From Sphingomonas taxi (lineage in GTDB: Bacteria > Pseudomonadota > Alphaproteobacteria > Sphingomonadales > Sphingomonadaceae), in contig NZ_CP009571.1 of assembly GCF_000764535.1 (NCBI RefSeq), positions 868,001-932,000 on the forward strand: 64,000 nucleotides of DNA, read 5' to 3'. How positions within the stretch are numbered: the first letter of the stretch is position 1; each line of letters starts with the position of its first letter. Shown here in pieces: positions 1 through 64,000 of this stretch. The notes beneath the pieces are model-generated. The model was not told the origin of the DNA. It saw only the letters and a list, made by a program, of their open reading frames with translations, and made no database searches. The translations under genes were made by a program, and so were the position numbers.

Positions 1-2
1 GC

Positions 3-515
3 GCCCTTGCCGCGCGCGGCATCGCCAGCGTGCTGCCCGACGTGCCGGGTCAAGGCGAGAGCATCGCACCACTCGCGACGCTGCCGCGCATGGCCGAAGC
101 GCTCGCCGCGATCCCGCCGGAGGGTCGCCCCACCTATGCGATCGGTATCCGCAGCGGCGCGCTCCTCGACACCGCCGCGCCCCGTATTGCGCGCTGGCAT
201 TTCGCGCCGCAGACCGGCGACGACCTCGCCCGCCTTTTGCTCCGCACATGGCGGGCGGCGGGGAACAGCGCGCCGCAGCCCGACCCGATCGAGATCGCCG
301 GCAATCCGATTCCGCAGGCGCTGCTGGCATCGTTCGGCGCGGCGGAGCCGGCCCCGGCCGATCGTGTCGTCCGCCTGATGACCGACCCCGCCGAGGCCGA
401 TCGCAAGATCGACGCCGCGCCGCTCTGGCGGCGCAGCGAGCCGGGAAACGATCTCGCGCTGGTCGAGATACTCGCCGATGACATCGCGGCGTGGCTGACC
501 CGATGCGCAGCCTGA
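3..515 (+). CDS. exosortase A system-associated hydrolase 2 (5' truncated by window edge)
   Basis: Open from the first bases of the window to a TGA, so the N-terminus lies outside. The visible ~170 residues begin inside an alpha/beta-hydrolase fold (ALAARGIASVLPDVPGQGES, matching the strand-4 DxPGxGES region) and carry the family-like segment IEIAGNPIPQALLASF near the middle. It is directly followed by, and overlaps, a second hydrolase of the exosortase A-associated type 1; this pair is characteristic of exosortase/EPS (PEP-CTERM-like) loci. The family assignment rests on this pairing and the C-terminal segment; the nucleophile is outside the window. The substrate is unknown. Confidence 0.6.
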   Translation, partial: ALAARGIASVLPDVPGQGESIAPLATLPRMAEALAAIPPEGRPTYAIGIRSGALLDTAAPRIARWHFAPQTGDDLARLLLRTWRAAGNSAPQPDPIEIAGNPIPQALLASFGAAEPAPADRVVRLMTDPAEADRKIDAAPLWRRSEPGNDLALVEILADDIAAWLTRCAA

Positions 516-1273
516 TCGCCTTCCCCTGTGCGGGAGAGACGTTGGTCGGCACGCTCGATGCCGCCCCCGGCCGGACCGGCCTGCTGATCGTCTCCGGCGG
601 CAACGAGATCCGCTGCGGCGCGCACCGCGGCATGGCGCTGCTCGCCGCCCATGTCGCCGCAGCGGGATATCCCGCCTTCCGCTACGACCGCCGCGGCATC
701 GGCGATTCGACCGGCGAGAACAATGGCTACGTTTCGGCCCGCGACGACCTCGTCGCTGCCGCGACGGCATTTCGGGCGCAGGCGCCGCAGCTCATGACGA
801 TCCTCGCCTACGGCAATTGCGATGCGGCGAGCACGCTTGCGCTTTACGGCCGCACCGCGGGCATCGACCGCCTCCTGCTCGCCAATCCGTGGACGATCGA
901 GGACACGGACGACCTTCCCCCCGCCGCAGCGATCCGCGCAACCTATCGCCAGCGCCTGACCAGTCCCGCGGCATGGGCCAGACTGCTCGCCGGCAAGATA
1001 GATTTCACCAAAGCTATCGACGGCTTGCGCAAGGCTTCTCGCACCATGCCGCAACCGCTGGCAACGCAGATGGTCACCGCCATCGAGGGATGGGGCGACG
1101 CGGCGACGGTCATCCTCGCCACCGGCGACGCCACCGCGCAAGCCTATCGCGCCGCCGCCCGCCACCTTCCCGCGCAATCGATCGAGACCGCCTCCCACAG
1201 CTTCGCCCGCGAGGAGGACCAGCGCCAGCTCCGTGCCGCCGTTCTGGCGGCGCTGGCGGGTGCCGGGATTTGA
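503..1273 (+). CDS. exosortase A system-associated hydrolase 1
   Basis: 256-residue alpha/beta hydrolase. N-terminal FPCAGETLVGTLD, then LLIVSGGNEIRCGAHRG and GYPAFRYDRRGIGDS closely follow the pattern known for exosortase A-associated hydrolase 1 (TIGR03100-type), which sits beside the type 2 protein in EPS/exosortase loci. Catalytic nucleophile appears as GNCDAAS, a Cys in the usual nucleophile-elbow position rather than Ser. The ATG at 503 lies inside the end of the upstream gene (13 bp overlap), implying translational coupling; a GTG at 491 is an alternative start. Function in polysaccharide export or processing is inferred from context. Confidence 0.75.
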   Translation: MRSLIAFPCAGETLVGTLDAAPGRTGLLIVSGGNEIRCGAHRGMALLAAHVAAAGYPAFRYDRRGIGDSTGENNGYVSARDDLVAAATAFRAQAPQLMTILAYGNCDAASTLALYGRTAGIDRLLLANPWTIEDTDDLPPAAAIRATYRQRLTSPAAWARLLAGKIDFTKAIDGLRKASRTMPQPLATQMVTAIEGWGDAATVILATGDATAQAYRAAARHLPAQSIETASHSFAREEDQRQLRAAVLAALAGAGI

Positions 1274-1547
1274 TTCACGCGAAGACGCGAAGACGCAAAG
1301 ATGTTGCGTTCGGGAATGCTCGGCGCGCCGTCACGTCGCTCTCCGCCCCCCAATCGTCACCCCGGCGAAAGCCGGGGCCCATGGTAACGATGGTCCAGAT
1401 GGCGTGCGCAACCCCAGGCGATTGCGTGTCCATGGGTTCCGACTTTCGTCGGAATGACGAAAAGGTAGGCCGGCCGCCTCCAACAATATCCGCGCAGGCG
1501 GCCACCCCACACGAACCATCTTCGCGTCTTCGCGTCTTCGTGCGAAA
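1274..1547. repeat. nested intergenic repeat between convergent genes
   Basis: Two nested inverted repeats. The outer arms (1274-1303 and 1517-1546) contain the tandem motif CGAAGACGCGAAGACGC and its complement. The inner arms (1356-1384 and 1431-1458) carry the long-hairpin type GTCACCCCGGCGAAAGCCGG / TTCGTCGGAATGACGA. No coding potential beyond chance frames. It separates the hydrolase gene from the convergent trxB and may serve as a bidirectional terminator. Confidence 0.75.
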
Positions 1548-1550
1548 ATC

Positions 1551-2519
1551 CTATTCCGCCGCCTCGGCCATTTCCTCGAACTCCGCCGCCGCGAGGAACC
1601 GCTCCGCGTCCAGCGCCGCCATGCACCCGGTCCCCGCCGCGGTCACCGCCTGACGATAGACCTTGTCCGCCACGTCGCCGCAGGCGAATACGCCCGGCAC
1701 GCTGGTCCGCGTCGAGCCCGTCTCCACCGCGATATAGCCGTCGTCGTCGAGCGCGAGATGCCCGCGGAACAGCTCGGTCGCCGGATGATGGCCGATCGCC
1801 ACGAACCCGCCCTCGACGTCGAGCCGCGACTGCTCGCCGGTGACCGTATCCTCCAGCGTCAGCGCCACCAGCCCGGCATTACCGCCGCCATCGACGAACT
1901 CGCGGACTTCCTTGTTCCACAGAACCTTGACGTTGGGATGCGCGTGCAGCCGCTCCTGCAAAATCCGCTCCGCGCGTAAGGAATCGCGGCGATGGATCAG
2001 CGTCACGTCGTCGCTGTGGTTGGTCAGGTACAGCGCCTCCTCGACCGCGGTATTGCCGCCGCCGATCACCGCCACCTTCTTGCCGCGATAGAAGAAGCCG
2101 TCGCAGGTTGCGCAGGCCGACACGCCCTTGCCCTTCATCGCCTCCTCGGACTCGAGCCCGAGCCACTTCGCCTGCGCGCCGGTGGCGATCACCAGCACCT
2201 CGCCCTCATAGACGTCGCCGCCGTCGCCGATCAGCCGAAACGGCCGCTGCGACAGATCGACCTCGACGATCGTGTCCCACATCAGCCGGGTGCCGACATG
2301 TTCGGCCTGTTTCTGCATTTGCTCCATCAGCCACGGCCCCTGGATGACGTCGGCGAAACCGGGATAATTCTCCACGTCGGTGGTGGTGGTGAGCTGCCCG
2401 CCGGGCTGGATGCCCTGCACCACGATCGGCGCCATCCCGGCCCGCGCGCCATAGATCGCCGCCGACAGCCCCGCCGGGCCGGAGCCGAGGATCAGCATAC
2501 GCGTGGAATGAGTGGTCAT
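1551..2519 (-). CDS. trxB: thioredoxin-disulfide reductase
   Basis: 322-residue flavoprotein that reduces thioredoxin with NADPH in the cytoplasm. FAD-binding GSGPAG is at residues 12-17; the redox-active CATC (Cys136, Cys139) lies in the usual SACATCDGFFYRG context; the NADPH-binding GGGNTAVEEA follows, and a C-terminal FAD motif with GVFACGDVADKVYRQA is intact. Length is typical. The ATG at 2519 gives the family N-terminus (MTTHSTRMLILGSGPAG); longer upstream frames are not needed. Monocistronic, convergent with the hydrolase gene and divergent from the DUF922 gene. Confidence 0.95.
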   Translation of the reverse strand: MTTHSTRMLILGSGPAGLSAAIYGARAGMAPIVVQGIQPGGQLTTTTDVENYPGFADVIQGPWLMEQMQKQAEHVGTRLMWDTIVEVDLSQRPFRLIGDGGDVYEGEVLVIATGAQAKWLGLESEEAMKGKGVSACATCDGFFYRGKKVAVIGGGNTAVEEALYLTNHSDDVTLIHRRDSLRAERILQERLHAHPNVKVLWNKEVREFVDGGGNAGLVALTLEDTVTGEQSRLDVEGGFVAIGHHPATELFRGHLALDDDGYIAVETGSTRTSVPGVFACGDVADKVYRQAVTAAGTGCMAALDAERFLAAAEFEEMAEAAE

Positions 2520-2670
2520 GGAAACAACGCCTGTCGGGGAAGTGGAAGATTCGGACCCTGATCTAGGGGATCGCAACGCGAATTTGAATGCCGTCGGCAA
2601 ATCGCCGCCGCCCGGCCACGGCGATGGCGCGAAACGTCTATCATGAGCCTGCTGGCCGGAGCGGATGACG

Positions 2671-3234
2671 ATGACATGGCGCTTGATCCTGTTTGCGGCA
2701 ACGACGCCGGTCGATCCGGCGGCACTGGAGCGCCTGCCCGCCGTCCGCATCGTCTATTACGACGTTCACGGAACGCGCTATCGGGAGATCGATGACGATC
2801 AGCGGCGGCGGGGTCCGGTCGATCCTGCGGACGGCCAGCGTTACGACGCGTTCACCCGCCTGCGCATCCGCTGGCGCTGGCCGATCGGCCGCGACGGCCG
2901 ATGCGATGTGCGACATCCGCAGGTGACCTACCGGATCACGGTGACGCTGCCCCGCCTGCACGATCGCGACCACGATCGCGACGCGGTGTCGCCCCTGTTG
3001 CGACGGCGCTGGGATCGTCGGGTCATGCATTTGCGCGTGCACGAGGCGGGGCATGTCGGGCTCGATCTCGCTTACGTCCGACGCGTGACGCAGGCGCTGC
3101 GCCACTCGACCTGTACGCCCGCCGATCCCGTCGCCGCGGCGCTCGGCGAGCAGCTCAATGCCGCCACGCGCGCCTACGATCGGATCACCGACCACGGGCG
3201 GCGGCAGGAGCGCTGGCATGGTACGGATATCTGA
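2671..3234 (+). CDS. DUF922-like putative Zn-dependent peptidase
   Basis: 187 residues. The key motif is an HExxH-type VHEAGHVGL in the C-terminal half, followed by paired downstream residues, as in the DUF922 family of putative zinc proteases; the upstream YYDVHGTRYREI and TYRITVTLP segments fit the same fold. No clear signal peptide, only a short hydrophobic start (MTWRLILFAA). I chose the ATG at 2671 because GGAG at 2658-2661 is well spaced from it; an in-frame ATG at 2665 is too close. No cleavage target can be inferred. It stands alone between divergent trxB and the molybdenum operon. Confidence 0.6.
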   Translation: MTWRLILFAATTPVDPAALERLPAVRIVYYDVHGTRYREIDDDQRRRGPVDPADGQRYDAFTRLRIRWRWPIGRDGRCDVRHPQVTYRITVTLPRLHDRDHDRDAVSPLLRRRWDRRVMHLRVHEAGHVGLDLAYVRRVTQALRHSTCTPADPVAAALGEQLNAATRAYDRITDHGRRQERWHGTDI

Positions 3235-3291
3235 CGGTTTCCCCTGCATCCAACCCACGCCCCGCGCGTTCCCGTTCGCGAAGCGAGAGGG

Positions 3292-5586
3292 ATGACCGAA
3301 GTGGCCGACGACAAGATCAGTACCGAACCCTATACCGGTCCGTCCGGCGGCTGGGGGTCGATGAAATCGGTCGCCCGGATCAATCTGCGCGAGAAGGTCA
3401 ATCCCGAGACGGTCCGCGAGCTCGCGCGGCAGAACAAGCCCGAGGGCGTGATGTGCGTTTCATGCGCCTGGGGCAAACCTGCGCATCCGCATATCGCCGA
3501 ATTCTGCGAGAATGGCGCCAAGGCGACGGCGTGGGAGCTGACCACCTATCGCACCACGCCCGAATTCTTCACCAAGCACAGCGTCACCGAATTGCGCGGC
3601 TGGAAGGACTTCGACCTCGAACAGGCCGGCCGCCTCACCCATCCGATGAAATACGACGCCGCCAGCGACCGCTATGTCGCGGTGAGCTGGGACGAGGCGT
3701 TCCAGGACATCGGCGCCCATCTCAAGACCTACGACCCGACCAAGGTCGTCTTCTACGCCTCGGGCCGCGCGAGCCTCGAGACGAGCTATATGTGGGCGTT
3801 GATGGCGCGGATGTACGGCAGCCAGAACCTGCCCGATTCGTCGAACATGTGCCACGAGACGACGTCGGTCGGGCTCAAGTCGGCCATCGGCTCGCCGGTC
3901 GGCACGATCCACCTGTCGGATTACGACAGTTGCGACATGATCCTCTATTTCGGCCAGAACCCGGGCGTGAACAGCCCGCGCGCGCTGCACCCCCTGCGCG
4001 CCTGCGCCAAGCGCGGCGTCGAGATCATCGTGTTCAACCCGCTCAAGGAACGCGGGCTCGAACGCTTCACCGACCCGCAGAACCCGATCGAGATGGTCAC
4101 CGGCAAGTCGACGCCGATCGCCAGCCAATATCATCAGGTCAAGACCGGCGGCGACATCGCCGCGATGATGGGCATCTGCAAATACGTCATCGAGGCGGAC
4201 GACCAATGTCAGCGGATCGGCGCGCCCGCGATCCTCGATCACGCCTTCATCGCCGACCATACCACGGGCTTCGAGGCGTTCGCCGAGATGGTCCGCGCGA
4301 CCGACTGGGAGCGGATCGAGCATGAGAGCGGCCTCACCCGCACCGAGCTGGAAGGCGTCGGCGCCATCTACGCCAAGTCGAAGCGCGTGATCTGCGTCTA
4401 CGGCATGGGCCTGACCCAGCACGTCCACGGCATCGACAATCTGCACACGCTGGTGAACCTGATGCTGCTGCGCGGCAACGTCGGCAAGCCCGGCGCCGGC
4501 TTCGGCCCGGTCCGCGGCCACAGCAACGTCCAGGGCCAGCGCACCGTCGGCATCACCGAAAAGCCGGAACTGGCGCCGCTCGACCGGCTGAAAGAGCTCT
4601 ACGATTTCGAGCCGCCGCGCGAAAAGGGCTGGGACACGGTCGAGGCGTGCGAGCATATCATCGCCGGCACCGCGCAGGCGTTCATCGGCCTCGGCGGCAA
4701 CCTCGCCCGCGCCGTCCCCGCCACCGCCGAGATCGAGCCGGCGTGGCAGGGCATGGACCTGACCGTCAGCATCGCCACCAAGCTCAACCGCACGCACCTG
4801 CTGCCCGGCAAGACCTGCTATCTGCTCCCCTGCCTCGGCCGGATCGAGACCGACGATCAGGCGAGCGGCCCGCAGGCGGTGACGATGGAGGACAGTTTCA
4901 GCCGCATCTACGGCTCGCGCGGCAAGGCGACGCCCGCGGCGGAGACCTTGCTGTCGGAGCCCGCGATCGTCGCCGGCATCGCCAAGGCGACGCTCGATGC
5001 CAATCCCAAGCTCGACTGGGACGCGTGGGTCGGCGACTATGCCCTCGTCCGCGACGCGATCGAGGCGACCTATCCGGACAAATTCACCCGCTTCAACGAG
5101 CGGATGTGGGTGCCGGGCGGCTTCTGGAAGGGCGTCGAGGCGGCGCATCGCCAGTGGCTCACCGAGAGCGGCCGCGCGGAATTCAACGTGCCGACGACGC
5201 TCAACGCCACCGGCTTCGAGGAGGCGCCCGGCCGCTTCCGCTTGATGACGCTGCGCTCGAACGACCAGTTCAACACCACCGTCTACGGCTATCACGACCG
5301 GTTCCGCGGCATCAAAGGCACGCGCGACATCGTCTTCATGAACCGCGCCGACATGGCGACGATGGGGCTGGCGGAGCACGACCTCGTCGATCTCGTCGGC
5401 GACGCGGGCAGCAACGGCGACCGGCGGGTCAACAAATTGCTCGTCGTGCCCTATGACATTCCACAGGGGTGCCTCGGCGCCTATTATCCGGAGTGCAACA
5501 TCCTGATGCCGGTGACCCACAAGGCCGAGCAAAGCCATGTTCCGGCCGGCAAATCCGTGCCCGTCCGGGTGGAGCGCACCGCCTGA
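3292..5586 (+). CDS. FdhF/YdeP family molybdopterin oxidoreductase
   Basis: 764-residue cytoplasmic-type molybdenum oxidoreductase of the YdeP/formate-dehydrogenase-alpha-like family. The probable Mo ligand is Cys187 in SSNMCHETTS, as in the family. Near the N-terminus MCVSCAW (Cys55, Cys58) is a reduced cysteine motif and not a full four-Cys [4Fe-4S] site. The molybdopterin domain (GQNPGVNSPRALHPL, GMGLTQHVHG, GNVGKPGAG) and a C-terminal dinucleotide-binding domain (LRSNDQFNTTVYGYHDRFRG) are intact. No Tat signal. Its partner genes mobA and fdhD follow immediately with overlapping ends. The substrate of this family is not settled; formate or an acid-stress role has been suggested for relatives. 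Confidence 0.85.
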   Translation: MTEVADDKISTEPYTGPSGGWGSMKSVARINLREKVNPETVRELARQNKPEGVMCVSCAWGKPAHPHIAEFCENGAKATAWELTTYRTTPEFFTKHSVTELRGWKDFDLEQAGRLTHPMKYDAASDRYVAVSWDEAFQDIGAHLKTYDPTKVVFYASGRASLETSYMWALMARMYGSQNLPDSSNMCHETTSVGLKSAIGSPVGTIHLSDYDSCDMILYFGQNPGVNSPRALHPLRACAKRGVEIIVFNPLKERGLERFTDPQNPIEMVTGKSTPIASQYHQVKTGGDIAAMMGICKYVIEADDQCQRIGAPAILDHAFIADHTTGFEAFAEMVRATDWERIEHESGLTRTELEGVGAIYAKSKRVICVYGMGLTQHVHGIDNLHTLVNLMLLRGNVGKPGAGFGPVRGHSNVQGQRTVGITEKPELAPLDRLKELYDFEPPREKGWDTVEACEHIIAGTAQAFIGLGGNLARAVPATAEIEPAWQGMDLTVSIATKLNRTHLLPGKTCYLLPCLGRIETDDQASGPQAVTMEDSFSRIYGSRGKATPAAETLLSEPAIVAGIAKATLDANPKLDWDAWVGDYALVRDAIEATYPDKFTRFNERMWVPGGFWKGVEAAHRQWLTESGRAEFNVPTTLNATGFEEAPGRFRLMTLRSNDQFNTTVYGYHDRFRGIKGTRDIVFMNRADMATMGLAEHDLVDLVGDAGSNGDRRVNKLLVVPYDIPQGCLGAYYPECNILMPVTHKAEQSHVPAGKSVPVRVERTA

Positions 5587-6086
5587 TCCTCGCCGCGATC
5601 CTCGCCGGCGGCCGCTCCAGCCGATTCGGACGGGACAAGGCGGCCGCCCTGTTCGCCGGGCGGCCGCTGCTCGACCATATGCGCGACCTCGGCGCGGATC
5701 GCGCCGACGCGGTGGTCGTCGTCGGGCGCGACGGCGGCGTGCCCGACCTGCCCGGCCCCGATCTCGGCCCGCTCGGCGGCATCGCCGGCGCGCTCTCTCA
5801 TGCCGCCGCGCATGGCTTCGAGACGGTGCTGACGCTCCCCTGCGACATGCCGCGGCTGCCCGAGGCGCTGCTCGACGCGCTGCTGCGACGCGCGCCGAGC
5901 TATTGCAGCGAGGCGCCAGTGATCGGCCATTGGCCTGCCAAGCTGGCGCCCGAGCTGCTCGCGCATCTCGCCATATCGGAGCGTCGCTCGGTGACCTGCT
6001 GGGCGCGGGCGATCGGCGCGCTGCCCATCGCCAGCCCAGCGCCGCTCGCCAACGTTAACACCCCTGCCGACCTCGCCGCGCTGTGA
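5583..6086 (+). CDS. mobA: molybdenum cofactor guanylyltransferase
   Basis: Transfers GMP from GTP to Mo-molybdopterin to give the guanine dinucleotide cofactor used by the enzyme encoded upstream. The nucleotide-binding signature LAGGRSSRFGRDKA is at the N-terminus, followed by DLGPLGGIAGAL and LPCDMPRLP (metal-binding Asp). Start is unusual: no ATG, GTG or TTG lies near the signature, and the best site is a CTG at 5583 overlapping the TGA of the preceding gene (CTGA). A GTG at 5469 would add 38 unlikely residues. With the CTG the protein is 167 residues, slightly short for MobA. The 3' end overlaps fdhD. Confidence 0.85.
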   Translation: MILAAILAGGRSSRFGRDKAAALFAGRPLLDHMRDLGADRADAVVVVGRDGGVPDLPGPDLGPLGGIAGALSHAAAHGFETVLTLPCDMPRLPEALLDALLRRAPSYCSEAPVIGHWPAKLAPELLAHLAISERRSVTCWARAIGALPIASPAPLANVNTPADLAAL

Positions 6087-6865
6087 GTGCCGCGCGGGCG
6101 GAAGCGACGTTGATCCTGCGCCCCGACGGCTCGGTTACCCCCGGAACGCGCGCGATCGCGGTCGAGACGCCCGTCGCGATCGAGGTCGACGGACTCGGCT
6201 ATGCGGTGATGATGATGACGCCGCAGGATCTGGAGGCGTTCGCGACCGGCTTCATGCTCACCGAGCGGCTCGCCGACACCCCGGCCGACATCCTCGACAT
6301 CGACGCCTATCACGCCGAGGCGGGCTGGATCGTCCGCATCGCGCTCGCCGACCGCTGCCGCGGCCGCATCCATGACCGCGTCCGCCACCGCACCAGCGAC
6401 ACGAGCTGCGGCCTATGCGGCATCGCCAGCCTCGAACAGCTCGCCCGCCCGGTGGCGCGCCGCCCCGACCGACCGACGGCATCGCCCGCCGCGATCTTCG
6501 CCGCGCTGGCCGCCGTCCGCGACCACCAGCAGCTCAATCGCGAAACCGGCGCGGTCCACGCCGCCGCCGCCTGCGCCGCCGACGGCGCGATCCTCGCGCT
6601 GTGCGAGGACGTCGGCCGTCACAATGCACTCGACAAGCTGATCGGCCGCGGGATGCCGGGCGCATTCACGCTGGTGACCTCGCGGATCAGCTTCGAGATG
6701 GTCGACAAGGCGCTGGTTGCCGGCACGCCGCTGCTCGTCGGCATTTCCGCCCCGACCAGCCTCGGCATCGACCACGCGCGCGCCCATGGCCTGACGTTGG
6801 TGGCGCTGGCCCGGTCCGATGCGATGCTGGTGCTGAGCGATCCCTGGTCGCTGTTCGCTCAGTGA
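6083..6865 (+). CDS. fdhD: formate dehydrogenase accessory sulfurtransferase FdhD
   Basis: 260 residues. FdhD carries sulfur from a cysteine desulfurase to the Mo cofactor of formate-dehydrogenase-type enzymes. The sulfur-carrying CxxC is visible in DTSCGLCGIASLEQL; VETPVAIEVDG near the start and the C-terminal LCEDVGRHNALDKLIG, SRISFEMVDKAL, GTPLLVGISAPTSL are hallmark blocks. GTG start at 6083 overlaps the mobA stop (GTGA). With the oxidoreductase and mobA this forms one coupled operon for making one active enzyme. The 3' end overlaps the convergent small gene by 7 bp. Confidence 0.93.
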   Translation: MSAARAEATLILRPDGSVTPGTRAIAVETPVAIEVDGLGYAVMMMTPQDLEAFATGFMLTERLADTPADILDIDAYHAEAGWIVRIALADRCRGRIHDRVRHRTSDTSCGLCGIASLEQLARPVARRPDRPTASPAAIFAALAAVRDHQQLNRETGAVHAAAACAADGAILALCEDVGRHNALDKLIGRGMPGAFTLVTSRISFEMVDKALVAGTPLLVGISAPTSLGIDHARAHGLTLVALARSDAMLVLSDPWSLFAQ

Positions 6866-7155
6866 CCCCAATCCCAGACGTGCGCCGACCAGTCGCGCAC
6901 GCCGGCCGCGATCCCCGCGAACCAGTCGATCACCATGTGCCGGTAGGCGCCGTCCAGAAACGCACCGTCGGCGACGATCATCACCATCACCACCGCGGCC
7001 CACAAGACACCGCGGTGCATCGGCTCGGGCTTGCGGACCAGCTTCACCTCGCTCGCGCGGCGGTCGGCCAGCCGTCGCTCGGGCAGCGCCGGACGCGCGA
7101 CCGGCGCGGCGCGCCGCTCGCTGCGGCGTCGTTCGGGGGGATGGTGATAGGACAT
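6859..7155 (-). CDS. small hypothetical single-pass membrane protein
   Basis: 98 residues from the ATG at 7155 (MSYHHPPERRRSERR). The N-terminal half is strongly basic and Arg-rich; one hydrophobic helix (GVLWAAVVMVMIVADGAFL) precedes a short aromatic tail with three Trp. Topology would be N-in. No family recognised. It is convergent with fdhD and overlaps its last 7 bases. Upstream on the same strand there is no gene until the tRNA. Alternative start 13 codons further upstream has no better signal. Confidence 0.5.
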   Translation of the reverse strand: MSYHHPPERRRSERRAAPVARPALPERRLADRRASEVKLVRKPEPMHRGVLWAAVVMVMIVADGAFLDGAYRHMVIDWFAGIAAGVRDWSAHVWDWGH

Positions 7156-7257
7156 GACCGGTCTCGCTGCGCAGCACCGCCCGGCGTCGCACACCGAACG
7201 TTTACAAAGCGTTATCGCTGTCCGTATCGCTCACACCGGCGGGCGCTACCGAAGAAA

Positions 7258-7334
7258 TGGTAGCGGAGGAGGGACTTGAACCCCCGACCCCAGGATTATG
7301 ATTCCCGTGCTCTAACCAGCTGAGCTACTCCGCC
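7258..7334 (-). tRNA. tRNA-Met (CAT anticodon, elongator)
   Basis: 77 nt cloverleaf including an encoded CCA. Acceptor GGCGGAG pairs with CTCCGCT through a G1-U72 wobble, so it lacks the C1xA72 mismatch of initiator tRNA. The anticodon stem CGGGA/TCCTG encloses ATCATAA with CAT at positions 34-36. A tRNA-Ile2 with lysidine-modified CAT cannot be excluded by eye, but the sequence resembles alphaproteobacterial elongator Met tRNAs. Confidence 0.9.
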
Positions 7335-7378
7335 CCGCCGTGTGAGGTGGCGCCTATAAGTGTGCGATGCAGCAGCCG

Positions 7379-7882
7379 TCAAGCGAACATATGCCGGGAA
7401 AGCGCTTCCCATGGTCCGCCGCGATACCACCAGGTCGCAAGTCCCGCGATCTCGACCTCGCGCGGCCGGAAATCGCGGCTGAGCGCGGTCAGCAGCAGCT
7501 TGGCGATATTGGGCTGCACCTTGTTCTGGATGGTGACGTGCGGTCGCCAGCCGCCCGCGTCCTGCGGCGTCAGCATCCCGACGAAGGCGTCGGCGAGTTC
7601 GGCGCGGATCGCGACCAGCTCGGGCGATTCGATGCGATAGGCGACGCCGCGCCCCAGCGAGATCAACCCGCCGACGCGCGCCACCGGCGCCGTCACGCCG
7701 CGCGTCATGCCCGTGAGCCGATGCTTCAGCTCGGCCTCCGCCGACGGCGGCAGATGATGGAACATGGTGAGATGGGCGGAGAGCTGGTTGCGCTCGGGCG
7801 GAAAATGCGCGGCGCGCTGCGCGTCGAACCAGCCCTGATCCTGCCGACCGAAGAGCGCGGTCACGATGATCGGCGCGGTCAA
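7379..7882 (-). CDS. 2'-5' RNA ligase / 2H phosphoesterase family protein
   Basis: 167 residues. The two HxTx motifs that define the 2H phosphoesterase superfamily are present: HLTM in the first half ([11 protein letters not shown]) and HVTI in the second ([11 protein letters not shown]). The start is a TTG at 7882 that overlaps the kup stop codon (TTGA), so translation is probably coupled to kup; longer frames run into kup. RNA repair or cyclic-nucleotide hydrolysis are the usual roles; the substrate here is unknown. Confidence 0.8.
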
Positions 7883-9798
7883 ATCTCCACCTGACTGCCG
7901 AGCTCGACGACCCGGTTCGTCGGCAGGCGGAAGAATTCCATCGCGCTTTCGGCGTTGCGCAGCATCCACGAGAACAGTTTCTCGCGCCACAGCATCATGC
8001 CGGGCCGCTCGGAGGGCAGCAACGTCTGGCGCGACAGGAAGAAGCTGGTGTCCATCATCTTGAAGTCGGTGCCGCAGCTATGGACGCGCTTGAGCGCCGC
8101 CGGCACGTCGACCTCTTCCATAAAGCCGTAGCGCAGGATCAGGCGGAAGAATCCGTCGCCCATCTCCTCGTTGCTCGCGCGCTCGGCCTCGGGCCAATAG
8201 GGCTGCTGGACGATCTTGACGGTGAGCAGGATGACGCGCTCGTGCAGCACCTTGTTGTGCTTGAGATTGTGCAGCAGCGCATGCGGCACGCCGTCCGACG
8301 ACGAGGTCATGAACACGGCCGTCCCCGGCACCCGGCTCGCCGAGCTGGCGGCGGAGGTGATGAACACCTTGATCGGCATCGCCGCCTCGCGCAGCCGGTC
8401 CATCATCAGCTGCCGCCCCTTCGACCAGGTGGTGAGGAAGGTGAAGACGATGAAGCCGACCATCAGCGGGAACCAGCCGCCATCGGGTACCTTGGTGAGG
8501 TTCGCCGAGAAATAGGCGCCGTCGACGAGGAAGAAGACCGCGAGCAGCGGCGCGGCGGCATAGATCGGCCAGTTCCACAGCCGGGTCAGCGCGACGCCGA
8601 GCAGGCAGGTGTCGATGAACATCGCCCCCGTCACCGCGATGCCATAGGCCGAGGTAAGGTTGGACGAGGTGCGGAAGAACAGCACCAGCAGGATCACCAT
8701 CACCATCAGCATCCAGTTGACGATCGGAATGTAGATCTGCCCGGCGGTCGCCGCGCTGGTATGTTCGATGCGCAGCCGCGGCATGAAGCCGAGCTGGATC
8801 GCCTGTTGCGTGACCGAGAAGGCGCCCGAGATCACCGCCTGGCTGGCGATGATCGCCGCCATCGTCGCGAGCAGCACCAGCGGCAGCTGCAGGCTGTCCG
8901 GCGCCAGCATATAGAAGGGGCTCTTCAGCGCCTCCTGCCCGTCGCGGAACAGCAGCGCGCCCTGCCCCAGATAATTGCACATCAGCGCGGGCAGCACGAA
9001 TACCAGCCACGACAGGCCGATCGGCTTGCGCCCGAAATGCCCCATGTCGGCGTAGAGCGCCTCGGCGCCGGTCACCGCCAGCACCACCGAGCCGAGTGCG
9101 AGAAAGGCGCGCACCGGATCGGCGATAAAGAAATGCACCGCATGATGCGGCGAGAAGGCCCAGAGCACCTCGGGCGTCTGGACGACGCTGATGATGCCGA
9201 GCACCGCGATCACCGCAAAATAAACGAGCATGATCGGTCCGAAGACGAGGCCGATCCGCGCGGTGCCGCTCTTCTGCACCCAGAACAACGCGATCAGGAT
9301 CGCGATGACGATCGGCAGCACGAGCCCGGCGAAGGCCGGCGCGGCGATCGCCAGACCTTCCACCGCGCCGAGCACGGTCACCGCCGGGGTGATCATCGAA
9401 TCGCCGTAGAACAGCGACGTCGCGAAGACGCCGAGCAGGATGATCCCCGCCGACCAGCGCCGGCTCTTGGTCCGCCCCGAGACGAGCGCGAGCAATGCGA
9501 GACTGCCGCCCTCGCCCTTGTTGTCGGCGCGCATGATGATCGCGACATATTTGATCGTCACCACGATCATCATCGACCAGAACATCAGGCTGAGCACGCC
9601 CATGATGTGCAGCGGATCGAGCGTCAGCTGGTGATGGCCGGCGAAGGTCTCGCGAAAGGCGTAGAGCGGGCTGGTGCCGATATCGCCGAAGACGATGCCG
9701 ATCGCCCCGACCGCCAGCTTGAGCAGGCCGTCGTGATGGCCATGATCGCCCGAATCGTCCCGCGCACTCGGGACGGCGGCCGGTACGGGGCCACTCAC
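7879..9798 (-). CDS. kup: KUP family potassium uptake transporter
   Basis: 639-residue inner-membrane K+/H+ symporter of the Kup/HAK family. Hallmark blocks are seen: [19 protein letters not shown] at the first helix, [32 protein letters not shown], and a multi-helix core followed by a soluble C-terminal tail with SFFLSR and [12 protein letters not shown] at 9798 is the start that gives a His-rich cytoplasmic N-terminus before helix 1. The 2H phosphoesterase gene overlaps its 3' end. Full length for the family. Confidence 0.93.
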
Positions 9799-9920
9799 GA
9801 GCGGTACGACCGATCCGACGCGCTGCGGAGACCGGCGCTGTTCCCAACCTGTTCCATAGACGCGCGCCTTAGCATGGGCTGAACGATGCGGGCAACGGCG
9901 TCGCGGCGCCGCCGTATCGA

Positions 9921-10364
9921 TCAGGGACGTCTAAACACCTCGCGAATCACGAAATGCGACGCGAGCCGGGTGACGCCGGGCAACCGCGCCAGCGTCTCGC
10001 GATGGATGCGCTCGAACGTGTCGTCGCGCCGCACCTCGACGTGGAGCATATAGTCGGCCTCGCCGCTCATCAGGAAACAGTCGCGGATTTCGGGTACGTC
10101 GCCGATCTCGCGCTCGAACGCCGCCATCGTCTCCTCGCGCTGGTCGCGCAGCGTGACGTTGACGAGGACGACGCTGGGGTTGCCACGCGCCGCCTTGCTG
10201 AGCACCGCGCGGAAGCCGGCGATATAGCCGCGTTCCTTGAGCGATCCGACGCGCCGGTGCGCGGCGCTCGGCGACAGGCCGACCGCCTCGCCGAGTTCGG
10301 CGCTGGTCAGGTCGGAATTGGCGAGCAGATGGGACAGAATTTTTCGGTCGAGGGTGTCGATCAT
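9921..10364 (-). CDS. Lrp/AsnC family transcriptional regulator
   Basis: 147 residues. Helix-turn-helix in the first ~60 residues ([20 protein letters not shown], then [18 protein letters not shown]), followed by an RAM/AsnC ligand-binding domain ([33 protein letters not shown]). It is divergent from alanine dehydrogenase with ~120 bp between them that contain a perfect 18 bp palindrome, so it is probably the local regulator of ald, with an amino acid effector. Confidence 0.92.
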
Positions 10365-10419
10365 GAATCTCCCGCTACACTGCCATTCTGCGCAAGAAAA
10401 TCCCGCTAGCCGTGTCGCT

Positions 10420-10437
10420 GTCGCAAAACATTGCGAC
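10420..10437. promoter_or_regulatory. candidate Lrp/AsnC operator between regulator and ald
   Basis: Perfect inverted repeat GTCGCAA-AACA-TTGCGAC in the divergent intergenic region, about 50 bp before the ald start. Location and symmetry suit a dimeric regulator; assignment to the neighbouring Lrp-type protein is an inference. Confidence 0.5.
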
Positions 10438-10484
10438 CTTCTCCCGCCCGGTCGCGGCTATGGGTAGTCCAGAAGAGGAGAACA

Positions 10485-11594
10485 ATGATGCGCATCGGCG
10501 TCCCCAAGGAAATCAAGAACCACGAATATCGCGTCGGCCTGACCCCGCCGTCGGTCGCCGAGCTGGTCGCCGCGGGCCATGAGGTCGTCGTCGAGACCAA
10601 GGCGGGCGCCGGTATCGATTTCGAGGATCAGGACTATATCGACGCGGGCGCGACGATCCTCGCCGATCCCGCCGCGGTGTTCGCCGCCGCCGACATGATC
10701 GTGAAGGTCAAGGAGCCGCAGGCGAGCGAGATCGCGCTGCTCGAACCGCGCCACCTGCTCTTCACCTATCTCCACCTCGCCGCCGACAAGCCGCAGGCCG
10801 AGGGGCTGATCAGGTCGGGCGCGACCTGCATCGCCTATGAGACGGTGACCGCGGCGCGCGGCGGCCTGCCGCTGCTCAAGCCGATGTCGGAAGTCGCGGG
10901 CCGCATGTCGGTGCAGGTCGGCGCGCATTATCTCGAGAAGGAACAGGGCGGCCGCGGCGTGCTGCTCGGCGGCGTGCCGGGCGTCGCGCCGGCGAAGGTC
11001 GCGATCCTCGGCGGCGGCGTCTCGGGCGTCAATGCCGCGCAGATGGCAGTCGGCATGCGCGCCGACGTGACGATCTACGACATCTCGAACGATCGCCTCG
11101 CCGAACTCGACATGTTCTTCTCCAGCCAGATCAAGACCGCGTACGCCAGCAAGGCGGCGATCGCCGCGGCGGTAAAGAGCGCGCATCTCGTCATCGGCGC
11201 GGTGCTGGTGCCGGGTGCGGCCGCGCCCAAGCTGGTGACGCGCGAGATGGTCAAGACGATGAAGCGCGGCGCGGTGATGGTCGATATCGCGATCGACCAG
11301 GGCGGCTGTTTCGAAACCAGCCATGCGACCACGCACGAGGACCCGGTGTTCGAGGTTGACGGCGTCACCCATTATTGCGTCGCCAACATGCCGGGCGCGG
11401 TCGCGCGCACGTCGGCCTTCGCGCTCAACAATGCGACGCTTCCGTTCGCGCTCAAGCTCGCCAACCTCGGCGCCGAGGCGGCGATGGCGGCCGATCCGCA
11501 TCTCGCCAACGGCCTCAACGTCTCGGGCGGCAAGATCCGCCATCAGGCGGTCGCCGAGGCGCTCGACCTGCCGTTCGAGGCGTGGAACGGCTAA
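10485..11594 (+). CDS. ald: alanine dehydrogenase
   Basis: NAD-dependent oxidative deamination of L-alanine to pyruvate and ammonia. Begins MMRIGVPKEIKNHEYRVGL, the family N-terminus; KPMSEVAGRMSVQ carries active-site residues; the Rossmann motif LGGGVSGVNAAQMA and the C-terminal DQGGCFETSHATTHEDPVF and HYCVANMPGAVARTS blocks are intact. About 369 residues, the usual length. AGAGGAG at 10473-10479 is the ribosome site for the ATG at 10485 (or 10488). Divergent Lrp-type regulator upstream. Confidence 0.95.
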   Translation: MMRIGVPKEIKNHEYRVGLTPPSVAELVAAGHEVVVETKAGAGIDFEDQDYIDAGATILADPAAVFAAADMIVKVKEPQASEIALLEPRHLLFTYLHLAADKPQAEGLIRSGATCIAYETVTAARGGLPLLKPMSEVAGRMSVQVGAHYLEKEQGGRGVLLGGVPGVAPAKVAILGGGVSGVNAAQMAVGMRADVTIYDISNDRLAELDMFFSSQIKTAYASKAAIAAAVKSAHLVIGAVLVPGAAAPKLVTREMVKTMKRGAVMVDIAIDQGGCFETSHATTHEDPVFEVDGVTHYCVANMPGAVARTSAFALNNATLPFALKLANLGAEAAMAADPHLANGLNVSGGKIRHQAVAEALDLPFEAWNG

Positions 11595-11617
11595 GCGGAA
11601 CGAACGTGGAACAGGGT

Positions 11618-11652
11618 GGTTGAAGCCTCCGATACCAAGAGAGGCTTCAACC
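11618..11652 (+). promoter_or_regulatory. 12 bp hairpin abutting the DUF3072 start codon
   Basis: Perfect inverted repeat GGTTGAAGCCTC (11618-11629) and GAGGCTTCAACC (11641-11652), loop of 11 nt, ending one base before the ATG at 11653. The purine-rich ribosome site AAGAGAGG spans loop and 3' arm, so folding could hide it. A GGAAC (11597-11601) and GTT (11619-11621) 17 bp apart resemble an EcfG general-stress promoter. Confidence 0.5.
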
Positions 11653-11871
11653 ATGTCCGAGACCGAAAACCCCAAGACCCACCCAACCTCGAACGCCGAA
11701 AAGGATCCGAGCGACTGGACCACCGGCGACGAGACGATGACCGGCGCGCAGGCGAGCTACCTCAAGACGCTGTCCGAGGAAGCCGGCGAGGAATTCGACG
11801 ATTCGCTGACCAAGGCGGACGCATCGAAGCGCATCGACGAACTTCAGGGCAAGACCGGCCGCGGCAAGTAA
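11653..11871 (+). CDS. DUF3072 domain-containing small protein
   Basis: 72 residues, acidic, with the DUF3072 core: MTGAQASYLKTLSEEAGE followed by LTKADASKRIDELQ. The N-terminal part is Asn/Thr/Asp-rich (DPSDWTTGDE). No signal peptide or membrane segment. The family has no settled function. Its leader contains a strong hairpin at the start codon and a possible EcfG-type stress promoter, and the gene is followed by a strong terminator, so it is likely its own transcription unit downstream of ald. Confidence 0.85.
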   Translation: MSETENPKTHPTSNAEKDPSDWTTGDETMTGAQASYLKTLSEEAGEEFDDSLTKADASKRIDELQGKTGRGK

Positions 11872-11889
11872 TCACGCCGCTGGCGGAAG

Positions 11890-11942
11890 ACGGGCCTCGG
11901 CGCTCAGGTATGAACGGACGTTCGCCTGGCGCCGGGGCCCGT
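11890..11942 (+). terminator. rho-independent terminator after DUF3072
   Basis: Long GC-rich stem: ACGGGCCTCGGCGC (11890-11903) pairs with GCGCCGGGGCCCGT (11929-11942), with a smaller GAAC/GTTC stem in the loop and a short T run after. Confidence 0.65.
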
Positions 11943-12037
11943 TTCGCATGATCCTGCCCGGCGACGCAGACGGGACGCGCACCCGACAGGATCGCATGTG
12001 TCTCAAGCGTCTACATCCACAGCGCAAATACGCCGCG
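11943..12037. other. intergenic stretch without recognisable content
   Basis: Lies between the DUF3072 terminator and the first ccm-flanking repeat. No gene, RNA or clear site is seen here. Confidence 0.5.
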
Positions 12038-12166
12038 CTGTCCTACGCCACACCCAAGATGCTAGGGATCGCCGTCATTCGGCGCTCTTTCTCATTGTGA
12101 TCGATCAGCACAGAATTGGAAACGATGAGGCCGGATCGTTTCCGTTCAGGTGTCCATCTTGTCCAC
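12038..12166. repeat. ccm-flanking repeat, left copy
   Basis: About 125 bp that matches the right copy (16978-17097) in inverted orientation. Shared blocks include CTGTCCTAC..CCACACC, GCTCTTTCTCAT, the stem GGAAACGAT / ATCGTTTCC (12118-12126 / 12135-12143) and GGTGTCCAT..TTGTCCA. It sits just downstream of ccmI and its inner stem may end transcription there. Confidence 0.75.
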
Positions 12167-12187
12167 GTTGCCACGATTTCGCCGCAA

Positions 12188-12817
12188 TTACTGCGGGGCT
12201 TGCGTAGCCAGCAAACGGTCGAGCAAGTCGAGACGGACCGCGATGTCGCGGCGATAGGATGCCCCCTCCGGACACAAGGCCAGCGCCTTTGCCCACGCCT
12301 GCCGCGCCGCCGGATAGTCGTTGGCGCGGACATAGGCGAGGCCCAGAAAGAACAGCGGCGCCGGATGCTCGGGTGCGATCCGGACCGCCTGACGGAAGGC
12401 GAACAGCGCCGGCGGCGACAGAATATTGCCGTCATGCGTCGCCAGCGCGGTACCAAGCCCGGTCCACAGCATCAGGCTGCGCGGATAGCGGTTGAGCCCG
12501 CCGAGGATCGCCCGCACCGCCGACCGTCGGTCCCCCGACCGCGCCATCGCATCCGACGCGATCAGATAGGCCGCATCGGCGGTGAACCGGCCGAGCATCC
12601 GCTCGCGCAGGTCGACCAGCGACGGATCGTCGGCAACGCGCAAGGCCTCGGGCCGTGCCGGATTGGCCGGCAGCGTCGGCGAGCCCTGCCACGCATAGCC
12701 GGCCGCGCCGAGCATCAGTGCCGCGCCGATCATCGACCACAACAGCCTGTCGACCCGCAGCAGCACGAGCGCGGCCATTGCCGCCGCCGCGATCAGAATG
12801 AGCATCAGCCAGCCCAT
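12188..12817 (-). CDS. ccmI: cytochrome c biogenesis TPR protein CcmI-like
   Basis: 209 residues. N-terminal membrane segments (MGWLMLILIAAAAMAALVLL and a second helix near residue 25-45), then a periplasmic domain with tetratricopeptide-like repeats (AVRAILGGLNRYPRSLMLW, ALFAFRQAVRIAPEHPAPLF, AARQAWAKALALCPEG). In the heme ligation complex CcmI presents apocytochrome c. Shorter than classical CcmI and lacking a separate long N-terminal domain. The ATG overlaps the ccmH stop by one base (TGATG). Last gene of the ccm operon. Confidence 0.75.
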   Translation of the reverse strand: MGWLMLILIAAAAMAALVLLRVDRLLWSMIGAALMLGAAGYAWQGSPTLPANPARPEALRVADDPSLVDLRERMLGRFTADAAYLIASDAMARSGDRRSAVRAILGGLNRYPRSLMLWTGLGTALATHDGNILSPPALFAFRQAVRIAPEHPAPLFFLGLAYVRANDYPAARQAWAKALALCPEGASYRRDIAVRLDLLDRLLATQAPQ

Positions 12818-13221
12818 CAGCGCCTCCGCCGCCGAAAACTCGACCGCGCGATCACGGCACCGAGCACCAGCAAGGCGATCGGCGCGAGCCACAAGGGCCA
12901 AGTCGCGGCGCTGAGCGGCGGATCGTAGCTGACGTAATCGCCGTAGCGTTCGATCAGCCACGCGCGGACCGAATCGGGCGTCTCGCCCGCGGCGATGCGG
13001 CCGCGCACGAGCGCGCGCATGTCGCCGGCCATGCTCGCGTCGCTGTCGGCGATCGACTGGCCCTGGCAGACGAGGCAGCGCAGCGTCGCCATCAGGTCGC
13101 GCGCCTTCGCCTCCTGTGCGGGGTCGCGCAATTGCGTGTTGGCGAGCGCTGCGGGCGGCGTCGACGGATCGGCCGCGACCGGCGCCGCGATCAGCGCCAG
13201 CAGGAGCAGGGCATGCTTCAT
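12817..13221 (-). CDS. ccmH: cytochrome c maturation protein CcmH (CcmL type)
   Basis: 134 residues. Signal peptide at the start (MKHALLLLALIAAPVAA), then the redox motif RCLVCQGQSI with Cys49 and Cys52, the mark of CcmH proteins that keep apocytochrome thiols reduced in the periplasm. The segment RYGDYVSYDPP and one C-terminal transmembrane helix followed by an Arg-rich tail are typical. The ATG overlaps the ccmG stop (ATGA). Confidence 0.93.
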   Translation of the reverse strand: MKHALLLLALIAAPVAADPSTPPAALANTQLRDPAQEAKARDLMATLRCLVCQGQSIADSDASMAGDMRALVRGRIAAGETPDSVRAWLIERYGDYVSYDPPLSAATWPLWLAPIALLVLGAVIARSSFRRRRR

Positions 13222-13745
13222 CGCGCGCTCCGGACCGCGGCGGCGATGGCGTCAACGTCCTCGGCGCGGATATCGCCGATATGCTGGAGGACGATCCGCC
13301 CCTTGCCGTCGATCACGAAGCTCTCCGGCACGCCCGACGATCCCAGCGCGAGTTGCACCGCGCTCTGCGCGTCGGCGCCGATCCGCTCATAGGGGTCGCC
13401 ATAGCGCGCGAGGAAGTCGCGCAGCGCCGGCGCGGTATCGCGGATCGCGATCGCGTCGACCGGGACCCCCATCGCCTCCAGCCGCAGCAGCTGCGGCGAT
13501 TCGGCGGCGCAGGGGATGCACCAGCTCGCGAAGACGTTGAGCAAACGGGGCTTGCCCCGTCGGAAGTCGGCGGTGGACAGGCCGGGCTTGCCCGCGACGA
13601 TCGGCGGCAGCGCGAAGTCCGGGAGCGGCTTGCCGATCAGCGCGGACCGCACGGCGCGATCGGCGGGAGCGAACAGGCCGCTCGCCACCACCACCACGAT
13701 CGCGGCGAACACCGCAAAGGGTAACCAGAGCAGCCACCGCCTCAT
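13218..13745 (-). CDS. ccmG: thiol:disulfide interchange protein CcmG/DsbE
   Basis: 175 residues: an N-terminal membrane anchor (residues ~4-24), then a thioredoxin-fold periplasmic domain with FASWCIPCAAESP (Cys76, Cys79) and the cis-Pro region SGVPESFVIDGKGRI. It supplies reductant to CcmH and apocytochrome c. The start at 13745 overlaps the ccmF stop (ATGA); longer upstream frames run inside ccmF and are unlikely. Confidence 0.93.
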   Translation of the reverse strand: MRRWLLWLPFAVFAAIVVVVASGLFAPADRAVRSALIGKPLPDFALPPIVAGKPGLSTADFRRGKPRLLNVFASWCIPCAAESPQLLRLEAMGVPVDAIAIRDTAPALRDFLARYGDPYERIGADAQSAVQLALGSSGVPESFVIDGKGRIVLQHIGDIRAEDVDAIAAAVRSAR

Positions 13746-15658
13746 GCATAGGCCTCGCGCGCCGCCGCCCGGCGCTCGCGGCGCCAGCGACCGACCAGCG
13801 ACAGCGCGCCGCCGAGCGCGATCAGCGCACCGCCGAACCAGATCAGGGTGACGAACGGCTTCCACCACAAGCGCAATTGCCAGCGCCCCTGCCCGTCCGG
13901 CTGACCGAGCACGGTGTAGAGCTGGCCGTCCCATTCAGTGGCGATCGCGCTCTCGCTGGTGGTCGTCACCGGATCGGAGAAGAAGCGCGATTGCGGGCGC
14001 AGCACGATCCGTTCGCCGTCGCGGGTGGCGCTGAGCCGCGCTTCGAGCGCCGACCAGTTTTCGCCCACCACCGGTTTGATGCCGTCGAGCCGGACCACAT
14101 AGGGCCCGACGCGCACCGGCTGGCCGACGCGCGCAGCGATCAGCGTCTCGGCGGTATAGGCGCTGTCGCACGCCATGCCGGCAAGGCTGACCGCGATGCC
14201 GAGATGCGCGACGACCATCCCCCAGGTGAACAGGGGCGTGCGCCACGGGTTGCGGCCGATCAGCGGCAGCACGCTCGCGACCGCAAGCCCGGCGGCGAGC
14301 GACAGGCCGAGCAGCGGCATCACCCCGGGCGGCGCCAGTGCGATCAGTCCGGCGCCGGTGAAGCCCGCCGCGGCGATCGGCCAGATCAGCCGGTCGAGCA
14401 GCGCGCCCGCCTCGTCACGGCGCCAACGCAGCAGCGGACCGACCGCCATCGCCACGACCAAAGCGAGCGCGATCGGCCCCGCCGCGGCGTTGAAGAAGGG
14501 CGGGCCGACCGAGAGCTGGACGCCGAAGCTCGCGGCGACGAGCGGATAGAGCGTGCCGATCAGCACGACGCCGAGGATCACCGACAGTAGCAGGTTGTTG
14601 ATGACCAGCCCGCCCTCGCGGCTGACGAATTCGAAGGTCGTGCCGGCGCGCACGGTGCCGATCCGCGCCGCGAACAGCGCCAACGCGCCGCCGATATAGA
14701 GCGCGAGCAGCAGGAGGATGAACGCGCCGCGCTCAGGATCGACCGCGAAGGCGTGGACGCTGGTCAGGATGCCGGAGCGGACGAGGAAGGTGCCGATCAT
14801 CGACATCGAGAAGGCGACCACCGCGAGCATCACCGTCCACGCGCGCAGGCCGTCGCGGGTGGCGAGGACGGTCACCGAATGGAGCAGCGCGGTTGCCGCA
14901 AGCCACGGCATCAGCGAGGCATTCTCGACCGGGTCCCAGAACCACCAGCCGCCCCAGCCGAGCTCGTAATAGGCCCAATAGCTGCCCGCGGTGATGCCAA
15001 GCGTCAGGAAAATCCACGCGCCGAGCACCCAAGGGCGCATCGCCTTGGCGAAGACCGGGCCGACGTCGCGGGTGATTAGCGCACCGACCGCGAAGGAGAA
15101 GGCGACCGAGATGCCGACGTAGCCGATGTAGAGCGTCGGCGGGTGGAAGGCGAGGCCGGGGTCCTGCAGCAACGGGTTGAGGCCGAGGCCGTCGCCCGCC
15201 GCCGGGCTGATCCGCGCGAAGGGGTTGGAGGCGAAGAGCAGAAAGGCGTAGAAGCCGAGGGCGATTCCCGCCTGCGCCGCCAGCGTCGCGATGAGCGTGC
15301 GTTCGGGCAGACGCCGTTCGAGAATCGCCACCGCGCCGCCGGCAAGGCCGAGGATCGTCACCCAGAGCAGCATCGACCCTTCGTGATTGCCCCAGGCGCC
15401 GGCGAATTTGTAGAGCCACGGCTTGGCGGAATGGCTGTTCTCGACGACCAGCTTCACCGACATGTCCGAGCCGAGGAACAGCGCGATCAGCGCCGCCATG
15501 GCGATCGCGGCGAGCACGCCCTGGACGATCGCGATCGGCCGTACCGCGGCGACCAATGCCCGCTGGCCGCGCGTCAACCCGAGCGCCGCCATTGCCAGTT
15601 GCAGCGCGGCGAGCGCGGCGGCGAGCCACAAAGCGGCGAGACCGGCCTCGGCGATCAC
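13742..15658 (-). CDS. ccmF: cytochrome c heme lyase subunit CcmF
   Basis: 638-residue integral membrane protein of the heme ligation complex. The periplasmic Trp-rich heme-handling (WWD) segment reads WGGWWFWDPVENASLMPWL; conserved flanks include GAWGNHEGSMLLWV and HPPTLYIGYVG with heme-ligand histidines. More than ten membrane helices, with a soluble periplasmic loop before the last helix. A GTG start at 15658 overlaps the ccmE stop (GTGA). Normal length. Confidence 0.95.
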   Translation of the reverse strand: MIAEAGLAALWLAAALAALQLAMAALGLTRGQRALVAAVRPIAIVQGVLAAIAMAALIALFLGSDMSVKLVVENSHSAKPWLYKFAGAWGNHEGSMLLWVTILGLAGGAVAILERRLPERTLIATLAAQAGIALGFYAFLLFASNPFARISPAAGDGLGLNPLLQDPGLAFHPPTLYIGYVGISVAFSFAVGALITRDVGPVFAKAMRPWVLGAWIFLTLGITAGSYWAYYELGWGGWWFWDPVENASLMPWLAATALLHSVTVLATRDGLRAWTVMLAVVAFSMSMIGTFLVRSGILTSVHAFAVDPERGAFILLLLALYIGGALALFAARIGTVRAGTTFEFVSREGGLVINNLLLSVILGVVLIGTLYPLVAASFGVQLSVGPPFFNAAAGPIALALVVAMAVGPLLRWRRDEAGALLDRLIWPIAAAGFTGAGLIALAPPGVMPLLGLSLAAGLAVASVLPLIGRNPWRTPLFTWGMVVAHLGIAVSLAGMACDSAYTAETLIAARVGQPVRVGPYVVRLDGIKPVVGENWSALEARLSATRDGERIVLRPQSRFFSDPVTTTSESAIATEWDGQLYTVLGQPDGQGRWQLRLWWKPFVTLIWFGGALIALGGALSLVGRWRRERRAAAREAYA

Positions 15659-16089
15659 GGCTTCAACGTCCGCGTCTCGTGCATCTTGCCGGCAAGTTCG
15701 GGCGGCATGTATTTTTCGTCGTGCTTTGCGAGCAAATTGGTGGCGGTGAAACTGCCATCGGGGTTGAACTGCCCCTCGGCGACGACGCCCGAGCGCTCGC
15801 GGAACAGGTCCGGGGTGATGCCGGCGAAGGTGACGGGCGTGGTGGCGATGCCGTCGCCGACGACGAAATGGACGGTGACGCCGTCCGGTGCGCGCTTGAT
15901 CGAGCCTGCCTGTACCATCCCGCCGAGCCGTACCGCCCGGCCGAGTGGCAAGCCCTGCCGCGCGACGTCGGAGGGCGCGTAGAAGAAGGACGCCTGATCC
16001 TTGAGCGCCGACATCGCCAGCAGCGCCGCAGCGACCACCGCCGCGAGCGCCAGCAGCGCCAGCGTCAGCCGTTGATGCTTGGCCTTCAC
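15655..16089 (-). CDS. ccmE: cytochrome c maturation heme chaperone CcmE
   Basis: 144 residues. One N-terminal membrane helix, then an OB-fold periplasmic domain. The covalent heme-binding histidine is His123 in LLAKHDEKYMPP, with Tyr127 completing the HxxxY motif. GTG start at 16089 overlaps the ccmD stop (GTGA). It accepts heme from CcmC and hands it to CcmF. Confidence 0.95.
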   Translation of the reverse strand: MKAKHQRLTLALLALAAVVAAALLAMSALKDQASFFYAPSDVARQGLPLGRAVRLGGMVQAGSIKRAPDGVTVHFVVGDGIATTPVTFAGITPDLFRERSGVVAEGQFNPDGSFTATNLLAKHDEKYMPPELAGKMHETRTLKP

Positions 16090-16190
16090 TTCTCGAGGCG
16101 CTTCATCGCCAGCCAGCTCGCCAGCGTGAGGGCGGCGGCGGCGCCGAGCGCGACCGCATAGGCCGCGAAGACGAACGGCCAGGCGTTCAC
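16086..16190 (-). CDS. ccmD: heme exporter protein CcmD
   Basis: 34 residues only: a single transmembrane helix (FVFAAYAVALGAAAALTLAS) and a basic C-terminal tail (MKRLEK), as expected for CcmD, which helps release holo-CcmE from the CcmC complex. GTG start at 16190 overlaps the ccmC stop (GTGA), and its own stop overlaps ccmE. Identified by position and topology. Confidence 0.85.
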   Translation of the reverse strand: MNAWPFVFAAYAVALGAAAALTLASWLAMKRLEK

Positions 16191-16927
16191 GGCCGGGCCA
16201 TCCGCCGCAGCCGCGCCTCGGCCTTGAGCCGCGCGAGCGTGGCGCGCATCCGCATCAGCACGATCGCCGCGAACAGCAAGGTGAAGCCCGCCATGGTGAA
16301 GCCCAAAGGCCAGAGGATGCTGCCGGCGATGCTCGACCGGGTGAGGCCGATCGACGGCCCCTGATGGAGCGTGTTCCACCACACCACCGAATAGCGGATG
16401 ATTGGCAGCAGCACGGTGCCGGCGATGCCGTAGAGCGCCGGGATACGGCCGTCGCCGCCGCGCTCGGCATCAGCGCGGGCGAGCGCCATATAGCCGCAAT
16501 AGACGAAGAACAGCAGCAACATCGAGGTCAACCGGCCGTCCCATTGCCACCACGTCCCCCAGGTCGGCCGGCCCCAGATCGAGCCGGTGACGAGGCAGAC
16601 CGCGGCGAAGACCGCGCCGGGCATGGCGATCGCACGCGCGGCGACATCGGCGAGCGGATGACGCCAGACGAGGAAGGCGATGCTGCTGATCGCCAGCCCG
16701 CTCCAGCCGCCCATGCCGAGCCAGGCGGAAGGGACGTGGATGTAGAGGATGCGGACGCTTTCGCCTTGCAGATAGTCGGGCGGCGTCTGCGTCAGTCCGG
16801 CCCAGCAGCCGATCGCCAGCAGCACGATTCCCGCCCACAGCAGCACCGGCGTCGCCGGACGCGCGAGGGCGACGAAACGCGCAGGATTGGCAAGGGCATG
16901 GAGGGTCGGCACGGCTGTGCGAGCCAT
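16187..16927 (-). CDS. ccmC: heme exporter/lyase protein CcmC
   Basis: 246 residues, six membrane helices. The Trp-rich heme-handling motif reads WGRPTWGTWWQWDGRLTS; conserved histidines sit in ILYIHVPSAW and WNTLHQGPS. CcmC attaches heme to CcmE. The ATG at 16927 gives the normal length; upstream extension would enter a repeat. First gene of the ccm operon here: ccmA and ccmB, the usual ABC partners, are not adjacent and must lie elsewhere. Confidence 0.95.
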   Translation of the reverse strand: MARTAVPTLHALANPARFVALARPATPVLLWAGIVLLAIGCWAGLTQTPPDYLQGESVRILYIHVPSAWLGMGGWSGLAISSIAFLVWRHPLADVAARAIAMPGAVFAAVCLVTGSIWGRPTWGTWWQWDGRLTSMLLLFFVYCGYMALARADAERGGDGRIPALYGIAGTVLLPIIRYSVVWWNTLHQGPSIGLTRSSIAGSILWPLGFTMAGFTLLFAAIVLMRMRATLARLKAEARLRRMARP

Positions 16928-16977
16928 AGGAAACTTTGCGGGCGGCGTCACCCGTTGTCGTCGGGTGTTGGACGACA

Positions 16978-17097
16978 TGGACAACATGGACACCTTAACG
17001 GAAACGATCGAGCCTGATCGTTTCCGAAATTGCACCGATCGTCACGATGAGAAAGAGCGTGATGTCGGTGATAGCGATGTGGCGGGGTGTAGGACAG
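16978..17097. repeat. ccm-flanking repeat, right copy (inverted)
   Basis: Inverted relative of 12038-12166. Its inner stem is CGGAAACGATC (16999-17009) with GATCGTTTCCG (17016-17026), 11 bp perfect. A preceding CATGGACAACATGGACACC corresponds to GGTGTCCAT..TTGTCCA of the left copy. Lies 50 bp upstream of ccmC. Confidence 0.75.
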
Positions 17098-17274
17098 AGG
17101 CGGGGCGATGGCGGCGTGACGTATCGCAGCATGGCGCGTGCGAAAACGCCCCCTCCATCACTCGCCTACAGCGAGCGGTCCCCCTCCCCCGCTAAAGCAA
17201 GGGAGGACTTGATCTCATTCCTCCCCCGCCGTGGCAGGGCAATCGCATATGGACGCTCGTAGGCGTCTGTCGTC

Positions 17275-17470
17275 TTCCAAGCCCACCCCGTCACCCCGGA
17301 CTTGTTCCGGGGTCCACCCTGCGGCGAGGGGAGAGGCTTGATTCGACACCGCTCCCTTGTGGCCCGGTGGACCCCGGAACGAGTCCGGGGTGACGAATCT
17401 CATGAGGAAAGCGATCGATCCTCATCCCTGCAGCCATATGCAATTGCCCTTCACGCCAGGGGGAAGTGGC
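17275..17470. repeat. long-hairpin repeat, family A copy 1
   Basis: Arms GTCACCCCGGACTTGTTCC.. (17290-17318) and its complement (17366-17394) around a ~47 bp loop. Homology to copies at 25304-25409 and 37066-37170 extends beyond the arms into flanks such as GAATCTCATGAGG and GCCATATGCAATTGCC. Confidence 0.8.
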
Positions 17471-17490
17471 GCGGCGAAGCCGTGACGGAA

Positions 17491-17527
17491 GGGGGGGGAT
17501 ACGCGCCAACGCGCCTTTGCCCCCCCC
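17491..17527 (-). terminator. G/C-run hairpin downstream of the dehydrogenase gene
   Basis: Eight G (17491-17498) and a C run (17520-17527) can pair around an inner GCGCC/GGCGC-like stem, just past the stop of the gene ending at 17533. No strong T tract. Confidence 0.45.
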
Positions 17528-17532
17528 TCACC

Positions 17533-18585
<1,053 letters not shown>

Positions 18586-18699
18586 AGCTCACTCCGCTGC
18601 CAGAAAATTGCCCCGCCAGAAAATTGCGGAAGGCCGTAATATTATTTCTCGACGCGCTTGGCTAGTCAGGATTTGACCAGATGCCGACAGGGCGGAGAA

Positions 18700-18777
18700 T
18701 GGGGCGACCGACGGGACTTGAACCCGCAACTTCCGGCATCACAAGCCGACGCTCTAACCAATTGAACTACGGTCGCC
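18700..18777 (-). tRNA. tRNA-His (GTG anticodon)
   Basis: 78 nt including encoded G-1 and CCA. Reading from G-1, the acceptor is GCGACCG/CGGTCGC with discriminator C73, so the classic His identity pair G-1:C73 is present; some other alphaproteobacteria lack it. Anticodon loop TTGTGAT gives GTG. Confidence 0.92.
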
Positions 18778-18825
18778 GCGAACGCATGCGCCCCTAGCGG
18801 GGGCGAACGCCCCGCGTCAAGGCCG

Positions 18826-19539
18826 TCAGAAGCTTCCTTCGACGGAAAGTCGATATCCCCCCTGCCCGCCGACGAATCCGGCGGCGGCGAGACGCTGTGC
18901 CGCAGCGGGGTCGCCGGGGGCGATGCGCAGCGCCGCGGTGTAGCGGCCGGCGCCGGTGATGCGCAGCTCGATACTCTCGGTGCCGGCCTGGCTGGCGAGC
19001 GGCAGCAGCAGCGCGCCGGCGTCGCAGCGCGCGACGCCCGACACTTCGGTCGGCAGCGGCACGCCCGCCGCCTCGCCGATCAGCCGGGCGCGGACGCGAC
19101 CCTCCGCCTTGTCGCAGACGGTATCGGTGAAATGGACGGTGACGCCTTCCAGCGACAATTGGTTGACCGGCAAGGGCGCGAAGGCGCCGCCGGTGGGGAG
19201 CGTCGCCGTCATGTCGTCGATGCCCTGGCCGTGACGGCTGAGCGTGATCGCACCGTGGATCAGACCGGGGGCGCCGTCGACGGCGACGCGGGCGCGACCG
19301 AGCAGCAGGGCGAAGGGCGAGAGGCTGGCGTCGAGCGAACCGAGTGCGAGATCGCCGAACCGCGCCTCGTTGAGCCGGCCGTCCCAGACGCTGCCGGTGA
19401 CGGTGCGCGCGGAAAAGCCCTGTTCGCCGAGCCCGACCGCGCCGAGCACCAGCCGCAGCGGCAGGAAGACGAGCAGCGCGAGCAGCAGCAGCGCGCCGAA
19501 CAGCGCGACCGGGCCGGTGCGGAGCCGGATGCGCCTCAT
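18826..19539 (-). CDS. gspN: type II secretion system protein N
   Basis: 237 residues. One N-terminal transmembrane helix (residues ~10-30), then a periplasmic beta-rich domain typical of GspN (FSARTVTGSVWDGRLNEARF, LSLEGVTVHFTD). The ATG at 19539 overlaps the gspM stop (ATGA). Last gene of the gsp operon; GspN is accessory and absent from many systems. Confidence 0.8.
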   Translation of the reverse strand: MRRIRLRTGPVALFGALLLLALLVFLPLRLVLGAVGLGEQGFSARTVTGSVWDGRLNEARFGDLALGSLDASLSPFALLLGRARVAVDGAPGLIHGAITLSRHGQGIDDMTATLPTGGAFAPLPVNQLSLEGVTVHFTDTVCDKAEGRVRARLIGEAAGVPLPTEVSGVARCDAGALLLPLASQAGTESIELRITGAGRYTAALRIAPGDPAAAQRLAAAGFVGGQGGYRLSVEGSF

Positions 19540-20006
19540 GCCGCGCGCGCCCGGACGACGAGGTCGGCGGCGACGCTGCCGTCCTGATTGTCGCGCCACA
19601 CCGCCGATTCGACGAGGATGCCGTTCGCCTCGAGCCCGCCGAGCCAGCGGCCGAGCGCGGCGGGCTTGGCCGCCTGGATCGTGGCATGGACGCGGCCGCC
19701 GCCGGTGTCGTCGACGGTGGCGAGCGCGAGGCCGGCGGCGTCGGCGCGCAACCGCAGCGTGTCGGCGAGCGAGCCGTTGAGCGGCACGCGCCGGCCGGCG
19801 GAACGGAGCAGGTCGACCTCGTCCTGCGTCGCGGCGAAGCGGACGACCGCATCGGCATAGCGTTCGCGGGCCCCCGACAGGCCGTCGCGGACGGGCAGGA
19901 TGATCCCGCCCCAGATGATCGTCACGATGAGCAAAGCGAGCATGACGAGGATCATCCGCCGTTCGCGCAAAGATCGTCCCGCGAACCAGTTGCGCAAGGA
20001 CCTCAT
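19536..20006 (-). CDS. gspM: type II secretion system protein M
   Basis: 156 residues: basic N-terminus, one membrane helix (MILVMLALLIVTIIWGGIIL), a coiled periplasmic stretch (RERYADAVVRFAATQDEVDLL) and a ferredoxin-like C-terminal domain. GspM works with GspL in the inner-membrane platform. Its start overlaps the gspL stop and its end overlaps gspN by 4 bases each. Confidence 0.85.
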   Translation of the reverse strand: MRSLRNWFAGRSLRERRMILVMLALLIVTIIWGGIILPVRDGLSGARERYADAVVRFAATQDEVDLLRSAGRRVPLNGSLADTLRLRADAAGLALATVDDTGGGRVHATIQAAKPAALGRWLGGLEANGILVESAVWRDNQDGSVAADLVVRARAA

Positions 20007-21079
20007 CGCCGGCTCACCGTCATCTCGCCCGTCACCCTTCCATTGGCGGACTGGAACGTCCCCGCCTCGACGGTGAAGCCGGCCGCCTCGAGCGTCCGCT
20101 TGAGATCGGTCGGCAGCGATTCGCGCGCCGCGCCGACGCCGATACGGACGCTGCCGTTCGACTGGAAATCGAGCGATGTCAGCTCGGTACCGGGCGTCGC
20201 TCGCACCGCGTCGTAGATCGCCGCGACCGTCGTGGTGAAACCGAGGCCGGGGCCGCGCACCGCCGACAGGCGTTCGGCGAGTTGGCGGTCGACGTCGGTC
20301 ACCGTTTCGCCGCGGGCGAGGCCCGTGCGGCCGAGCGCCTCGGCGCGGCTTTCCAGCGCATCGGCGCCGAAGCTGTATTTGGCGATCCGGACGAGATCGA
20401 TGGCGAGCGTCACCAGCAGGATGGCGGCGCCGAGCACCGCCAGCCGGCGGACCAGCGCCCAGTCGATGCCGATGCGGCGACGACGGCGGGCGAAGGCCCC
20501 CTGACGCAGGTCGAGCACCGGCGCGGCGAGCGCAGCGGCGAGCGCGGCATCGATCCCGTCCCGGTCCAGCGTGTGTTGCGGCGTGTCACCGATGACCAGA
20601 TCGGCGAGCGGCGCCTCGTCGGCGAAGCCGGTGGTGCGGCTGCGTACCAGCGCCGCGCCGGCGATCGTCGCGCGGACATAGCCTTCCTCGGGACGCGGCA
20701 GCAGCAGCGGTGCGGGCAGGATCGCCAGCGGGTCGATGCCATGCGCGGTGAGGTCGGTGAGCCATTGCGCCATCTGCGCGAGCGCGACGACGGCGATCGG
20801 GCGTTCGCCCTCGCCTTCGTCGCCGACCGCGACGTGGAGTTCGGTGAGCGGGGTGGCGCTCGCCTCGGCGACGAGCAAGCGCGCGGCGGCGACCGCCTGC
20901 GCGGGCGAACGGACGGGCAGTTCGGCCCAGTGCAACGCGACCGATTCGGCAGGCGCGATCGCGATGACGGGATCGTCGCTTGCCGGCGGCACGCCGTCGC
21001 TTTCGCGGATCGCGCCATCGGCAAGTCGGAGCCAGCGATAGCCGCGGTCGCCGGACGGGAGGAACAGGAGCGTCGTCAT
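20003..21079 (-). CDS. gspL: type II secretion system protein L
   Basis: 358 residues. A cytoplasmic actin-like domain fills the first ~230 residues (MTTLLFLPSGDRGYRWLRL; LDLRQGAFARRRRR marks its end), then one membrane helix (LAVLGAAILLVTLAIDLV) and a periplasmic ferredoxin-like domain. It couples the ATPase GspE to the platform. The ATG at 21079 overlaps the gspK stop (ATGA). Confidence 0.88.
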   Translation of the reverse strand: MTTLLFLPSGDRGYRWLRLADGAIRESDGVPPASDDPVIAIAPAESVALHWAELPVRSPAQAVAAARLLVAEASATPLTELHVAVGDEGEGERPIAVVALAQMAQWLTDLTAHGIDPLAILPAPLLLPRPEEGYVRATIAGAALVRSRTTGFADEAPLADLVIGDTPQHTLDRDGIDAALAAALAAPVLDLRQGAFARRRRRIGIDWALVRRLAVLGAAILLVTLAIDLVRIAKYSFGADALESRAEALGRTGLARGETVTDVDRQLAERLSAVRGPGLGFTTTVAAIYDAVRATPGTELTSLDFQSNGSVRIGVGAARESLPTDLKRTLEAAGFTVEAGTFQSANGRVTGEMTVSRR

Positions 21080-22056
21080 GATTCGTCGCCCCATTGCCGC
21101 GCAACGAGCCGCGCGGGAAGCCGGCTTGCGTCGATCAGCGCCCTTTCCTGCAATTGCACGCCGCCGGTGCTGACGTCGATCGCGAGCGCGAACCAGGTCG
21201 AGGTGACGGCGAGGCCGCCGCTGCCGCTGTCGGGCGTGGCACCGTTGCCGGCGAGGTTGAGGAAGGTGCTGGCGTCCTTGAACCCTTGCGGCGGGCGGCG
21301 GAGCAGCATGCCGCGGATCGCATCGGCCGACAGATTGCCGGGGAAGAGCATTGCGATCAGCGGCGCCTGTTCGGGGGTGAGCGTGTTGATGTTGATCGCC
21401 GCCGGCTTGGCATCGGGCAAGGTGCAGATCCACGGGCGAAGCTGCGCGTAGATGTCGGGCGTGACGCCGTCGACCGCGCGCAGCTCGCTGGGGTCGGCCA
21501 TCAGCGTGCCGGCGGTGCGATACGGGGTGGCGCGGGCGAGATAGACCGGGTCCTCGGCGCCATTGCCCTGCTGATCCTGATCGCTGTCGATCCAGTCGGC
21601 GGTGGCGGCGGCAATCCGTTCGGCGGACTGCACGGGGACGTTGAGCGATCGCATGAGCCGGACGAACTGGATGCGCTGCGCGATCGCCTGTGTCGAAGTG
21701 TAGACACCGGGGCCGAGCTTCGTGACGAGGCCGTTGAGGTTGAAGCAATTGCCGCCGTCGCGCACCCGCGCCACCGCGAGGCCGCCGCCGGGCAGCGGCA
21801 GGCCGAACGGGCGGTTGCTCCAGCCGCCGGCCAGCGTGACGCGGTCGCGGCTGGTGCCGAGCATGTCGGTGACCTTGGTGGTGGCGAGCGCCTCGGCGGC
21901 GCGGGCATAGCCGCGCGCCTGTTCGCCCGCGAGCGCGTTGCCGGCGAGCCGCGTCGTCAACCGCAGCCGTTCGAGCGCGGTGCCGGCGAGCACGGCGATC
22001 ATCGCGACGAGCAGCAGTACGGTGAGCAGCGCGGCGCCGCGCTCGCGGTCAGCCAC
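21076..22056 (-). CDS. gspK: type II secretion minor pseudopilin K
   Basis: 326 residues. The GTG start at 22056 yields a short leader ending ADRERG before the hydrophobic prepilin helix AALLTVLLLVAMIAVLAG, the usual GspK pattern with small residue at +1. A large alpha-rich domain follows (DWIDSDQDQQGNGAEDPVYL with acidic metal-binding-like residues; NINTLTPEQAPLI). It caps the pseudopilus tip with GspI and GspJ. Overlaps gspJ by 8 bp. An ATG at 22092 is possible but would give a leader rich in Arg. Confidence 0.88.
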   Translation of the reverse strand: MADRERGAALLTVLLLVAMIAVLAGTALERLRLTTRLAGNALAGEQARGYARAAEALATTKVTDMLGTSRDRVTLAGGWSNRPFGLPLPGGGLAVARVRDGGNCFNLNGLVTKLGPGVYTSTQAIAQRIQFVRLMRSLNVPVQSAERIAAATADWIDSDQDQQGNGAEDPVYLARATPYRTAGTLMADPSELRAVDGVTPDIYAQLRPWICTLPDAKPAAININTLTPEQAPLIAMLFPGNLSADAIRGMLLRRPPQGFKDASTFLNLAGNGATPDSGSGGLAVTSTWFALAIDVSTGGVQLQERALIDASRLPARLVARQWGDES

Positions 22057-22711
22057 CCGACGTCGCCGTCGGATTGGGGGTCGGCGATGCACCCGGGAGC
22101 GGGCTCGCGCTGCTGCCCGCGCCGACGAGCAGCATCAGGCGGAAGGCGGTGCCGTCGGTGCGGCGGACGGTGATCTCGGCTGCCTGCGGCAGCGCGGCGC
22201 CCTGCGTGCCGTCCCAGCGGTCGCTCCACGCGCCCCTGTAGCGATAGCGGGCGGCGACGCCGGCGACCTTGTCGAGCAGCGTCACCGCAGGCAGCGGCAC
22301 GGCGCCATCGAGCATCGGATAGGCGACGCGTAACAGCATATTGCCGTCGAGCTGATAGGCGACCTTCTGCGCGCTGGCGCGCGGCGCGGCGTCGACATTG
22401 GCCCAGCCGGTGCGGACGAAGCGGATGCGGCCGTCGCTTTCGCCGGTGAAGGCGGGGAGCATGGTGCCGCCCTCGTCGCGTGCGGGCCGGTCGATCGCCT
22501 GGCCGAGGTCGCCGGCGAGCAGCGACGCAGTGCGGTTGAGCGCTGCGATATCGTCGAAGCGCTTGCCGGTGGCGGTCTGCGCGCGGACGCTGAAGGTGAG
22601 GATCGCGACGCCGGCGGCAGCGATCAGGCCGAAGATCATCAGCGCGATCATGACCTCTACGAGGGTGAAGCCGGCTTGCGCGGTCGGGCGGGACGGCGGC
22701 ATGGCGATCAC
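22049..22711 (-). CDS. gspJ: type II secretion minor pseudopilin J
   Basis: 220 residues. Prepilin leader ending in QAG before FTLVEVMIALMIFGLIAAAG, with the conserved Glu at +5. The body has the typical GspJ segments (ASLLAGDLGQAIDRP, RFVRTGWAN, RYRGAWSDRWDG). The C-terminus is Pro/Thr/Ser-rich. The GTG at 22711 overlaps the gspI stop (GTGA); the ATG at 22702 is an alternative. Confidence 0.88.
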   Translation of the reverse strand: MIAMPPSRPTAQAGFTLVEVMIALMIFGLIAAAGVAILTFSVRAQTATGKRFDDIAALNRTASLLAGDLGQAIDRPARDEGGTMLPAFTGESDGRIRFVRTGWANVDAAPRASAQKVAYQLDGNMLLRVAYPMLDGAVPLPAVTLLDKVAGVAARYRYRGAWSDRWDGTQGAALPQAAEITVRRTDGTAFRLMLLVGAGSSASPLPGASPTPNPTATSGG

Positions 22712-23073
22712 GACGGCTGGTCCGGCGGGCGGATGGCGGTGGTGCGGCCGACGATCTGGCCGGCGCGGTTGGTCACCGCGACGTCGATGCGGACGATCGC
22801 GGCATTGCCGGTGCCGCGCACCTGCCGCACCCAGGTCCACGTCCGGCCGCCATTGACCTCGCTGCCCGTCGTGCGGCCGGCGACGGGCGGCTGCGCCTCG
22901 GTGACCGCATCGTTGGCGACGTTGCGCGCGACGAGGCCGGCGACGAGGCTCTCGTCGAGCGTGCGGGCGCCGCGGATCGTTGCGGTCTCGAGCCGCAGCA
23001 GCGCGAGCACCGCGAGGCTGAACACCGCGAGCGCGACCATGATCTCGATGAGCGTGAAGCCGCGCGTCCGCAT
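22708..23073 (-). CDS. gspI: type II secretion minor pseudopilin I
   Basis: 121 residues beginning MRTRG, with cleavage before FTLIEIMVALAVFSLAVLAL (Glu +5). The remainder, with NVANDAVTEAQPPVAGRTTG and GGRTWTWVRQV, matches GspI. The ATG overlaps the gspH stop by one base (TGATG). GspI nucleates the tip complex with GspJ and GspK. Confidence 0.9.
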   Translation of the reverse strand: MRTRGFTLIEIMVALAVFSLAVLALLRLETATIRGARTLDESLVAGLVARNVANDAVTEAQPPVAGRTTGSEVNGGRTWTWVRQVRGTGNAAIVRIDVAVTNRAGQIVGRTTAIRPPDQPS

Positions 23074-23522
23074 CAGCTCGCCACCCGGACCGAGCCGTCG
23101 GCGGCCATGTCGATCACCGCGCGCGCGCCGCTGCGGGTCAGCGTGATCTGCGCGGGGCGGTCGGCGAGGCCGGTGGGATCGAAGACGATGCGCAAGCGGC
23201 CGCTCGCCTCGCCGGTGGCGGCGACGGTGCCCTCGGTCCAGCGTTCGACGCGCAGCGGCTTCTCCGCCATCGCCACCCACTGGCCGGCGCCGCGCCGGTC
23301 GAAGCCGTAGCCGCCGGCGGTGACCCAGATGCTGACCGGCCGGGCGTCGACGATCGCGGCATCGTGCGCGGCGCGGGCGCGCAGGGCGAAGCGCGCGGCC
23401 TCGTCCGCCACCCGGCCGCGCGGATCGGGCATGTTCCACACCGCCACGGCCGCCGCGAGGCCGATGATGGTCACCACCACCATCAGCTCCACCAGCGTAA
23501 AACCGTTGCGGCGCGGGGCCAT
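23073..23522 (-). CDS. gspH: type II secretion pseudopilin H
   Basis: 149 residues: short leader MAPRRNG, then FTLVELMVVVTIIGLAAAVA and a small C-terminal domain (AARFALRARAAHDAAIVDAR, GRLRIVFDPTGLADRP). Starts just after gspG. Minor pseudopilin linking the tip to the GspG fibre. Confidence 0.9.
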   Translation of the reverse strand: MAPRRNGFTLVELMVVVTIIGLAAAVAVWNMPDPRGRVADEAARFALRARAAHDAAIVDARPVSIWVTAGGYGFDRRGAGQWVAMAEKPLRVERWTEGTVAATGEASGRLRIVFDPTGLADRPAQITLTRSGARAVIDMAADGSVRVAS

Positions 23523-23524
23523 GG

Positions 23525-24010
23525 TTATTGCCAGCTGGTGATGTCGGCGTTGACGCCCTCGCCGCCGTCCTTGCCGTCGGCGCCGAGGCTCCAGACGTCG
23601 GCCTCGCCGTGCTGGCCGGGCGAGGCGTAGAGATAGGGGCGGCCCCAGGGATCGGGCGGCAGCTTCTTGATATAGCCGCCGCGCTGATATTCGGCGGCGT
23701 TGACGCCCGCGGGGGCGGTGACCAGCGCCTGCAGACCCTGCGACGTGGTCGGGTAGCTGTTCATCTGGAGCCGGTACATTTCCAGCGCGCCCTCGATCGT
23801 GCTAATGTCCGATTTGGCCTTGGTGATCTTGCCCTTGTCGCCGGCGGGCAGGACGTTGAACGTCACGATCGCGGCGAGCAGGCCGATGATGACGATGACG
23901 ACCATCAGCTCGACGAGCGTGAAGCCGTGTTCGGCGGAACGCCTCACGGGCGTAAAGCCCTCTTCGCGGCGGTGCGGCTTCTTCTTGGGTGTACGCATGA
24001 CTTGCCTCAT
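23525..24010 (-). CDS. gspG: type II secretion major pseudopilin G
   Basis: 161 residues. Mature helix FTLVELMVVIVIIGLLAAIV, then ALEMYRLQMNSYPTTSQGLQ, the DPWGRPYLY motif and the calcium-site-like SLGADGKDGGEG, all diagnostic of GspG. The leader is unusually long, 29 residues and rich in Lys/Arg (MRQVMRTPKKK), ending SAEHG before the cleavage site; an internal ATG at 23998 shortens it by 4 only. Start overlaps the gspF stop (ATGA). Confidence 0.93.
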   Translation of the reverse strand: MRQVMRTPKKKPHRREEGFTPVRRSAEHGFTLVELMVVIVIIGLLAAIVTFNVLPAGDKGKITKAKSDISTIEGALEMYRLQMNSYPTTSQGLQALVTAPAGVNAAEYQRGGYIKKLPPDPWGRPYLYASPGQHGEADVWSLGADGKDGGEGVNADITSWQ

Positions 24011-25230
24011 TGTCCTGCCAGCGTGTTGAGCTGGAGGATGGGGAGCAGGATGGATAGCACGATCGTCGCGACGACGCCGCCCATCACGACGATGATCGCG
24101 GGTTCGAGCAGCGACAAGGCGGTGGCGGTGAAGCGGTCGAACTCGCGTTCGAGATAGTCGGCGGCGCGTTCCAGCATCTCGTCGAGCCGCCCCGCCGCCT
24201 CGCCCGACGCCGCCAGATAGGTGAGCAAAGGCGGGAAGACGTTGGCGCGGCGCATCGCCGCCGACAGGCTGCCGCCGCCGCGGATGGCGTCGACGATCTC
24301 GTCGGAGGCGGCGCGCAGGCGGCGGTTGTGGATCGTCGAGGCGGTGAGCGCGAGCCCTTCGAGCAGCGGCAGGCGGCTGGCGATCATCGTGCTCAAGGTG
24401 CGCGACATGCGCGCGGCGTGGAGGTCGCGGAACAGCCGGCCGAGCAGCGGCAGGCGCAGCAAAGCGGTGTCGAAGGCGAGGCGCAATGCGGGGTCGCGCA
24501 GCGCGTACCAGCTGCCTAACGCCACTAACGCCACGCATAGAGCGATCAGCCACCAATAGCCGACGAGGAAGTCGGACAGGCCGATGACGATCCGGGTGAG
24601 CAGCGGCAATTGCTGTCCAACCGTATCGAATTGCTCGACAACTTGCGGGACGACGAACATCATCAGCGCGGTGACGACACCCATCGCCACGACCGCGAGG
24701 ATGGTCGGATAGGCGAGCGCGGTAATGAGCTTGGCGCGGATTTCCGCCTGGCGTTCGAGCAGCGCGGCGAGCCGGTCGAGGATCGTCGGCAGGCTGCCCG
24801 AGCTTTCGCCCGCCGAGACCATCGCGCGATAGAGCGGCGGGAAGCTCTTGCCCTCGCGCGCCATCGAATCGGCGAGGCGGCGCCCCTCGACGACGCCGGC
24901 GTGGACGTGGGCGACGATGGTGCGGACGCTGTCCTGTTCGGTCTGGCGGGTGATCGTGCGGAGCGATTCCTCGAGCGGCGAGACGCGGTTGAGCGTCGCG
25001 AGCTGGCGGGTGAAGAGGGTGAGCTGCTTGACGCTCATCTTCCTCGACCCGAATTTGATGCCGAACAGCGGGCGGCTGGTCGCCGCGGGCGGCGCGCCGG
25101 GGTCGAGGCGGACGACGTACAGCTTGCGGCGGTCGAGCTGCGCGCGCGCGGCGTCGAGCGACGGTGCGGCGACGTGGCCGCGCTGCTCCTGCCCGCGGGT
25201 GTCGATGGCGAGATAGTCGAAGTCAGCCAT
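24007..25230 (-). CDS. gspF: type II secretion inner-membrane protein F
   Basis: 407 residues with the duplicated GspF domain: cytoplasmic FTRQLATLNRVSPLEESLRT and LHAARMSRTLSTMIASRLPLL, each followed by membrane segments (VVAMGVVTALMMFVVPQVV; VVMGGVVATIVLSILLPIL). The first residues MADFDYLAIDTRGQEQRGHV are the family N-terminus, setting the ATG at 25230. It follows a repeat block rather than directly overlapping gspE. Confidence 0.93.
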   Translation of the reverse strand: MADFDYLAIDTRGQEQRGHVAAPSLDAARAQLDRRKLYVVRLDPGAPPAATSRPLFGIKFGSRKMSVKQLTLFTRQLATLNRVSPLEESLRTITRQTEQDSVRTIVAHVHAGVVEGRRLADSMAREGKSFPPLYRAMVSAGESSGSLPTILDRLAALLERQAEIRAKLITALAYPTILAVVAMGVVTALMMFVVPQVVEQFDTVGQQLPLLTRIVIGLSDFLVGYWWLIALCVALVALGSWYALRDPALRLAFDTALLRLPLLGRLFRDLHAARMSRTLSTMIASRLPLLEGLALTASTIHNRRLRAASDEIVDAIRGGGSLSAAMRRANVFPPLLTYLAASGEAAGRLDEMLERAADYLEREFDRFTATALSLLEPAIIVVMGGVVATIVLSILLPILQLNTLAGQ

Positions 25231-25528
25231 GCCATTTACGCCCGCGAGGAGAGAGCGATGGCTTATGGCGCGTGTTTGCGCGGGACATGTCCTCAATTCC
25301 ATCGTCACCCCGGACTTGTTCCGGGGTCCACCGGGCCGCAGGGGTGCGGCAGGCTCCTCCAGCCGTTCTCCTCGCCGCGGGGTGGACCCCGGAACAAGTC
25401 CGGGGTGACGGAATATTGTGGACGAAGCGATCGAGCCTCATGGGCGCCGCCATAGCCAATGGCGATGCCCTGCCGGGAACGATGGTCGCGCAGTTACGCA
25501 TCGTCCACCACCACGAGATCGGTCGCAT
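25223..25528 (-). other. open frame spanning gspE end, family A repeat and gspF start
   Basis: A reading frame of 101 codons on the gsp strand starts within the end of gspE (35 bases before its stop), crosses the whole repeat 25304-25409 and stops 8 bases inside gspF. Translation of the repeat gives phrases such as SPRTCSGVHPAAR and RWTPEQVRGDD. Could couple gspE to gspF translation; it may also be chance in such GC-rich DNA. Confidence 0.3.
25304..25409. repeat. long-hairpin repeat, family A copy 2
   Basis: Same arms as the copies near 17.3 and 37.1 kb (GTCACCCCGGACTTGTTCC and complement). Sits in the 263 bp gap between gspE and gspF inside the operon. Confidence 0.8.
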
Positions 25529-27077
25529 CCCTGCGTGACACGCGCACCGCCTCTTCCGGCGTCGTCAGGCCGCGCCGGACCAGTGCCTCGGCCGCCTGGG
25601 CGAGGCTCGGCGTGCGGGCGAAGGCGTGGGCGGCGATCGCGGTCTCGTCGGTGCCGTCGTTGATCATGCGGCGGATCGTGTCGTCCACCCGCACCGCCTC
25701 GAACACGCCGATCCGGCCCTTGAAGCCGGTGTGGTTGCATTCGGGGCAGCCGACCGATTCGTAGACGGTCGCGTCGGGCTCGATGCCGAGCAGGCCGGCG
25801 ACGCCATGCGATCCGGGCACCGCATGGCGGCAGACCGGGCAGAGCCGGCGCACCAGCCGCTGCGCGATCACCGCGCGCAAGGTCGAGGCGAGCAGGAACG
25901 GCTCGACCTTCATGTCGCGCATGCGGGTGATCGCGCCGATCGCGTCGTTGGTATGGACGGTCGAGAGCACGAGATGGCCGGTCAGCGACGCCTGCACCGC
26001 GATTTCGGCGGTCTCGCGGTCGCGGATTTCGCCGACCATGACGACGTCGGGGTCCTGGCGCAGGATCGCGCGCAGGCCGGCGGCGAAGGTCAGCCCGACC
26101 TTGGGATTGACCTGCGTCTGGCCGACGCCCTCGACGGCATATTCGACCGGGTCCTCGACGGTGAGGATGTTGCGGCTGCCGTCGTTGAGCAGGCGCAGCG
26201 CGCCGTAGAGCGTCGTCGTCTTGCCCGAACCGGTCGGCCCGGTGACGAGGATGATGCCATTGGGTTCGGCGAGCGCGCCGCGCAGCAGCGCGTACATCGC
26301 CGGATCGAGGCCCAGCGCCTCGAGATCGATGCCGGCATTGTCCTTGTCGAGGATACGCAGCACGACGCGCTCGCCGGCGCGGCTCGGCAAGGTCGAGACG
26401 CGGACGTCGAGCAGCTTGCCGCCGAGGGTGAGGCCCATGCGGCCGTCCTGCGGCACGCGCCGCTCGGCGATGTCGAGCCGGGCCATGACCTTGATGCGGC
26501 TGACGACGACGGGGGCGACGTGCGGCGGCATGCGCAGCGTCTCGCGCAGCACGCCGTCGATGCGCATGCGGACGATCAGGCCGGTCTCATAGGGCTCGAT
26601 ATGGATGTCGGAGACGCCGTTGCGCGCGGCGTCGGCGATGATGCCGTTGATCAGGCGGATCGCTGGCGCATCGTCGGCGGTGTCGAGCAGGTCCTCGGCG
26701 GTCGGCAGCCCCTCGGCGAGGCTGTCCAGCTCGTCGCCCATGCCGACCGCGGCGAGCGCATTGGCCTGACCGTCCATCGCATAATTGTCGGAGAGCAGGC
26801 GGTCGAACTGCGGCGCCTCGACGATCGATACATCGAACGGGCGGGCGAGATAGCGGCGGATCTCGATCAGCGCCTTGGGGTTAGCGCCGGCGCGCAGCGC
26901 GACGGTGAGATGCGTGTCGGTGTCGGTATGGGTGACGACGACGCCGTGCTTGCGGGCGAAGGCGTAGGGGATGGCGAGCATCGGGAGCGGCTCGGCCGCG
27001 GCGGGGGGCTCGGGCAGGACGAGGGTCTCGGGGGCGGTGTCGGGCGCGTCGAGGGCGTCGCCGGTGCGGATGATCAT
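25494..27077 (-). CDS. gspE: type II secretion ATPase E
   Basis: 527-residue cytoplasmic hexameric ATPase that powers pseudopilus assembly. Walker A GPTGSGKTT at 280-288, Asp box ILTVEDPVEY, Walker B DPDVVMVGEIRD, His box LVLSTVHTND; a zinc-binding four-Cys module at 413/416 (CPVC) and 444/447 (CPEC) is intact. An N1-like region precedes. The ATG at 27077 overlaps, by 4 bases, the end of the repeat-derived reading frame rather than gspD itself. Confidence 0.95.
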   Translation of the reverse strand: MIIRTGDALDAPDTAPETLVLPEPPAAAEPLPMLAIPYAFARKHGVVVTHTDTDTHLTVALRAGANPKALIEIRRYLARPFDVSIVEAPQFDRLLSDNYAMDGQANALAAVGMGDELDSLAEGLPTAEDLLDTADDAPAIRLINGIIADAARNGVSDIHIEPYETGLIVRMRIDGVLRETLRMPPHVAPVVVSRIKVMARLDIAERRVPQDGRMGLTLGGKLLDVRVSTLPSRAGERVVLRILDKDNAGIDLEALGLDPAMYALLRGALAEPNGIILVTGPTGSGKTTTLYGALRLLNDGSRNILTVEDPVEYAVEGVGQTQVNPKVGLTFAAGLRAILRQDPDVVMVGEIRDRETAEIAVQASLTGHLVLSTVHTNDAIGAITRMRDMKVEPFLLASTLRAVIAQRLVRRLCPVCRHAVPGSHGVAGLLGIEPDATVYESVGCPECNHTGFKGRIGVFEAVRVDDTIRRMINDGTDETAIAAHAFARTPSLAQAAEALVRRGLTTPEEAVRVSRRDATDLVVVDDA

Positions 27078-27712
27078 TGCTGGTGCCTAACCGGGTTCGT
27101 CATTCCCGTGGTGGAGTCGATGTCCCTGACGGCCGCCTCCCCCCCTTCGTCATCCCCGCGCAGGCGGGGATCCAGACGCGCGGGTGTCGCGATGGCGCCG
27201 CAAGGTCCGCGGGTATGGATCCCCGCCTGCGCGGGGATGACGGTGTTGGGGGTGAGAGGTGCGCCCTCTTCCTTCGTCATCCCGGCTGAGGCCGGGACCC
27301 ATGGGTGCGGGTCGTTGATGGCGCGCGCCGACGCCGGTTGCGCCGCGTCCATGGGTCCCGGCTTTCGCCGGGATGACGATGGGGGGAGCGTCCTCCCCGA
27401 TAGTCCCGTGGCGGTGGGGAGAATCGCGACGGGCGCCTCCCCCTTCTCGTCATCCCCGCGGAGGCGGGGATCCAGACGCGCAGGTGTTGCGATGGCGCCG
27501 TAAGGTCCGCGCGTATGGATCCCCGCCTGCGCGGGGATGACAGAGTTGGGGGTGAGGCGGGCGCCCTCCCCGTTCGTCATCCCGGCGGAGGCCGGGAGCC
27601 ATGGGTGCGGGACGTTGATAGCGCGTGCCGACGCCGACCGCGCCGTGTCCATGGGTCCCGGCTTTCGCCGGGATGACGATGGGGGGGTATGCGCGGCGGG
27701 CGTGTTGCTCAT
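27074..27712 (-). other. repeat-derived open frame bridging gspD and gspE
   Basis: 212 codons, starting with an ATG that overlaps the gspD stop (ATGA at 27709-27712) and ending with a TGA overlapping the gspE ATG (27074-27077). The product is two near-identical 100-residue copies with recurring phrases SSSRRKPGPMD, PWVPASAGMT, VIPAQAGIHTRG, LDPRLRGDD, which are translations of the hairpin arms. No known domain. A real protein is doubtful, but the geometry suits translational coupling. See the separate repeat entry. Confidence 0.4.
27148..27678. repeat. 300 bp tandem duplication of paired long hairpins (family B)
   Basis: Two units with exact 300 bp spacing. Each has hairpin a (27148-27242; 27448-27541; arms CGTCATCCCCGCGCAGGCGG and complement) and hairpin b (27275-27378; 27575-27678; arms CGTCATCCCGGCTGAGGCCG and a complement carrying GGCTTTCGCCGGGATGACG). 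Copies differ by scattered substitutions without frame-breaking changes. Not CRISPR: no short direct repeats with unique spacers. Confidence 0.85.
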
Positions 27713-29946
27713 CGGTCCCTCGGGCGGATGACCTTCGTCGTATTGTGCTGGATCGGCACCGCGATGCGCGGGTCCTCGATGTTGCCGGGGATCGGTGCCG
27801 AGGGGATCGGCGGTGCGGCGCCGAGATAGTCGCGGACCAGCTGGTCGATCGACGGCTCCTCATTGGGCGATTGCAGCCCCTGTTGCAGGCGGATGTAGCC
27901 GTAGCGCTGCTCGGCGACCCGGCGGCTGTCGGCGGCGCTGCGCAGGATCGTCGGGCGGATGAAGATCATGAGGTTGGTCTTGTTGCGCGACTTGGCCTTC
28001 GACTTGAACAGGTTGCCGAGCACCGGGATGTCGCCGAGCAGCGGGATCTTCTCGATCGTGCGGCGCTCCTCGTCGCTGAGCAGGCCGCCCATCACCGCGA
28101 TCTGGCCCTCGTCGACGGTCAGCGTCGTCTCGATCTCACGCTTGTTGAGGATGAGGTCGCTGTTGTCGCTCGACACCGGGCCGGCGATCGAGCTGACCTC
28201 GAGGCGCAGGTTGAGCTTGACCGTGCCGGACGAATTGACTTGCGGCCGCGCGGTCAGCTCGATGCCGACATTCTCGCGCTGCGTGGTGCGGAAGGTGTTG
28301 TCGAAATTGTTCGACAGCGCCTGGCCGGTGGTGATCGGAATTTCCTGGCCGACGAGGCTGTGCGCTTCCTGATTGTCGACCGTCACCAGATGCGGGACCT
28401 GCAACAGGTTCGACGTCGTATCGCTCTTCACCGCGTTGATGATCGCGCCGAACAGGACGTCGCCGATCTTGCCGCCGAAGCCGCCGAAACCGCCGGTCGA
28501 GCTGAGGATCGAATTGAGCGCCGACTGGGTGAGCGTATCGGACGCGGTATTGTTGGTCACGGTGGTGACAACGCCGTTCGCGACCGTCGTCGTGGTGTTG
28601 TTCGACAGTTCGCGCGCGCCGATCGCGCCGGCGATCTGGAGGATGTTGGGCGCGCTGTTCGAGAAGGTCGAGGCCGCGAAGGCGCCGCCCGACGGGTTCG
28701 CGAGGACGAATTGCGCGCCGAGCTTGTTGACCGTCGAATCGGAGACTTCGGCGACGATCCCCTCGATCAGCACCTGTTCGCGGCGGGTGTCGAGCTGGCG
28801 GACGACGTCGGCCAATTGCCGCTGGATATCGGCGGGCGCGGCGATGACGATCGCGTTCGCGCCCTGGAACCGGGTGACGACCGCGGCGGTACGCCCGCCC
28901 TGGGTGGTGATCGCAGGCTGGTTGGGGCCGTTGGCGCTGCCGCCGCCGCTCGGCTGCTGGACCGGTGCCTGCGTCACCTGACGCTGCTGGCTCTGGCCGC
29001 CGCTGCCGCCGGTGCTGCTGCCGAAGCCGGTCTGGGTGCGCGAAAGCTGCGTCTCCTGCACCGCATCGGGGGTCTGGCCGACGAGCTGCTGGAGCACGGG
29101 GAGCAATTGCGCGGCGTCGGCATTCTCAAGGAAGACGACGCGGATCTCGGTGCCGTTCTTCGCTTTCTGGTCGAGGTCCTGCGCGACCTGGACGAGGCGC
29201 GCGACGCTGTTGGCGTCGCCGCGGATGATGACCGAATTGCTGCTGTCGACCGCGGTGACGCTGGTGCCGACGCCGCCCTGCGCACCGCCGCCGCCCTGCC
29301 CGCCGGGCGCGCCGGTGGCGAGGCCCTGCAGGGCGGCGGCGATCTCCTTCGCGCTGGCGTTCTTGAGCGCGACGACGCGGGTCGAGGCATTGTCGGCATC
29401 GACGCGGCGCAGCACCTCGCGGATACGGCGGATGTTGTCGCCGAAATCGACGACGACGAGGCTGTTCGAGCCGCGATTGGCGCTGACCGACCCTTGCGCG
29501 CTGACCAGCGGGCGCACCGTCTCGATCGCCTGCGTCGCGTCGATCGAGCGGAGGCGGACGATCTCGGTGACGAAGCTGTTGCGGTTGGCGCCGGCCGACC
29601 CGATGCGGCTCGGCTGCGAGGCGGCATTGTCGATCGGCTGGATGCGGAAGGCACCGTTGCCGGTCGGCACCGCGACGAGGCCGTTGGCGCGCAGCGTCGA
29701 CAGGAAGGTCTCGAAATATTCGGAGCGGCTGAGCGGCCGGTCGGTGACCACCGTCACCTTGCCGTTGACGCGCGCGTCGATGATGAAGGTGCGGCCCGTC
29801 ACCTTGGCGGCGTCGGCGATGAAGGCGCGGATGTCGGCGTCGCGGACGTTGAGCGTGGTCTGGGCCAGCGCCGTCGTCGGCAGCGCGAGCGCGGCGGTGG
29901 ACAGCAGCAGGGCGGAGGCGAGCGTCTTCATGGGAACCGTCTTCAT
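27709..29946 (-). CDS. gspD: type II secretion secretin GspD
   Basis: 745-residue outer-membrane secretin. Signal peptide MKTLASALLLSTAALALPTTALA-like at the start, N0 domain (LNVRDADIRAFIADAAKVTG), three N1-N3 KH-like domains with a long Gly/Gln/Ser-rich linker in N3 (around the GGSGGQSQQRQV stretch), then the secretin core (VPHLVTVDNQEAHSLVGQE, TLTVDEGQIAVMGGLLSDEE, PLLGDIPVLGNLFKS). The ATG at 29946 overlaps the gspC stop (TGATG); a TTG at 29949 is also possible. No GspS pilotin is seen in the window. Confidence 0.95.
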   Translation of the reverse strand: MKTVPMKTLASALLLSTAALALPTTALAQTTLNVRDADIRAFIADAAKVTGRTFIIDARVNGKVTVVTDRPLSRSEYFETFLSTLRANGLVAVPTGNGAFRIQPIDNAASQPSRIGSAGANRNSFVTEIVRLRSIDATQAIETVRPLVSAQGSVSANRGSNSLVVVDFGDNIRRIREVLRRVDADNASTRVVALKNASAKEIAAALQGLATGAPGGQGGGGAQGGVGTSVTAVDSSNSVIIRGDANSVARLVQVAQDLDQKAKNGTEIRVVFLENADAAQLLPVLQQLVGQTPDAVQETQLSRTQTGFGSSTGGSGGQSQQRQVTQAPVQQPSGGGSANGPNQPAITTQGGRTAAVVTRFQGANAIVIAAPADIQRQLADVVRQLDTRREQVLIEGIVAEVSDSTVNKLGAQFVLANPSGGAFAASTFSNSAPNILQIAGAIGARELSNNTTTTVANGVVTTVTNNTASDTLTQSALNSILSSTGGFGGFGGKIGDVLFGAIINAVKSDTTSNLLQVPHLVTVDNQEAHSLVGQEIPITTGQALSNNFDNTFRTTQRENVGIELTARPQVNSSGTVKLNLRLEVSSIAGPVSSDNSDLILNKREIETTLTVDEGQIAVMGGLLSDEERRTIEKIPLLGDIPVLGNLFKSKAKSRNKTNLMIFIRPTILRSAADSRRVAEQRYGYIRLQQGLQSPNEEPSIDQLVRDYLGAAPPIPSAPIPGNIEDPRIAVPIQHNTTKVIRPRDR

Positions 29947-30788
29947 CAATTGGGCGCGATCGTGATGGCGAGCGCAAGCGTCTGCGACCCACGTTCGACG
30001 GTGATGGGGATGTTGCCGCCGCCGGCGAAATCGGCGGTGACGCGGTCGAGGTCCTGCGGGCCGCTGACCGGCCGGCCGCCGATCGCGGTGACGACGTCGC
30101 CGTCGCGCAGGCCGGCGTTGCGGAACAGCGCGCCCGACCCCTGCGAGCGGACGACGAGCCCGGAGATGCGGCCCGAATCGATGCGCGGGATGAAGCCGAT
30201 CTCGTTGCGGATCTGATTGGCGCGGATCGCCGCGGGGGCGCCGGTGCCGGGCGACGGCGGCGCGGGCGGCGTGCCGGGGGCGCCGAGCGCGGCGGGCTGG
30301 GCGCCGGCGGGCGCGTCGGACTGGACGAGGAACAGATCCTCGGCGGTGCCGCCGCGATCGATGGTGATATGGTCGAAGGCGACCGCCTTCAATCGGACGC
30401 CGGGCTGGATCTCCTCGCCGACCGCGACGCTCTTCTGGACGTTGTCGGGACCGGCGAGGATCGCCGAGCCGCGGCCCGACGCCTCGTCGACGCGGATGCC
30501 GAACAGCGTCAGCTGGAGCGAGGTGACGGTCGCCGGCCCCTGTTGCGGCCCGCCGAGCCGGAAGAAGGGATCGAACCCGGCGAGCACGTCATAGGGGCGG
30601 CCGGGCACGGTGACCGCCGCCGGGCGCCAGTCGCCGAGCGGCGACACCGGCGTGACGAGCGTCCACACCAGTCGCGCGCTCTGCGTCGCCAGTCCTGCGA
30701 TCAGGATCAGCTCGGCCAGCGAATAGACGTTCACGACGGGCAAGCGGCGCAAAAGGCGCCGCGTGCGCGCGTCGAGTTTCAAGCGCAT
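29946..30788 (-). CDS. gspC: type II secretion system protein C
   Basis: 280 residues. Cytoplasmic basic N-terminus, one membrane helix (LAELILIAGLATQSARLVWTL), HR domain (SLQLTLFGIRVDEASGRGSAIL, VAVGEEIQPGVRLKAVAFDHI), a Pro/Ala-rich linker and a C-terminal PDZ domain (GLVVRSQGSGALFRNAGLRD GDVVTAIGG). It links the platform to the secretin and probably recognises substrates. First gene of the gsp operon; no gspO prepilin peptidase is present in the window. Confidence 0.93.
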   Translation of the reverse strand: MRLKLDARTRRLLRRLPVVNVYSLAELILIAGLATQSARLVWTLVTPVSPLGDWRPAAVTVPGRPYDVLAGFDPFFRLGGPQQGPATVTSLQLTLFGIRVDEASGRGSAILAGPDNVQKSVAVGEEIQPGVRLKAVAFDHITIDRGGTAEDLFLVQSDAPAGAQPAALGAPGTPPAPPSPGTGAPAAIRANQIRNEIGFIPRIDSGRISGLVVRSQGSGALFRNAGLRDGDVVTAIGGRPVSGPQDLDRVTADFAGGGNIPITVERGSQTLALAITIAPN

Positions 30789-30853
30789 GAAGTCATCCCG
30801 TCCCGCAGCGTCCGCCTACGCATGGCATGTTACGCTTTTGCGGCAAAGAGGGA

Positions 30854-31456
30854 TCATACGGTGACGATGCGGGTGCCGAGCCGTTCGGCTTCCTCGGGAT
30901 CGTGGGTGACCATCAGGATCGGCAGGCCGGCCTCGTCGCGGACGCGGAGCAGCGCGTCCATGATCTCGCCGCGGCGCGACCGGTCGAGCGACGACAAGGG
31001 CTCGTCGAGCAGCAGGAAGGCGGGGTCGCTGAGCAGCGCGCGGCCGATCGCGACGCGGCGCGCCTCGCCGCCCGACAGGGTGCGCGGCCAGCGGTCGAGC
31101 AGGTGGCCGATGCCGAGCATCGCGACGGTGGCGGCGAGGCCGCTGTCGTCCGCGGCGCCGTAGAGGAGGTTGGCGCGGACGCGGCGATGCGGGAACAGCC
31201 GCGGGTCCTGGAAGACGTAGCCGGCGCGGCGGTGCTCGGGGGCGACGTCGATCCCTTGCGCCGAATCGAACAGCGTGCGGCCGGCGACGACTATGCGGCC
31301 GGCATCGGGGCGGAGCAGGCCGGCGACCATGTTGAGCACGCTCGTCTTGCCGATCCCCGACGGGCCGAAGAGGACGGTGAGCCCCTCGCCCGCATGCAGG
31401 TCGAGCGCGACCGAGGCCTCGCCGAGCCGCTTCTCGACGCGGATCTCAAAGGACAT
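30854..31456 (-). CDS. modC: molybdate ABC transporter ATP-binding protein (short form)
   Basis: 200 residues. Walker A GPSGIGKT at 31-38, signature LSGGEARRVAIGRAL, Walker B FLLLDEPLSSLD and switch MVTHD. It ends right after the ATPase domain: the C-terminal MOP (molybdate-binding) domain of classical ModC is missing. Overlaps modB by 11 bp. Assigned to molybdate from the modA-modB neighbours. Confidence 0.88.
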   Translation of the reverse strand: MSFEIRVEKRLGEASVALDLHAGEGLTVLFGPSGIGKTSVLNMVAGLLRPDAGRIVVAGRTLFDSAQGIDVAPEHRRAGYVFQDPRLFPHRRVRANLLYGAADDSGLAATVAMLGIGHLLDRWPRTLSGGEARRVAIGRALLSDPAFLLLDEPLSSLDRSRRGEIMDALLRVRDEAGLPILMVTHDPEEAERLGTRIVTV

Positions 31457-32135
31457 GCAGGCCCCGGCGGACGCGGCGGGTGAGCAGTTCGGAGATCAGC
31501 AGCGCGGCGAGGCTGAGCGCGACCGACATGGCGGACAGGCGCCAGACGGTCGCCTCGGCACCGGGCTGCTGGAGCGCGGAATAGATGGCGAGCGGCAGCG
31601 TCTGCGTCTCGCCCGGCACGTTGGAGACGAAGGTGATCGTCGCGCCGAATTCGCCGATCGAGCGCGCGAAGCCGAGCACCGCGCCGGCGAGGATTCCGGG
31701 CAGGCTGAGCGGCAGGGTCAGCGTCCAGAACACCCGCCACGGCCCGGCGCCGAGCGTGCGCGCGGCGCTTTCGAGGCGGCGGTCGACCGCCTCGATCGAC
31801 AGCCGCATCGCGCGCACCATCAGCGGCAGCGCCATGATCGCCGCAGCGATCGCCGCGCCGGTCCAGCGAAACAGGACGGTCACGCCGAACCAATGTTCGA
31901 GCAGGCTGCCGAGCGGGCCGTTGGGGCCGAAGGCGAGCAGCAGCAGCCAGCCAATCACGACCGGCGGCACCACCAACGGCAGATGGACGAGCGCGTCGAG
32001 CAGCAATTTGCCGGGAAAGCGCCCGCGCGCGAGCAGCCACGCCAGCGCGAAGGCGAGCGGCAGCACCGCCGCCATCGCGACGCCGCCGACCTTGAGCGAC
32101 AGCGCGACGATCGTCCATTCGGCGGGCGACAGCAT
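31446..32135 (-). CDS. modB: molybdate ABC transporter permease
   Basis: 229 residues, about five membrane helices, opening MLSPAEWTIVALSLKVGGVA. The permease loop that meets the ATPase reads AARTLGAGPWRVFWTLTLPLSLPGILAGAVLGF with the EAA-like Gly. SIGEFGATITFVSNVPGETQTLPLAIY is a hallmark of ModB. Its ATG overlaps the modA stop by one base. Confidence 0.94.
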   Translation of the reverse strand: MLSPAEWTIVALSLKVGGVAMAAVLPLAFALAWLLARGRFPGKLLLDALVHLPLVVPPVVIGWLLLLAFGPNGPLGSLLEHWFGVTVLFRWTGAAIAAAIMALPLMVRAMRLSIEAVDRRLESAARTLGAGPWRVFWTLTLPLSLPGILAGAVLGFARSIGEFGATITFVSNVPGETQTLPLAIYSALQQPGAEATVWRLSAMSVALSLAALLISELLTRRVRRGLHVL

Positions 32136-32884
32136 CAGCGCGGGGTGAATCCGTAGCCGGCGAAGATCGCCTTACCGGGGCGGCTGATCAGGAAGCGGCG
32201 GAAGCCCTCCCCTTCCGGATTGCGCGAGGCGGCGAGGCGAGCGACGGGATAGGTGATCGGCGGATGACTGCGCGCCGGGAAGACGCCGGCGATACGCACA
32301 TTTGACGACGCCCTCGCATCGGTGGCGTAGACGATGCCGAGCGGCGCGGCGCCGCGCTCGACCAGCGTCAGGGCAGCGCGGACGCTGTCGCCGCGCACGA
32401 TCTTGGGGGCGACCGCGCTCCACACGCCGAGGCTGCGCAGCGCCGCCTCGGCGTAGCGGCCGGCGGGGACCGGCGCGTCGGCCATCGCCAGCGGCCCGGC
32501 GGCGAGCACCCGTGCCAGCGCGGCGGGCGGGCGGACGGGGATACGGACCGGATTGCCCTTCGCCGCGACGACGACGAGGCGGTTGCCGAGGAAGGTGACG
32601 CGGCTGCTCGCGACGATCAGCCGCTTGGCGGCGAGCGCGTCCATCCACTCCTGATCGGCGGAGACGAACAGATCGGCGGCACCGCCCGCCTCGATTTGCC
32701 GCGCCAGCGCCGAGGAGGCGGCGAAGGAGACGACGGGGCGCGGATGGCCCTGTTTCGCCCAGGCGTCGGCGGCGGCGTTCATCGATTCCTGAAGGCTGGC
32801 GGCGGCGAGTACCAGCGGCGGCTTGCGCTGCGCCGCCGCGGGCGCGGCGATCGCGAGCGACAGGAGCAGCAGGGAACGGATCAT
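32135..32884 (-). CDS. modA: molybdate-binding periplasmic protein
   Basis: 249 residues. Signal peptide MIRSLLLLSLAIAAPAAAQ, then LVLAAASLQESMNAAADAW, with the oxyanion-binding Ser, VSFAASSALARQIEAGGAADLFVSAD, and C-terminal YPVARLAASRNPEGEGFRRFL. Start at 32884 places it just after a ModE-like palindrome. Supplies molybdate for enzymes such as the YdeP-like oxidoreductase in this window. Confidence 0.94.
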   Translation of the reverse strand: MIRSLLLLSLAIAAPAAAQRKPPLVLAAASLQESMNAAADAWAKQGHPRPVVSFAASSALARQIEAGGAADLFVSADQEWMDALAAKRLIVASSRVTFLGNRLVVVAAKGNPVRIPVRPPAALARVLAAGPLAMADAPVPAGRYAEAALRSLGVWSAVAPKIVRGDSVRAALTLVERGAAPLGIVYATDARASSNVRIAGVFPARSHPPITYPVARLAASRNPEGEGFRRFLISRPGKAIFAGYGFTPR

Positions 32885-32902
32885 CACGGCACCTCGAACC
32901 AA

Positions 32903-32927
32903 CGAATATATACCGTCGTATACAAGG
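32903..32927 (-). promoter_or_regulatory. candidate ModE operator upstream of modABC
   Basis: Imperfect palindrome CGAATATAT-ACCGTCG-TATACAAGG, 7 bp spacer between TATAT and TATAC. It resembles the E. coli ModE site (CGTTATAT-N7-TACATAACG) and begins 19 bp before the modA start. AT-rich in a GC-rich background. Confidence 0.6.
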
Positions 32928-32952
32928 GTTTCGTCCGGCGCGACCGGCGTTT

Positions 32953-33252
32953 TCAGCGCACTTCGTCGAGGCTCATCATCTCGTATCGATAGGCGGCGAG
33001 CCGCGCGCCGAGGCAGGCCACCATCGGCGCGACGCGGTCGCCGGCCGAGGATGCGCCTGGCGGCAGAATGAATTGCGCCGACGGCAATGCGGACTGACGG
33101 TCGTGGCCGATCGTCCCGCTGACCGCATGACACGCGCGGGCGATGGCTTTCGCCGCCGACGCGGTCAGGACCGGCTTCTCGCCGCGCGTCGTCGTGCACG
33201 CAGCGAGTGCGACGACGCCGAGCGCCGCGACGGTGATGCGCTTCGTGGTCAT
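32953..33252 (-). CDS. small putative lipoprotein
   Basis: 99 residues. Lipobox LAACTTT after a short hydrophobic signal (MTTKRITVAALGVVALAAC), so likely lipidated at Cys19. The mature part contains two further Cys (ACHAVSG, ACLGARL) that may form a disulfide. No family recognised. The gene is upstream of and co-directional with modABC but separated by the ModE-like site. Confidence 0.6.
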   Translation of the reverse strand: MTTKRITVAALGVVALAACTTTRGEKPVLTASAAKAIARACHAVSGTIGHDRQSALPSAQFILPPGASSAGDRVAPMVACLGARLAAYRYEMMSLDEVR

Positions 33253-33285
33253 TCGCTACCCCTTCCCCACAGTCATCCGTGACCT

Positions 33286-33460
33286 CCGACGTGTTCGAAA
33301 CCGTTGCGGGAGCCCACCAGTGCTCCTGCGAAAGCAGGAGCCGAGGAGTCCGGAACACTATAGGCTGTTGTACTGCTTGGCCCTGGGTTCCGGCTTTCGC
33401 CGGAACACTGTACTACATCGGAAGGCGAGTGGACTTTCGCGGAGGATTCAAACACGTCGG
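33286..33460. repeat. intergenic repeat with nested hairpins (family C)
   Basis: Outer inverted repeat CCGACGTGTTCGAA (33286-33299) and TTCAAACACGTCGG (33447-33460) enclose an inner hairpin GTGCTCCTGCGAAAGCAGGA.. (33320-33341) and a CCGGCTTTCGCCGG arm near 33390. No gene in 33253-33500. Confidence 0.7.
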
Positions 33461-33500
33461 GGTGGCATAGCCACAAGATAACCATTTCCCCGCGGTCGCA

Positions 33501-36500
33501 TCACGTCGCGCTCACCCGGCCGGTGCGCTGGAGCTTGCCCCAGCCGACCATCGGGCCGCGCAGCGCCTGGGCTATCGCCTTCAGCACGACGTAATACATG
33601 ATCTGGCGATAGCCGATCCGTTGCGGGATCAGCAGCCAGAGCAGGCGCCATTTCTCGCGGCGTTCGAGCGCGAAGGCGATCGTCGCGGCGAGCAGGTCGA
33701 TCGCGGTGAACACCAGCCAGAAGCCGAGCATCGTATAGACGTCGTGGCTGGTCTGCGCCCAGCCGTGCGCCTGGATGTCGAGATAGGTGACGAAGAAGCT
33801 GACGAGCAGCGCCAGATCGATGATCGGGCTGATCGCGGCGAGCAGGATCTGGAAGACGATCGCCTGCGGCAGGCCGACCCAGCCGAGCCCGCGCGGGGCA
33901 CTGCGGCCGATCGCCGAGCGATGCTTCCACAGGCATTGCAGCGTGCCGAACGCCCAGCGGAACCGCTGCTTGGCGAGCGCGCGGAACGTCTCGGGCGCCT
34001 CGGTCCAGGCGATCGCATATTGGTCATATTGCACGCGCCAGCCGGCGCGCTGGATCGCGATGGTGAGGTCCTGATCCTCCGCCAGCGTGTCGTGCGGATA
34101 GCCGCCCACCGCGCGGATCGCCGCCAGCCGCCACGCGCCGACCGCGCCGGGTACGACGGTGATCGCGTTCAGGCGGGCGAAGGCGCGGCGTTCGAGGTTC
34201 TGCGCGGTGATATATTCGAGCGCCTGCCATTTGGTGACGAGGTTGACCCGGTTGCCGACCTTGGCGTTGCCGGCGACCGCGCCAAGCTGCGGATCGTCGA
34301 ACCAGCGCGCGAGGCGGGCGATCGTCGTCGGCTCGAACTGGGTGTCGGCGTCGAGCGCGATGACGATCTCGCCCTTGGCCAGCTCCAGTCCGGTGTTGAG
34401 CGCGCGCGCCTTGCCGCCATTCTCCAGCGTCAGCAGGCGGACGCGGGGATCGTCGGCGAAGGTGGCGGCGACGATCGCGGAGGTCGCATCCTTCGAACCG
34501 TCGTCGATCACGATCACCTCGATCCGCACGTCGGTGGAGGCGAGCACGCCGCGCACCGCGCGTTCGATGACGCGCTCCTCGTTATAGGCGGGGATGAGCA
34601 CGGTGACGAAGCGGTCGGGGTCGATGCGCGGGAAGACGGTGCGCCCCTCGCGCCGCGCCTGGATCAGCGCCAGCGCGGAGAGCGCCAGTGCGCGCAGGAT
34701 GCCGATCGCGATCGCGATCGCGAACAGCCAGCGCAGGCCGATCGCCATCGCGCCGAGCATGGTGAACAGGCCGAGATCGACATTGGCGGCGAGCTGGTCG
34801 CTGGCGCTGATCGGCGGCATCGCGGCATGGCGCGACAGGCCGGCGAGCGTCGACACCGGCACGAACTGATAGCCGAGCGCGCGCAGCCGATCGATGATCA
34901 CCGGCAACGCCGCGACCGTCTCGGCGCGATTGCCGCCGGCGTCGTGGAGCAGGATGACGTTGCGGCTGCAATCCGCATCCGAATCCTCGTCGCAATGGTC
35001 GGGGCCGCTGGTCACCCGGGCGATGGTGGCGTCGATGATCTGCTGGACGCCCGGCCGCTTCCAGTCGCCGGGATCGACGTGCAGGCCGACCGAGACGTAG
35101 CCGCGTTCCTGCGCCTGCAGAGCCGGCTCGATCTCGTCCGCGGTGGAGGGTTCGGCGTCGCCGAAATAGGGCGCGCGGAAGAAGCGCAGCGAATGGCCGG
35201 TGAACGCCTGGAACAGGCGCTGCGTCGCGTTGAGCTCGAACCACACCTGCCCCGGCGAGACGGTGGCGAGGTTCGGGTGGGTATAGGTGTGGCTGCCGAT
35301 CTCATGCCCCTCGGCGACCATCCGCTGGAGCAGCGAACGCTGCGTCAGCGCATTCTCGCCGACGATGAAGAAGGTGGCGGCGACGTGCTTCTGCTTGAGC
35401 ACGTCGAGGATCTGCGGCGTCCAGGTGCGATCGGGACCGTCGTCGAAGGTCAGCGCGAGCTGGGTCTTGCGATAGCCGGTACGATCGACCTCATAGGCCT
35501 TGGGCAGGCGATCGAAGCGCACGTCGGTGATCGCGCCACCCGGCCCCGCCACCGCATGGCGCGCGCCGGGCACGGGGGTGGCGGCGATCTTGAGGATCTC
35601 GCCCGCGCCCTCGATGTCGACGTTGGTGCCGGCGGGGATGGCGTCGATCGCCGAGGGCGGCGGCAAGGTGCGGTGATCGCGGCCGAACAGCGACCACAGG
35701 CCCGGGTCCTCCGAGCCCAGCCGCCACAAAGCGACGCTGCCGACGCCGGCGCGGTGCAGCATCTCGATCTGGTTATAGGCGGAGGCGGCGTCGAGCAGCC
35801 AGACGACGTGGCGGGTGCCGCCCTCGCTATAGGCGAAGCTGCTGTTGCCGCTGGCGCGATCGAAGGCGGGCATCGTCCCCGAATCGCGCGCCGCCTGCCA
35901 CGCCTCCTCGACGCCGAGCGGGTCGCCGCTGCCGTCGTGCCAGTCATAGGCGTAGGAGCCGATCGCGACGACGAGCTTGGCGGCGGGGATGCCGCGCGCC
36001 GCATTGGCGACGGTCTCGGCGAACCAATGCTGCGAGGCGATCGGACCGGCGGGGCCGCTCGTCTCGTGCTCGTCATAGGCCATCAGGAAGATCTTGTCGG
36101 TGACCCGGGCGTAGGCGGGCAGGTTCCAGTCGGGATTGGCGACCGGCGCGGCGATCGACACACTCCAGCCACGCGGCGCGAAGCGGCGCTGCGCCTCGCC
36201 GAGGAAGGTGCGATAATTCGCCTGCGCGCTTGCCGGCAGGTCCTCGAGATCGAAGAAGGCGCCGCCGGCGCCGTTCGCCGCCAGCCACGGAATCAGCCGG
36301 TCGAGAAAGGCCGCGCGCGCTTTCGGGTCGGCGAGCAGCGCGGCGGTGCCGGCGCCGTCCCAGGTGCCGTTGGTCGCATTCTGGATCATCGGGATGACGA
36401 CCGGGCGATGCACGGCGCGGTTGAGGATGGCGCGGCCGGCGGTGTCGCGGAACACGGTGAGGTGATGATCGGCGCCGGTGACCGAGACCCAGCCGGGGAT

Positions 36501-36869
36501 CACCCAGTCGAGCTGTTCGACATGGCGTTCGAGGCTGGCGGCGCTCGACGGGTCCCAGGGGGTGTGGAAGGCGATGGCGAGGTTGGGGTTGGCCGCCGCA
36601 TCCTTGCCCCGGCCGGTGCCGAGCAGCTCGCCGGCGTAATAATTGAGGCCACGCTTGGCGCGACGGATGACGCCGTGCGGGGGGGCGAGCCGGCGCAGCA
36701 CCGGGCGCTCGACGTCCACCGGCAGCAGCGGCGCCGCGGGGACGGCGCCGATCGACACCGCGAACACCGCGACCGCGAGGATGACCAGCACGACGAACGC
36801 GAGGACGCCGAGCGTGAAGCGCCGCTTGCGCCGCCCGCTGGCGTCATAGAACACGGGATGTTGAGACAT
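33501..36869 (-). CDS. trifunctional GH18-like / polysaccharide deacetylase / glycosyltransferase 2 membrane protein
   Basis: 1122 residues joining three enzyme modules. Basic tail and one membrane helix (residues ~15-40); GH18-like domain ~75-400 with GGAFFDLEDLP at 203-213 as catalytic block; NodB-type deacetylase ~470-670 with TFDDGPD (474-480) and metal His527/His531 in GSHTYTH; second membrane region ~690-735; processive GT2 ~752-990 with IPAYNEE, DDG, DAD (840-842), EDQD (931-934) and QRFRW (968-972); C-terminal helices. The combination suggests synthesis of an N-acetylated glycan with deacetylation and trimming at the membrane. The polymer is unknown. Start chosen for GGGAAG ribosome site. 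Confidence 0.88.
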   Translation of the reverse strand: MSQHPVFYDASGRRKRRFTLGVLAFVVLVILAVAVFAVSIGAVPAAPLLPVDVERPVLRRLAPPHGVIRRAKRGLNYYAGELLGTGRGKDAAANPNLAIAFHTPWDPSSAASLERHVEQLDWVIPGWVSVTGADHHLTVFRDTAGRAILNRAVHRPVVIPMIQNATNGTWDGAGTAALLADPKARAAFLDRLIPWLAANGAGGAFFDLEDLPASAQANYRTFLGEAQRRFAPRGWSVSIAAPVANPDWNLPAYARVTDKIFLMAYDEHETSGPAGPIASQHWFAETVANAARGIPAAKLVVAIGSYAYDWHDGSGDPLGVEEAWQAARDSGTMPAFDRASGNSSFAYSEGGTRHVVWLLDAASAYNQIEMLHRAGVGSVALWRLGSEDPGLWSLFGRDHRTLPPPSAIDAIPAGTNVDIEGAGEILKIAATPVPGARHAVAGPGGAITDVRFDRLPKAYEVDRTGYRKTQLALTFDDGPDRTWTPQILDVLKQKHVAATFFIVGENALTQRSLLQRMVAEGHEIGSHTYTHPNLATVSPGQVWFELNATQRLFQAFTGHSLRFFRAPYFGDAEPSTADEIEPALQAQERGYVSVGLHVDPGDWKRPGVQQIIDATIARVTSGPDHCDEDSDADCSRNVILLHDAGGNRAETVAALPVIIDRLRALGYQFVPVSTLAGLSRHAAMPPISASDQLAANVDLGLFTMLGAMAIGLRWLFAIAIAIGILRALALSALALIQARREGRTVFPRIDPDRFVTVLIPAYNEERVIERAVRGVLASTDVRIEVIVIDDGSKDATSAIVAATFADDPRVRLLTLENGGKARALNTGLELAKGEIVIALDADTQFEPTTIARLARWFDDPQLGAVAGNAKVGNRVNLVTKWQALEYITAQNLERRAFARLNAITVVPGAVGAWRLAAIRAVGGYPHDTLAEDQDLTIAIQRAGWRVQYDQYAIAWTEAPETFRALAKQRFRWAFGTLQCLWKHRSAIGRSAPRGLGWVGLPQAIVFQILLAAISPIIDLALLVSFFVTYLDIQAHGWAQTSHDVYTMLGFWLVFTAIDLLAATIAFALERREKWRLLWLLIPQRIGYRQIMYYVVLKAIAQALRGPMVGWGKLQRTGRVSAT

Positions 36870-37065
36870 GATACGGCACTTCCCCCCCGCCCCACATGCG
36901 CCAGACCGGGTGCCGCTATCAAGACGCGCCGATGACAAAGCCGTCACGGGCGGCGATCATGCGCGGTGCAGGGGTCGACGTTCGGTCAAACTCCTCCCCT
37001 CTGGCGAGCAGGGCTATTGCATGTGGCTATGTTGATGGGGCTCGATCGGTTTCCACATGAGATTC

Positions 37066-37170
37066 GTCACCCCGGACTGGTTCCGGGGTCCACCGGGCCG
37101 AAAGGGAATGTCGTCGAATACAGCCTTTCTCCTCGCCGCAGGGTGGACCCCGGAACCAGTCCGGGGTGAC
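37066..37170. repeat. long-hairpin repeat, family A copy 3
   Basis: Arms GTCACCCCGGACTGGTTCC and complement. Flanks on both sides (GCATGTGGCTATG..GATCGGTTTCC; GGGGTGGGTTTGGAAAACG) match copy 1 at 17.3 kb read in reverse, so the conserved unit is nearer 190 bp. Confidence 0.8.
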
Positions 37171-37188
37171 GGGGTGGGTTTGGAAAAC

Positions 37189-37232
37189 GGCGGGCTCACA
37201 CGAACCTTTATATGTGAGCGTCTTACCCCGCC
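37189..37232 (-). terminator. terminator after the quinone reductase gene
   Basis: On the minus strand GGCGGGG..GCTCACA pairs with TGTGAGCCCGCC, followed by GTTTTCC. Inner 7 bp GCTCACA/TGTGAGC is perfect. Confidence 0.55.
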
Positions 37233-37274
37233 GAGGGGAGCAATTCCGCTCGGATCCCCCTCGTCGATGCGGCG

Positions 37275-38261
37275 CTATCGGTGCGGCACGACCAGCACCG
37301 TGCTGCCGTGCGTGTCGCCGGCTTCGAGCGCGCGATGCGCGTCGGCGGCCTGTTCGAGCGCGAAGCGCTGGCCGATGTGCGGGCGGATCGCGCCGCGGCG
37401 CAGCATCGCGAAGACGCGGTCGACGCCGGCGCGGCGCTCCTCGGCGGTGACGTAATAGTCGAACAGCGTCGGGCGGGTGACGAACAGCGAGCCCTTGGCG
37501 GCGAGCGTGCCGAGCGCGACGCCGGTGACCGGCCCGCCGGCATTGCCGTAACTGACGATCAGCCCGCGCCGTGCGGTGGCGGCGAGCGTCGCGTCCCACG
37601 TCGCCTTGCCGACGCCGTCGAAGACCACCGCGACGCCATCGCCGTCGGTCAGCGCGCGGACCCGCGCGGCGACATCCTCGTCGCGGTGGAGGATGACGCG
37701 GTCGGCACCGGCGGCACGTGCGTGCTCGGCCTTGTCGGCACTGCCCGCGGTGCCGATCACCGTCGCGCCGATCGCCTTCAGCCAGCCGACCAGCAGCTGG
37801 CCGACGCCGCCGGCCGCCGCCCAGACCAGCACTGTCTGCCCGGGCTGCACCCGCGCGCAGCGATCGGCCAGGCATTCGGTGGTGCAGCCCTTGAGCAGCA
37901 ACGCCGCCGCGGTCTCGTCGTCGACGTCGTCGGGCAGGTGGAGAAGCTGCTGCGCGGCGACGTTGCGCGCGGTGGCGTACGCGCCGCGCGCCGGTCCGAA
38001 GGTGCCGACGCGATCGCCGACCGCAAAGCCCTCGACGCCGTCGCCGACCGCCTCGACCACGCCCGCCGCCTCGCTGCCGAGGCCGGCGGGCAGCTCGACC
38101 GGATAGACGCCGCTGCGGTGATAGGTATCGATATAGTTGAGGCCGACCGCGTGGTGGCGCATCCGCACCTCGCCGGGGGCGGGCGGCGGCAGGTCGGCGT
38201 CGACCCATTCGATCACCTCGGGCCCGCCGGTGCGGGTGATGCGTGCTACGCGTTCGCTCAT
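37275..38261 (-). CDS. quinone oxidoreductase, zinc-independent MDR family
   Basis: 328 residues of the medium-chain reductase superfamily, close to QOR (qorA). N-terminal VARITRTGGPEVIEWVDAD, VGLNYIDTYHRSGVYP, and the nucleotide-binding AAAGGVGQLLVGWLKAIGA; the structural/catalytic zinc ligands of alcohol dehydrogenases are absent. NADPH-dependent reduction of quinones is the expected role. AAGGAGG sits 6 bp before the ATG at 38261. Stands alone with a terminator. Confidence 0.88.
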   Translation of the reverse strand: MSERVARITRTGGPEVIEWVDADLPPPAPGEVRMRHHAVGLNYIDTYHRSGVYPVELPAGLGSEAAGVVEAVGDGVEGFAVGDRVGTFGPARGAYATARNVAAQQLLHLPDDVDDETAAALLLKGCTTECLADRCARVQPGQTVLVWAAAGGVGQLLVGWLKAIGATVIGTAGSADKAEHARAAGADRVILHRDEDVAARVRALTDGDGVAVVFDGVGKATWDATLAATARRGLIVSYGNAGGPVTGVALGTLAAKGSLFVTRPTLFDYYVTAEERRAGVDRVFAMLRRGAIRPHIGQRFALEQAADAHRALEAGDTHGSTVLVVPHR

Positions 38262-38317
38262 CTCATCCTCCTTCGTCCACGCCTTCCGAACCGTCCGGCC
38301 GGCGCGGGGTTGCACGC

Positions 38318-38989
38318 TCAGCGCGGCACGGCGAACCAGATCGTGTGCATCGCGCCCTTGCCGTTGCTGCGCGCGCGGACGGTGACCTCGTCGACGGCGA
38401 AGCCGCCCTCGCGCAGGCGGCGGGCGAAGGCGGCGTCCTTCGCGGCGGACCATATGGCGAGAACCCCGCCGGGGGTCAGCGCCGCGCGCGCCGCGGCGAG
38501 GCCGCGTGCCGCATACAGCCGGTCGTTGGCGGCGCGGACCAGCCCGTCGGGGCCGTTGTCGACGTCGAGCAGGATCGCGTCATAGGTCCGCGGCGTCGCG
38601 GCGATCACCTCGGCGACATCGGCGAAGGTGACGGCGACGCGCGGATCGTCGAGACAGCCGGCGGTCAGCGCCGCCATCGGCCCGCGCGCCCAGTCGACGA
38701 TCTGCGGCACGAGTTCGGCGACGGTGACCCGCGCCTGCGGGCCGAGCGCGGCGAGCGCGGCGCGCAGCGTGAAGCCCATGCCATAGCCGCCGACGAGCAG
38801 ATGCGGCGCGGCCCGGCCGGCGAGCCGGTCGATCGTCATCGTCGCCAGCGCCTCTTCGGAGCCGCTCATCCGGCTGTTCATCAGCTCGTTGCGGTCGAGC
38901 ACGATCATATAGTCGCCGCCGCGGCGGAACAGGCGCAGCGGCTCGCCGCCGGGGACCGGGGCGGTGTCGATCAATTCGCGTGGCGTCAT
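38318..38989 (-). CDS. spermidine synthase-like methyltransferase-fold protein
   Basis: 223 residues. The glycine-rich nucleotide fold reads LLVGGYGMGFTLRAAL, followed by acidic VAELVPQIVDWARG and the DxDNGP block ILLDVDNGPDGL, as in spermidine synthase-like proteins. The gatekeeping and Asp motifs of true spermidine synthase are incomplete, so a polyamine role is unproven. The ATG at 38989 follows AGGAG; longer frames add an Arg-rich stretch. Divergent from the DUF6481 gene. Confidence 0.65.
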   Translation of the reverse strand: MTPRELIDTAPVPGGEPLRLFRRGGDYMIVLDRNELMNSRMSGSEEALATMTIDRLAGRAAPHLLVGGYGMGFTLRAALAALGPQARVTVAELVPQIVDWARGPMAALTAGCLDDPRVAVTFADVAEVIAATPRTYDAILLDVDNGPDGLVRAANDRLYAARGLAAARAALTPGGVLAIWSAAKDAAFARRLREGGFAVDEVTVRARSNGKGAMHTIWFAVPR

Positions 38990-39154
38990 GCCGGCTCGCT
39001 CCTGCTGCGCACAAAGCGCGCCTCTACCGCGACGATCGGCGCACCGCGATGGGCGTTTTTGCAGAATCGGGCGTTTTGCTTTAACGGGCGTCGCCGAGAC
39101 GGCGTGCCTGCTGCGCGCCGTCCATATCGAATCGACAGGATCATCACGCCCCAC

Positions 39155-39505
39155 ATGTCAGCCTACAAGCCCCAGACGTTCCAAGAGCGCGCCGCGCTGT
39201 CCGCCCAAGCCAAGCAGGCGGCGTTGGAGAAGCTGCGCGCCAAGCCGCCGCTCGACCCGGCCGTGGTGGCCGCCCGCGTCGCCGCCGCCGAAGCCAAGGA
39301 AGCCGCGCTCGCGAAGGCGCGCGCCGACAAGCAGGCCGCGCGCGAACAGGCGATCGCGGAGAAGAAGGCCGCTGCCGAAGCCGCCGCGCTCGCAGCCGCC
39401 GAGGCCGCCGCGAAGGCCAAGCCCAAGATGCCGACCGAGGCCGAGATGAAGGCAGCGCGCGACGCCCGCTACGCCGCCCGCAAGCAGCGCGCGGGGAAGA
39501 AGTAA
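39155..39505 (+). CDS. DUF6481-like Ala/Lys-rich protein
   Basis: 116 residues, highly helical and alanine-rich (AEAAALAAAEAAAKAKPK), with N-terminal YKPQTFQERAALSAQAKQ and C-terminal MKAARDARYAARKQRAGKK. Basic and charged overall, likely coiled coil. It resembles the sphingomonad DUF6481 family; function unknown. A strong terminator follows within 40 bp. Confidence 0.65.
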   Translation: MSAYKPQTFQERAALSAQAKQAALEKLRAKPPLDPAVVAARVAAAEAKEAALAKARADKQAAREQAIAEKKAAAEAAALAAAEAAAKAKPKMPTEAEMKAARDARYAARKQRAGKK

Positions 39506-39541
39506 GGTCGCTTCGACAACCAGCGCGTTCGACATACGAAA

Positions 39542-39573
39542 GGGGCCGGCGAAAAACCGCCGGCCCCTTTTTT
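39542..39573 (+). terminator. rho-independent terminator
   Basis: Perfect 9 bp GGGGCCGGC / GCCGGCCCC stem with an 8 nt A-rich loop and TTTTTT. The clearest terminator in the window. Confidence 0.92.
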
Positions 39574-39621
39574 GCATCCTATCGCAACATCGTCTCCGAC
39601 GAGTGACCGACCACTACGGTC

Positions 39622-42600
39622 CTAGAATTTCACGTTCGCCGCGGCGCGGAAATAGCGCCCGAGAATGCCCGAGAAGTATTGGGTTGTCCCACCGCCAGCC
39701 GGTGACGGATAGGGCGGCGCGCGGTCGAAGACGTTGTCGACGATGAAGCGCAGACCAAACTGCTGGTTCACCTTCACACCCACCGTCGTGTTGAATACCG
39801 TCCAGGCCCCGACGCCGCGAATGTCGCGGGAATTGGCCGCCTCGTCGATATCGAAGGCACCCTTGCCGATATATCGGCCCTGGAAGAGCAGATTGAAATT
39901 ATCGCTGTCGTAGGTGAGGTTCGCCGTACCCGAGTGACGCGGATAGCCGACTTCGCCAGCGGTGTGATCGATGTCGCCGGTGCCGACCTGCGTTTCCAGC
40001 TTGTCGCGGTAGAAATAATTGGTCGATAGACCGACGACGCCGCCGTTCGTCAGACCGATCCGTTCAAGCGGCAGGCGATAGGCTGCGGTCACGGTCAGGC
40101 CGGCCATCTTGTAGGACGCCGCATTGTAATAGCCTTCCCGGATCGTCGTCAGCTGGCCGTCAGCGTCACGATCGAACGTGCCGCAAAATTCGTTCGGATA
40201 GCCCGGCGAATCATAGCAGGCGTTGAGCAGTGACGCACCGTCGAGCGAGGTGATCGCGTTCTTCAGCTTGATGTCCACCCAATCGACCGCGAGCGAGAAG
40301 CCACGGACGAACTGCGGCTGGAAGATTGCACCGACGGTCCAACTGTCGGCGGTCTCGTTTTGCAACGCCGGATTGCCCGCGATCGTCACCGGAATGGTGA
40401 AGTTGCTGAAATTCGAGTCGAACGTCGCGGTATTGATCCCGGCCGCGGCGCAATTGGCGGCGCGTACCGACGGATTGGGGCCGCTACCGACATAGCGGGC
40501 ATCGCAAGGATCGTTGCCCACATCGAACGCGCGTGACGTCGGATTGAACACCTCGGTGATCGCCGGCGAGCGGATCGACCGGGTAAAATTGCCCCGGAAA
40601 GTCAGATCGCGGAAGAAGCCGAGGCGGCCGCCCGCGGTCCAGGTGAGATCACCACCCGACAGCGAATTGTCGACGTACCGTGCCGCGCCGTCGAACTCGA
40701 GCGTCTTGAGCCACGACAAGGCATTCTTGCTCGAGACGAAGGGCACGACCAATTCGCCGAAGACTTCGTCGGTATTATATTTGCCGGCGATCGGGTCGAT
40801 CGGAATGGTCCGGCCGAACTGCTGCTTGGTACCGTCGGCGAGCGTCTCGCCGGCGTAATAGGTACCCGGATCGAACCGCGTCTTCTCTTCGCGATGCTCG
40901 TAGCCCGCCGAGATGCTGACGTCGTTGCCGAACAACGTGAACACCGGACCATTGATATTGGCGTTAAACACATATTGTTCGTTGACCGAACGCGGCGTGG
41001 CGATCGCGAAGATATAGTCGCGTGCTGCCTGGCTCGCCTGCCCGACACCGAAGATGTTCAGCGGCGCGCAGGTGCTGTTGAGCGTCGCGATATTGGCGTT
41101 CACGGCGCCGGGGCGACAGGTGATATTACCCGAGGCGTCACGCACCGCGTCGATCGCATTGGCGAAATTCTGCTGGACGAGCTCATAGTTGCGGCCGGTG
41201 GTCTGCGAACGGCCGTAGACGCCCGAGACTTCCCACTTGAAATCGTGACCGCCAACGTCGAGTGCGCCGTCGAATCCGGCGACGAACCGATAGGTTTCGA
41301 CCGTCGCCTGCGACCGTCCGGTGGTCAGATCCGAGAGCGCGCGACCCACGTAGAATTGCTGCTGGCCGGGCGCGAGATTGGCGGCGATCGTCGCGCGATC
41401 GGCCGTCGACAGATACGGGTTGTTGATGTTGACGAGCAGGTTGCCGTCGGGGGTGCCGGCATCGTCGAACAGCGCCGTATTATAGTTGGGCTGGTCGATC
41501 AGGTTGACGCCCTTGGCGTGGACATACCAACCCTCGCCGAAGAAGCGGATGTTGTCCGTCAGCTGATAGCTCGCCTGCACGCTGCCGATATAGCGTTCGG
41601 AGTTGGTGAGCAGATTCGACTGCGCGGGCAAATCGTAGCCGTTGCCGCCGCTGCTGATATAGCCCTGACGGAGCACGGTTCCGAGATCGAGCGGCACCAG
41701 CGTGCCATTCGGCCCGAACTGCTGTAGCTGACCCGCAGCATTTCGGATGCCCGAACTTGACGCGAGATAATCGTCCTCACTGAACGGCACGCCGCCGCTG
41801 GTGAAGGCGCTGTAACGCTGCGACGGATAGAGCAGACGGGCGAATTGCGAATTGGCGGAGGCGGGGGGCGTGCCGAAGAAATTGCCGGCGGCGGTAATCG
41901 CGCGATCGCTGGCAGTCAGACCGGTGACTTTGTTATACTCGCCCGAGATCGTGATATTGCCGCGTCCTCCCGCGAAGTTCTTGCCGGCGAGCAGGCTTAG
42001 GCGGTTGTCAGGGGCATCGTCGTGATCGGACAGGCCGGTCTGCGCCTCGAGGTTCAGGCCTTCGAAATTGCGCTTGAGGATGATGTTGACGGTGCCGGCG
42101 ATCGCGTCGGACCCGTAGATCGGTGCGCCGCCGATCGCGACCGTCTCGATCCGCTCGACCAGGGTCGAGGGGATGTTGTTGAGGTCGACCTGCGTACCGG
42201 CGGATACTGGACCAAAAATGCTGGCGGTGTTCGACGAGACGAAACGGCGGCCATTGACCAGCACCAGCGTACGCTGCGTACCGAGACCGAAGAAGTCGAC
42301 GAAGGTCTGCGCCGGGCCGAAGGACGATTGCGCGCCGACTCCGCTGTTGCCCGGTGGGCCGAAGGCGGGAAGCTCGGTCAGTGCCTGACCGACGTTGGTA
42401 TAGCCGCGGTTCTGGATCTGCGCCGCGCCGATCACCTGCGTCGGCTGCAACGTGTCGAATTCGGGCCGCGCAATGCGCGAGCCGGTGACGACGATATCAG
42501 CGCCTCCGGCCTGATCCGGCGCTGCCGGCGCCCCCGTCGTCTGGGCGACGCCAGTCTGATCCTGGCCAGGGTCCTGCGCGGCGACGTCGGCGGGTTGGGT

Positions 42601-42705
42601 CGGCGCTGGCGTGGCCGTCTGCGCGGCAGCCGGGCTGGCAAATCCTGCGAGAGCGAGCACGCTTGCGCCCAACAGAGCATGCGACCGGGAAGCACGGAAG
42701 ATCAT
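39622..42705 (-). CDS. TonB-dependent receptor (Oar-like, large)
   Basis: 1027 residues. Signal peptide with ASPAAAQ cleavage, a long Gln/Pro/Thr/Ala linker, TonB box-like ADIVVTGSRI, plug domain (GYTNVGQALTELPAFG, LVLVNGRRFV, GGAPIYGSDAIAGTVNIILKRNFEG) and a large beta-barrel ending with AAANVKF. This sub-type of sphingomonad receptors often imports glycans or peptides; the substrate is unknown. Codon use is slightly less GC-biased than neighbours. AGGGG precedes the ATG. Confidence 0.9.
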   Translation of the reverse strand: MIFRASRSHALLGASVLALAGFASPAAAQTATPAPTQPADVAAQDPGQDQTGVAQTTGAPAAPDQAGGADIVVTGSRIARPEFDTLQPTQVIGAAQIQNRGYTNVGQALTELPAFGPPGNSGVGAQSSFGPAQTFVDFFGLGTQRTLVLVNGRRFVSSNTASIFGPVSAGTQVDLNNIPSTLVERIETVAIGGAPIYGSDAIAGTVNIILKRNFEGLNLEAQTGLSDHDDAPDNRLSLLAGKNFAGGRGNITISGEYNKVTGLTASDRAITAAGNFFGTPPASANSQFARLLYPSQRYSAFTSGGVPFSEDDYLASSSGIRNAAGQLQQFGPNGTLVPLDLGTVLRQGYISSGGNGYDLPAQSNLLTNSERYIGSVQASYQLTDNIRFFGEGWYVHAKGVNLIDQPNYNTALFDDAGTPDGNLLVNINNPYLSTADRATIAANLAPGQQQFYVGRALSDLTTGRSQATVETYRFVAGFDGALDVGGHDFKWEVSGVYGRSQTTGRNYELVQQNFANAIDAVRDASGNITCRPGAVNANIATLNSTCAPLNIFGVGQASQAARDYIFAIATPRSVNEQYVFNANINGPVFTLFGNDVSISAGYEHREEKTRFDPGTYYAGETLADGTKQQFGRTIPIDPIAGKYNTDEVFGELVVPFVSSKNALSWLKTLEFDGAARYVDNSLSGGDLTWTAGGRLGFFRDLTFRGNFTRSIRSPAITEVFNPTSRAFDVGNDPCDARYVGSGPNPSVRAANCAAAGINTATFDSNFSNFTIPVTIAGNPALQNETADSWTVGAIFQPQFVRGFSLAVDWVDIKLKNAITSLDGASLLNACYDSPGYPNEFCGTFDRDADGQLTTIREGYYNAASYKMAGLTVTAAYRLPLERIGLTNGGVVGLSTNYFYRDKLETQVGTGDIDHTAGEVGYPRHSGTANLTYDSDNFNLLFQGRYIGKGAFDIDEAANSRDIRGVGAWTVFNTTVGVKVNQQFGLRFIVDNVFDRAPPYPSPAGGGTTQYFSGILGRYFRAAANVKF

Positions 42706-42879
42706 CTAACAGCCCCTGAACAAAGAATTTTTTAGCTCAACGCCGCTGTTAGGTTCAGGACTCTCGATGGGTCAATCTGGCTGACCAACATAACTCAAAA
42801 TGTTTCTGAATGTTGCGCAAATGCTACAGTTCGATGAATAGCCCGAGGCCCAGCGAGGAAGACCGCTGCCGCAACGAGC
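42706..42879. other. 174 bp AT-richer leader of the TonB receptor
   Basis: Contains the receptor promoter region; AT-rich (TTTTTTAGCTCAACG and AACATAACTCAAAATG). No riboswitch motif recognised. Confidence 0.4.
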
Positions 42880-45800
42880 TCAATAATCCTTCGACACGCG
42901 GACGTTGGCGCTCTGTCGGCCGAGCGTCGAGATGCTCGACAGCAGCGAGAGCCAGCGGGTCACCTGGAATTCGACCTGCGTCGCCGAATAGCCCTGACCG
43001 TCGGTGACGATCTCCGCATAGAGGCGGCGGGTCACGTATTTGCCGGCGGCGATCGAGGTGCCCTGGCCGGTCTGCGGATCGGCGGGGAGGATGCGCAGCC
43101 GGTCGAGCCCGGCGGCGCGGCGTACCGCGTTGATCGGGTTGAGGCCGTTGCCGCCGTTCTGCAACGCCGCCACCGCCGCGGCGAGCTGCAACGCCTCCGG
43201 CGCGGACAATCGCGTGATCGAGGTGCCGAACAGCAGCCGCGAGAGCAGTTCGTCCTCGGGTAGCGCCGGGGTGCTGGTGAAGCCGATCTCGGGCTTGAGC
43301 GCGGTGCCGGTGACGCGGATCGTCGCATTGAGGCCGGTGCTGTCGGCGTTCGCCTCGATATCGAGCACCGGATTGGCGGGCACCTCGCCGGCGAAGCGGA
43401 TGACGCCGCGCGACAGCTGGAACTTGCGGCCGGCGAATTCATAATCGCCGCGGATCATGTTCGCCTGGCCGGTGATCGCGGGGTTGCCGGGCTGGCCGGC
43501 GATGCCGAGCTCGGCGGACCATTCGCTCGACAGGCCGAGGCCGCTGACGATGACCTTGTCGGGGGCCTTCGCCTTGATCGCCAGCGTCCACGGCGCGGGC
43601 GGCGCCTCGTCCTCCTCGCCGCCCTCGAGCAGATTGATCTCGCGGATCTTGAGCTGCGGCAATGCGCTGGCGGCGCTCGCCTGGCCGAGCCGGTAGCGGC
43701 TGCGGTCGAGGACGACGTCTCCCGCGATCGTGCCGCCGGCGCCGTCGGAAGTGAAGGTGAGCGGCCCGGTGACGGTCGCGCCGATGTCGTCGCGGTTGAT
43801 CATCACCGCGTGATCGGCGCGCAGCTTGAGGTCGAGGCCGATGCCGTGCGCCGCGGCGAAGTCGAAGCCGCCGCTGCCGGTGACGCGGCCGCCCTTGCCG
43901 GCGTCGGCGGCGAACCGGTCGATCTGCAGGCGCGAGCCGCCGAAACGGCCGGTCGCCTGGACGTTGGTGAGGATGGTGCCGGTATTGGCGCTCTCGATGC
44001 GTGCGCCATTGGCCTGCAGCACGCCGCGGATCACCGGCGCGCCGATCCGGCCGCTGACGTCGGCGCCGATCGCGACCGGGCCGGAGAGGTCGAACAGTTC
44101 GAGGCCGGTCAGCCGCCAGACGGTGTCCGCCGGACCCTGGTAGCGCAATTGCGCAAACAGCGGCGCGACGGCGATGCGGCTGGCGAGATCGCCCTCCCCC
44201 AACGGCCGCAGCAACGCCTGCGCGCGGCCGATCGTCCTGCCGCCCGAGGCCATCACCGCGCGCACGCCGAGCCGGTCGGCGGACAGTACGGCGGCGAGGC
44301 CGAGATCGATCGGTCGCGACGCCAGCACCAGCCCGGCGCGGCTGAGCCCACGTACGGTGAGATCGGCCTTGCCGGTCGGCGCGGCACCGGCGGCGGTCGC
44401 ATAGCTGACGCTGCCCGAGGCGGTGCCGCTGAGGCCGAGGCGCGGATAGCCGATGTCGAGGATCGCCAGCGGCATGCGGGTGAGCGAGGCGTCGACGGCC
44501 AATGCGGCGTCGCTGAACCGGCCGCCGACCTGCGCCTCGCCGCCGGCGAAGCTGAGCCGGGTCGGCGCGAGTGTCCAGCCGTCGCCGTCGCGGGTGATCT
44601 CGGCGGGCGAGAGCAGGCGCAGCGGACGGCGATCGAGCGTGCCCTGCGCGGCGACCGAGAACCGATCGGGGGCGACCTGCGTCACCGTCTGGATGTCGAA
44701 GGCACGGCCGCGCGAGCCGGCGATCGAGGCGCGCACCTCGCCGACGCCGCCGCGCAGCTTCGCATTGGCGGCGAAGCGGGCGAGGCTGAGCCGGCCCTGC
44801 CGGACGCCGGCGCCGGTCGCGGTGAGGTCGAGAGCGGTGCCGGCGGGGTCGAGCAGCAGCGCGGCATCGACATGGCCGCGGCGCAGGGTGGCGGCGCCGA
44901 GCCGCGCGTTGGTGGCGTCGAGATGCGTCTCGATGCGCTGCACGGTGCCGACCGGGCGGAACAGCAGCTCCCCCGCCAGTCCGCCGCCGGTGACGGCGAG
45001 GCGACCGGTGAAGCCGCCATGGCCCATCGCCAGCCGGCCGGCGGCGGTGGTGCCGCTAACCGCTATGCGATCGACGACGAGGATGTCGTCGACGCCGGGC
45101 GGCAGCAGCAGGATCGATCCCGCCGCGGTGAACGGCCCGAGCCGCGACCCGCCTTCGCCGCGCCAGGTGAAGCCGGTCGGGGTGGGATCGAGATGCGCGC
45201 GCACCTGCGACAGGCCGAGTGCATCATTCGGGGCGGCGAACTGGAGATCGAGCGTCGGGCGATCGATCTTGCCGTCGAGGCGCAGCGTCACCGGACCGTA
45301 GGTGCCGTGGCGGCCGCTCGCCTCGATATGGAAGGTGTCGTCGACGCGGCGATAGCCATTGCCGCGCAGCGTGAGCAGCGGCGAGGTCAGCACCATGTTC
45401 GAGAAATGAAGCAGGCCGTCGGCGCTGCGTTCGAGGTTGGTGACGATGCGCGGCAGGCCGCCGGTGAGGCCGCGCAGGAAGCCGTTGTCGAGCCGCACCA
45501 CCTGCGCGGTGCCGCGACCGACGATGCGCGTGCCCCGGCCGCCCGGCCCCGGCACGACGCGCAGATCGGAACGCAGGTCGACGACGCCGAGCCCCTTGAT
45601 GAACAGGCGGTTGAGCGTGCCGTTGAGCCCGATTTCGTAGCGGCCGGTGGCGAGGTCGAGCGCGACCATCAGCCGGCCGGCCAGCTTGTCGGAGCGCAGC
45701 CGCAGCGCGTCGCCGGTCAGCAGCGACCCGTTGAGCACGAGCGGCCCGTCGAGGCTGAAGTTGCGCAGGATACCGCCGGCGACGGTGCCGATGCCGGTGA

Positions 45801-46998
45801 CCTGCGCCGCGGTGAAGCGGGTCGGCAGCGTCAGCTTGCCCGGCCCGAGCCGGCCGCTGCCGGCGAGGCGGACGGTGTCGAGCCCGGTACGGTCGATCGC
45901 GAGCCGATCCGCCTTCAGGCGATAATCGAAACGGGCGGTGCGGAAGCCGCCGTCGAACACGGCACGCAGCTCGACGCCGGTTCCGGTCATCGTCGGGATC
46001 ACCGCCGCCGGGCGGAGCAGCCGCGCGCGCACTCGCACGTTGCGCCAGGCGTTGGCGCCGAGATCGACCAGCCCGACCGCATCCAGCGCGAGCGCCGGGC
46101 TGCGCAGGTCGAGCCGGCCGTCGAGGCGGCGGTCGGCGAAGGTCGCGTCGCCGCGGACGCGCATCCGCGGGCCGGCGAGGCGCAGCGCGGCGCCGGTGAC
46201 GATGCCGGCGGGGGCGATCTCGCCGGACAGCGTATACCGGCCGTCGGTCGCCGCCAGCGCGAGGTCGAGCGCGCGCGCGGCACCGACGCGGCCGGTCGCC
46301 CTGCCCCGCCAGCGCGACCAGCGGCCGTCGCCGTCGATGTCGAGCGCGACGCTGCGCTTCAGCCCGAGGCTGCGCGCGAGCACGCCGCCGGCGGCGCCCG
46401 CGGCGCGGACGTCGACGTCGAAGCGGTCGCGGTCGGGCTCGGCGTCGAGGCGCAGCGCGAGCCGGTCGGAGCCGGCGATGCGCGCGTCGAGCCGGACCAG
46501 CGCGCGACCGTGGCGGATGTCGGCGCGGCCGGCGACGCGGCCGACCCGCTCGCTGCCGAGCACGCGGCGGGCGAGCACCAACCGATCGACGCCCAGCGCC
46601 CCGATGCGGATATCGAAATCCGGCAGGATCGGCCCCGAGCGCGCCGACGGTCGGGTATGGGGAACGTGAAACAGCGTCGCCTGCGCGATCGCGAGCCGCT
46701 TGATGACGAGCTGGTGCCGCGCCCAGCGCCACGGCGCCCAGTCGAGGTCGACCGCGGGCGCCTGGACGAGCAGACCGTCGAGATCGTAGACGCGCACGTC
46801 CTTGAGCCGCGACCGGCCGTAGAGCGAACCGTCGATCCGGCCGATGGTGAAGCGCAGCCCGTTGGCGGTGCGGATCGCGCCGATCCGTTGCGCCACCCAG
46901 CGATGACCAACGTCGGTGTCGACGATCAGCAGCGCCAGCGCGGCGATCGCGGCGAGCGCGACCAGCGCAGTCGCAATGCGCCGCAGCCAGCGCCTCAA
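42880..46998 (-). CDS. tamB: translocation and assembly module TamB
   Basis: 1372 residues. N-terminal signal anchor (MRRWLRRIATALVALAAIAALALLIV), then a long periplasmic beta-helical body of the AsmA/TamB type with repeated FSL/GRL blocks, and a C-terminal DUF490 domain (ISALGLSSEWSAELGI-like and EIGFTSTPALPEDELLSRLLFG). TamB bridges the inner membrane to TamA and aids assembly of outer-membrane proteins and lipid transport. The gene's start overlaps the tamA stop by 4 bases. Confidence 0.93.
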   Translation of the reverse strand: MRRWLRRIATALVALAAIAALALLIVDTDVGHRWVAQRIGAIRTANGLRFTIGRIDGSLYGRSRLKDVRVYDLDGLLVQAPAVDLDWAPWRWARHQLVIKRLAIAQATLFHVPHTRPSARSGPILPDFDIRIGALGVDRLVLARRVLGSERVGRVAGRADIRHGRALVRLDARIAGSDRLALRLDAEPDRDRFDVDVRAAGAAGGVLARSLGLKRSVALDIDGDGRWSRWRGRATGRVGAARALDLALAATDGRYTLSGEIAPAGIVTGAALRLAGPRMRVRGDATFADRRLDGRLDLRSPALALDAVGLVDLGANAWRNVRVRARLLRPAAVIPTMTGTGVELRAVFDGGFRTARFDYRLKADRLAIDRTGLDTVRLAGSGRLGPGKLTLPTRFTAAQVTGIGTVAGGILRNFSLDGPLVLNGSLLTGDALRLRSDKLAGRLMVALDLATGRYEIGLNGTLNRLFIKGLGVVDLRSDLRVVPGPGGRGTRIVGRGTAQVVRLDNGFLRGLTGGLPRIVTNLERSADGLLHFSNMVLTSPLLTLRGNGYRRVDDTFHIEASGRHGTYGPVTLRLDGKIDRPTLDLQFAAPNDALGLSQVRAHLDPTPTGFTWRGEGGSRLGPFTAAGSILLLPPGVDDILVVDRIAVSGTTAAGRLAMGHGGFTGRLAVTGGGLAGELLFRPVGTVQRIETHLDATNARLGAATLRRGHVDAALLLDPAGTALDLTATGAGVRQGRLSLARFAANAKLRGGVGEVRASIAGSRGRAFDIQTVTQVAPDRFSVAAQGTLDRRPLRLLSPAEITRDGDGWTLAPTRLSFAGGEAQVGGRFSDAALAVDASLTRMPLAILDIGYPRLGLSGTASGSVSYATAAGAAPTGKADLTVRGLSRAGLVLASRPIDLGLAAVLSADRLGVRAVMASGGRTIGRAQALLRPLGEGDLASRIAVAPLFAQLRYQGPADTVWRLTGLELFDLSGPVAIGADVSGRIGAPVIRGVLQANGARIESANTGTILTNVQATGRFGGSRLQIDRFAADAGKGGRVTGSGGFDFAAAHGIGLDLKLRADHAVMINRDDIGATVTGPLTFTSDGAGGTIAGDVVLDRSRYRLGQASAASALPQLKIREINLLEGGEEDEAPPAPWTLAIKAKAPDKVIVSGLGLSSEWSAELGIAGQPGNPAITGQANMIRGDYEFAGRKFQLSRGVIRFAGEVPANPVLDIEANADSTGLNATIRVTGTALKPEIGFTSTPALPEDELLSRLLFGTSITRLSAPEALQLAAAVAALQNGGNGLNPINAVRRAAGLDRLRILPADPQTGQGTSIAAGKYVTRRLYAEIVTDGQGYSATQVEFQVTRWLSLLSSISTLGRQSANVRVSKDY

Positions 46999-48926
46999 AA
47001 CGCCTGCCCCAGCGACACGTAGACGGCGATGCGGCTGTCGCCCGGCTGCGGATTGAGCGGGGTGCCGACGTCGAAGCGGATCGGGCCGAAGTTGGAATAA
47101 TAGCGAACGCCGACGCCGGCGCCGTATTGGAAGTCGCCGAGCTTCGGGATCGCGCTGGTGTAGATCGTGCCGCCGTCGAGGAAGGGGACGATGCCGAAAT
47201 TGCCGAAGGTCTTGACCCGCGCCTCGATCGAGAATTCGGCGAGGCTGCGGCCGCCGATAGGATCGTTGTTGACGTCGCGCGGGCCGATCGCCTGATAGCC
47301 GTAGCCGCGTACCGAGGCGCCGCCGCCGGCATAGAAGCGCCGTGACGGCGCGATGCTGTCGCGCGATGCGCCGAGGATCGAGCCGAGCCGGATACGCTCG
47401 GCCAGCACGACGCCGCGGTGCGCCGGCTGGTAGGCGCTGGCGTCGATCTGCACGCGCGCATAACCGAAGGCGTCGTTCTCGAGCGAGAATTCCGGGCTGA
47501 ACCGGCCACCGAGGCGGAAGCCGCGGGTCGGGTTGAGCAGATCGTCCGAGCCGTCGTAATTGAGGCTGGTCGGCGCGGCGGCGATGTAGAAGGTGCGGCG
47601 GCGCGGCTCGCCGGTCGCGGCGATGACGTCGCGTTCGTCGGAGCTGAGCACCTCGCCGCCGATCGACCAGGTCCAGGTCTTCTGGAAGAAGATCGTCGTC
47701 TGCCGCTCGATATTGGCGGCGACGGTATAGGTCTTGGCCTCATAGGCGTCGCGCTGGACGTGGCTGGCGGAGATCTGCGCGGTGAAGACGCGATCGCGGT
47801 CGCCGAAATTGTTGCGGCGGAAGACGACGCTGCCGAGCTGTTCGCGGGTGCCGAGCACGCTGCGCAGCGTCAGCGCGCCTTCCGGCGGGAACAGGTTGCG
47901 ATGCGTCCAGCTCAATTCGGCGCGGGCGCCCTCGCCGGTGCCATAGCCCAGCTCGCCGGCGATGGTGTGCGGCGGCGCGGCGGCGAGCTTGACGCCGATG
48001 TCGACGGTGCCGGATGCGTCGCCAGGGATCGGCTTGACCTCGACCGAGGAGACGAGCCCGGTCTGGATCAACGCGCGGCGCAGATCGTCGAGCGTCGTCG
48101 CGTCGAACGTATCGCCGGGGGACAGGCGGGCGATCTCCTGCACGTGTTCGGCGTCGAACACGCGGTTGCCGGGCAGCGCGACGAACTTGCCGAAGCGGCT
48201 CTCGGCGCCGGGCGCGACCTGGAGGTCGAGCGTCGCGCTCTTGCTGGCGTGGTCGACGACGACCTGCGGCTCGCCGACGTCGGCAAAGGGGAAACCGGAC
48301 TGGCCGATCTTCGCGGTGAGGCGCGCGGTGCCGGCGACGATCGCATCGGCATTGACCGGATCCTGCGGCTTTACACCGAACGCCTCGCGCAGCGGCTGCG
48401 CCTTGGCGCCCGCTGCGGCGATGCCGCCGAGCGTCACGTCCTTGAGCCGATAGAGCGTGCCGGGCTCGGCGGCGAGCACGACGAGCGGCTTGGCGCCGGC
48501 CTCGACCCGCGTCGTCACCCGCGCGTCATAATAGCCCTCGCCGCGCAACAGCGTCTGGAGCAGGTCGGCGTCCTCGCGCGCGCGGCGGTCGAGTTGCGCG
48601 GCATTGGCGACGCTGCCATCGTTGGCATCGAGCGTCGACAATTCCTCGAAGCGCTTGCGCAGCAGCGGCGTCGCGGCGGTGTCGATACCGTCGATCCGCC
48701 AGCTATAGCGCCGTTCGGCGGCCCCGTCGGTCGCCGCCGCGGCCGCCGCGCCGGCGGGGTCGGCGCCCAGCTCGGGCCAGGCGACACCGATGTCGGGCAG
48801 CGGCGCGAGCGGTGCATTGGGATCGAGCGGCGTCGCCTCCGCCGGCATGGTCTGCGCCGCGGTTTGTCCGGGAAGAAGGAGCACGGCAGTCGCGCCAAGC
48901 CCGAACCACCCCAAACGCAACAGCAT
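46995..48926 (-). CDS. tamA: outer-membrane assembly factor TamA
   Basis: 643 residues. Signal peptide ending in QTAAQ, three POTRA-like domains (~80-290), then a 16-strand Omp85 barrel. The lid-loop motif SVRGYGYQAIGPRD is the conserved VRGY/F segment, and the C-terminus SLGQAF fits the aromatic last-residue signal. Coupled directly to tamB. The ATG at 48926 gives a good signal peptide. Confidence 0.93.
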   Translation of the reverse strand: MLLRLGWFGLGATAVLLLPGQTAAQTMPAEATPLDPNAPLAPLPDIGVAWPELGADPAGAAAAAATDGAAERRYSWRIDGIDTAATPLLRKRFEELSTLDANDGSVANAAQLDRRAREDADLLQTLLRGEGYYDARVTTRVEAGAKPLVVLAAEPGTLYRLKDVTLGGIAAAGAKAQPLREAFGVKPQDPVNADAIVAGTARLTAKIGQSGFPFADVGEPQVVVDHASKSATLDLQVAPGAESRFGKFVALPGNRVFDAEHVQEIARLSPGDTFDATTLDDLRRALIQTGLVSSVEVKPIPGDASGTVDIGVKLAAAPPHTIAGELGYGTGEGARAELSWTHRNLFPPEGALTLRSVLGTREQLGSVVFRRNNFGDRDRVFTAQISASHVQRDAYEAKTYTVAANIERQTTIFFQKTWTWSIGGEVLSSDERDVIAATGEPRRRTFYIAAAPTSLNYDGSDDLLNPTRGFRLGGRFSPEFSLENDAFGYARVQIDASAYQPAHRGVVLAERIRLGSILGASRDSIAPSRRFYAGGGASVRGYGYQAIGPRDVNNDPIGGRSLAEFSIEARVKTFGNFGIVPFLDGGTIYTSAIPKLGDFQYGAGVGVRYYSNFGPIRFDVGTPLNPQPGDSRIAVYVSLGQAF

Positions 48927-49114
48927 AGCGCCGTCCTAGCGCGCGTCCGTGGCTCGCAACAGTCCCATTTCCGACGCTTTTGCGCTCGAACGACCGTGCA
49001 TATCGCCCGGCCGGGCGCGGTATGGCCGCGACGGCGAGCCCGACGAAGGTTGCGGTTGCGCCGTCGCGCCCGGCGCGGGCATGCGAGCGAACGTTCGCCG
49101 ATGAAAGGAACGCC

Positions 49115-49876
49115 ATGAAGGCCCTGCCCCTGCTCGCCGCGCTGGCCGTGTCGCTCGTCCCCGCCGCCGCGGTGGCGGAGGACCAGTTCAAGCTGCTCGT
49201 TATCGCCGCGCCGAGCACCTATCATTATGAATACATCCCCGTCGCGCGGGAAAATCTGGAGCGGCTGGCGCGGCTGCACGGCTTCGCCGTGACCTGGACG
49301 AGCGACGGTACAGCGTTCGACGGCGATCTCGGCCAATATGCCACGGTGATGTTCCTCAACACGCCCGCCGAGACGCTGAGCGAACCGCGACGGCGGCGGT
49401 TCGAGGCCTATATGCGCGGCGGCGGCAATGCGCTGGTGGTGCATCGCGCCGCGATCATCCCGCCGGCGGCGTGGCCGTGGTACGAGCAACTGGTCGGCCG
49501 CTCCTTCGTCAACCACCCGATGCTGCAGACCGGCGTGGTGACGGTGACCGACAAAAGCTTTCCCGCGACCTTCGGCCTGCCCGATCGCTGGATCTGGAGC
49601 GACGAATATTACGTCACCGCCAACCCCTATAAGGTGACGATCCATCCGGTGCTGAATGCCGACGAGACGAGCTACGATCCGACGCGGATCTGGCCGGGGC
49701 AGATCGGCCGGCGGATGGGCAAGGACCATCCCGAGGCCTGGTATCATTCCTACGAGAAGGGGCGCGTCTTCGTCACCCTGCTCGGCCACAATGTCGAGAT
49801 GTACCGCGACGACCGTTACCTGCAACACCTGCTGGGAGGCATCTACTGGACCGCGACCGGACGCGGGCAAGGGTGA
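49115..49876 (+). CDS. ThuA domain-containing secreted protein
   Basis: 253 residues. Signal peptide MKALPLLAALAVSLVPAAAVAE, then the ThuA (trehalose-utilisation type, class I glutamine amidotransferase-like) fold: FLNTPAETLSEPRRRRFE, GGGNALVVHRAAI, WYEQLVGRSFVNHP, ARIWPGQIG-like and SYEKGRVFVTLLGHN. The classical catalytic triad is not conserved in this family, and its role is sugar-related but undefined. AAAGGAA precedes the ATG at 49115. Divergent from tamA. Confidence 0.82.
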   Translation: MKALPLLAALAVSLVPAAAVAEDQFKLLVIAAPSTYHYEYIPVARENLERLARLHGFAVTWTSDGTAFDGDLGQYATVMFLNTPAETLSEPRRRRFEAYMRGGGNALVVHRAAIIPPAAWPWYEQLVGRSFVNHPMLQTGVVTVTDKSFPATFGLPDRWIWSDEYYVTANPYKVTIHPVLNADETSYDPTRIWPGQIGRRMGKDHPEAWYHSYEKGRVFVTLLGHNVEMYRDDRYLQHLLGGIYWTATGRGQG

Positions 49877-49973
49877 GAGGCGGGGATCGGACCGTCGAGC
49901 CACCGCCGACCACCGCGGCGCCGGCATGGAGGGCGATCTGGCGTCTCGTCGCGGGACGTGGCAGGACCGCGGC

Positions 49974-50144
49974 ATGGCCGAAACTCCTCCTTCCGCCGCC
50001 GGCGGCATTCTCGTGGCGATCTGCTCGATCGGCGGCGCGGTCGTCGGCCTGATCCAGGGTCAGGTGACGATCGGTTTCCTCGCTGGGCTGGCGATCGGCG
50101 CGGCAGGTGCGGTCGCGGTGTGGCTGCGCGGCAGCCGCCGCTGA
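49974..50144 (+). CDS. small two-helix membrane protein
   Basis: 56 residues: GGILVAICSIGGAVVGLIQG and TIGFLAGLAIGAAGAVAVWL form two Gly/Ala-rich helices, with a basic tail RGSRR. No family recognised. Start at the ATG following GCAGGA; a longer in-frame version from 49926 adds charged residues and is less likely. Convergent with the S24 gene (their ends abut). Confidence 0.5.
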   Translation: MAETPPSAAGGILVAICSIGGAVVGLIQGQVTIGFLAGLAIGAAGAVAVWLRGSRR

Positions 50145-50762
50145 TCAGCGCGGCTCGCGCATCAGCCAGACGACCCGGCCGATCACCTCCACTTTGCCGT
50201 CCGGCACCGGCGGCGCGGCGGGATTGTCGCTGGCGATCGTCAGCCTCTCACGGCGCCGCGCGATACGCTTGACCATGACGGCGTCGTCGATGCGGATGAC
50301 GAAGACCCGCCCCTGCGCATCCGGCGTGCGACGCGCCTGATCGACGACGATCAGGTCGCCGTCGACCAGCCCGGGCTCCATCGAATCGCCGCGCACGCGG
50401 ACGATCGCCGCCATCCCCTCGCGCAACCCCAGCCGCATCGCCAGCGCCGGATCGATCGCCGCCGCGCCGAGCGTCACCTCGCCATCGACGAACGCGCCCG
50501 GCCCCGCCGAGGCGGCGACGTCGAGTCGCGGCAGCGTAAATGGGCGGCGGCCGGGATCCCCGCCGAGCTCGACCTCATCGACACCGAAATAATCGGCGAG
50601 CCGGCGGCGATCGTCGGGCGCGAGCCGGCGCGGCGAGCCGCGTGCGACGAATTGCTGGAGATAGGCGGCGTTGCGACCGAGCATCGCCGACAGCGCCGCG
50701 AGGCTGTCGCCCCGCGCCGCCGCCAGTGCCTTCAGCCGCAGCCCTGCCTCGCCTTGTGCCAT
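50145..50762 (-). CDS. S24 family LexA/CI-like repressor
   Basis: 205 residues. An N-terminal helix-turn-helix-like part (LKALAAARGDSLAALSAMLG with AAYLQQF and LADYFGVDE) and a C-terminal S24 peptidase domain with nucleophile Ser127 in RGDSMEPGLVDGD and general base Lys165 in AVMVKRI. A possible Ala86-Gly87 autocleavage bond (ASAGPG) fits LexA/CI logic. It is divergent from a tiny DNA-binding-like gene across a perfect palindrome, as in a phage-type switch. It is not LexA itself (no LexA-like DNA-binding sequence recognised). Confidence 0.8.
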   Translation of the reverse strand: MAQGEAGLRLKALAAARGDSLAALSAMLGRNAAYLQQFVARGSPRRLAPDDRRRLADYFGVDEVELGGDPGRRPFTLPRLDVAASAGPGAFVDGEVTLGAAAIDPALAMRLGLREGMAAIVRVRGDSMEPGLVDGDLIVVDQARRTPDAQGRVFVIRIDDAVMVKRIARRRERLTIASDNPAAPPVPDGKVEVIGRVVWLMREPR

Positions 50763-50778
50763 GCCGACAGATGTAGCG

Positions 50779-50793
50779 TAGGAAATTTTCCTA
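50779..50793. promoter_or_regulatory. perfect 15 bp palindrome between S24 repressor and divergent small gene
   Basis: TAGGAAA-T-TTTCCTA, 17 bp before the S24 start and 60 bp before the small gene. Likely operator for the S24 protein (inference); one copy seen. Confidence 0.55.
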
Positions 50794-50853
50794 GACAAGT
50801 TGGATCGACCGGAACAGATCAGGAACATCACCCCAGGGATTCGGGAGGGAACG

Positions 50854-51030
50854 ATGTCATTGCTGCTCAAGATCGACCGCTATCTGCGGCGGACCAACAT
50901 GTCGCGGACGCAGTTCGGCCGGCTCGCGGTCAACGACCCGAGGCTGGTCACCGACATGGTGCGCGGTCGCGTGATCGGTCCGGCGGTCGCGGCGCGGATC
51001 ACGCGGTTCATCGACGGGACGGAGGCATGA
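50854..51030 (+). CDS. 58-residue DNA-binding-like protein
   Basis: MSLLLKIDRYLRRTNMSRTQ, then FGRLAVNDPRLVTDMVRGR and GPAVAARITRFID: two short helices arranged like a helix-turn-helix of Cro/C.AhdI-type proteins. GGGAGGG precedes the ATG. It is divergent from the S24 gene and its stop overlaps the next start (ATGA). Function inferred only from size and context. Confidence 0.55.
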   Translation: MSLLLKIDRYLRRTNMSRTQFGRLAVNDPRLVTDMVRGRVIGPAVAARITRFIDGTEA

Positions 51031-51338
51031 TCCGCCGTTCCGACGGACAGACCCGGCTGCATCGCGCGCTGGCGGCGAGTGCCGCCTGTCATGGGCTGAC
51101 CGTGCACCCCGTCACGGTGCACGAGCGGCCGTGGTCGAGCGCCACCTTCACCGGCTGGCGGCTGACGCTCGACGTGGCGGTCGCCGGTGGCGATCCCGGC
51201 GACTGGCTCGCGGCGCTGCCCGAGGAGGATTTGCCGGTGCCCGGCCGGCTGGTCGCCGATCTGGTAGTGACGCACGCCGCCGGCGCGCGCGCGACGCTGG
51301 CGGTGCTGCTGCTGGAGAGCGGTGACGGCTTCGGCTAA
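51027..51338 (+). CDS. hypothetical protein
   Basis: 103 residues, start overlapping the previous stop. Sequence MIRRSDGQTRLHRALAASA, then a beta-rich stretch with FTGWRLTLDVAVAGGDPGD and VADLVVTHAAGARATLAVLL. No domain recognised. The gene lies 10 bp before kynA, so the three genes may be one transcript. Confidence 0.5.
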   Translation: MIRRSDGQTRLHRALAASAACHGLTVHPVTVHERPWSSATFTGWRLTLDVAVAGGDPGDWLAALPEEDLPVPGRLVADLVVTHAAGARATLAVLLLESGDGFG

Positions 51339-51347
51339 GCTGCTGCA

Positions 51348-52130
51348 ATGACGATCACTTATCGCAGCTACCTGCGCCTGCCGGAATTGCTCGACCTGCA
51401 AACGCCGCTGAGCGGCGTGCATGACGAATTGCTGTTCGTGACGATCCATCAGGCGTCGGAGCTGTGGATGAAGCTCTGCCTGCACGAACTCGGCGAAGCG
51501 CGGCGGCGGATCGCGGCGGACGATCTGCCGCCGGCGCTCAAGATGATGGCGCGGGTCAGCCGCATCCAGACGCAGCTCATCCAGTCGTGGGAGGTGCTGG
51601 CGACGATGACCCCGGCGGATTATGCCGCGATGCGTGGCAGCCTGGGGCAGAGTTCGGGCTTCCAGTCCGATCAATATCGCTGCCTCGAATTCATCATGGG
51701 CAATCGCAATGCGGCGATGCTCGCGCTGTTCGTGGAAGAGGCCGTGCGCGCGCGCCTGACGGCGGAGCTTGCGGTGCCGAGCCTGTACGACGAGGCGCTG
51801 CGGCTGCTCGCGCGCCGCGGCCTGCCGGTGCCCGCGGAACGGATCGAGCGCGACTTCGCGCAGATCGCGCCGCCGTCGCGCGAGGTGGAGGCTTGCTGGG
51901 CGATCGTCTACGGCCAGCCGCACGACCATTGGGATCTCTATGAGCTCGCCGAGAAACTGGTCGATCTGGAATATCACGTCCAGCTCTGGCGGTTCGGGCA
52001 TCTCAAGACGGTCGAGCGGGTGATCGGCTTCAAGACCGGCACCGGCGGCACCGCCGGCGTGCCCTATCTCGCCAAGGTGGTGGAACAGCGTTTCTTTCCC
52101 GAATTGCTCGACGTGCGCACGAGTTTGTAG
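51348..52130 (+). CDS. kynA: tryptophan 2,3-dioxygenase
   Basis: 260-residue heme enzyme that opens the indole ring of tryptophan to N-formylkynurenine. Hallmark blocks: DELLFVTIHQASELWMK with the heme ligand His, ALKMMARVSRIQTQLIQSW, SSGFQSDQYRCLEFIMGN (substrate-binding Arg) and GTGGTAGVPYL. Length is typical of bacterial TDO. Later kynurenine-pathway genes are not adjacent. Confidence 0.95.
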   Translation: MTITYRSYLRLPELLDLQTPLSGVHDELLFVTIHQASELWMKLCLHELGEARRRIAADDLPPALKMMARVSRIQTQLIQSWEVLATMTPADYAAMRGSLGQSSGFQSDQYRCLEFIMGNRNAAMLALFVEEAVRARLTAELAVPSLYDEALRLLARRGLPVPAERIERDFAQIAPPSREVEACWAIVYGQPHDHWDLYELAEKLVDLEYHVQLWRFGHLKTVERVIGFKTGTGGTAGVPYLAKVVEQRFFPELLDVRTSL

Positions 52131-52179
52131 CGCGACGAAGCGAGATTTCGGCACGACGAACCGCGACCGAATGCGCTTG

Positions 52180-52197
52180 GATATAATGTAACATATC
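52180..52197. promoter_or_regulatory. Zur-like palindrome overlapping a TATAAT box
   Basis: GATATAATGTAACATATC, an interrupted palindrome with ends GATAT/ATATC, 60 bp before the receptor start. Its complement reads GATATGTTACATTATATC, similar to the Zur consensus ATGTTATA..ATAACAT. TATAAT occurs at 52182-52187, so a repressor would block the promoter. Confidence 0.45.
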
Positions 52198-52256
52198 GCC
52201 TAGATGTTTCGCACCTGCACAATCGCGGGTTCTCTATCGTGCACCGCGGAGTTTCG

Positions 52257-54371
52257 ATGCTGAAGTTTTCCCTGCTGGCTGGCGCCGCCCTGATTGCTGC
52301 CCCCGCCCTCGCCCAGACCGACCCGGCCGCCACCCCGGCGCCGCAGAGCCGCGACATCATCGTCACCGCGGCGGTGCCGCAGAGCGAGCGCGACGTGTTG
52401 CAGGGCACTTCGGTGATCTCGGGCGAGGAACTGACCCGCAACCTGCGCCCGACGATCGGCGAGACGCTGGCGCGCCAGCCCGGCGTGTCGGCGACCTCGT
52501 TCGGGCCGAGCGCGTCGCGGCCGATCCTGCGCGGCTTCCAAGGCGACCGCATCCGCGTGCTGACCGACGGCATCGGCTCGATCGACGTGTCGAACACCAG
52601 CGTCGATCATGCCGTCATCATCGATCCGCTGCTCGCCGAGCGGATCGAGGTGCTGCGCGGCCCCTCCGCGCTGCTGTTCGGCTCGTCGGCGGTCGGCGGC
52701 GTGGTCAACGTCATCGATACGCGCATCCCGCGGACCGTGCCCGAGAACGGCTATCGGTTGAACGGCATCGCCAATTACGGCTCCGCGGCGAACGAGCGGT
52801 CGGGCGGCGCGGCGGGCGACGTCGCGGTCGGCGAGCATCTCGTGCTGCATGCCGATGGCTCGTACCTCAAGGCGGACGATCTGCGCACCGGCCGCGGCTA
52901 TCTGCTGTCGCCGAGCGCGCGGGCCGCGGCGCTGAGCCAGGTCGGCCTGCCACAGGATACCGACGAGCCGATCGACTTCGCTGCCTCCGCCGGCCTGCGC
53001 AACCGCCTGCCCAATTCGGCGGCGACGACGTGGACCGCGGGCGCGGGCGCGTCGATCATCACCGACACCGGCAATCTCGGCGTGTCGTACAGCCATTACG
53101 ACAGCCTCTACGGCGTGCCGATCCGCTATGCGACTGCGGTCGGGCAGGAGCAGGAGGCGCCGCGGCTGTCGGTCGTGCAGAACCGCGTCGATTTGCGCGG
53201 CGAGATCAACACCGGCGGCGAGTGGCTCGACAAGATCCGCATCCGCGCTGGCCAAGCGAGCTATCGCCATTTCGAGCTGGAGGAAGACGGCAGCGTCGGC
53301 ACCGCCTTCTACAACAAGGGGCTCGAAGGGCGACTCGAGGTCGTCCAGGCGAACCGCGGCGGCTGGCAGGGCGCGAGCGGCGTCCAGTATTTCAACCGCA
53401 TCTTCAACGTCGTCGGCGACGAAGCCTTCCTGCCCAAGAACGAGACCAACCAGACCGGCTTCTTCACGCTGCAACAATATAGCGCGGGGCCGTTCCGCGC
53501 CGAGGGCGGGCTGCGCTACGAACTGACCGACGTCGCCGGCCGCGTGCCCTATGGCGAGGACCGCTTCTTCGGCGGCACGCGTCATTTCGAGGCGCTGTCG
53601 GGCTCGATCGGCGCCTCCTATGCGATCGGCGACGGCATCCGCATCGGCCTCAACGGCTCGCGGACCGAGCGGGCGCCGTCGGCGGAAGAATTGCTCGCCA
53701 ACGGGCCGCATGCCGGCACGCAGGCCTATGAGCTGGGCGATCCCGATTTCCGGCTCGAGAAATCCTGGGGGCTGGAAGCGACGTTGCACGCGCATGGCGA
53801 CGGCTACAGCTTCGACGCTTCGGCTTATTACAACTGGTTCACCAACTATATCTCGGAGAACCGCGTCGATCCCTCGGTCTGCCTGACGCGCACCGACGAA
53901 CTCGATGGCCTGCCCTGCTTCCAGTACCAACAAGGCGACGCGCGCTATTACGGCTTCGAGGCGGATGCCTCGGTGCGGCTGGCGCGGATCGGCGACTATA
54001 CGATCAACGCCGACCTGCTTGGCGATTACGTCCACGCCAATATCGTCGACCTCGGGCCGGCGCCGCGCATCCCGCCGGCGCGCGTGCTCGGCGGCATCGA
54101 GGCGCAGGGCGAACGGCTCGGCGGGCGCGTCGAGGTCGAGCATGTCTTCGAACAGAACCGCATCGCCGCGTTCGAGACGCCGACCAGCGACTATACGATG
54201 GTCAACGCCTCGGCCTCGATCAGCCCGTTCGGCAAGGACAGCAAGACCAGCCTGCTGCTGTCGGCGAACAACCTGTTCGACGTGGTCGCGCGGCGCCATT
54301 CGAGCTTCCTCAAGGACTTCGCGCCGCTTGCCGGGCGTGACATCCGCGTGACGCTGCGCTTCGGGTTGTAG
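52257..54371 (+). CDS. TonB-dependent receptor, ZnuD-like
   Basis: 704 residues. Signal peptide MLKFSLLAGAALIAAPALAQ, TonB box-like RDIIVTAAV, then a plug with RPILRGFQGDRIRVLTDGIG, DHAVIIDPLLAERIEVLRGP and SSAVGGVVNVID, which follows the ZnuD zinc receptor pattern (RPIIRGLxGDRVRIL.. and DHAVPIDPL..VERIEVLRG). A 22-strand barrel follows, ending in TLRFGL. The zinc assignment is by family and a Zur-like promoter site, with no His-rich loop evident. A GC-rich hairpin terminates it. Confidence 0.8.
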   Translation: MLKFSLLAGAALIAAPALAQTDPAATPAPQSRDIIVTAAVPQSERDVLQGTSVISGEELTRNLRPTIGETLARQPGVSATSFGPSASRPILRGFQGDRIRVLTDGIGSIDVSNTSVDHAVIIDPLLAERIEVLRGPSALLFGSSAVGGVVNVIDTRIPRTVPENGYRLNGIANYGSAANERSGGAAGDVAVGEHLVLHADGSYLKADDLRTGRGYLLSPSARAAALSQVGLPQDTDEPIDFAASAGLRNRLPNSAATTWTAGAGASIITDTGNLGVSYSHYDSLYGVPIRYATAVGQEQEAPRLSVVQNRVDLRGEINTGGEWLDKIRIRAGQASYRHFELEEDGSVGTAFYNKGLEGRLEVVQANRGGWQGASGVQYFNRIFNVVGDEAFLPKNETNQTGFFTLQQYSAGPFRAEGGLRYELTDVAGRVPYGEDRFFGGTRHFEALSGSIGASYAIGDGIRIGLNGSRTERAPSAEELLANGPHAGTQAYELGDPDFRLEKSWGLEATLHAHGDGYSFDASAYYNWFTNYISENRVDPSVCLTRTDELDGLPCFQYQQGDARYYGFEADASVRLARIGDYTINADLLGDYVHANIVDLGPAPRIPPARVLGGIEAQGERLGGRVEVEHVFEQNRIAAFETPTSDYTMVNASASISPFGKDSKTSLLLSANNLFDVVARRHSSFLKDFAPLAGRDIRVTLRFGL

Positions 54372-54382
54372 GGCGTTCGTAT

Positions 54383-54404
54383 TCCTCCCCCTGGCGGGGG
54401 AGGA
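54383..54404 (+). terminator. rho-independent-like terminator
   Basis: TCCTCCCCC / GGGGGAGGA stem of 9 bp with loop TGGC, then CTTTCT, 12 bp after the receptor stop. Confidence 0.65.
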
Positions 54405-54467
54405 CTTTCTCGGGCCTTGCCCTCCTGCCCCATCCCCCGTACCGCACCTTCAAAAGGAGACGATGCG

Positions 54468-55652
54468 ATGGCCGGCATGGGCAAGTTCGACTGGGCCGAT
54501 CCCTTCCTGCTCGACGATCAGTTGAGCGAGGACGAGCGGATGATCCGCGATACCGCGCGCGGCTATGCGCAGGACAAGCTTGCGCCGCGGATCGTCGAGG
54601 CGTTCCGCACCGAGCACACCGATCCCGCGATCTTCCGCGAGATGGGCGAGCTCGGCCTGCTTGGGCCGACGCTGCCCGAGGACTATGGCGGCGTCGGCGC
54701 GGGTTACGTCGCTTATGGGCTGGTGGCGCGCGAGGTCGAGCGGATCGACTCGGGCTATCGCTCGATGATGAGCGTGCAGTCGAGCCTCGTGATGTATCCG
54801 ATCTTCGCCTACGGCTCGGAGGAGCAGAAGCGCGCCTTCCTGCCCAAGCTCGCGAGCGGCGAATATATCGGCTGTTTCGGGCTGACCGAGCCCGATGCCG
54901 GTTCCGACCCCGGCGGGATGACGACGCGGGCGCGCAAGGTCGATGGCGGCTACGTCCTCTCCGGCGCCAAGACCTGGATTTCGAACAGTCCGATCGCCGA
55001 CGTCTTCGTCGTCTGGGCCAAGTCGGACGCGCATGATGGCGCGATCCGCGGCTTCGTGCTCACCAAGGACATGAAGGGGCTGTCCGCGCCGAAGATCGAG
55101 GGCAAGCTGTCGTTGCGCGCCTCGATCACCGGCGGAATCGTGATGGAGGACGTCGAGGTCGGCGAGGATGCGCTGCTGCCCGGCGTCGAGGGATTGAAGG
55201 GGCCGTTCGGTTGCCTCAATCGCGCGCGTTACGGGATCAGCTGGGGCGCGCTCGGCGCGGCGGAATTCTGCTTCCATGCCGCGCGCCAATATGGCCTCGA
55301 CCGCAAGCAGTTCGGCACGCCGCTCGCCGGACGGCAGCTCTACCAGAAGAAGCTCGCCGATATGGAGACCGAGATCGCGCTCGGGTTGCAGGCGTCGCTG
55401 CGCGTCGGGCGGCTGATGGACGAAGGCCGGTTCGCGCCGGAAATGGTCAGCCTCGTCAAGCGCAACAACGTCGGCAAGGCGCTGGAGATCGCGCGGATGA
55501 GCCGCGACATGCACGGCGGCAACGGCATCTCGGGCGAATATCAGGTGATGCGCCATATGATGAACCTCGAGACGGTGAACACCTATGAGGGCGCGCACGA
55601 CGTCCACGCGCTGATCCTCGGCCGCGCGATCACCGGGATAGCGGCGTTTTGA
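54468..55652 (+). CDS. gcdH: glutaryl-CoA dehydrogenase
   Basis: 394-residue acyl-CoA dehydrogenase. [20 protein letters not shown] is the GCDH-specific N-terminus; [16 protein letters not shown] and [17 protein letters not shown] are core blocks; the catalytic glutamate is in [17 protein letters not shown]. It oxidises and decarboxylates glutaryl-CoA to crotonyl-CoA. AAAGGAGA precedes the ATG at 54468. The next gene is a CoA-transferase, consistent with making glutaryl-CoA. Confidence 0.92.
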
Positions 55653-55679
55653 ACCTGCGGCTGGCGCAGGAGCAGCGCG

Positions 55680-56819
55680 GTGGCTGACCACCCGCTGGCC
55701 GGGCTCAAGGTGCTCGAACTCGCGCGTATCCTCGCCGGCCCGTGGGCGGGACAGGTGCTCGCCGATCTCGGTGCCGAGGTCACCAAGATCGAGAGTCCTG
55801 CGGGCGACGACACGCGGACGTGGGGGCCGCCGTTCGTCGACTATGACGACGGCACGCGCGACGCCGCCTATTTCCACGCCTGCAACCGCGGCAAGACCAG
55901 CCACGTCATCGACTTCACCACCGCCGAAGGGCAGCAGCGGGTCCGCGCGCTCGCCGCCGACGCCGATGTGCTGATCGAGAATTTCAAGGTCGGCGGGCTG
56001 GTCAAATACGGGCTCGATTATGCCAGCCTGTCGGCGCTCAACCCGCGCCTCGTCTATTGTTCGATCACCGGCTTCGGCCAGGACGGCCCCTATGCGCCGC
56101 GCGCCGGCTATGACTTCATCGTCCAGGGGATGAGCGGGATGATGGACCTGACCGGCGACCCCGACGGCGCGCCGCAGAAGATCGGCGTCGCGATGGCCGA
56201 TATCACCACCGGCCTGTATGCGGTGATCGCGATCCAGGCGGCGCTGGCGATGCGCGAGCGGACCGGGCGCGGCCAGTGGATCGACATGGCACTGCTCGAC
56301 ACGATGACCGGGGTGCTCGCCAATCAGGCGGCGAATTACTTCGCCAGCGGCGTCACGCCGGCACGCGTCGGCAACGCTCATCTCAACGTCTGCCCCTATG
56401 CGGTGTTCGAGACCGCGGATGGCTGGTTCATCCTCGCGGTCGGCAACGACGGCCAGTTCCGCCGCTTCTGCGCCGTCGTCGGCCTGAACGCCGACGATCC
56501 GCGCTATGCGACCAACGCGTTGCGGCTGGAACATAAGGTGCCGCTATTCGCGGAGATCACCGCCGCGACGCGGACCTTCGCGCGCGATGGCCTGCTCGGC
56601 GGGCTGGAGGCGGCGGGCGTGCCGGCGGGGCCGATCAATACCGTCGAACAGGCGCTCACCGATCCGCAGGTGCTGGCGCGAGGCATGGTGCTCGACCAGC
56701 CGCCGATCCGCGGGCTGCGGACGCCGATCCACTTTTCCGACGCCGCGCTCGCCACCGACCGGCCGGCGCCGCGGCTGGGCGCGGGCGACCGCGCCGATGC
56801 GGCTCAGCCGAAGCGATAG
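55680..56819 (+). CDS. CaiB/BaiF (class III) CoA-transferase
   Basis: 379 residues. ADHPLAGLKVLELARILAGP, ADLGAEVTKIESPAGDDTR, NRGKTSHVIDF, ENFKVGGLVKYGLDY and the catalytic-Asp region GYDFIVQGMSGMMDLTGDP identify the family. Next to gcdH it likely activates glutarate with succinyl-CoA, like the SUGCT family, feeding GCDH; the substrate is inferred from context. GTG start at 55680 follows AGGAG. Its last 16 bp overlap the convergent dioxygenase gene. Confidence 0.87.
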   Translation: MADHPLAGLKVLELARILAGPWAGQVLADLGAEVTKIESPAGDDTRTWGPPFVDYDDGTRDAAYFHACNRGKTSHVIDFTTAEGQQRVRALAADADVLIENFKVGGLVKYGLDYASLSALNPRLVYCSITGFGQDGPYAPRAGYDFIVQGMSGMMDLTGDPDGAPQKIGVAMADITTGLYAVIAIQAALAMRERTGRGQWIDMALLDTMTGVLANQAANYFASGVTPARVGNAHLNVCPYAVFETADGWFILAVGNDGQFRRFCAVVGLNADDPRYATNALRLEHKVPLFAEITAATRTFARDGLLGGLEAAGVPAGPINTVEQALTDPQVLARGMVLDQPPIRGLRTPIHFSDAALATDRPAPRLGAGDRADAAQPKR

Positions 56820-57604
56820 GCCGTCACCGCCCAGCCGAGCACGACGTCGCGATAGTCGCATACCGCCGCCGCCTCGCCGCCTGCACCGAGCGCGACCATC
56901 AGCGGCAGCAGATGCTCGGCCTCGGGATGGGCGAAGCGGGCGTGCGGCAAGCTTTCCCAGTCGATCACCCGCGCCGCGCGGCGGGCGGAATCGGGATCGG
57001 TGACCGCGTCGGTGAGCGCCGCGTCCCATGCGGCGGCGACCAGCGTCAGCTGCGGCCCGCGGGCACGCAGATTGTGGAAGCTCATCCCCGATCCGACGAT
57101 CAGCACGCCCTCGTCGCGGAGCGGCGCGAGCGCCCGCCCGATCGCGACATGCGCCGCCGGGTCGAGGTCGGCGCGCAGCGACAGTTGCGCCAGCGGGATG
57201 GTGGCGGCGGGATCGGCGACCATCATCGGGATGAACACGCCATGGTCCCAGCCGCGCGCCGCCTCCTCGCCGACCGCATGACCTGCACCGCGCAGCAGTG
57301 TCGCGGCGCGGCGGGCGACATCGGGCGCCCCCGGCGCATCCCAGCGCAGGCGGTAGGTGTGCGAGGGAAAGTTGTGATAGTCGAACAGCAACGACGGTCG
57401 CTCGCCGACATGGACGGTGAGCTCCGGCGTCTCCCAATGGCCCGAGACCATCAGGATCGCGCGTGGCCGCTCCGGCAGCGTGGCGAGCAGGCCGGCGAGA
57501 TAGGCCTGCATCGGCCGCCACATCGGATCGGGCGGCCCACCGCCCGGGTCCATGAAGAAGCAGGGGCCGCCGCCATGCGGCACGAACAGCGTCGGAAGCG
57601 TCAT
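56804..57604 (-). CDS. ygiD: DODA-type extradiol ring-opening dioxygenase (YgiD-like)
   Basis: 266 residues. Metal ligands visible: His10 in FVPHGGGP, then SGHWETPE, WDHGVFIPM and GMSFHNLR, typical of class III LigB/DODA enzymes acting on 4,5-dihydroxyphenylalanine-like catechols. Non-heme Fe(II). The aromatic substrate is not fixed by the sequence. The ATG at 57604 gives MTLPTLFVPHGG, the family start; convergent with the CoA-transferase gene. Confidence 0.85.
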   Translation of the reverse strand: MTLPTLFVPHGGGPCFFMDPGGGPPDPMWRPMQAYLAGLLATLPERPRAILMVSGHWETPELTVHVGERPSLLFDYHNFPSHTYRLRWDAPGAPDVARRAATLLRGAGHAVGEEAARGWDHGVFIPMMVADPAATIPLAQLSLRADLDPAAHVAIGRALAPLRDEGVLIVGSGMSFHNLRARGPQLTLVAAAWDAALTDAVTDPDSARRAARVIDWESLPHARFAHPEAEHLLPLMVALGAGGEAAAVCDYRDVVLGWAVTAYRFG

Positions 57605-57679
57605 GCCGGCAAGGTCGCGCCTCGCGGGTCGTACCGCAATCATCTGGATCGAAACGCGGCGTTTCGCTTAAGAGGCGCC

Positions 57680-58252
57680 ATGTCGCGCCTCACGGTCAAC
57701 AACCAGCCGGTCGAATACCGGCTCGATCCCGCCACGCCCCTGCTGTGGGCGTTGCGCGACGCATCGAACCTGACCGGGACGAAATATGGCTGTGGCACCG
57801 GCGATTGCGGCGCGTGCACGGTGGATGTCGACGGGCGCGCGGTGCTGTCGTGCCGGGTCGCGATCGGATCGGTCGAGGGCAGCTACGTCACCACGATCGA
57901 GGGCCTGTCGCGCGAGCGCAACCACCCGCTGCAACTCGCCTTCATTGCCGCCAACGTGCCGCAATGCGGCTTCTGCATCCCCGGCATCCTCATGGCCGCC
58001 GCAGTGCTGCTCAAGCGCAGTCCCGATCCCAGCGAGGCCGATATCCGCGGCGCGATCCGCAACCTGTGCCGCTGCGGCATCTATCCGCGGCTGATCGAGG
58101 CGATCCAGCGTGCCGGTCGCGCCGCCCGCGGCGAGGAGACGATCCCCGCCGGCGCGCGACCCGGTATCGATCCCGCCGACGCGGCGAGCGTCGTCCCGGC
58201 GCTCGTGCCCCCGCCGGCCGACGCCGCGCGCGACAAGCTGTCGGAACGCTGA
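57680..58252 (+). CDS. (2Fe-2S)-binding subunit, isoquinoline 1-oxidoreductase/aldehyde oxidoreductase type
   Basis: 190 residues with two [2Fe-2S] modules: GCGTGDCGACTVDVDG plus SC downstream (plant-ferredoxin-like), and QCGFCIPG with RNLCRCGIYPRL in the second. This is the small subunit of xanthine-dehydrogenase-family molybdenum enzymes (IorA-like). The C-terminal ~40 residues are Pro/Ala-rich beyond the normal end. The large molybdopterin subunit is not adjacent, so the partner is elsewhere or this is a remnant. Confidence 0.88.
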   Translation: MSRLTVNNQPVEYRLDPATPLLWALRDASNLTGTKYGCGTGDCGACTVDVDGRAVLSCRVAIGSVEGSYVTTIEGLSRERNHPLQLAFIAANVPQCGFCIPGILMAAAVLLKRSPDPSEADIRGAIRNLCRCGIYPRLIEAIQRAGRAARGEETIPAGARPGIDPADAASVVPALVPPPADAARDKLSER

Positions 58253-58343
58253 CGATCCAATTCAGCTTCGTCACATCGCGTCGTCGCTAGAAGGAGTCAT
58301 CATCGGAGTCGGCTCGTGCGCCGGCGGGTTGAGGACGAACAGG

Positions 58344-59141
58344 ATGAAGACCGTGATCAAGGCGTTGCTGGCGGCATCGATGCTGATGCCGGTGGCCGCG
58401 CAGGCGCAGGACGGACGCGGCGGCTGGGACCAGCGCGGGCCGGGGCCGGACCGCGGCCCACGCCCGGATGCCGGGCCGCGGCCGGAGCCCTCGGGCGATC
58501 GCGGCTGGCAGGGCCAGGGCCGCGCCGAGCGGCCGCAGCCGGGCAACTTCGGGCCGGATCGTGGTCCGCCGCCGCCGCGCGAGCGCCGCGACGATGGTCC
58601 GGGGCGCGGCCCCGGCGATGGGGGACCGGGCTTTCGCGACGACCGTCCCGATCGCGGGCCGCGGCCGGATCGCGACGACCCGCGTCCCGACCGCGGCCCC
58701 AACGTCGGCTGGGGCAACGTCGGCCGCGGCAACGTCGGCCGTGCCGACGACGGCCGCGGCTGGGACGAGCGCCGGTTCGACGATCGCGGCCCGGCGGCGC
58801 GCGACTGGCGCGCGGGGCAGCGGGGCGGCGCCTGGGACCGGCGCTGGCGCGACGACGACCGGTATGACTGGAACCGCTATCGCGCGGTGAACCGCGGCGC
58901 CTATCGCCTGCCGCGCTATTACGCGCCGTCGGGCTGGGGCCGCGGCTATCGCCGGTTCGGGGTCGGCGTGCCGCTGTCGCCGGTGTTGTTCAGCCGCGCC
59001 TATTGGATCGGCGATCCCTATGCCTATCGCCTGCCCGAGGCCTATGGTCCGTATCGCTGGGTGCGCTATTATGACGATGCGCTACTGGTCGACCTGCGCA
59101 GCGGGCTGGTGATCGATACGGTGTACGGCATCTTCTATTGA
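58344..59141 (+). CDS. RcnB-like periplasmic protein
   Basis: 265 residues. Signal peptide MKTVIKALLAASMLMPVAAQAQ, then ~140 residues of low complexity rich in Gly, Arg, Asp and Pro (repeated RGPRPD, GNVGRG), and a C-terminal RcnB domain (RDDDRYDWNRYRAVNRGAYR, YWIGDPYAYRLP, YGPYRWVRYYDDALLVDLRSG). RcnB is linked to Ni/Co homeostasis in E. coli; in sphingomonads the role is open. Confidence 0.8.
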   Translation: MKTVIKALLAASMLMPVAAQAQDGRGGWDQRGPGPDRGPRPDAGPRPEPSGDRGWQGQGRAERPQPGNFGPDRGPPPPRERRDDGPGRGPGDGGPGFRDDRPDRGPRPDRDDPRPDRGPNVGWGNVGRGNVGRADDGRGWDERRFDDRGPAARDWRAGQRGGAWDRRWRDDDRYDWNRYRAVNRGAYRLPRYYAPSGWGRGYRRFGVGVPLSPVLFSRAYWIGDPYAYRLPEAYGPYRWVRYYDDALLVDLRSGLVIDTVYGIFY

Positions 59142-59205
59142 TCGGGCGGGGCGTTACCCTGCTTTGACGGTTGTCTTTGAGGCGCGGCGACGGCATTTTC
59201 CCGCC

Positions 59206-59889
59206 ATGTTCGCCCGTCGCAAAGCGCCCGCCCCTTCCCCGCTGCGCCAGCAGGCCGGTGCCCGCGTCGCGCAGCGGCTCGACGCCAATCCCGCCGTCGT
59301 CCGGGCCGAGGTGCCGGCGATCCAGATCTATTATCAGCTCGATTTCCTCGATGCGGCGCAATGCGCGACGCTGATCGCAATGATCGACGCCAACCGCCGG
59401 CCGTCGTCGCTGCTGTCGGATCGTGCCGACCCCGGCTTCCGCACCAGCGAGAGCTGCGACATGAACCGCTATGCGCCCGAGGTGCAGCCGATCGACGAGG
59501 CGATCGCCGCACTGCTCGGCCTGCCTGCCGACCATGGCGAGACGCTGCAGGGCCAGCGCTATGCCGCCGGACAGCAATTCCGCGCGCATCACGACTATTT
59601 CCACGAGACCGAGAGCTATTGGGAGCAGATGCAGGCGTCCGGCGGGCAGCGGACGTGGACGACGATGATCTATCTCAACGACGTCGCCGAGGGGGGCGCG
59701 ACCTGGTTTCCGCAGGCCGGGTTCAAGATCGCACCGCGGCAAGGGCTGCTGCTCGCCTGGAACAACATGAACCCCGACGGCACGCCCAATACGGCGACGC
59801 TGCACGAGGGGACGGCGGTGGTGGAGGGGACGAAATATATCGTCACCAAGTGGTTCCGCGAGCGTTCCTGGCTCAAGCGATCCAATTGA
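59206..59889 (+). CDS. 2OG-Fe(II) oxygenase, prolyl 4-hydroxylase-like
   Basis: 227 residues. The Fe(II) ligands H-x-D and H are in RAHHDYFHE and ATLHEGTAVVEGTKYIVTKW; the 2-oxoglutarate Lys/Arg follows (KYIVTKWFRER). WTTMIYLNDVAEGGATWFPQ is the P4H core. MFARRK at 59206 gives the likely start; a TTG at 59164 would add 14 residues. Targets could be a ribosomal or secreted protein; unknown. Confidence 0.83.
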   Translation: MFARRKAPAPSPLRQQAGARVAQRLDANPAVVRAEVPAIQIYYQLDFLDAAQCATLIAMIDANRRPSSLLSDRADPGFRTSESCDMNRYAPEVQPIDEAIAALLGLPADHGETLQGQRYAAGQQFRAHHDYFHETESYWEQMQASGGQRTWTTMIYLNDVAEGGATWFPQAGFKIAPRQGLLLAWNNMNPDGTPNTATLHEGTAVVEGTKYIVTKWFRERSWLKRSN

Positions 59890-59901
59890 CCCGATGCTAT
59901 A

Positions 59902-59994
59902 GGGTGGGAGCCGGGACGACCCGCGGCGAAATCGTTGCGGCTGCTTCCTTCCGGACCTGACCGGGTTGGCGACGACCACGTCCGCCCGACTCCC
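59902..59994 (-). ncRNA. ffs: small signal recognition particle RNA (4.5S)
   Basis: The conserved apical-domain sequence GGTCAGGTCCGGAAGGAAGC is present on the minus strand (complement at ~59942-59963). The ends pair: GGGAGTCGGGC (5') with CCCGGCTCCC (3'). About 93 nt, the compact bacterial form that binds Ffh. Confidence 0.9.
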
Positions 59995-60043
59995 GCGCAA
60001 GCCTATGGCGACGTCGGGCCGCGGGATCAAGGGGTGAGTTGGA

Positions 60044-60364
60044 TCAACGCCCTGCCCGATTCAACGCGACGAGCTTTTCGAACACGTCGAGATCGAGCGC
60101 CTGTTTGAAGCGGCAGCCGGCCGCGAAATCCTCCGCCCAGCGAACCTCGGCGGCGATCGGCGCTTCGCCGGGCAGCGTCAGCCAGATCATGCTGTGGCGG
60201 GTCAGCGGACAATAGGTCTGGAGGCGTGCGCCGTGGATCGAGATGTCCACGACCTTGCACAAGGCGCGGTTGGCCTTGCCGATATCGCCATCGAACGAAA
60301 CCGGCGTGCGCGAGGCGCGACGCCGGCCGTAGGTCAGTGCAGGTTCGAACTCTGCCGCGAACAT
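60044..60364 (-). CDS. PilZ domain protein
   Basis: 106 residues. The c-di-GMP-binding RxxxR (RRRASRTP) and DxSxxG (DISIHGARL) motifs are both present, so it should bind c-di-GMP. No other domain. ATG at 60364 used; a GTG at 60370 is possible. It follows rpmE on the same strand. Confidence 0.85.
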   Translation of the reverse strand: MFAAEFEPALTYGRRRASRTPVSFDGDIGKANRALCKVVDISIHGARLQTYCPLTRHSMIWLTLPGEAPIAAEVRWAEDFAAGCRFKQALDLDVFEKLVALNRAGR

Positions 60365-60395
60365 AGCCACGGTCTATCCAGACCATGGTTATGTT

Positions 60396-60407
60396 CGCGT
60401 TAACGCG
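60396..60407. promoter_or_regulatory. 12 bp palindrome upstream of the PilZ gene
   Basis: CGCGTTAACGCG, 31 bp before the PilZ start and just after the rpmE stop. Could be an operator or a short hairpin; low confidence. Confidence 0.25.
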
Positions 60408-60411
60408 CTGA

Positions 60412-60645
60412 TCAGCTCTTGCGGAGCGTGAGCCCACCGCCGAAGCGCTTGTTGAAGCGGGCGACCTGGCCGCCGGCGTCGAGCATCGTGCCGCGACCAC
60501 CGGTCCACGCCGGGTGCGCCAGCGGATCGATGTCGAGCTGCATCGTGTCGCCTTCCTTGCCCCAGGTGGAGCGGGTCTCGAACACGGTACCGTCGGTCAT
60601 CTGGACCTTGATCATGTGGTAGTCGGGATGGGTATCTTTCTTCAC
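60412..60645 (-). CDS. rpmE: 50S ribosomal protein L31
   Basis: 77 residues, beginning [20 protein letters not shown], with [20 protein letters not shown] and FNKRFGG. No Cys residues: it is the zinc-independent form usual in alphaproteobacteria. Complete. Confidence 0.95.
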
Positions 60646-60744
60646 GTCACGATGCTCCGGATGCGGCTGGTTCCGACCAGCCTGGAAGGGAAGCGGCGCC
60701 CGTAGAGGAGCGCCGCGGGAAAGTCAAAATGTCATGCCTTCCCC

Positions 60745-60816
60745 CGTTCGTGCTGAGCCTGTCGAAGCACAGGTGGATCTCACCAGCCCTTCGACAGGCT
60801 CAGGGCAAACGGAGGG
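60745..60816. repeat. intergenic repeat with CTTCGACAGGCTCAG arms (family D)
   Basis: TTCGTGCTGAGCCTGTCGAA (60747-60766) and CCCTTCGACAGGCTCAGGGC (60787-60806) form a long hairpin between rpmE and fabZ. This element type is widespread in sphingomonads. Confidence 0.7.
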
Positions 60817-60830
60817 GGCCGGTCCGATGC

Positions 60831-61316
60831 TCAGGCTTTGGGCGGGTCAGCGATCATCGCGGTGAAATTGGCCTCGGCGACGACCTGGCCGTCGATCTTC
60901 GCGACGCCGGCGAACTTGCACACCGAGCTGCGCTTCTGGACGAAGGTCGCCTCCAGCCGCAACAGCACGCCCGGTTCGACCGGCTTGCGAAACTTGGCGC
61001 CGTCGATCGCCATGAAATAGACGAGCTTGCCCGAGCCGGCGAGGCCGAGACTCTCGACCGCGAGGATTCCGGCGGCCTGCGCCAGCGCCTCGACGATCAG
61101 CACGCCCGGCATGATCGGCCGACCGGGGAAATGCCCCTGGAAGAAGCCTTCGTTGATCGTCACCGCCTTGATCGCCGCGATCGACCGGTCGAGGATGATC
61201 TCCTCGACCCGGTCGACCAGCAGCATCGGGTAGCGATGCGGCAGGGCCGCCATGACCCGCCCGATATCGAGCGGCCCCATGGTCGTGCCCTGCTGCTGGG
61301 GTGCGTCGTCGCTCAC
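60831..61316 (-). CDS. fabZ: 3-hydroxyacyl-[acyl-carrier-protein] dehydratase FabZ
   Basis: 161 residues. Hotdog-fold dehydratase of fatty acid synthesis. Catalytic His62 and Glu76 lie in [36 protein letters not shown] is the conserved N-terminal block. GTG start at 61316, 11 bp after the ompH stop; an ATG at 61280 would drop 12 residues. Part of the conserved bamA-ompH-fabZ cluster that links outer-membrane and lipid A synthesis. Confidence 0.94.
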
Positions 61317-61326
61317 CCGTGCAGCC

Positions 61327-62064
61327 TTAGCGGCCCTGCGGCGTGGCGCGCGGCGCGGCGCCGGCGGCCGGTGCCGGGGTGCCGGCGGCGGGAGCGGGTG
61401 CGCCGGCCTGCTGACGACGGGCGGCGTTCGCATAGACGAGCTGGCGATATTGCTGCAGCAGCTCGACGGTCTGCTGCTGCGGCTGCCAGTTCGCCGGCGG
61501 GGTGATCGAGACGGTCGGCGTCGAGCGGTCGAGCTCGGCGATGATGTCGCGGGTCACGTCGGTCGCGGGGGGCGCGTACTGGATCGCGTTGGGCGCGAGC
61601 ACGACGGTGATCTTCTTCGCGGCGACGACGGCGCGCAGCGCGGGATCGTATTTCGCGGTGATCTGCTCGAGCGCATAGGCCTGTGCCTTGATTGCCGGAC
61701 CCTGCAGCGATTCGATGTTCGGCTGCGCCTTCTGCTGCGCGGCACGGACCTGGTTGCCGATCGCGCTGTTCTGCGCCTCGGCGGCGGCGGCTTCGGCCTG
61801 GCTGACCTGACCGTCCTTGTTGGTGTCGAGCAGCGTGCGCAGCTGCGTGTTCAGCGCGGTCTGCGCCGCCGCGGCCTGATCGAGCTGGGTCTTGTAGGTG
61901 GTCGAGATCTGCTGATTGGCAGCGTCGAACGCCTTGGCGCTGAAGATCGCCGCATCGGCCTGCGCCGTGGCGATCCCGGCCGTCTGCGCGGTCGCGGCGC
62001 CGGCCGCCAGCGCGATCGAGGCGCCGGCGAGTGCCGCCAGCGAGGTCTTGGTGATCGTCTTCAT
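61327..62064 (-). CDS. ompH: OmpH/Skp family periplasmic chaperone with an EF-hand-like loop
   Basis: 245 residues. Signal peptide ending ATAQ, a long coiled Ala/Gln-rich stretch ([19 protein letters not shown]), and [21 protein letters not shown] as in OmpH. Residues 80-91 read [12 protein letters not shown], a perfect EF-hand loop pattern (D80, N82, D84, S88, E91) within the coiled arm, suggesting calcium binding. C-terminal [13 protein letters not shown] tail. ATG overlaps the bamA stop (TAATG). Confidence 0.9.
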
Positions 62065-64000
62065 TAGAACTGAGTCCCCACGTTGAAGGTAATAAGCTTG
62101 GGATCGTCACCCTTCTGCGTGACGAGCGCCTTGGCAAGGTCGATCCGCAACGGACCGAATGGCGAAGTCCAGTTGACGCCGACGCCGATGCTGACGCGCG
62201 GCGTCGCACTGCTGGCGTAATAGGTTTCCTTGAACGGCGAAATCGGCGACTGATAGGCAATCGCGTTGGTCGAACTGCCCGAGCAGACGCCGCCGAGCGT
62301 CGCCGAATAGCCGATCGCGCAGGTCGTGAAATCGGTGGCGCCGGTCGCGGCACCGGTCGGCACCTGATACAGCTGCCGCCCCGACGAATCGAGCAGCAGG
62401 CGCTGGATCGGCAGCACGGTGACGTTGCCCGCCGCATCGGTGATCGTCGGGAAGTTTGCGGTCGGCAGCGGCCGGGTCAGGCCGAACAGGCTGCCCGCCT
62501 GGACGTAGATCGACGGACGCAGGCCGAGTTCGCGCGCACCGGCGCCCAAGGGGATCTCCAGCTCGGCGCGGGCGAGATAGTAAGCACGACCGCCGAGCGC
62601 GTCGTCGACGAGCTGGTCGCGGTCGGTGACGAGGATCTGCTTACCCGTCGTCGTATCGACCGTATATTGCTGGCGCTGGACGCGCGGACCGACGCCGCGG
62701 ATGTCGAAGCCGCGGAACTGCGGTTCGCCGAGGTAGAAGCGATCGGTGATGCGGATGCGGTCGACGCCCTCGCCGCGGCTGCCTTCGAGCGACTTGATAT
62801 AGCCCGCCTCGCCGACCAGCGAGCCGATGAAGCCCGAGCCGACGTTGACGAACTTCGAGCCTTCAAGCCGGGTGCGGATGTACTTCACGTCGCCGCCGAG
62901 ACCGGCGAAATCCTGGCTGAAGCTGAGCCGCTGACCGGCGGTCGGGCGCAGGCGGCTGTTGAGGCTGTCGTAGATCAGCGAATAGCCGACCGACGAGGTC
63001 CAGCGGTTGCCGATCGCCTCGCAGAGATAGCGGCCGGCCTTGAGCGGGTCGCAGGCGCCGTCGGTGAAATAGGTCGACTGGTCGAGTCCGACCTCGTCGT
63101 AGGACAGGCCGTAACGGCCGGCGAGCGACCAATATTCGGTCAGCGGCACGCCCATGCGGACCTGGAAGCCGGTCGACACCTGCGAATAGGTCGTCTGGCG
63201 CTGCGTGCCGATATAGTTGAACGAATTATAGTCGCGGCGGAACACGTCGACGCCGACCGCGACGTTCTTGTCGAAAAGATAGGGCTCGGTGAAGCCCAGC
63301 TCGACCGACTTCGAATAGGTCGAGTAATTGACGCCGGCACGCAGCACCTGACCCTTGCCGCGGAAGTTGTTCTGCGTGATGTTGGCCTGGATGATGAAGC
63401 GTTCGAGGCTGGAATAGCCGACCGAGAGCTGGAGCTCACCGGTGCTCTTCTCTTCGAGCGTGGTGTCGAGGATGATGCGATCGGGGGTCGAGCCGGGGGT
63501 CTGCTTGATCTCCATCTTGTCCTGGAAGAAGCCCAGCGAGTTGATGCGATCCTGCGAGCGCTTGACCTGGAAGCTGTTGAACGCGTCGCCCTCGGCGAGA
63601 CGGATCTCGCGACGGACGACCTTGTCCTGCGTCTGCGTGTTGCCGTTGATGTCGATCCGCTCGACATAGGTGCGCTGCGCCTGCGCGATGTGGAAGTTCA
63701 GCCCCATCGTCAGCGTGTCGGCGTCGCGCGCATAATCGGGCTGCACGTCGGTGAAGGCGTAGCCGAACAGGCCGGCCGCCTCGCTCAACTGGTCGATCGA
63801 CGTCTCGACCAGCTTGGCGTTGTACCAGTCGCCCTTCTTGACCGGCAGCGACGCCGCCAGCTTCTTGTTGTCGAAGTCGCGGATCTCGCTGTCGACGGTG
63901 ACGTCGCCGAATTTGTAGCGCTTACCCTCTTCGACCACATAAGTGATGATGAAGTCGCGCTTGTCCGGGGTCAGCTCGGCGACCGCCGAGGTGACGCGGA
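62064..64000 (-). CDS. bamA: outer-membrane protein assembly factor BamA (N-terminus outside window)
   Basis: Open to the window edge. The visible ~645 residues include the last POTRA domains (KFGDVTVDSEIRDFDNKKL, AQRTYVERIDINGNTQTQDK with RREIRLAEGDAFN) and a full 16-strand Omp85 barrel. Lid-loop FRGFDIRGVGPRVQ carries the conserved RGF; the C-terminal TFNVGTQF ends in Phe as the beta-signal. Two Cys pairs sit in extracellular loops. Central part of the Bam complex. Confidence 0.96.
   Translation of the reverse strand, partial: RVTSAVAELTPDKRDFIITYVVEEGKRYKFGDVTVDSEIRDFDNKKLAASLPVKKGDWYNAKLVETSIDQLSEAAGLFGYAFTDVQPDYARDADTLTMGLNFHIAQAQRTYVERIDINGNTQTQDKVVRREIRLAEGDAFNSFQVKRSQDRINSLGFFQDKMEIKQTPGSTPDRIILDTTLEEKSTGELQLSVGYSSLERFIIQANITQNNFRGKGQVLRAGVNYSTYSKSVELGFTEPYLFDKNVAVGVDVFRRDYNSFNYIGTQRQTTYSQVSTGFQVRMGVPLTEYWSLAGRYGLSYDEVGLDQSTYFTDGACDPLKAGRYLCEAIGNRWTSSVGYSLIYDSLNSRLRPTAGQRLSFSQDFAGLGGDVKYIRTRLEGSKFVNVGSGFIGSLVGEAGYIKSLEGSRGEGVDRIRITDRFYLGEPQFRGFDIRGVGPRVQRQQYTVDTTTGKQILVTDRDQLVDDALGGRAYYLARAELEIPLGAGARELGLRPSIYVQAGSLFGLTRPLPTANFPTITDAAGNVTVLPIQRLLLDSSGRQLYQVPTGAATGATDFTTCAIGYSATLGGVCSGSSTNAIAYQSPISPFKETYYASSATPRVSIGVGVNWTSPFGPLRIDLAKALVTQKGDDPKLITFNVGTQF

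Follow-up and report, generated by a model that had tools for sequence, protein, structure and literature searches.

The question raised by this locus is why a long block of repeats, lying between gspD and gspE in the gsp operon of Sphingomonas taxi, can be read from end to end as one open frame that joins the stop codon of the first gene to the start codon of the second. The window analysed here is a stretch of 64,000 nucleotides (assembly GCF_000764535.1, contig NZ_CP009571.1, positions 868,001 to 932,000), in which the genes gspC to gspK of the operon were named by Pfam. We use the term relay ORF for an open frame running from the stop of one gene to the start of the next, and the relevant features, in window coordinates, are as follows.

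27709..29949, minus strand: gspD, the secretin (Pfam PF00263, PF03958, PF21305), with stop TGA 27711-27709
27074..27712, minus strand: relay ORF between gspD and gspE, 212 codons, with a -4 overlap (ATGA) at either end
27404..27686, minus strand: REP unit 1 (in transcription order), two head-to-head CGTC-REP dimers
27104..27386, minus strand: REP unit 2, two head-to-head CGTC-REP dimers, 87% identical to unit 1
25494..27077, minus strand: gspE, the ATPase (Pfam PF00437, PF22341), with ATG at 27077 and stop TAA 25496-25494
25223..25501, minus strand: relay ORF between gspE and gspF, 92 codons, with -8 overlaps (ATGCGTAA and ATGGCTGA) at its two ends
25303..25409, no strand assigned: inverted repeat in the gspE-gspF gap, from a different family, its arms at 25303-25331 and 25381-25409 as read in the sequence
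24007..25230, minus strand: gspF (Pfam PF00482), with ATG at 25230

The ATG (27712) of the relay ORF between gspD and gspE shares bases with the gspD TGA, as does its TGA (27076-27074) with the gspE ATG (27077); the start of gspD itself may be the TTG at 29949 or a later ATG. The original prediction described two repeat copies spaced by exactly 300 bp within a single open frame carrying ATGA at both ends, and both descriptions hold, the copies measuring 283 nt each with a start-to-start distance of 300 nt and filling most of the frame. The importance attached to this exact spacing finds no support, as the units of one relative (G182) are spaced by 318 and the other eight genomes show no tandem unit. 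Nor are all other junctions of the operon overlaps of 1-8 bp, as had been claimed; measured from nominal starts, the distances are C-D -4, E-F +263, F-G +8, G-H +2, H-I -1 and I-J +5, with an overlap at J-K. The gspD-gspE junction is furthermore not the sole odd one, as gspE-gspF has a repeat and a relay ORF of its own, whose ATG (25501) and TGA (at 25223) give overlaps of 8 nt with the gspE stop (ATGCGTAA) and the gspF start (ATGGCTGA), respectively. The joint spacings are -4 for gspD-relay, -4 for relay-gspE, -8 for gspE-relay and -8 for relay-gspF, and neither relay ORF (27074-27712 and 25223-25501) gave a Pfam match.

The repeat between gspD and gspE is a known one, the CGTC-tagged REP. 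A pattern search allowing up to 3 mismatches returned eight CGTC-type REPs between 27148 and 27678, where shuffles of the whole window gave a mean of 0.06, and the REP at 27148-27174 reads CGTC-ATCCCCGC-GCAG-GCGGGGAT-CCA. In the available excerpts of PMC3733652, this class is defined by a terminal unpaired CGTC, a stem of 8-9 bp, a loop of 4-5 nt and a short CCA tail, and its members occur mostly as head-to-head (HH) dimers with the tags outside; here we find the CGTC tag, an 8-bp stem, a 4-nt loop, the CCA tail and head-to-head dimers, the four dimers in the relay being arranged in + then - orientation with CGTC tags outside. The genome contains 79 exact matches to the pattern, seven of them in the gspD-gspE relay, and none to the reversed pattern. 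It is in position that the present case differs, as those excerpts place CGTC-tagged REPs mainly between genes or inside single ORFs and describe no relay ORFs between genes. The same source, in part, equates the Rickettsia palindromic elements RPE-4 and RPE-6 with CGTC-4 and CGTC-1; these likewise show the REP superfamily tolerated as translated sequence, although inside proteins and not as a conveyor between genes. A single degenerate CGTC REP (2 mismatches) also lies at 1355-1377 (+) of the window.

A GspE search of 295 genomes of the genus yielded 181 matches at an E of 1e-200 or better, and the gspD-gspE junction was read in 43 of these 181, comprising the ten with the closest GspE (89-100% identity, the window counted among them) plus 33 more. 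The insert is present in all ten nearest genomes, with 1-11 REPs by pattern, while a REP was found at none of the 33 other loci read from the genus, in 30 of which the gspE start overlaps the gspD stop directly by 4 nt. The gaps of the ten genomes are given below, together with those at a second junction, DUF2849-cysI (identified by Pfam DUF2849 and NIR_SIR).

G000: gspD-gspE gap 631 nt, DUF2849-cysI gap 810 nt
G182: gspD-gspE gap 919 nt, DUF2849-cysI gap 672 nt
G177: gspD-gspE gap 265 nt, DUF2849-cysI gap 537 nt
G017: gspD-gspE gap 424 nt, DUF2849-cysI gap 177 nt
G008: gspD-gspE gap 136 nt, DUF2849-cysI gap 297 nt
G173: gspD-gspE gap 331 nt, DUF2849-cysI gap 120 nt
G258: gspD-gspE gap 625 nt, DUF2849-cysI gap 855 nt
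G106: gspD-gspE gap 583 nt, DUF2849-cysI gap 117 nt
G098: gspD-gspE gap 262 nt, DUF2849-cysI gap 270 nt
G147: gspD-gspE gap 271 nt, DUF2849-cysI gap 213 nt

The gspD-gspE gap thus has ten distinct lengths in ten genomes (136-919 nt), and all are 1 mod 3. Without exception, the relay frame is open from an RTG overlapping the gspD stop (ATG in two genomes, GTG in eight) to a TGA overlapping the gspE start, which in G098 is an in-frame ATG two codons before the aligned one; the other two frames contain 40 and 13 stops in 1479 codons. On a tree of the ten genomes, built from 5.5 kb of coding DNA, the end branches measure 0.03-0.08 changes per site and the inner branches, two of which are without support, are mostly shorter, except for the stem of G098 and G147 (0.093). 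Ten distinct lengths require at least nine length changes on any tree, and were phase free, the chance of its being kept by nine changes would be about (1/3)^9 = 5e-5, with openness uncounted. Most individual indels between species would shift the frame, and yet their net sum is divisible by three; G098 and G147, for example, are separated by indels of 1, 4, 2, 1, 4, 4, 10 and 19, with a net of 9. A TGA is present in every reverse REP and blocks one of the three frames. Among the 24 reverse REPs of the gspD-gspE relays this TGA falls in the relay frame in no case and in the two harmless frames in 19 and 5, and therefore the dimers differ in the frame that is read, yet no stop arose. The corresponding counts in the relay frame are 0/8 at DUF2849-cysI, 0/5 at a further junction (ppsR-maf) and 4/7 in control gaps. 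The relay peptide is not conserved, its length ranging from about 47 to 308 codons, and no shared peptide beyond the REP-coded words was seen in the ten genomes.

Tight relays are present at gspD-gspE in 10/10 genomes, where shuffles with random phase give 0.09; as the genomes are related, the P values of these random-phase shuffle tests overstate the case. The open frame of the window taken alone is only mildly unusual, because 15% of dinucleotide shuffles of its gspD-gspE gap stay open in the relay frame. The excess over chance comes from the cross-species comparison and not from the single open frame. The original prediction had offered either chance or selection for coupling. That phase and openness are kept in 10/10 genomes despite varying unit number and length, and that relatives carrying the repeat with frame shifts or stops were sought among nine and not found, supports selection for a frame that runs unbroken to the start of gspE; the hand-over of ribosomes is our inference. 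Most inserts keep a purine-rich sequence before the gspE start, and as such independent initiation is possible; predicted RNA folding at the gspE start showed no clear difference between genomes with and without the insert.

The gspE-gspF junction was surveyed at 85 of 123 GspE loci, drawn from the genus and from named records mostly of Sphingomonadales, the remaining 38 belonging mostly to other orders, and 81 of the 85 were distinct loci with both genes. A relay was counted where the distance was at most 20 nt both between the gspE stop and an ATG, GTG or TTG and between a stop and the gspF start. The two genes overlap by exactly 8 nt in 29 of the 81 loci and are separated by more than 30 nt in 42; every one of these 42 has a relay, several of them starting with TTG, and in 41 the relay stop lies within 8 nt of the gspF start. 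The relay of G177 is weak, in that its stop lies 18 nt before gspF and a better frame is without a start. Counting one locus per gap length, 22 of 23 are tight relays, where shuffled interiors with random phase expect 0.31. The locus of G017, considered as a broken relay, was rejected as such, the relay ending directly before the gspF ATG. Words related to the gspE-gspF inverted repeat occur at other junctions of relatives.

Repeats are also seen beside the prepilin genes. The gspG leader (window 23525-23998, minus strand) contains the doubled motif GFTPVRRSAEHGFTL, with comparable tandem copies 5' of gspH in G173, and at loci L154-L162 of relatives (gspG-gspH, gspH-gspI and gspI-gspJ) repeats lie immediately 5' of prepilin genes. 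The latter are open and in frame with an RTG overlapping the preceding stop, and hence translation through them could place a long N-terminal leader ahead of the GFTL motif, possible examples being gspJ in G098, G147, G177 and G182 and gspI in G177; an N-terminal leader in this position would be removed by prepilin peptidase.

The genome of the window has 47 other REP clusters, 27 of them between co-directional genes (by crude gene calls). Only four of these 27 sites pass the relay test, and as such we rejected the proposal that a REP within an operon always makes a relay; the relay is therefore not a property of REPs. Three of the four, chosen for their relay in the genome of the window, were followed in the ten genomes: DUF2849-cysI, kinase/pyrophosphorylase (ppsR)-maf, and radA-cvpA. 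At DUF2849-cysI there are again ten distinct gap lengths (117-855 nt), all 0 mod 3 and open in 10/10, with 0 stops in 1356 codons of the relay frame versus 27 and 12 in the others. These relays start at ATGA in eight genomes and CTGATG in two, all end at the same TAA inside ATGTATAA, and are tight in 10/10, where random-phase shuffles give 0.12. Beyond the ten, G044, G124 and G024 lack an insert, and G149 and G100 have short inserts with an ORF ending 8 and 6 nt before cysI. At ppsR-maf, nine genomes have inserts and the tenth, G258, has a direct overlap; a relay is present in 7/9 (exceptions G017 and G173) and is tight in 6/9, with 0.31 in random-phase shuffles, and in G100, which is not one of the ten, the insert forms no relay. 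Over the four junctions gspD-gspE, gspE-gspF, DUF2849-cysI and ppsR-maf, an open frame ends near the next start in 69 of 71 inserts over 30 nt.

The third site, radA-cvpA, looked like a relay in the genome of the window and was rejected on comparison: its phases are 5/4/1, its 3/10 relays are at the level of length-keeping shuffles (0.28), tight relays number 0/10, and it is not an overlap in the readable outgroups either. Together with mutM-rpsT and lgt-midA it makes up three control gaps in the same ten genomes (pncB was dropped as a control, its neighbour having been found in 5/10 genomes, too few to use). The phases of mutM-rpsT are 5/5/0 and those of lgt-midA 4/4/2, and relays number 0/20 over these two; shuffles also give nearly none (0.08 and 0.003), and therefore the two gaps are informative on phase and openness and not on relay counts. 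Across the 30 control gaps (70-396 nt) the would-be relay frame is open in 5, and from the mixed phases it follows that neither repeat DNA nor the genus forces one phase.

Three further loci deserve mention in their own right. The fourth relay-like ORF in the genome of the window (L190, 96 codons) starts 18 nt after the upstream stop and ends 4 nt into the next gene. At L186 of the same genome, two phage-like genes are separated by a REP dimer that is free of in-frame stops, shares the reading frame of the downstream gene and reads as an N-terminal extension from a GTG overlapping the upstream stop. The lgt match in G173 (L288) falls into two overlapping pieces, one with in-frame TGA codons, and this lgt may therefore be shifted or misassembled.

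The reading that we consider likely, on comparative grounds, is that an insert at a coupled junction survives in the form of a relay ORF, through which ribosomes are handed to the next gene by termination-reinitiation. In the ancestral state, gspD and gspE would have overlapped directly (RTGA), as in most of the relatives read, and REP dimers would have entered this overlap, probably once, in an ancestor of the ten present species. After insertion, gspD would have retained its stop and the old RTG start, and gspE would have acquired a new ATG behind the insert. A ribosome that terminates at the gspD stop may then restart on the RTG lying across it and read through the repeat, producing a peptide of no use; termination at the TGA that lies across the gspE ATG would allow a second restart, making two reinitiations in series. 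Selection would keep the net frame and the absence of stops, while REP number, spacers and the frame of the dimer (two being stop-free) would drift, and the same outcome would have been reached at gspE-gspF, with its -8 overlaps, and at DUF2849-cysI. According to the available part of PMC10666635, reinitiation in the native pairs tested in E. coli and Haloferax falls steeply with distance, with little or nothing at 22-38 nt, and thus, over an insert of 136-919 nt, gspE would lose most of its coupling to gspD if ribosomes were not carried across; a synthetic system cited in that source showed coupling that persisted over 150-850 nt. The -4, -1 and -8 joint spacings are those described for termination-reinitiation at overlapping genes (PMC6728339 and PMC10666635, each in part), the difference being that here two joints stand in series with a repeat-coded ORF between them.

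The main rival to coupling is that ribosomes are needed only to cover the GC-rich repeat RNA, preventing Rho-dependent polarity or RNA decay before gspE is reached, with no reinitiation required at gspE. Under this explanation an open frame is expected, inserts of up to 919 nt are long enough to expose RNA, and Rho polarity on untranslated RNA is established (PMC12548453, in part). However, shielding requires openness and not a fixed phase, and phase is fixed in 10/10 genomes at gspD-gspE and 10/10 at DUF2849-cysI; it also leaves unexplained why relays end at the next start, as within 8 nt in 41/42 cases at gspE-gspF, and untranslated repeats do exist in co-directional gaps, at 23 of 27 sites, although genes there may have promoters of their own. 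Shielding in place of coupling therefore strikes us as unlikely, though both may act, and we infer that coupling is the trait under selection.

It is far less probable that GC-rich, stop-poor REP DNA simply happens to be open. The shuffles of the window's gap might allow as much for a single genome, one of three frames is closed by a REP dimer and the other two are not, and the relatives share ancestry; against this, two junctions each underwent nine or more changes of length without loss of phase, at a probability of about (1/3)^9 per junction, the control gaps are mixed in phase with the corresponding frame open in 5/30, and stop-phase REPs are absent from the relays. In E. coli, REPs affect mRNA stability, with stabilisation of the upstream RNA, and also affect ribosomes near stop codons. 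Such effects may act beside the relay. That REPs are kept for an effect of their own, such as raising gspD over gspE by stabilising the upstream RNA, with the open frame as a by-product, accords with their location in other species between operon genes and near the 3' ends of upstream ORFs (PMC3733652, in part), but it sits poorly with pattern counts of REPs that range from 1 to 11 and leaves the fixed phase unaccounted for, and we give it very little credence. Least probable of all is that the relay codes for a small secretion-system protein with a function, for while the frame is open, phase-kept and within a conserved operon, its length swings from about 47 to 308 codons with no Pfam match and no common peptide beyond REP-coded words, two different reading frames run through the REPs (19 and 5 of the 24 in reverse orientation), and DUF2849-cysI and gspE-gspF do likewise with other sequence.

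The nearest precedent for relay ORFs is found in the mycobacterial MIRUs (Supply et al. 1997, as related in part of a 2025 review, PMC12548453), which insert at start codons and carry an ORF coupled by a -4 overlap, such that the insertion does little harm. A -4 overlap is present at both ends of the gspD-gspE relay. The portion of the review at hand places the MIRU ORF within the MIRU itself, whereas the palindromic CGTC REP fixes no frame; the dimers here are read in two frames, which means that the repeat does not dictate the frame, and internal frames drift. Joints with -8 overlaps are found as well, and the frame is kept across species despite changes in length. Beyond this MIRU remark, we found no earlier report of relay ORFs in a mostly open-access literature, and as far as that literature shows, the REP substrate, the free internal frame, the -8 version and the natural length-change test with controls are new.

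The need for translational coupling in nature has been argued mainly from gene spacing and from reporters, and here evolution ran the test. Should translation of the relays be confirmed, the approach would allow coupling to be tested comparatively, one gene pair at a time, would explain a class of low-complexity "hypothetical proteins" built of REP words, and would show how repeats settle inside operons without breaking them. We lean, if only somewhat, toward a general rule, that where non-coding repeats enter translationally coupled junctions, it is the variants forming an open relay that survive. If this rule is true, relay ORFs would be translated frames selected only to convey ribosomes, with no function as proteins, and their maintenance from species to species would point to the operon junctions where coupling is needed.
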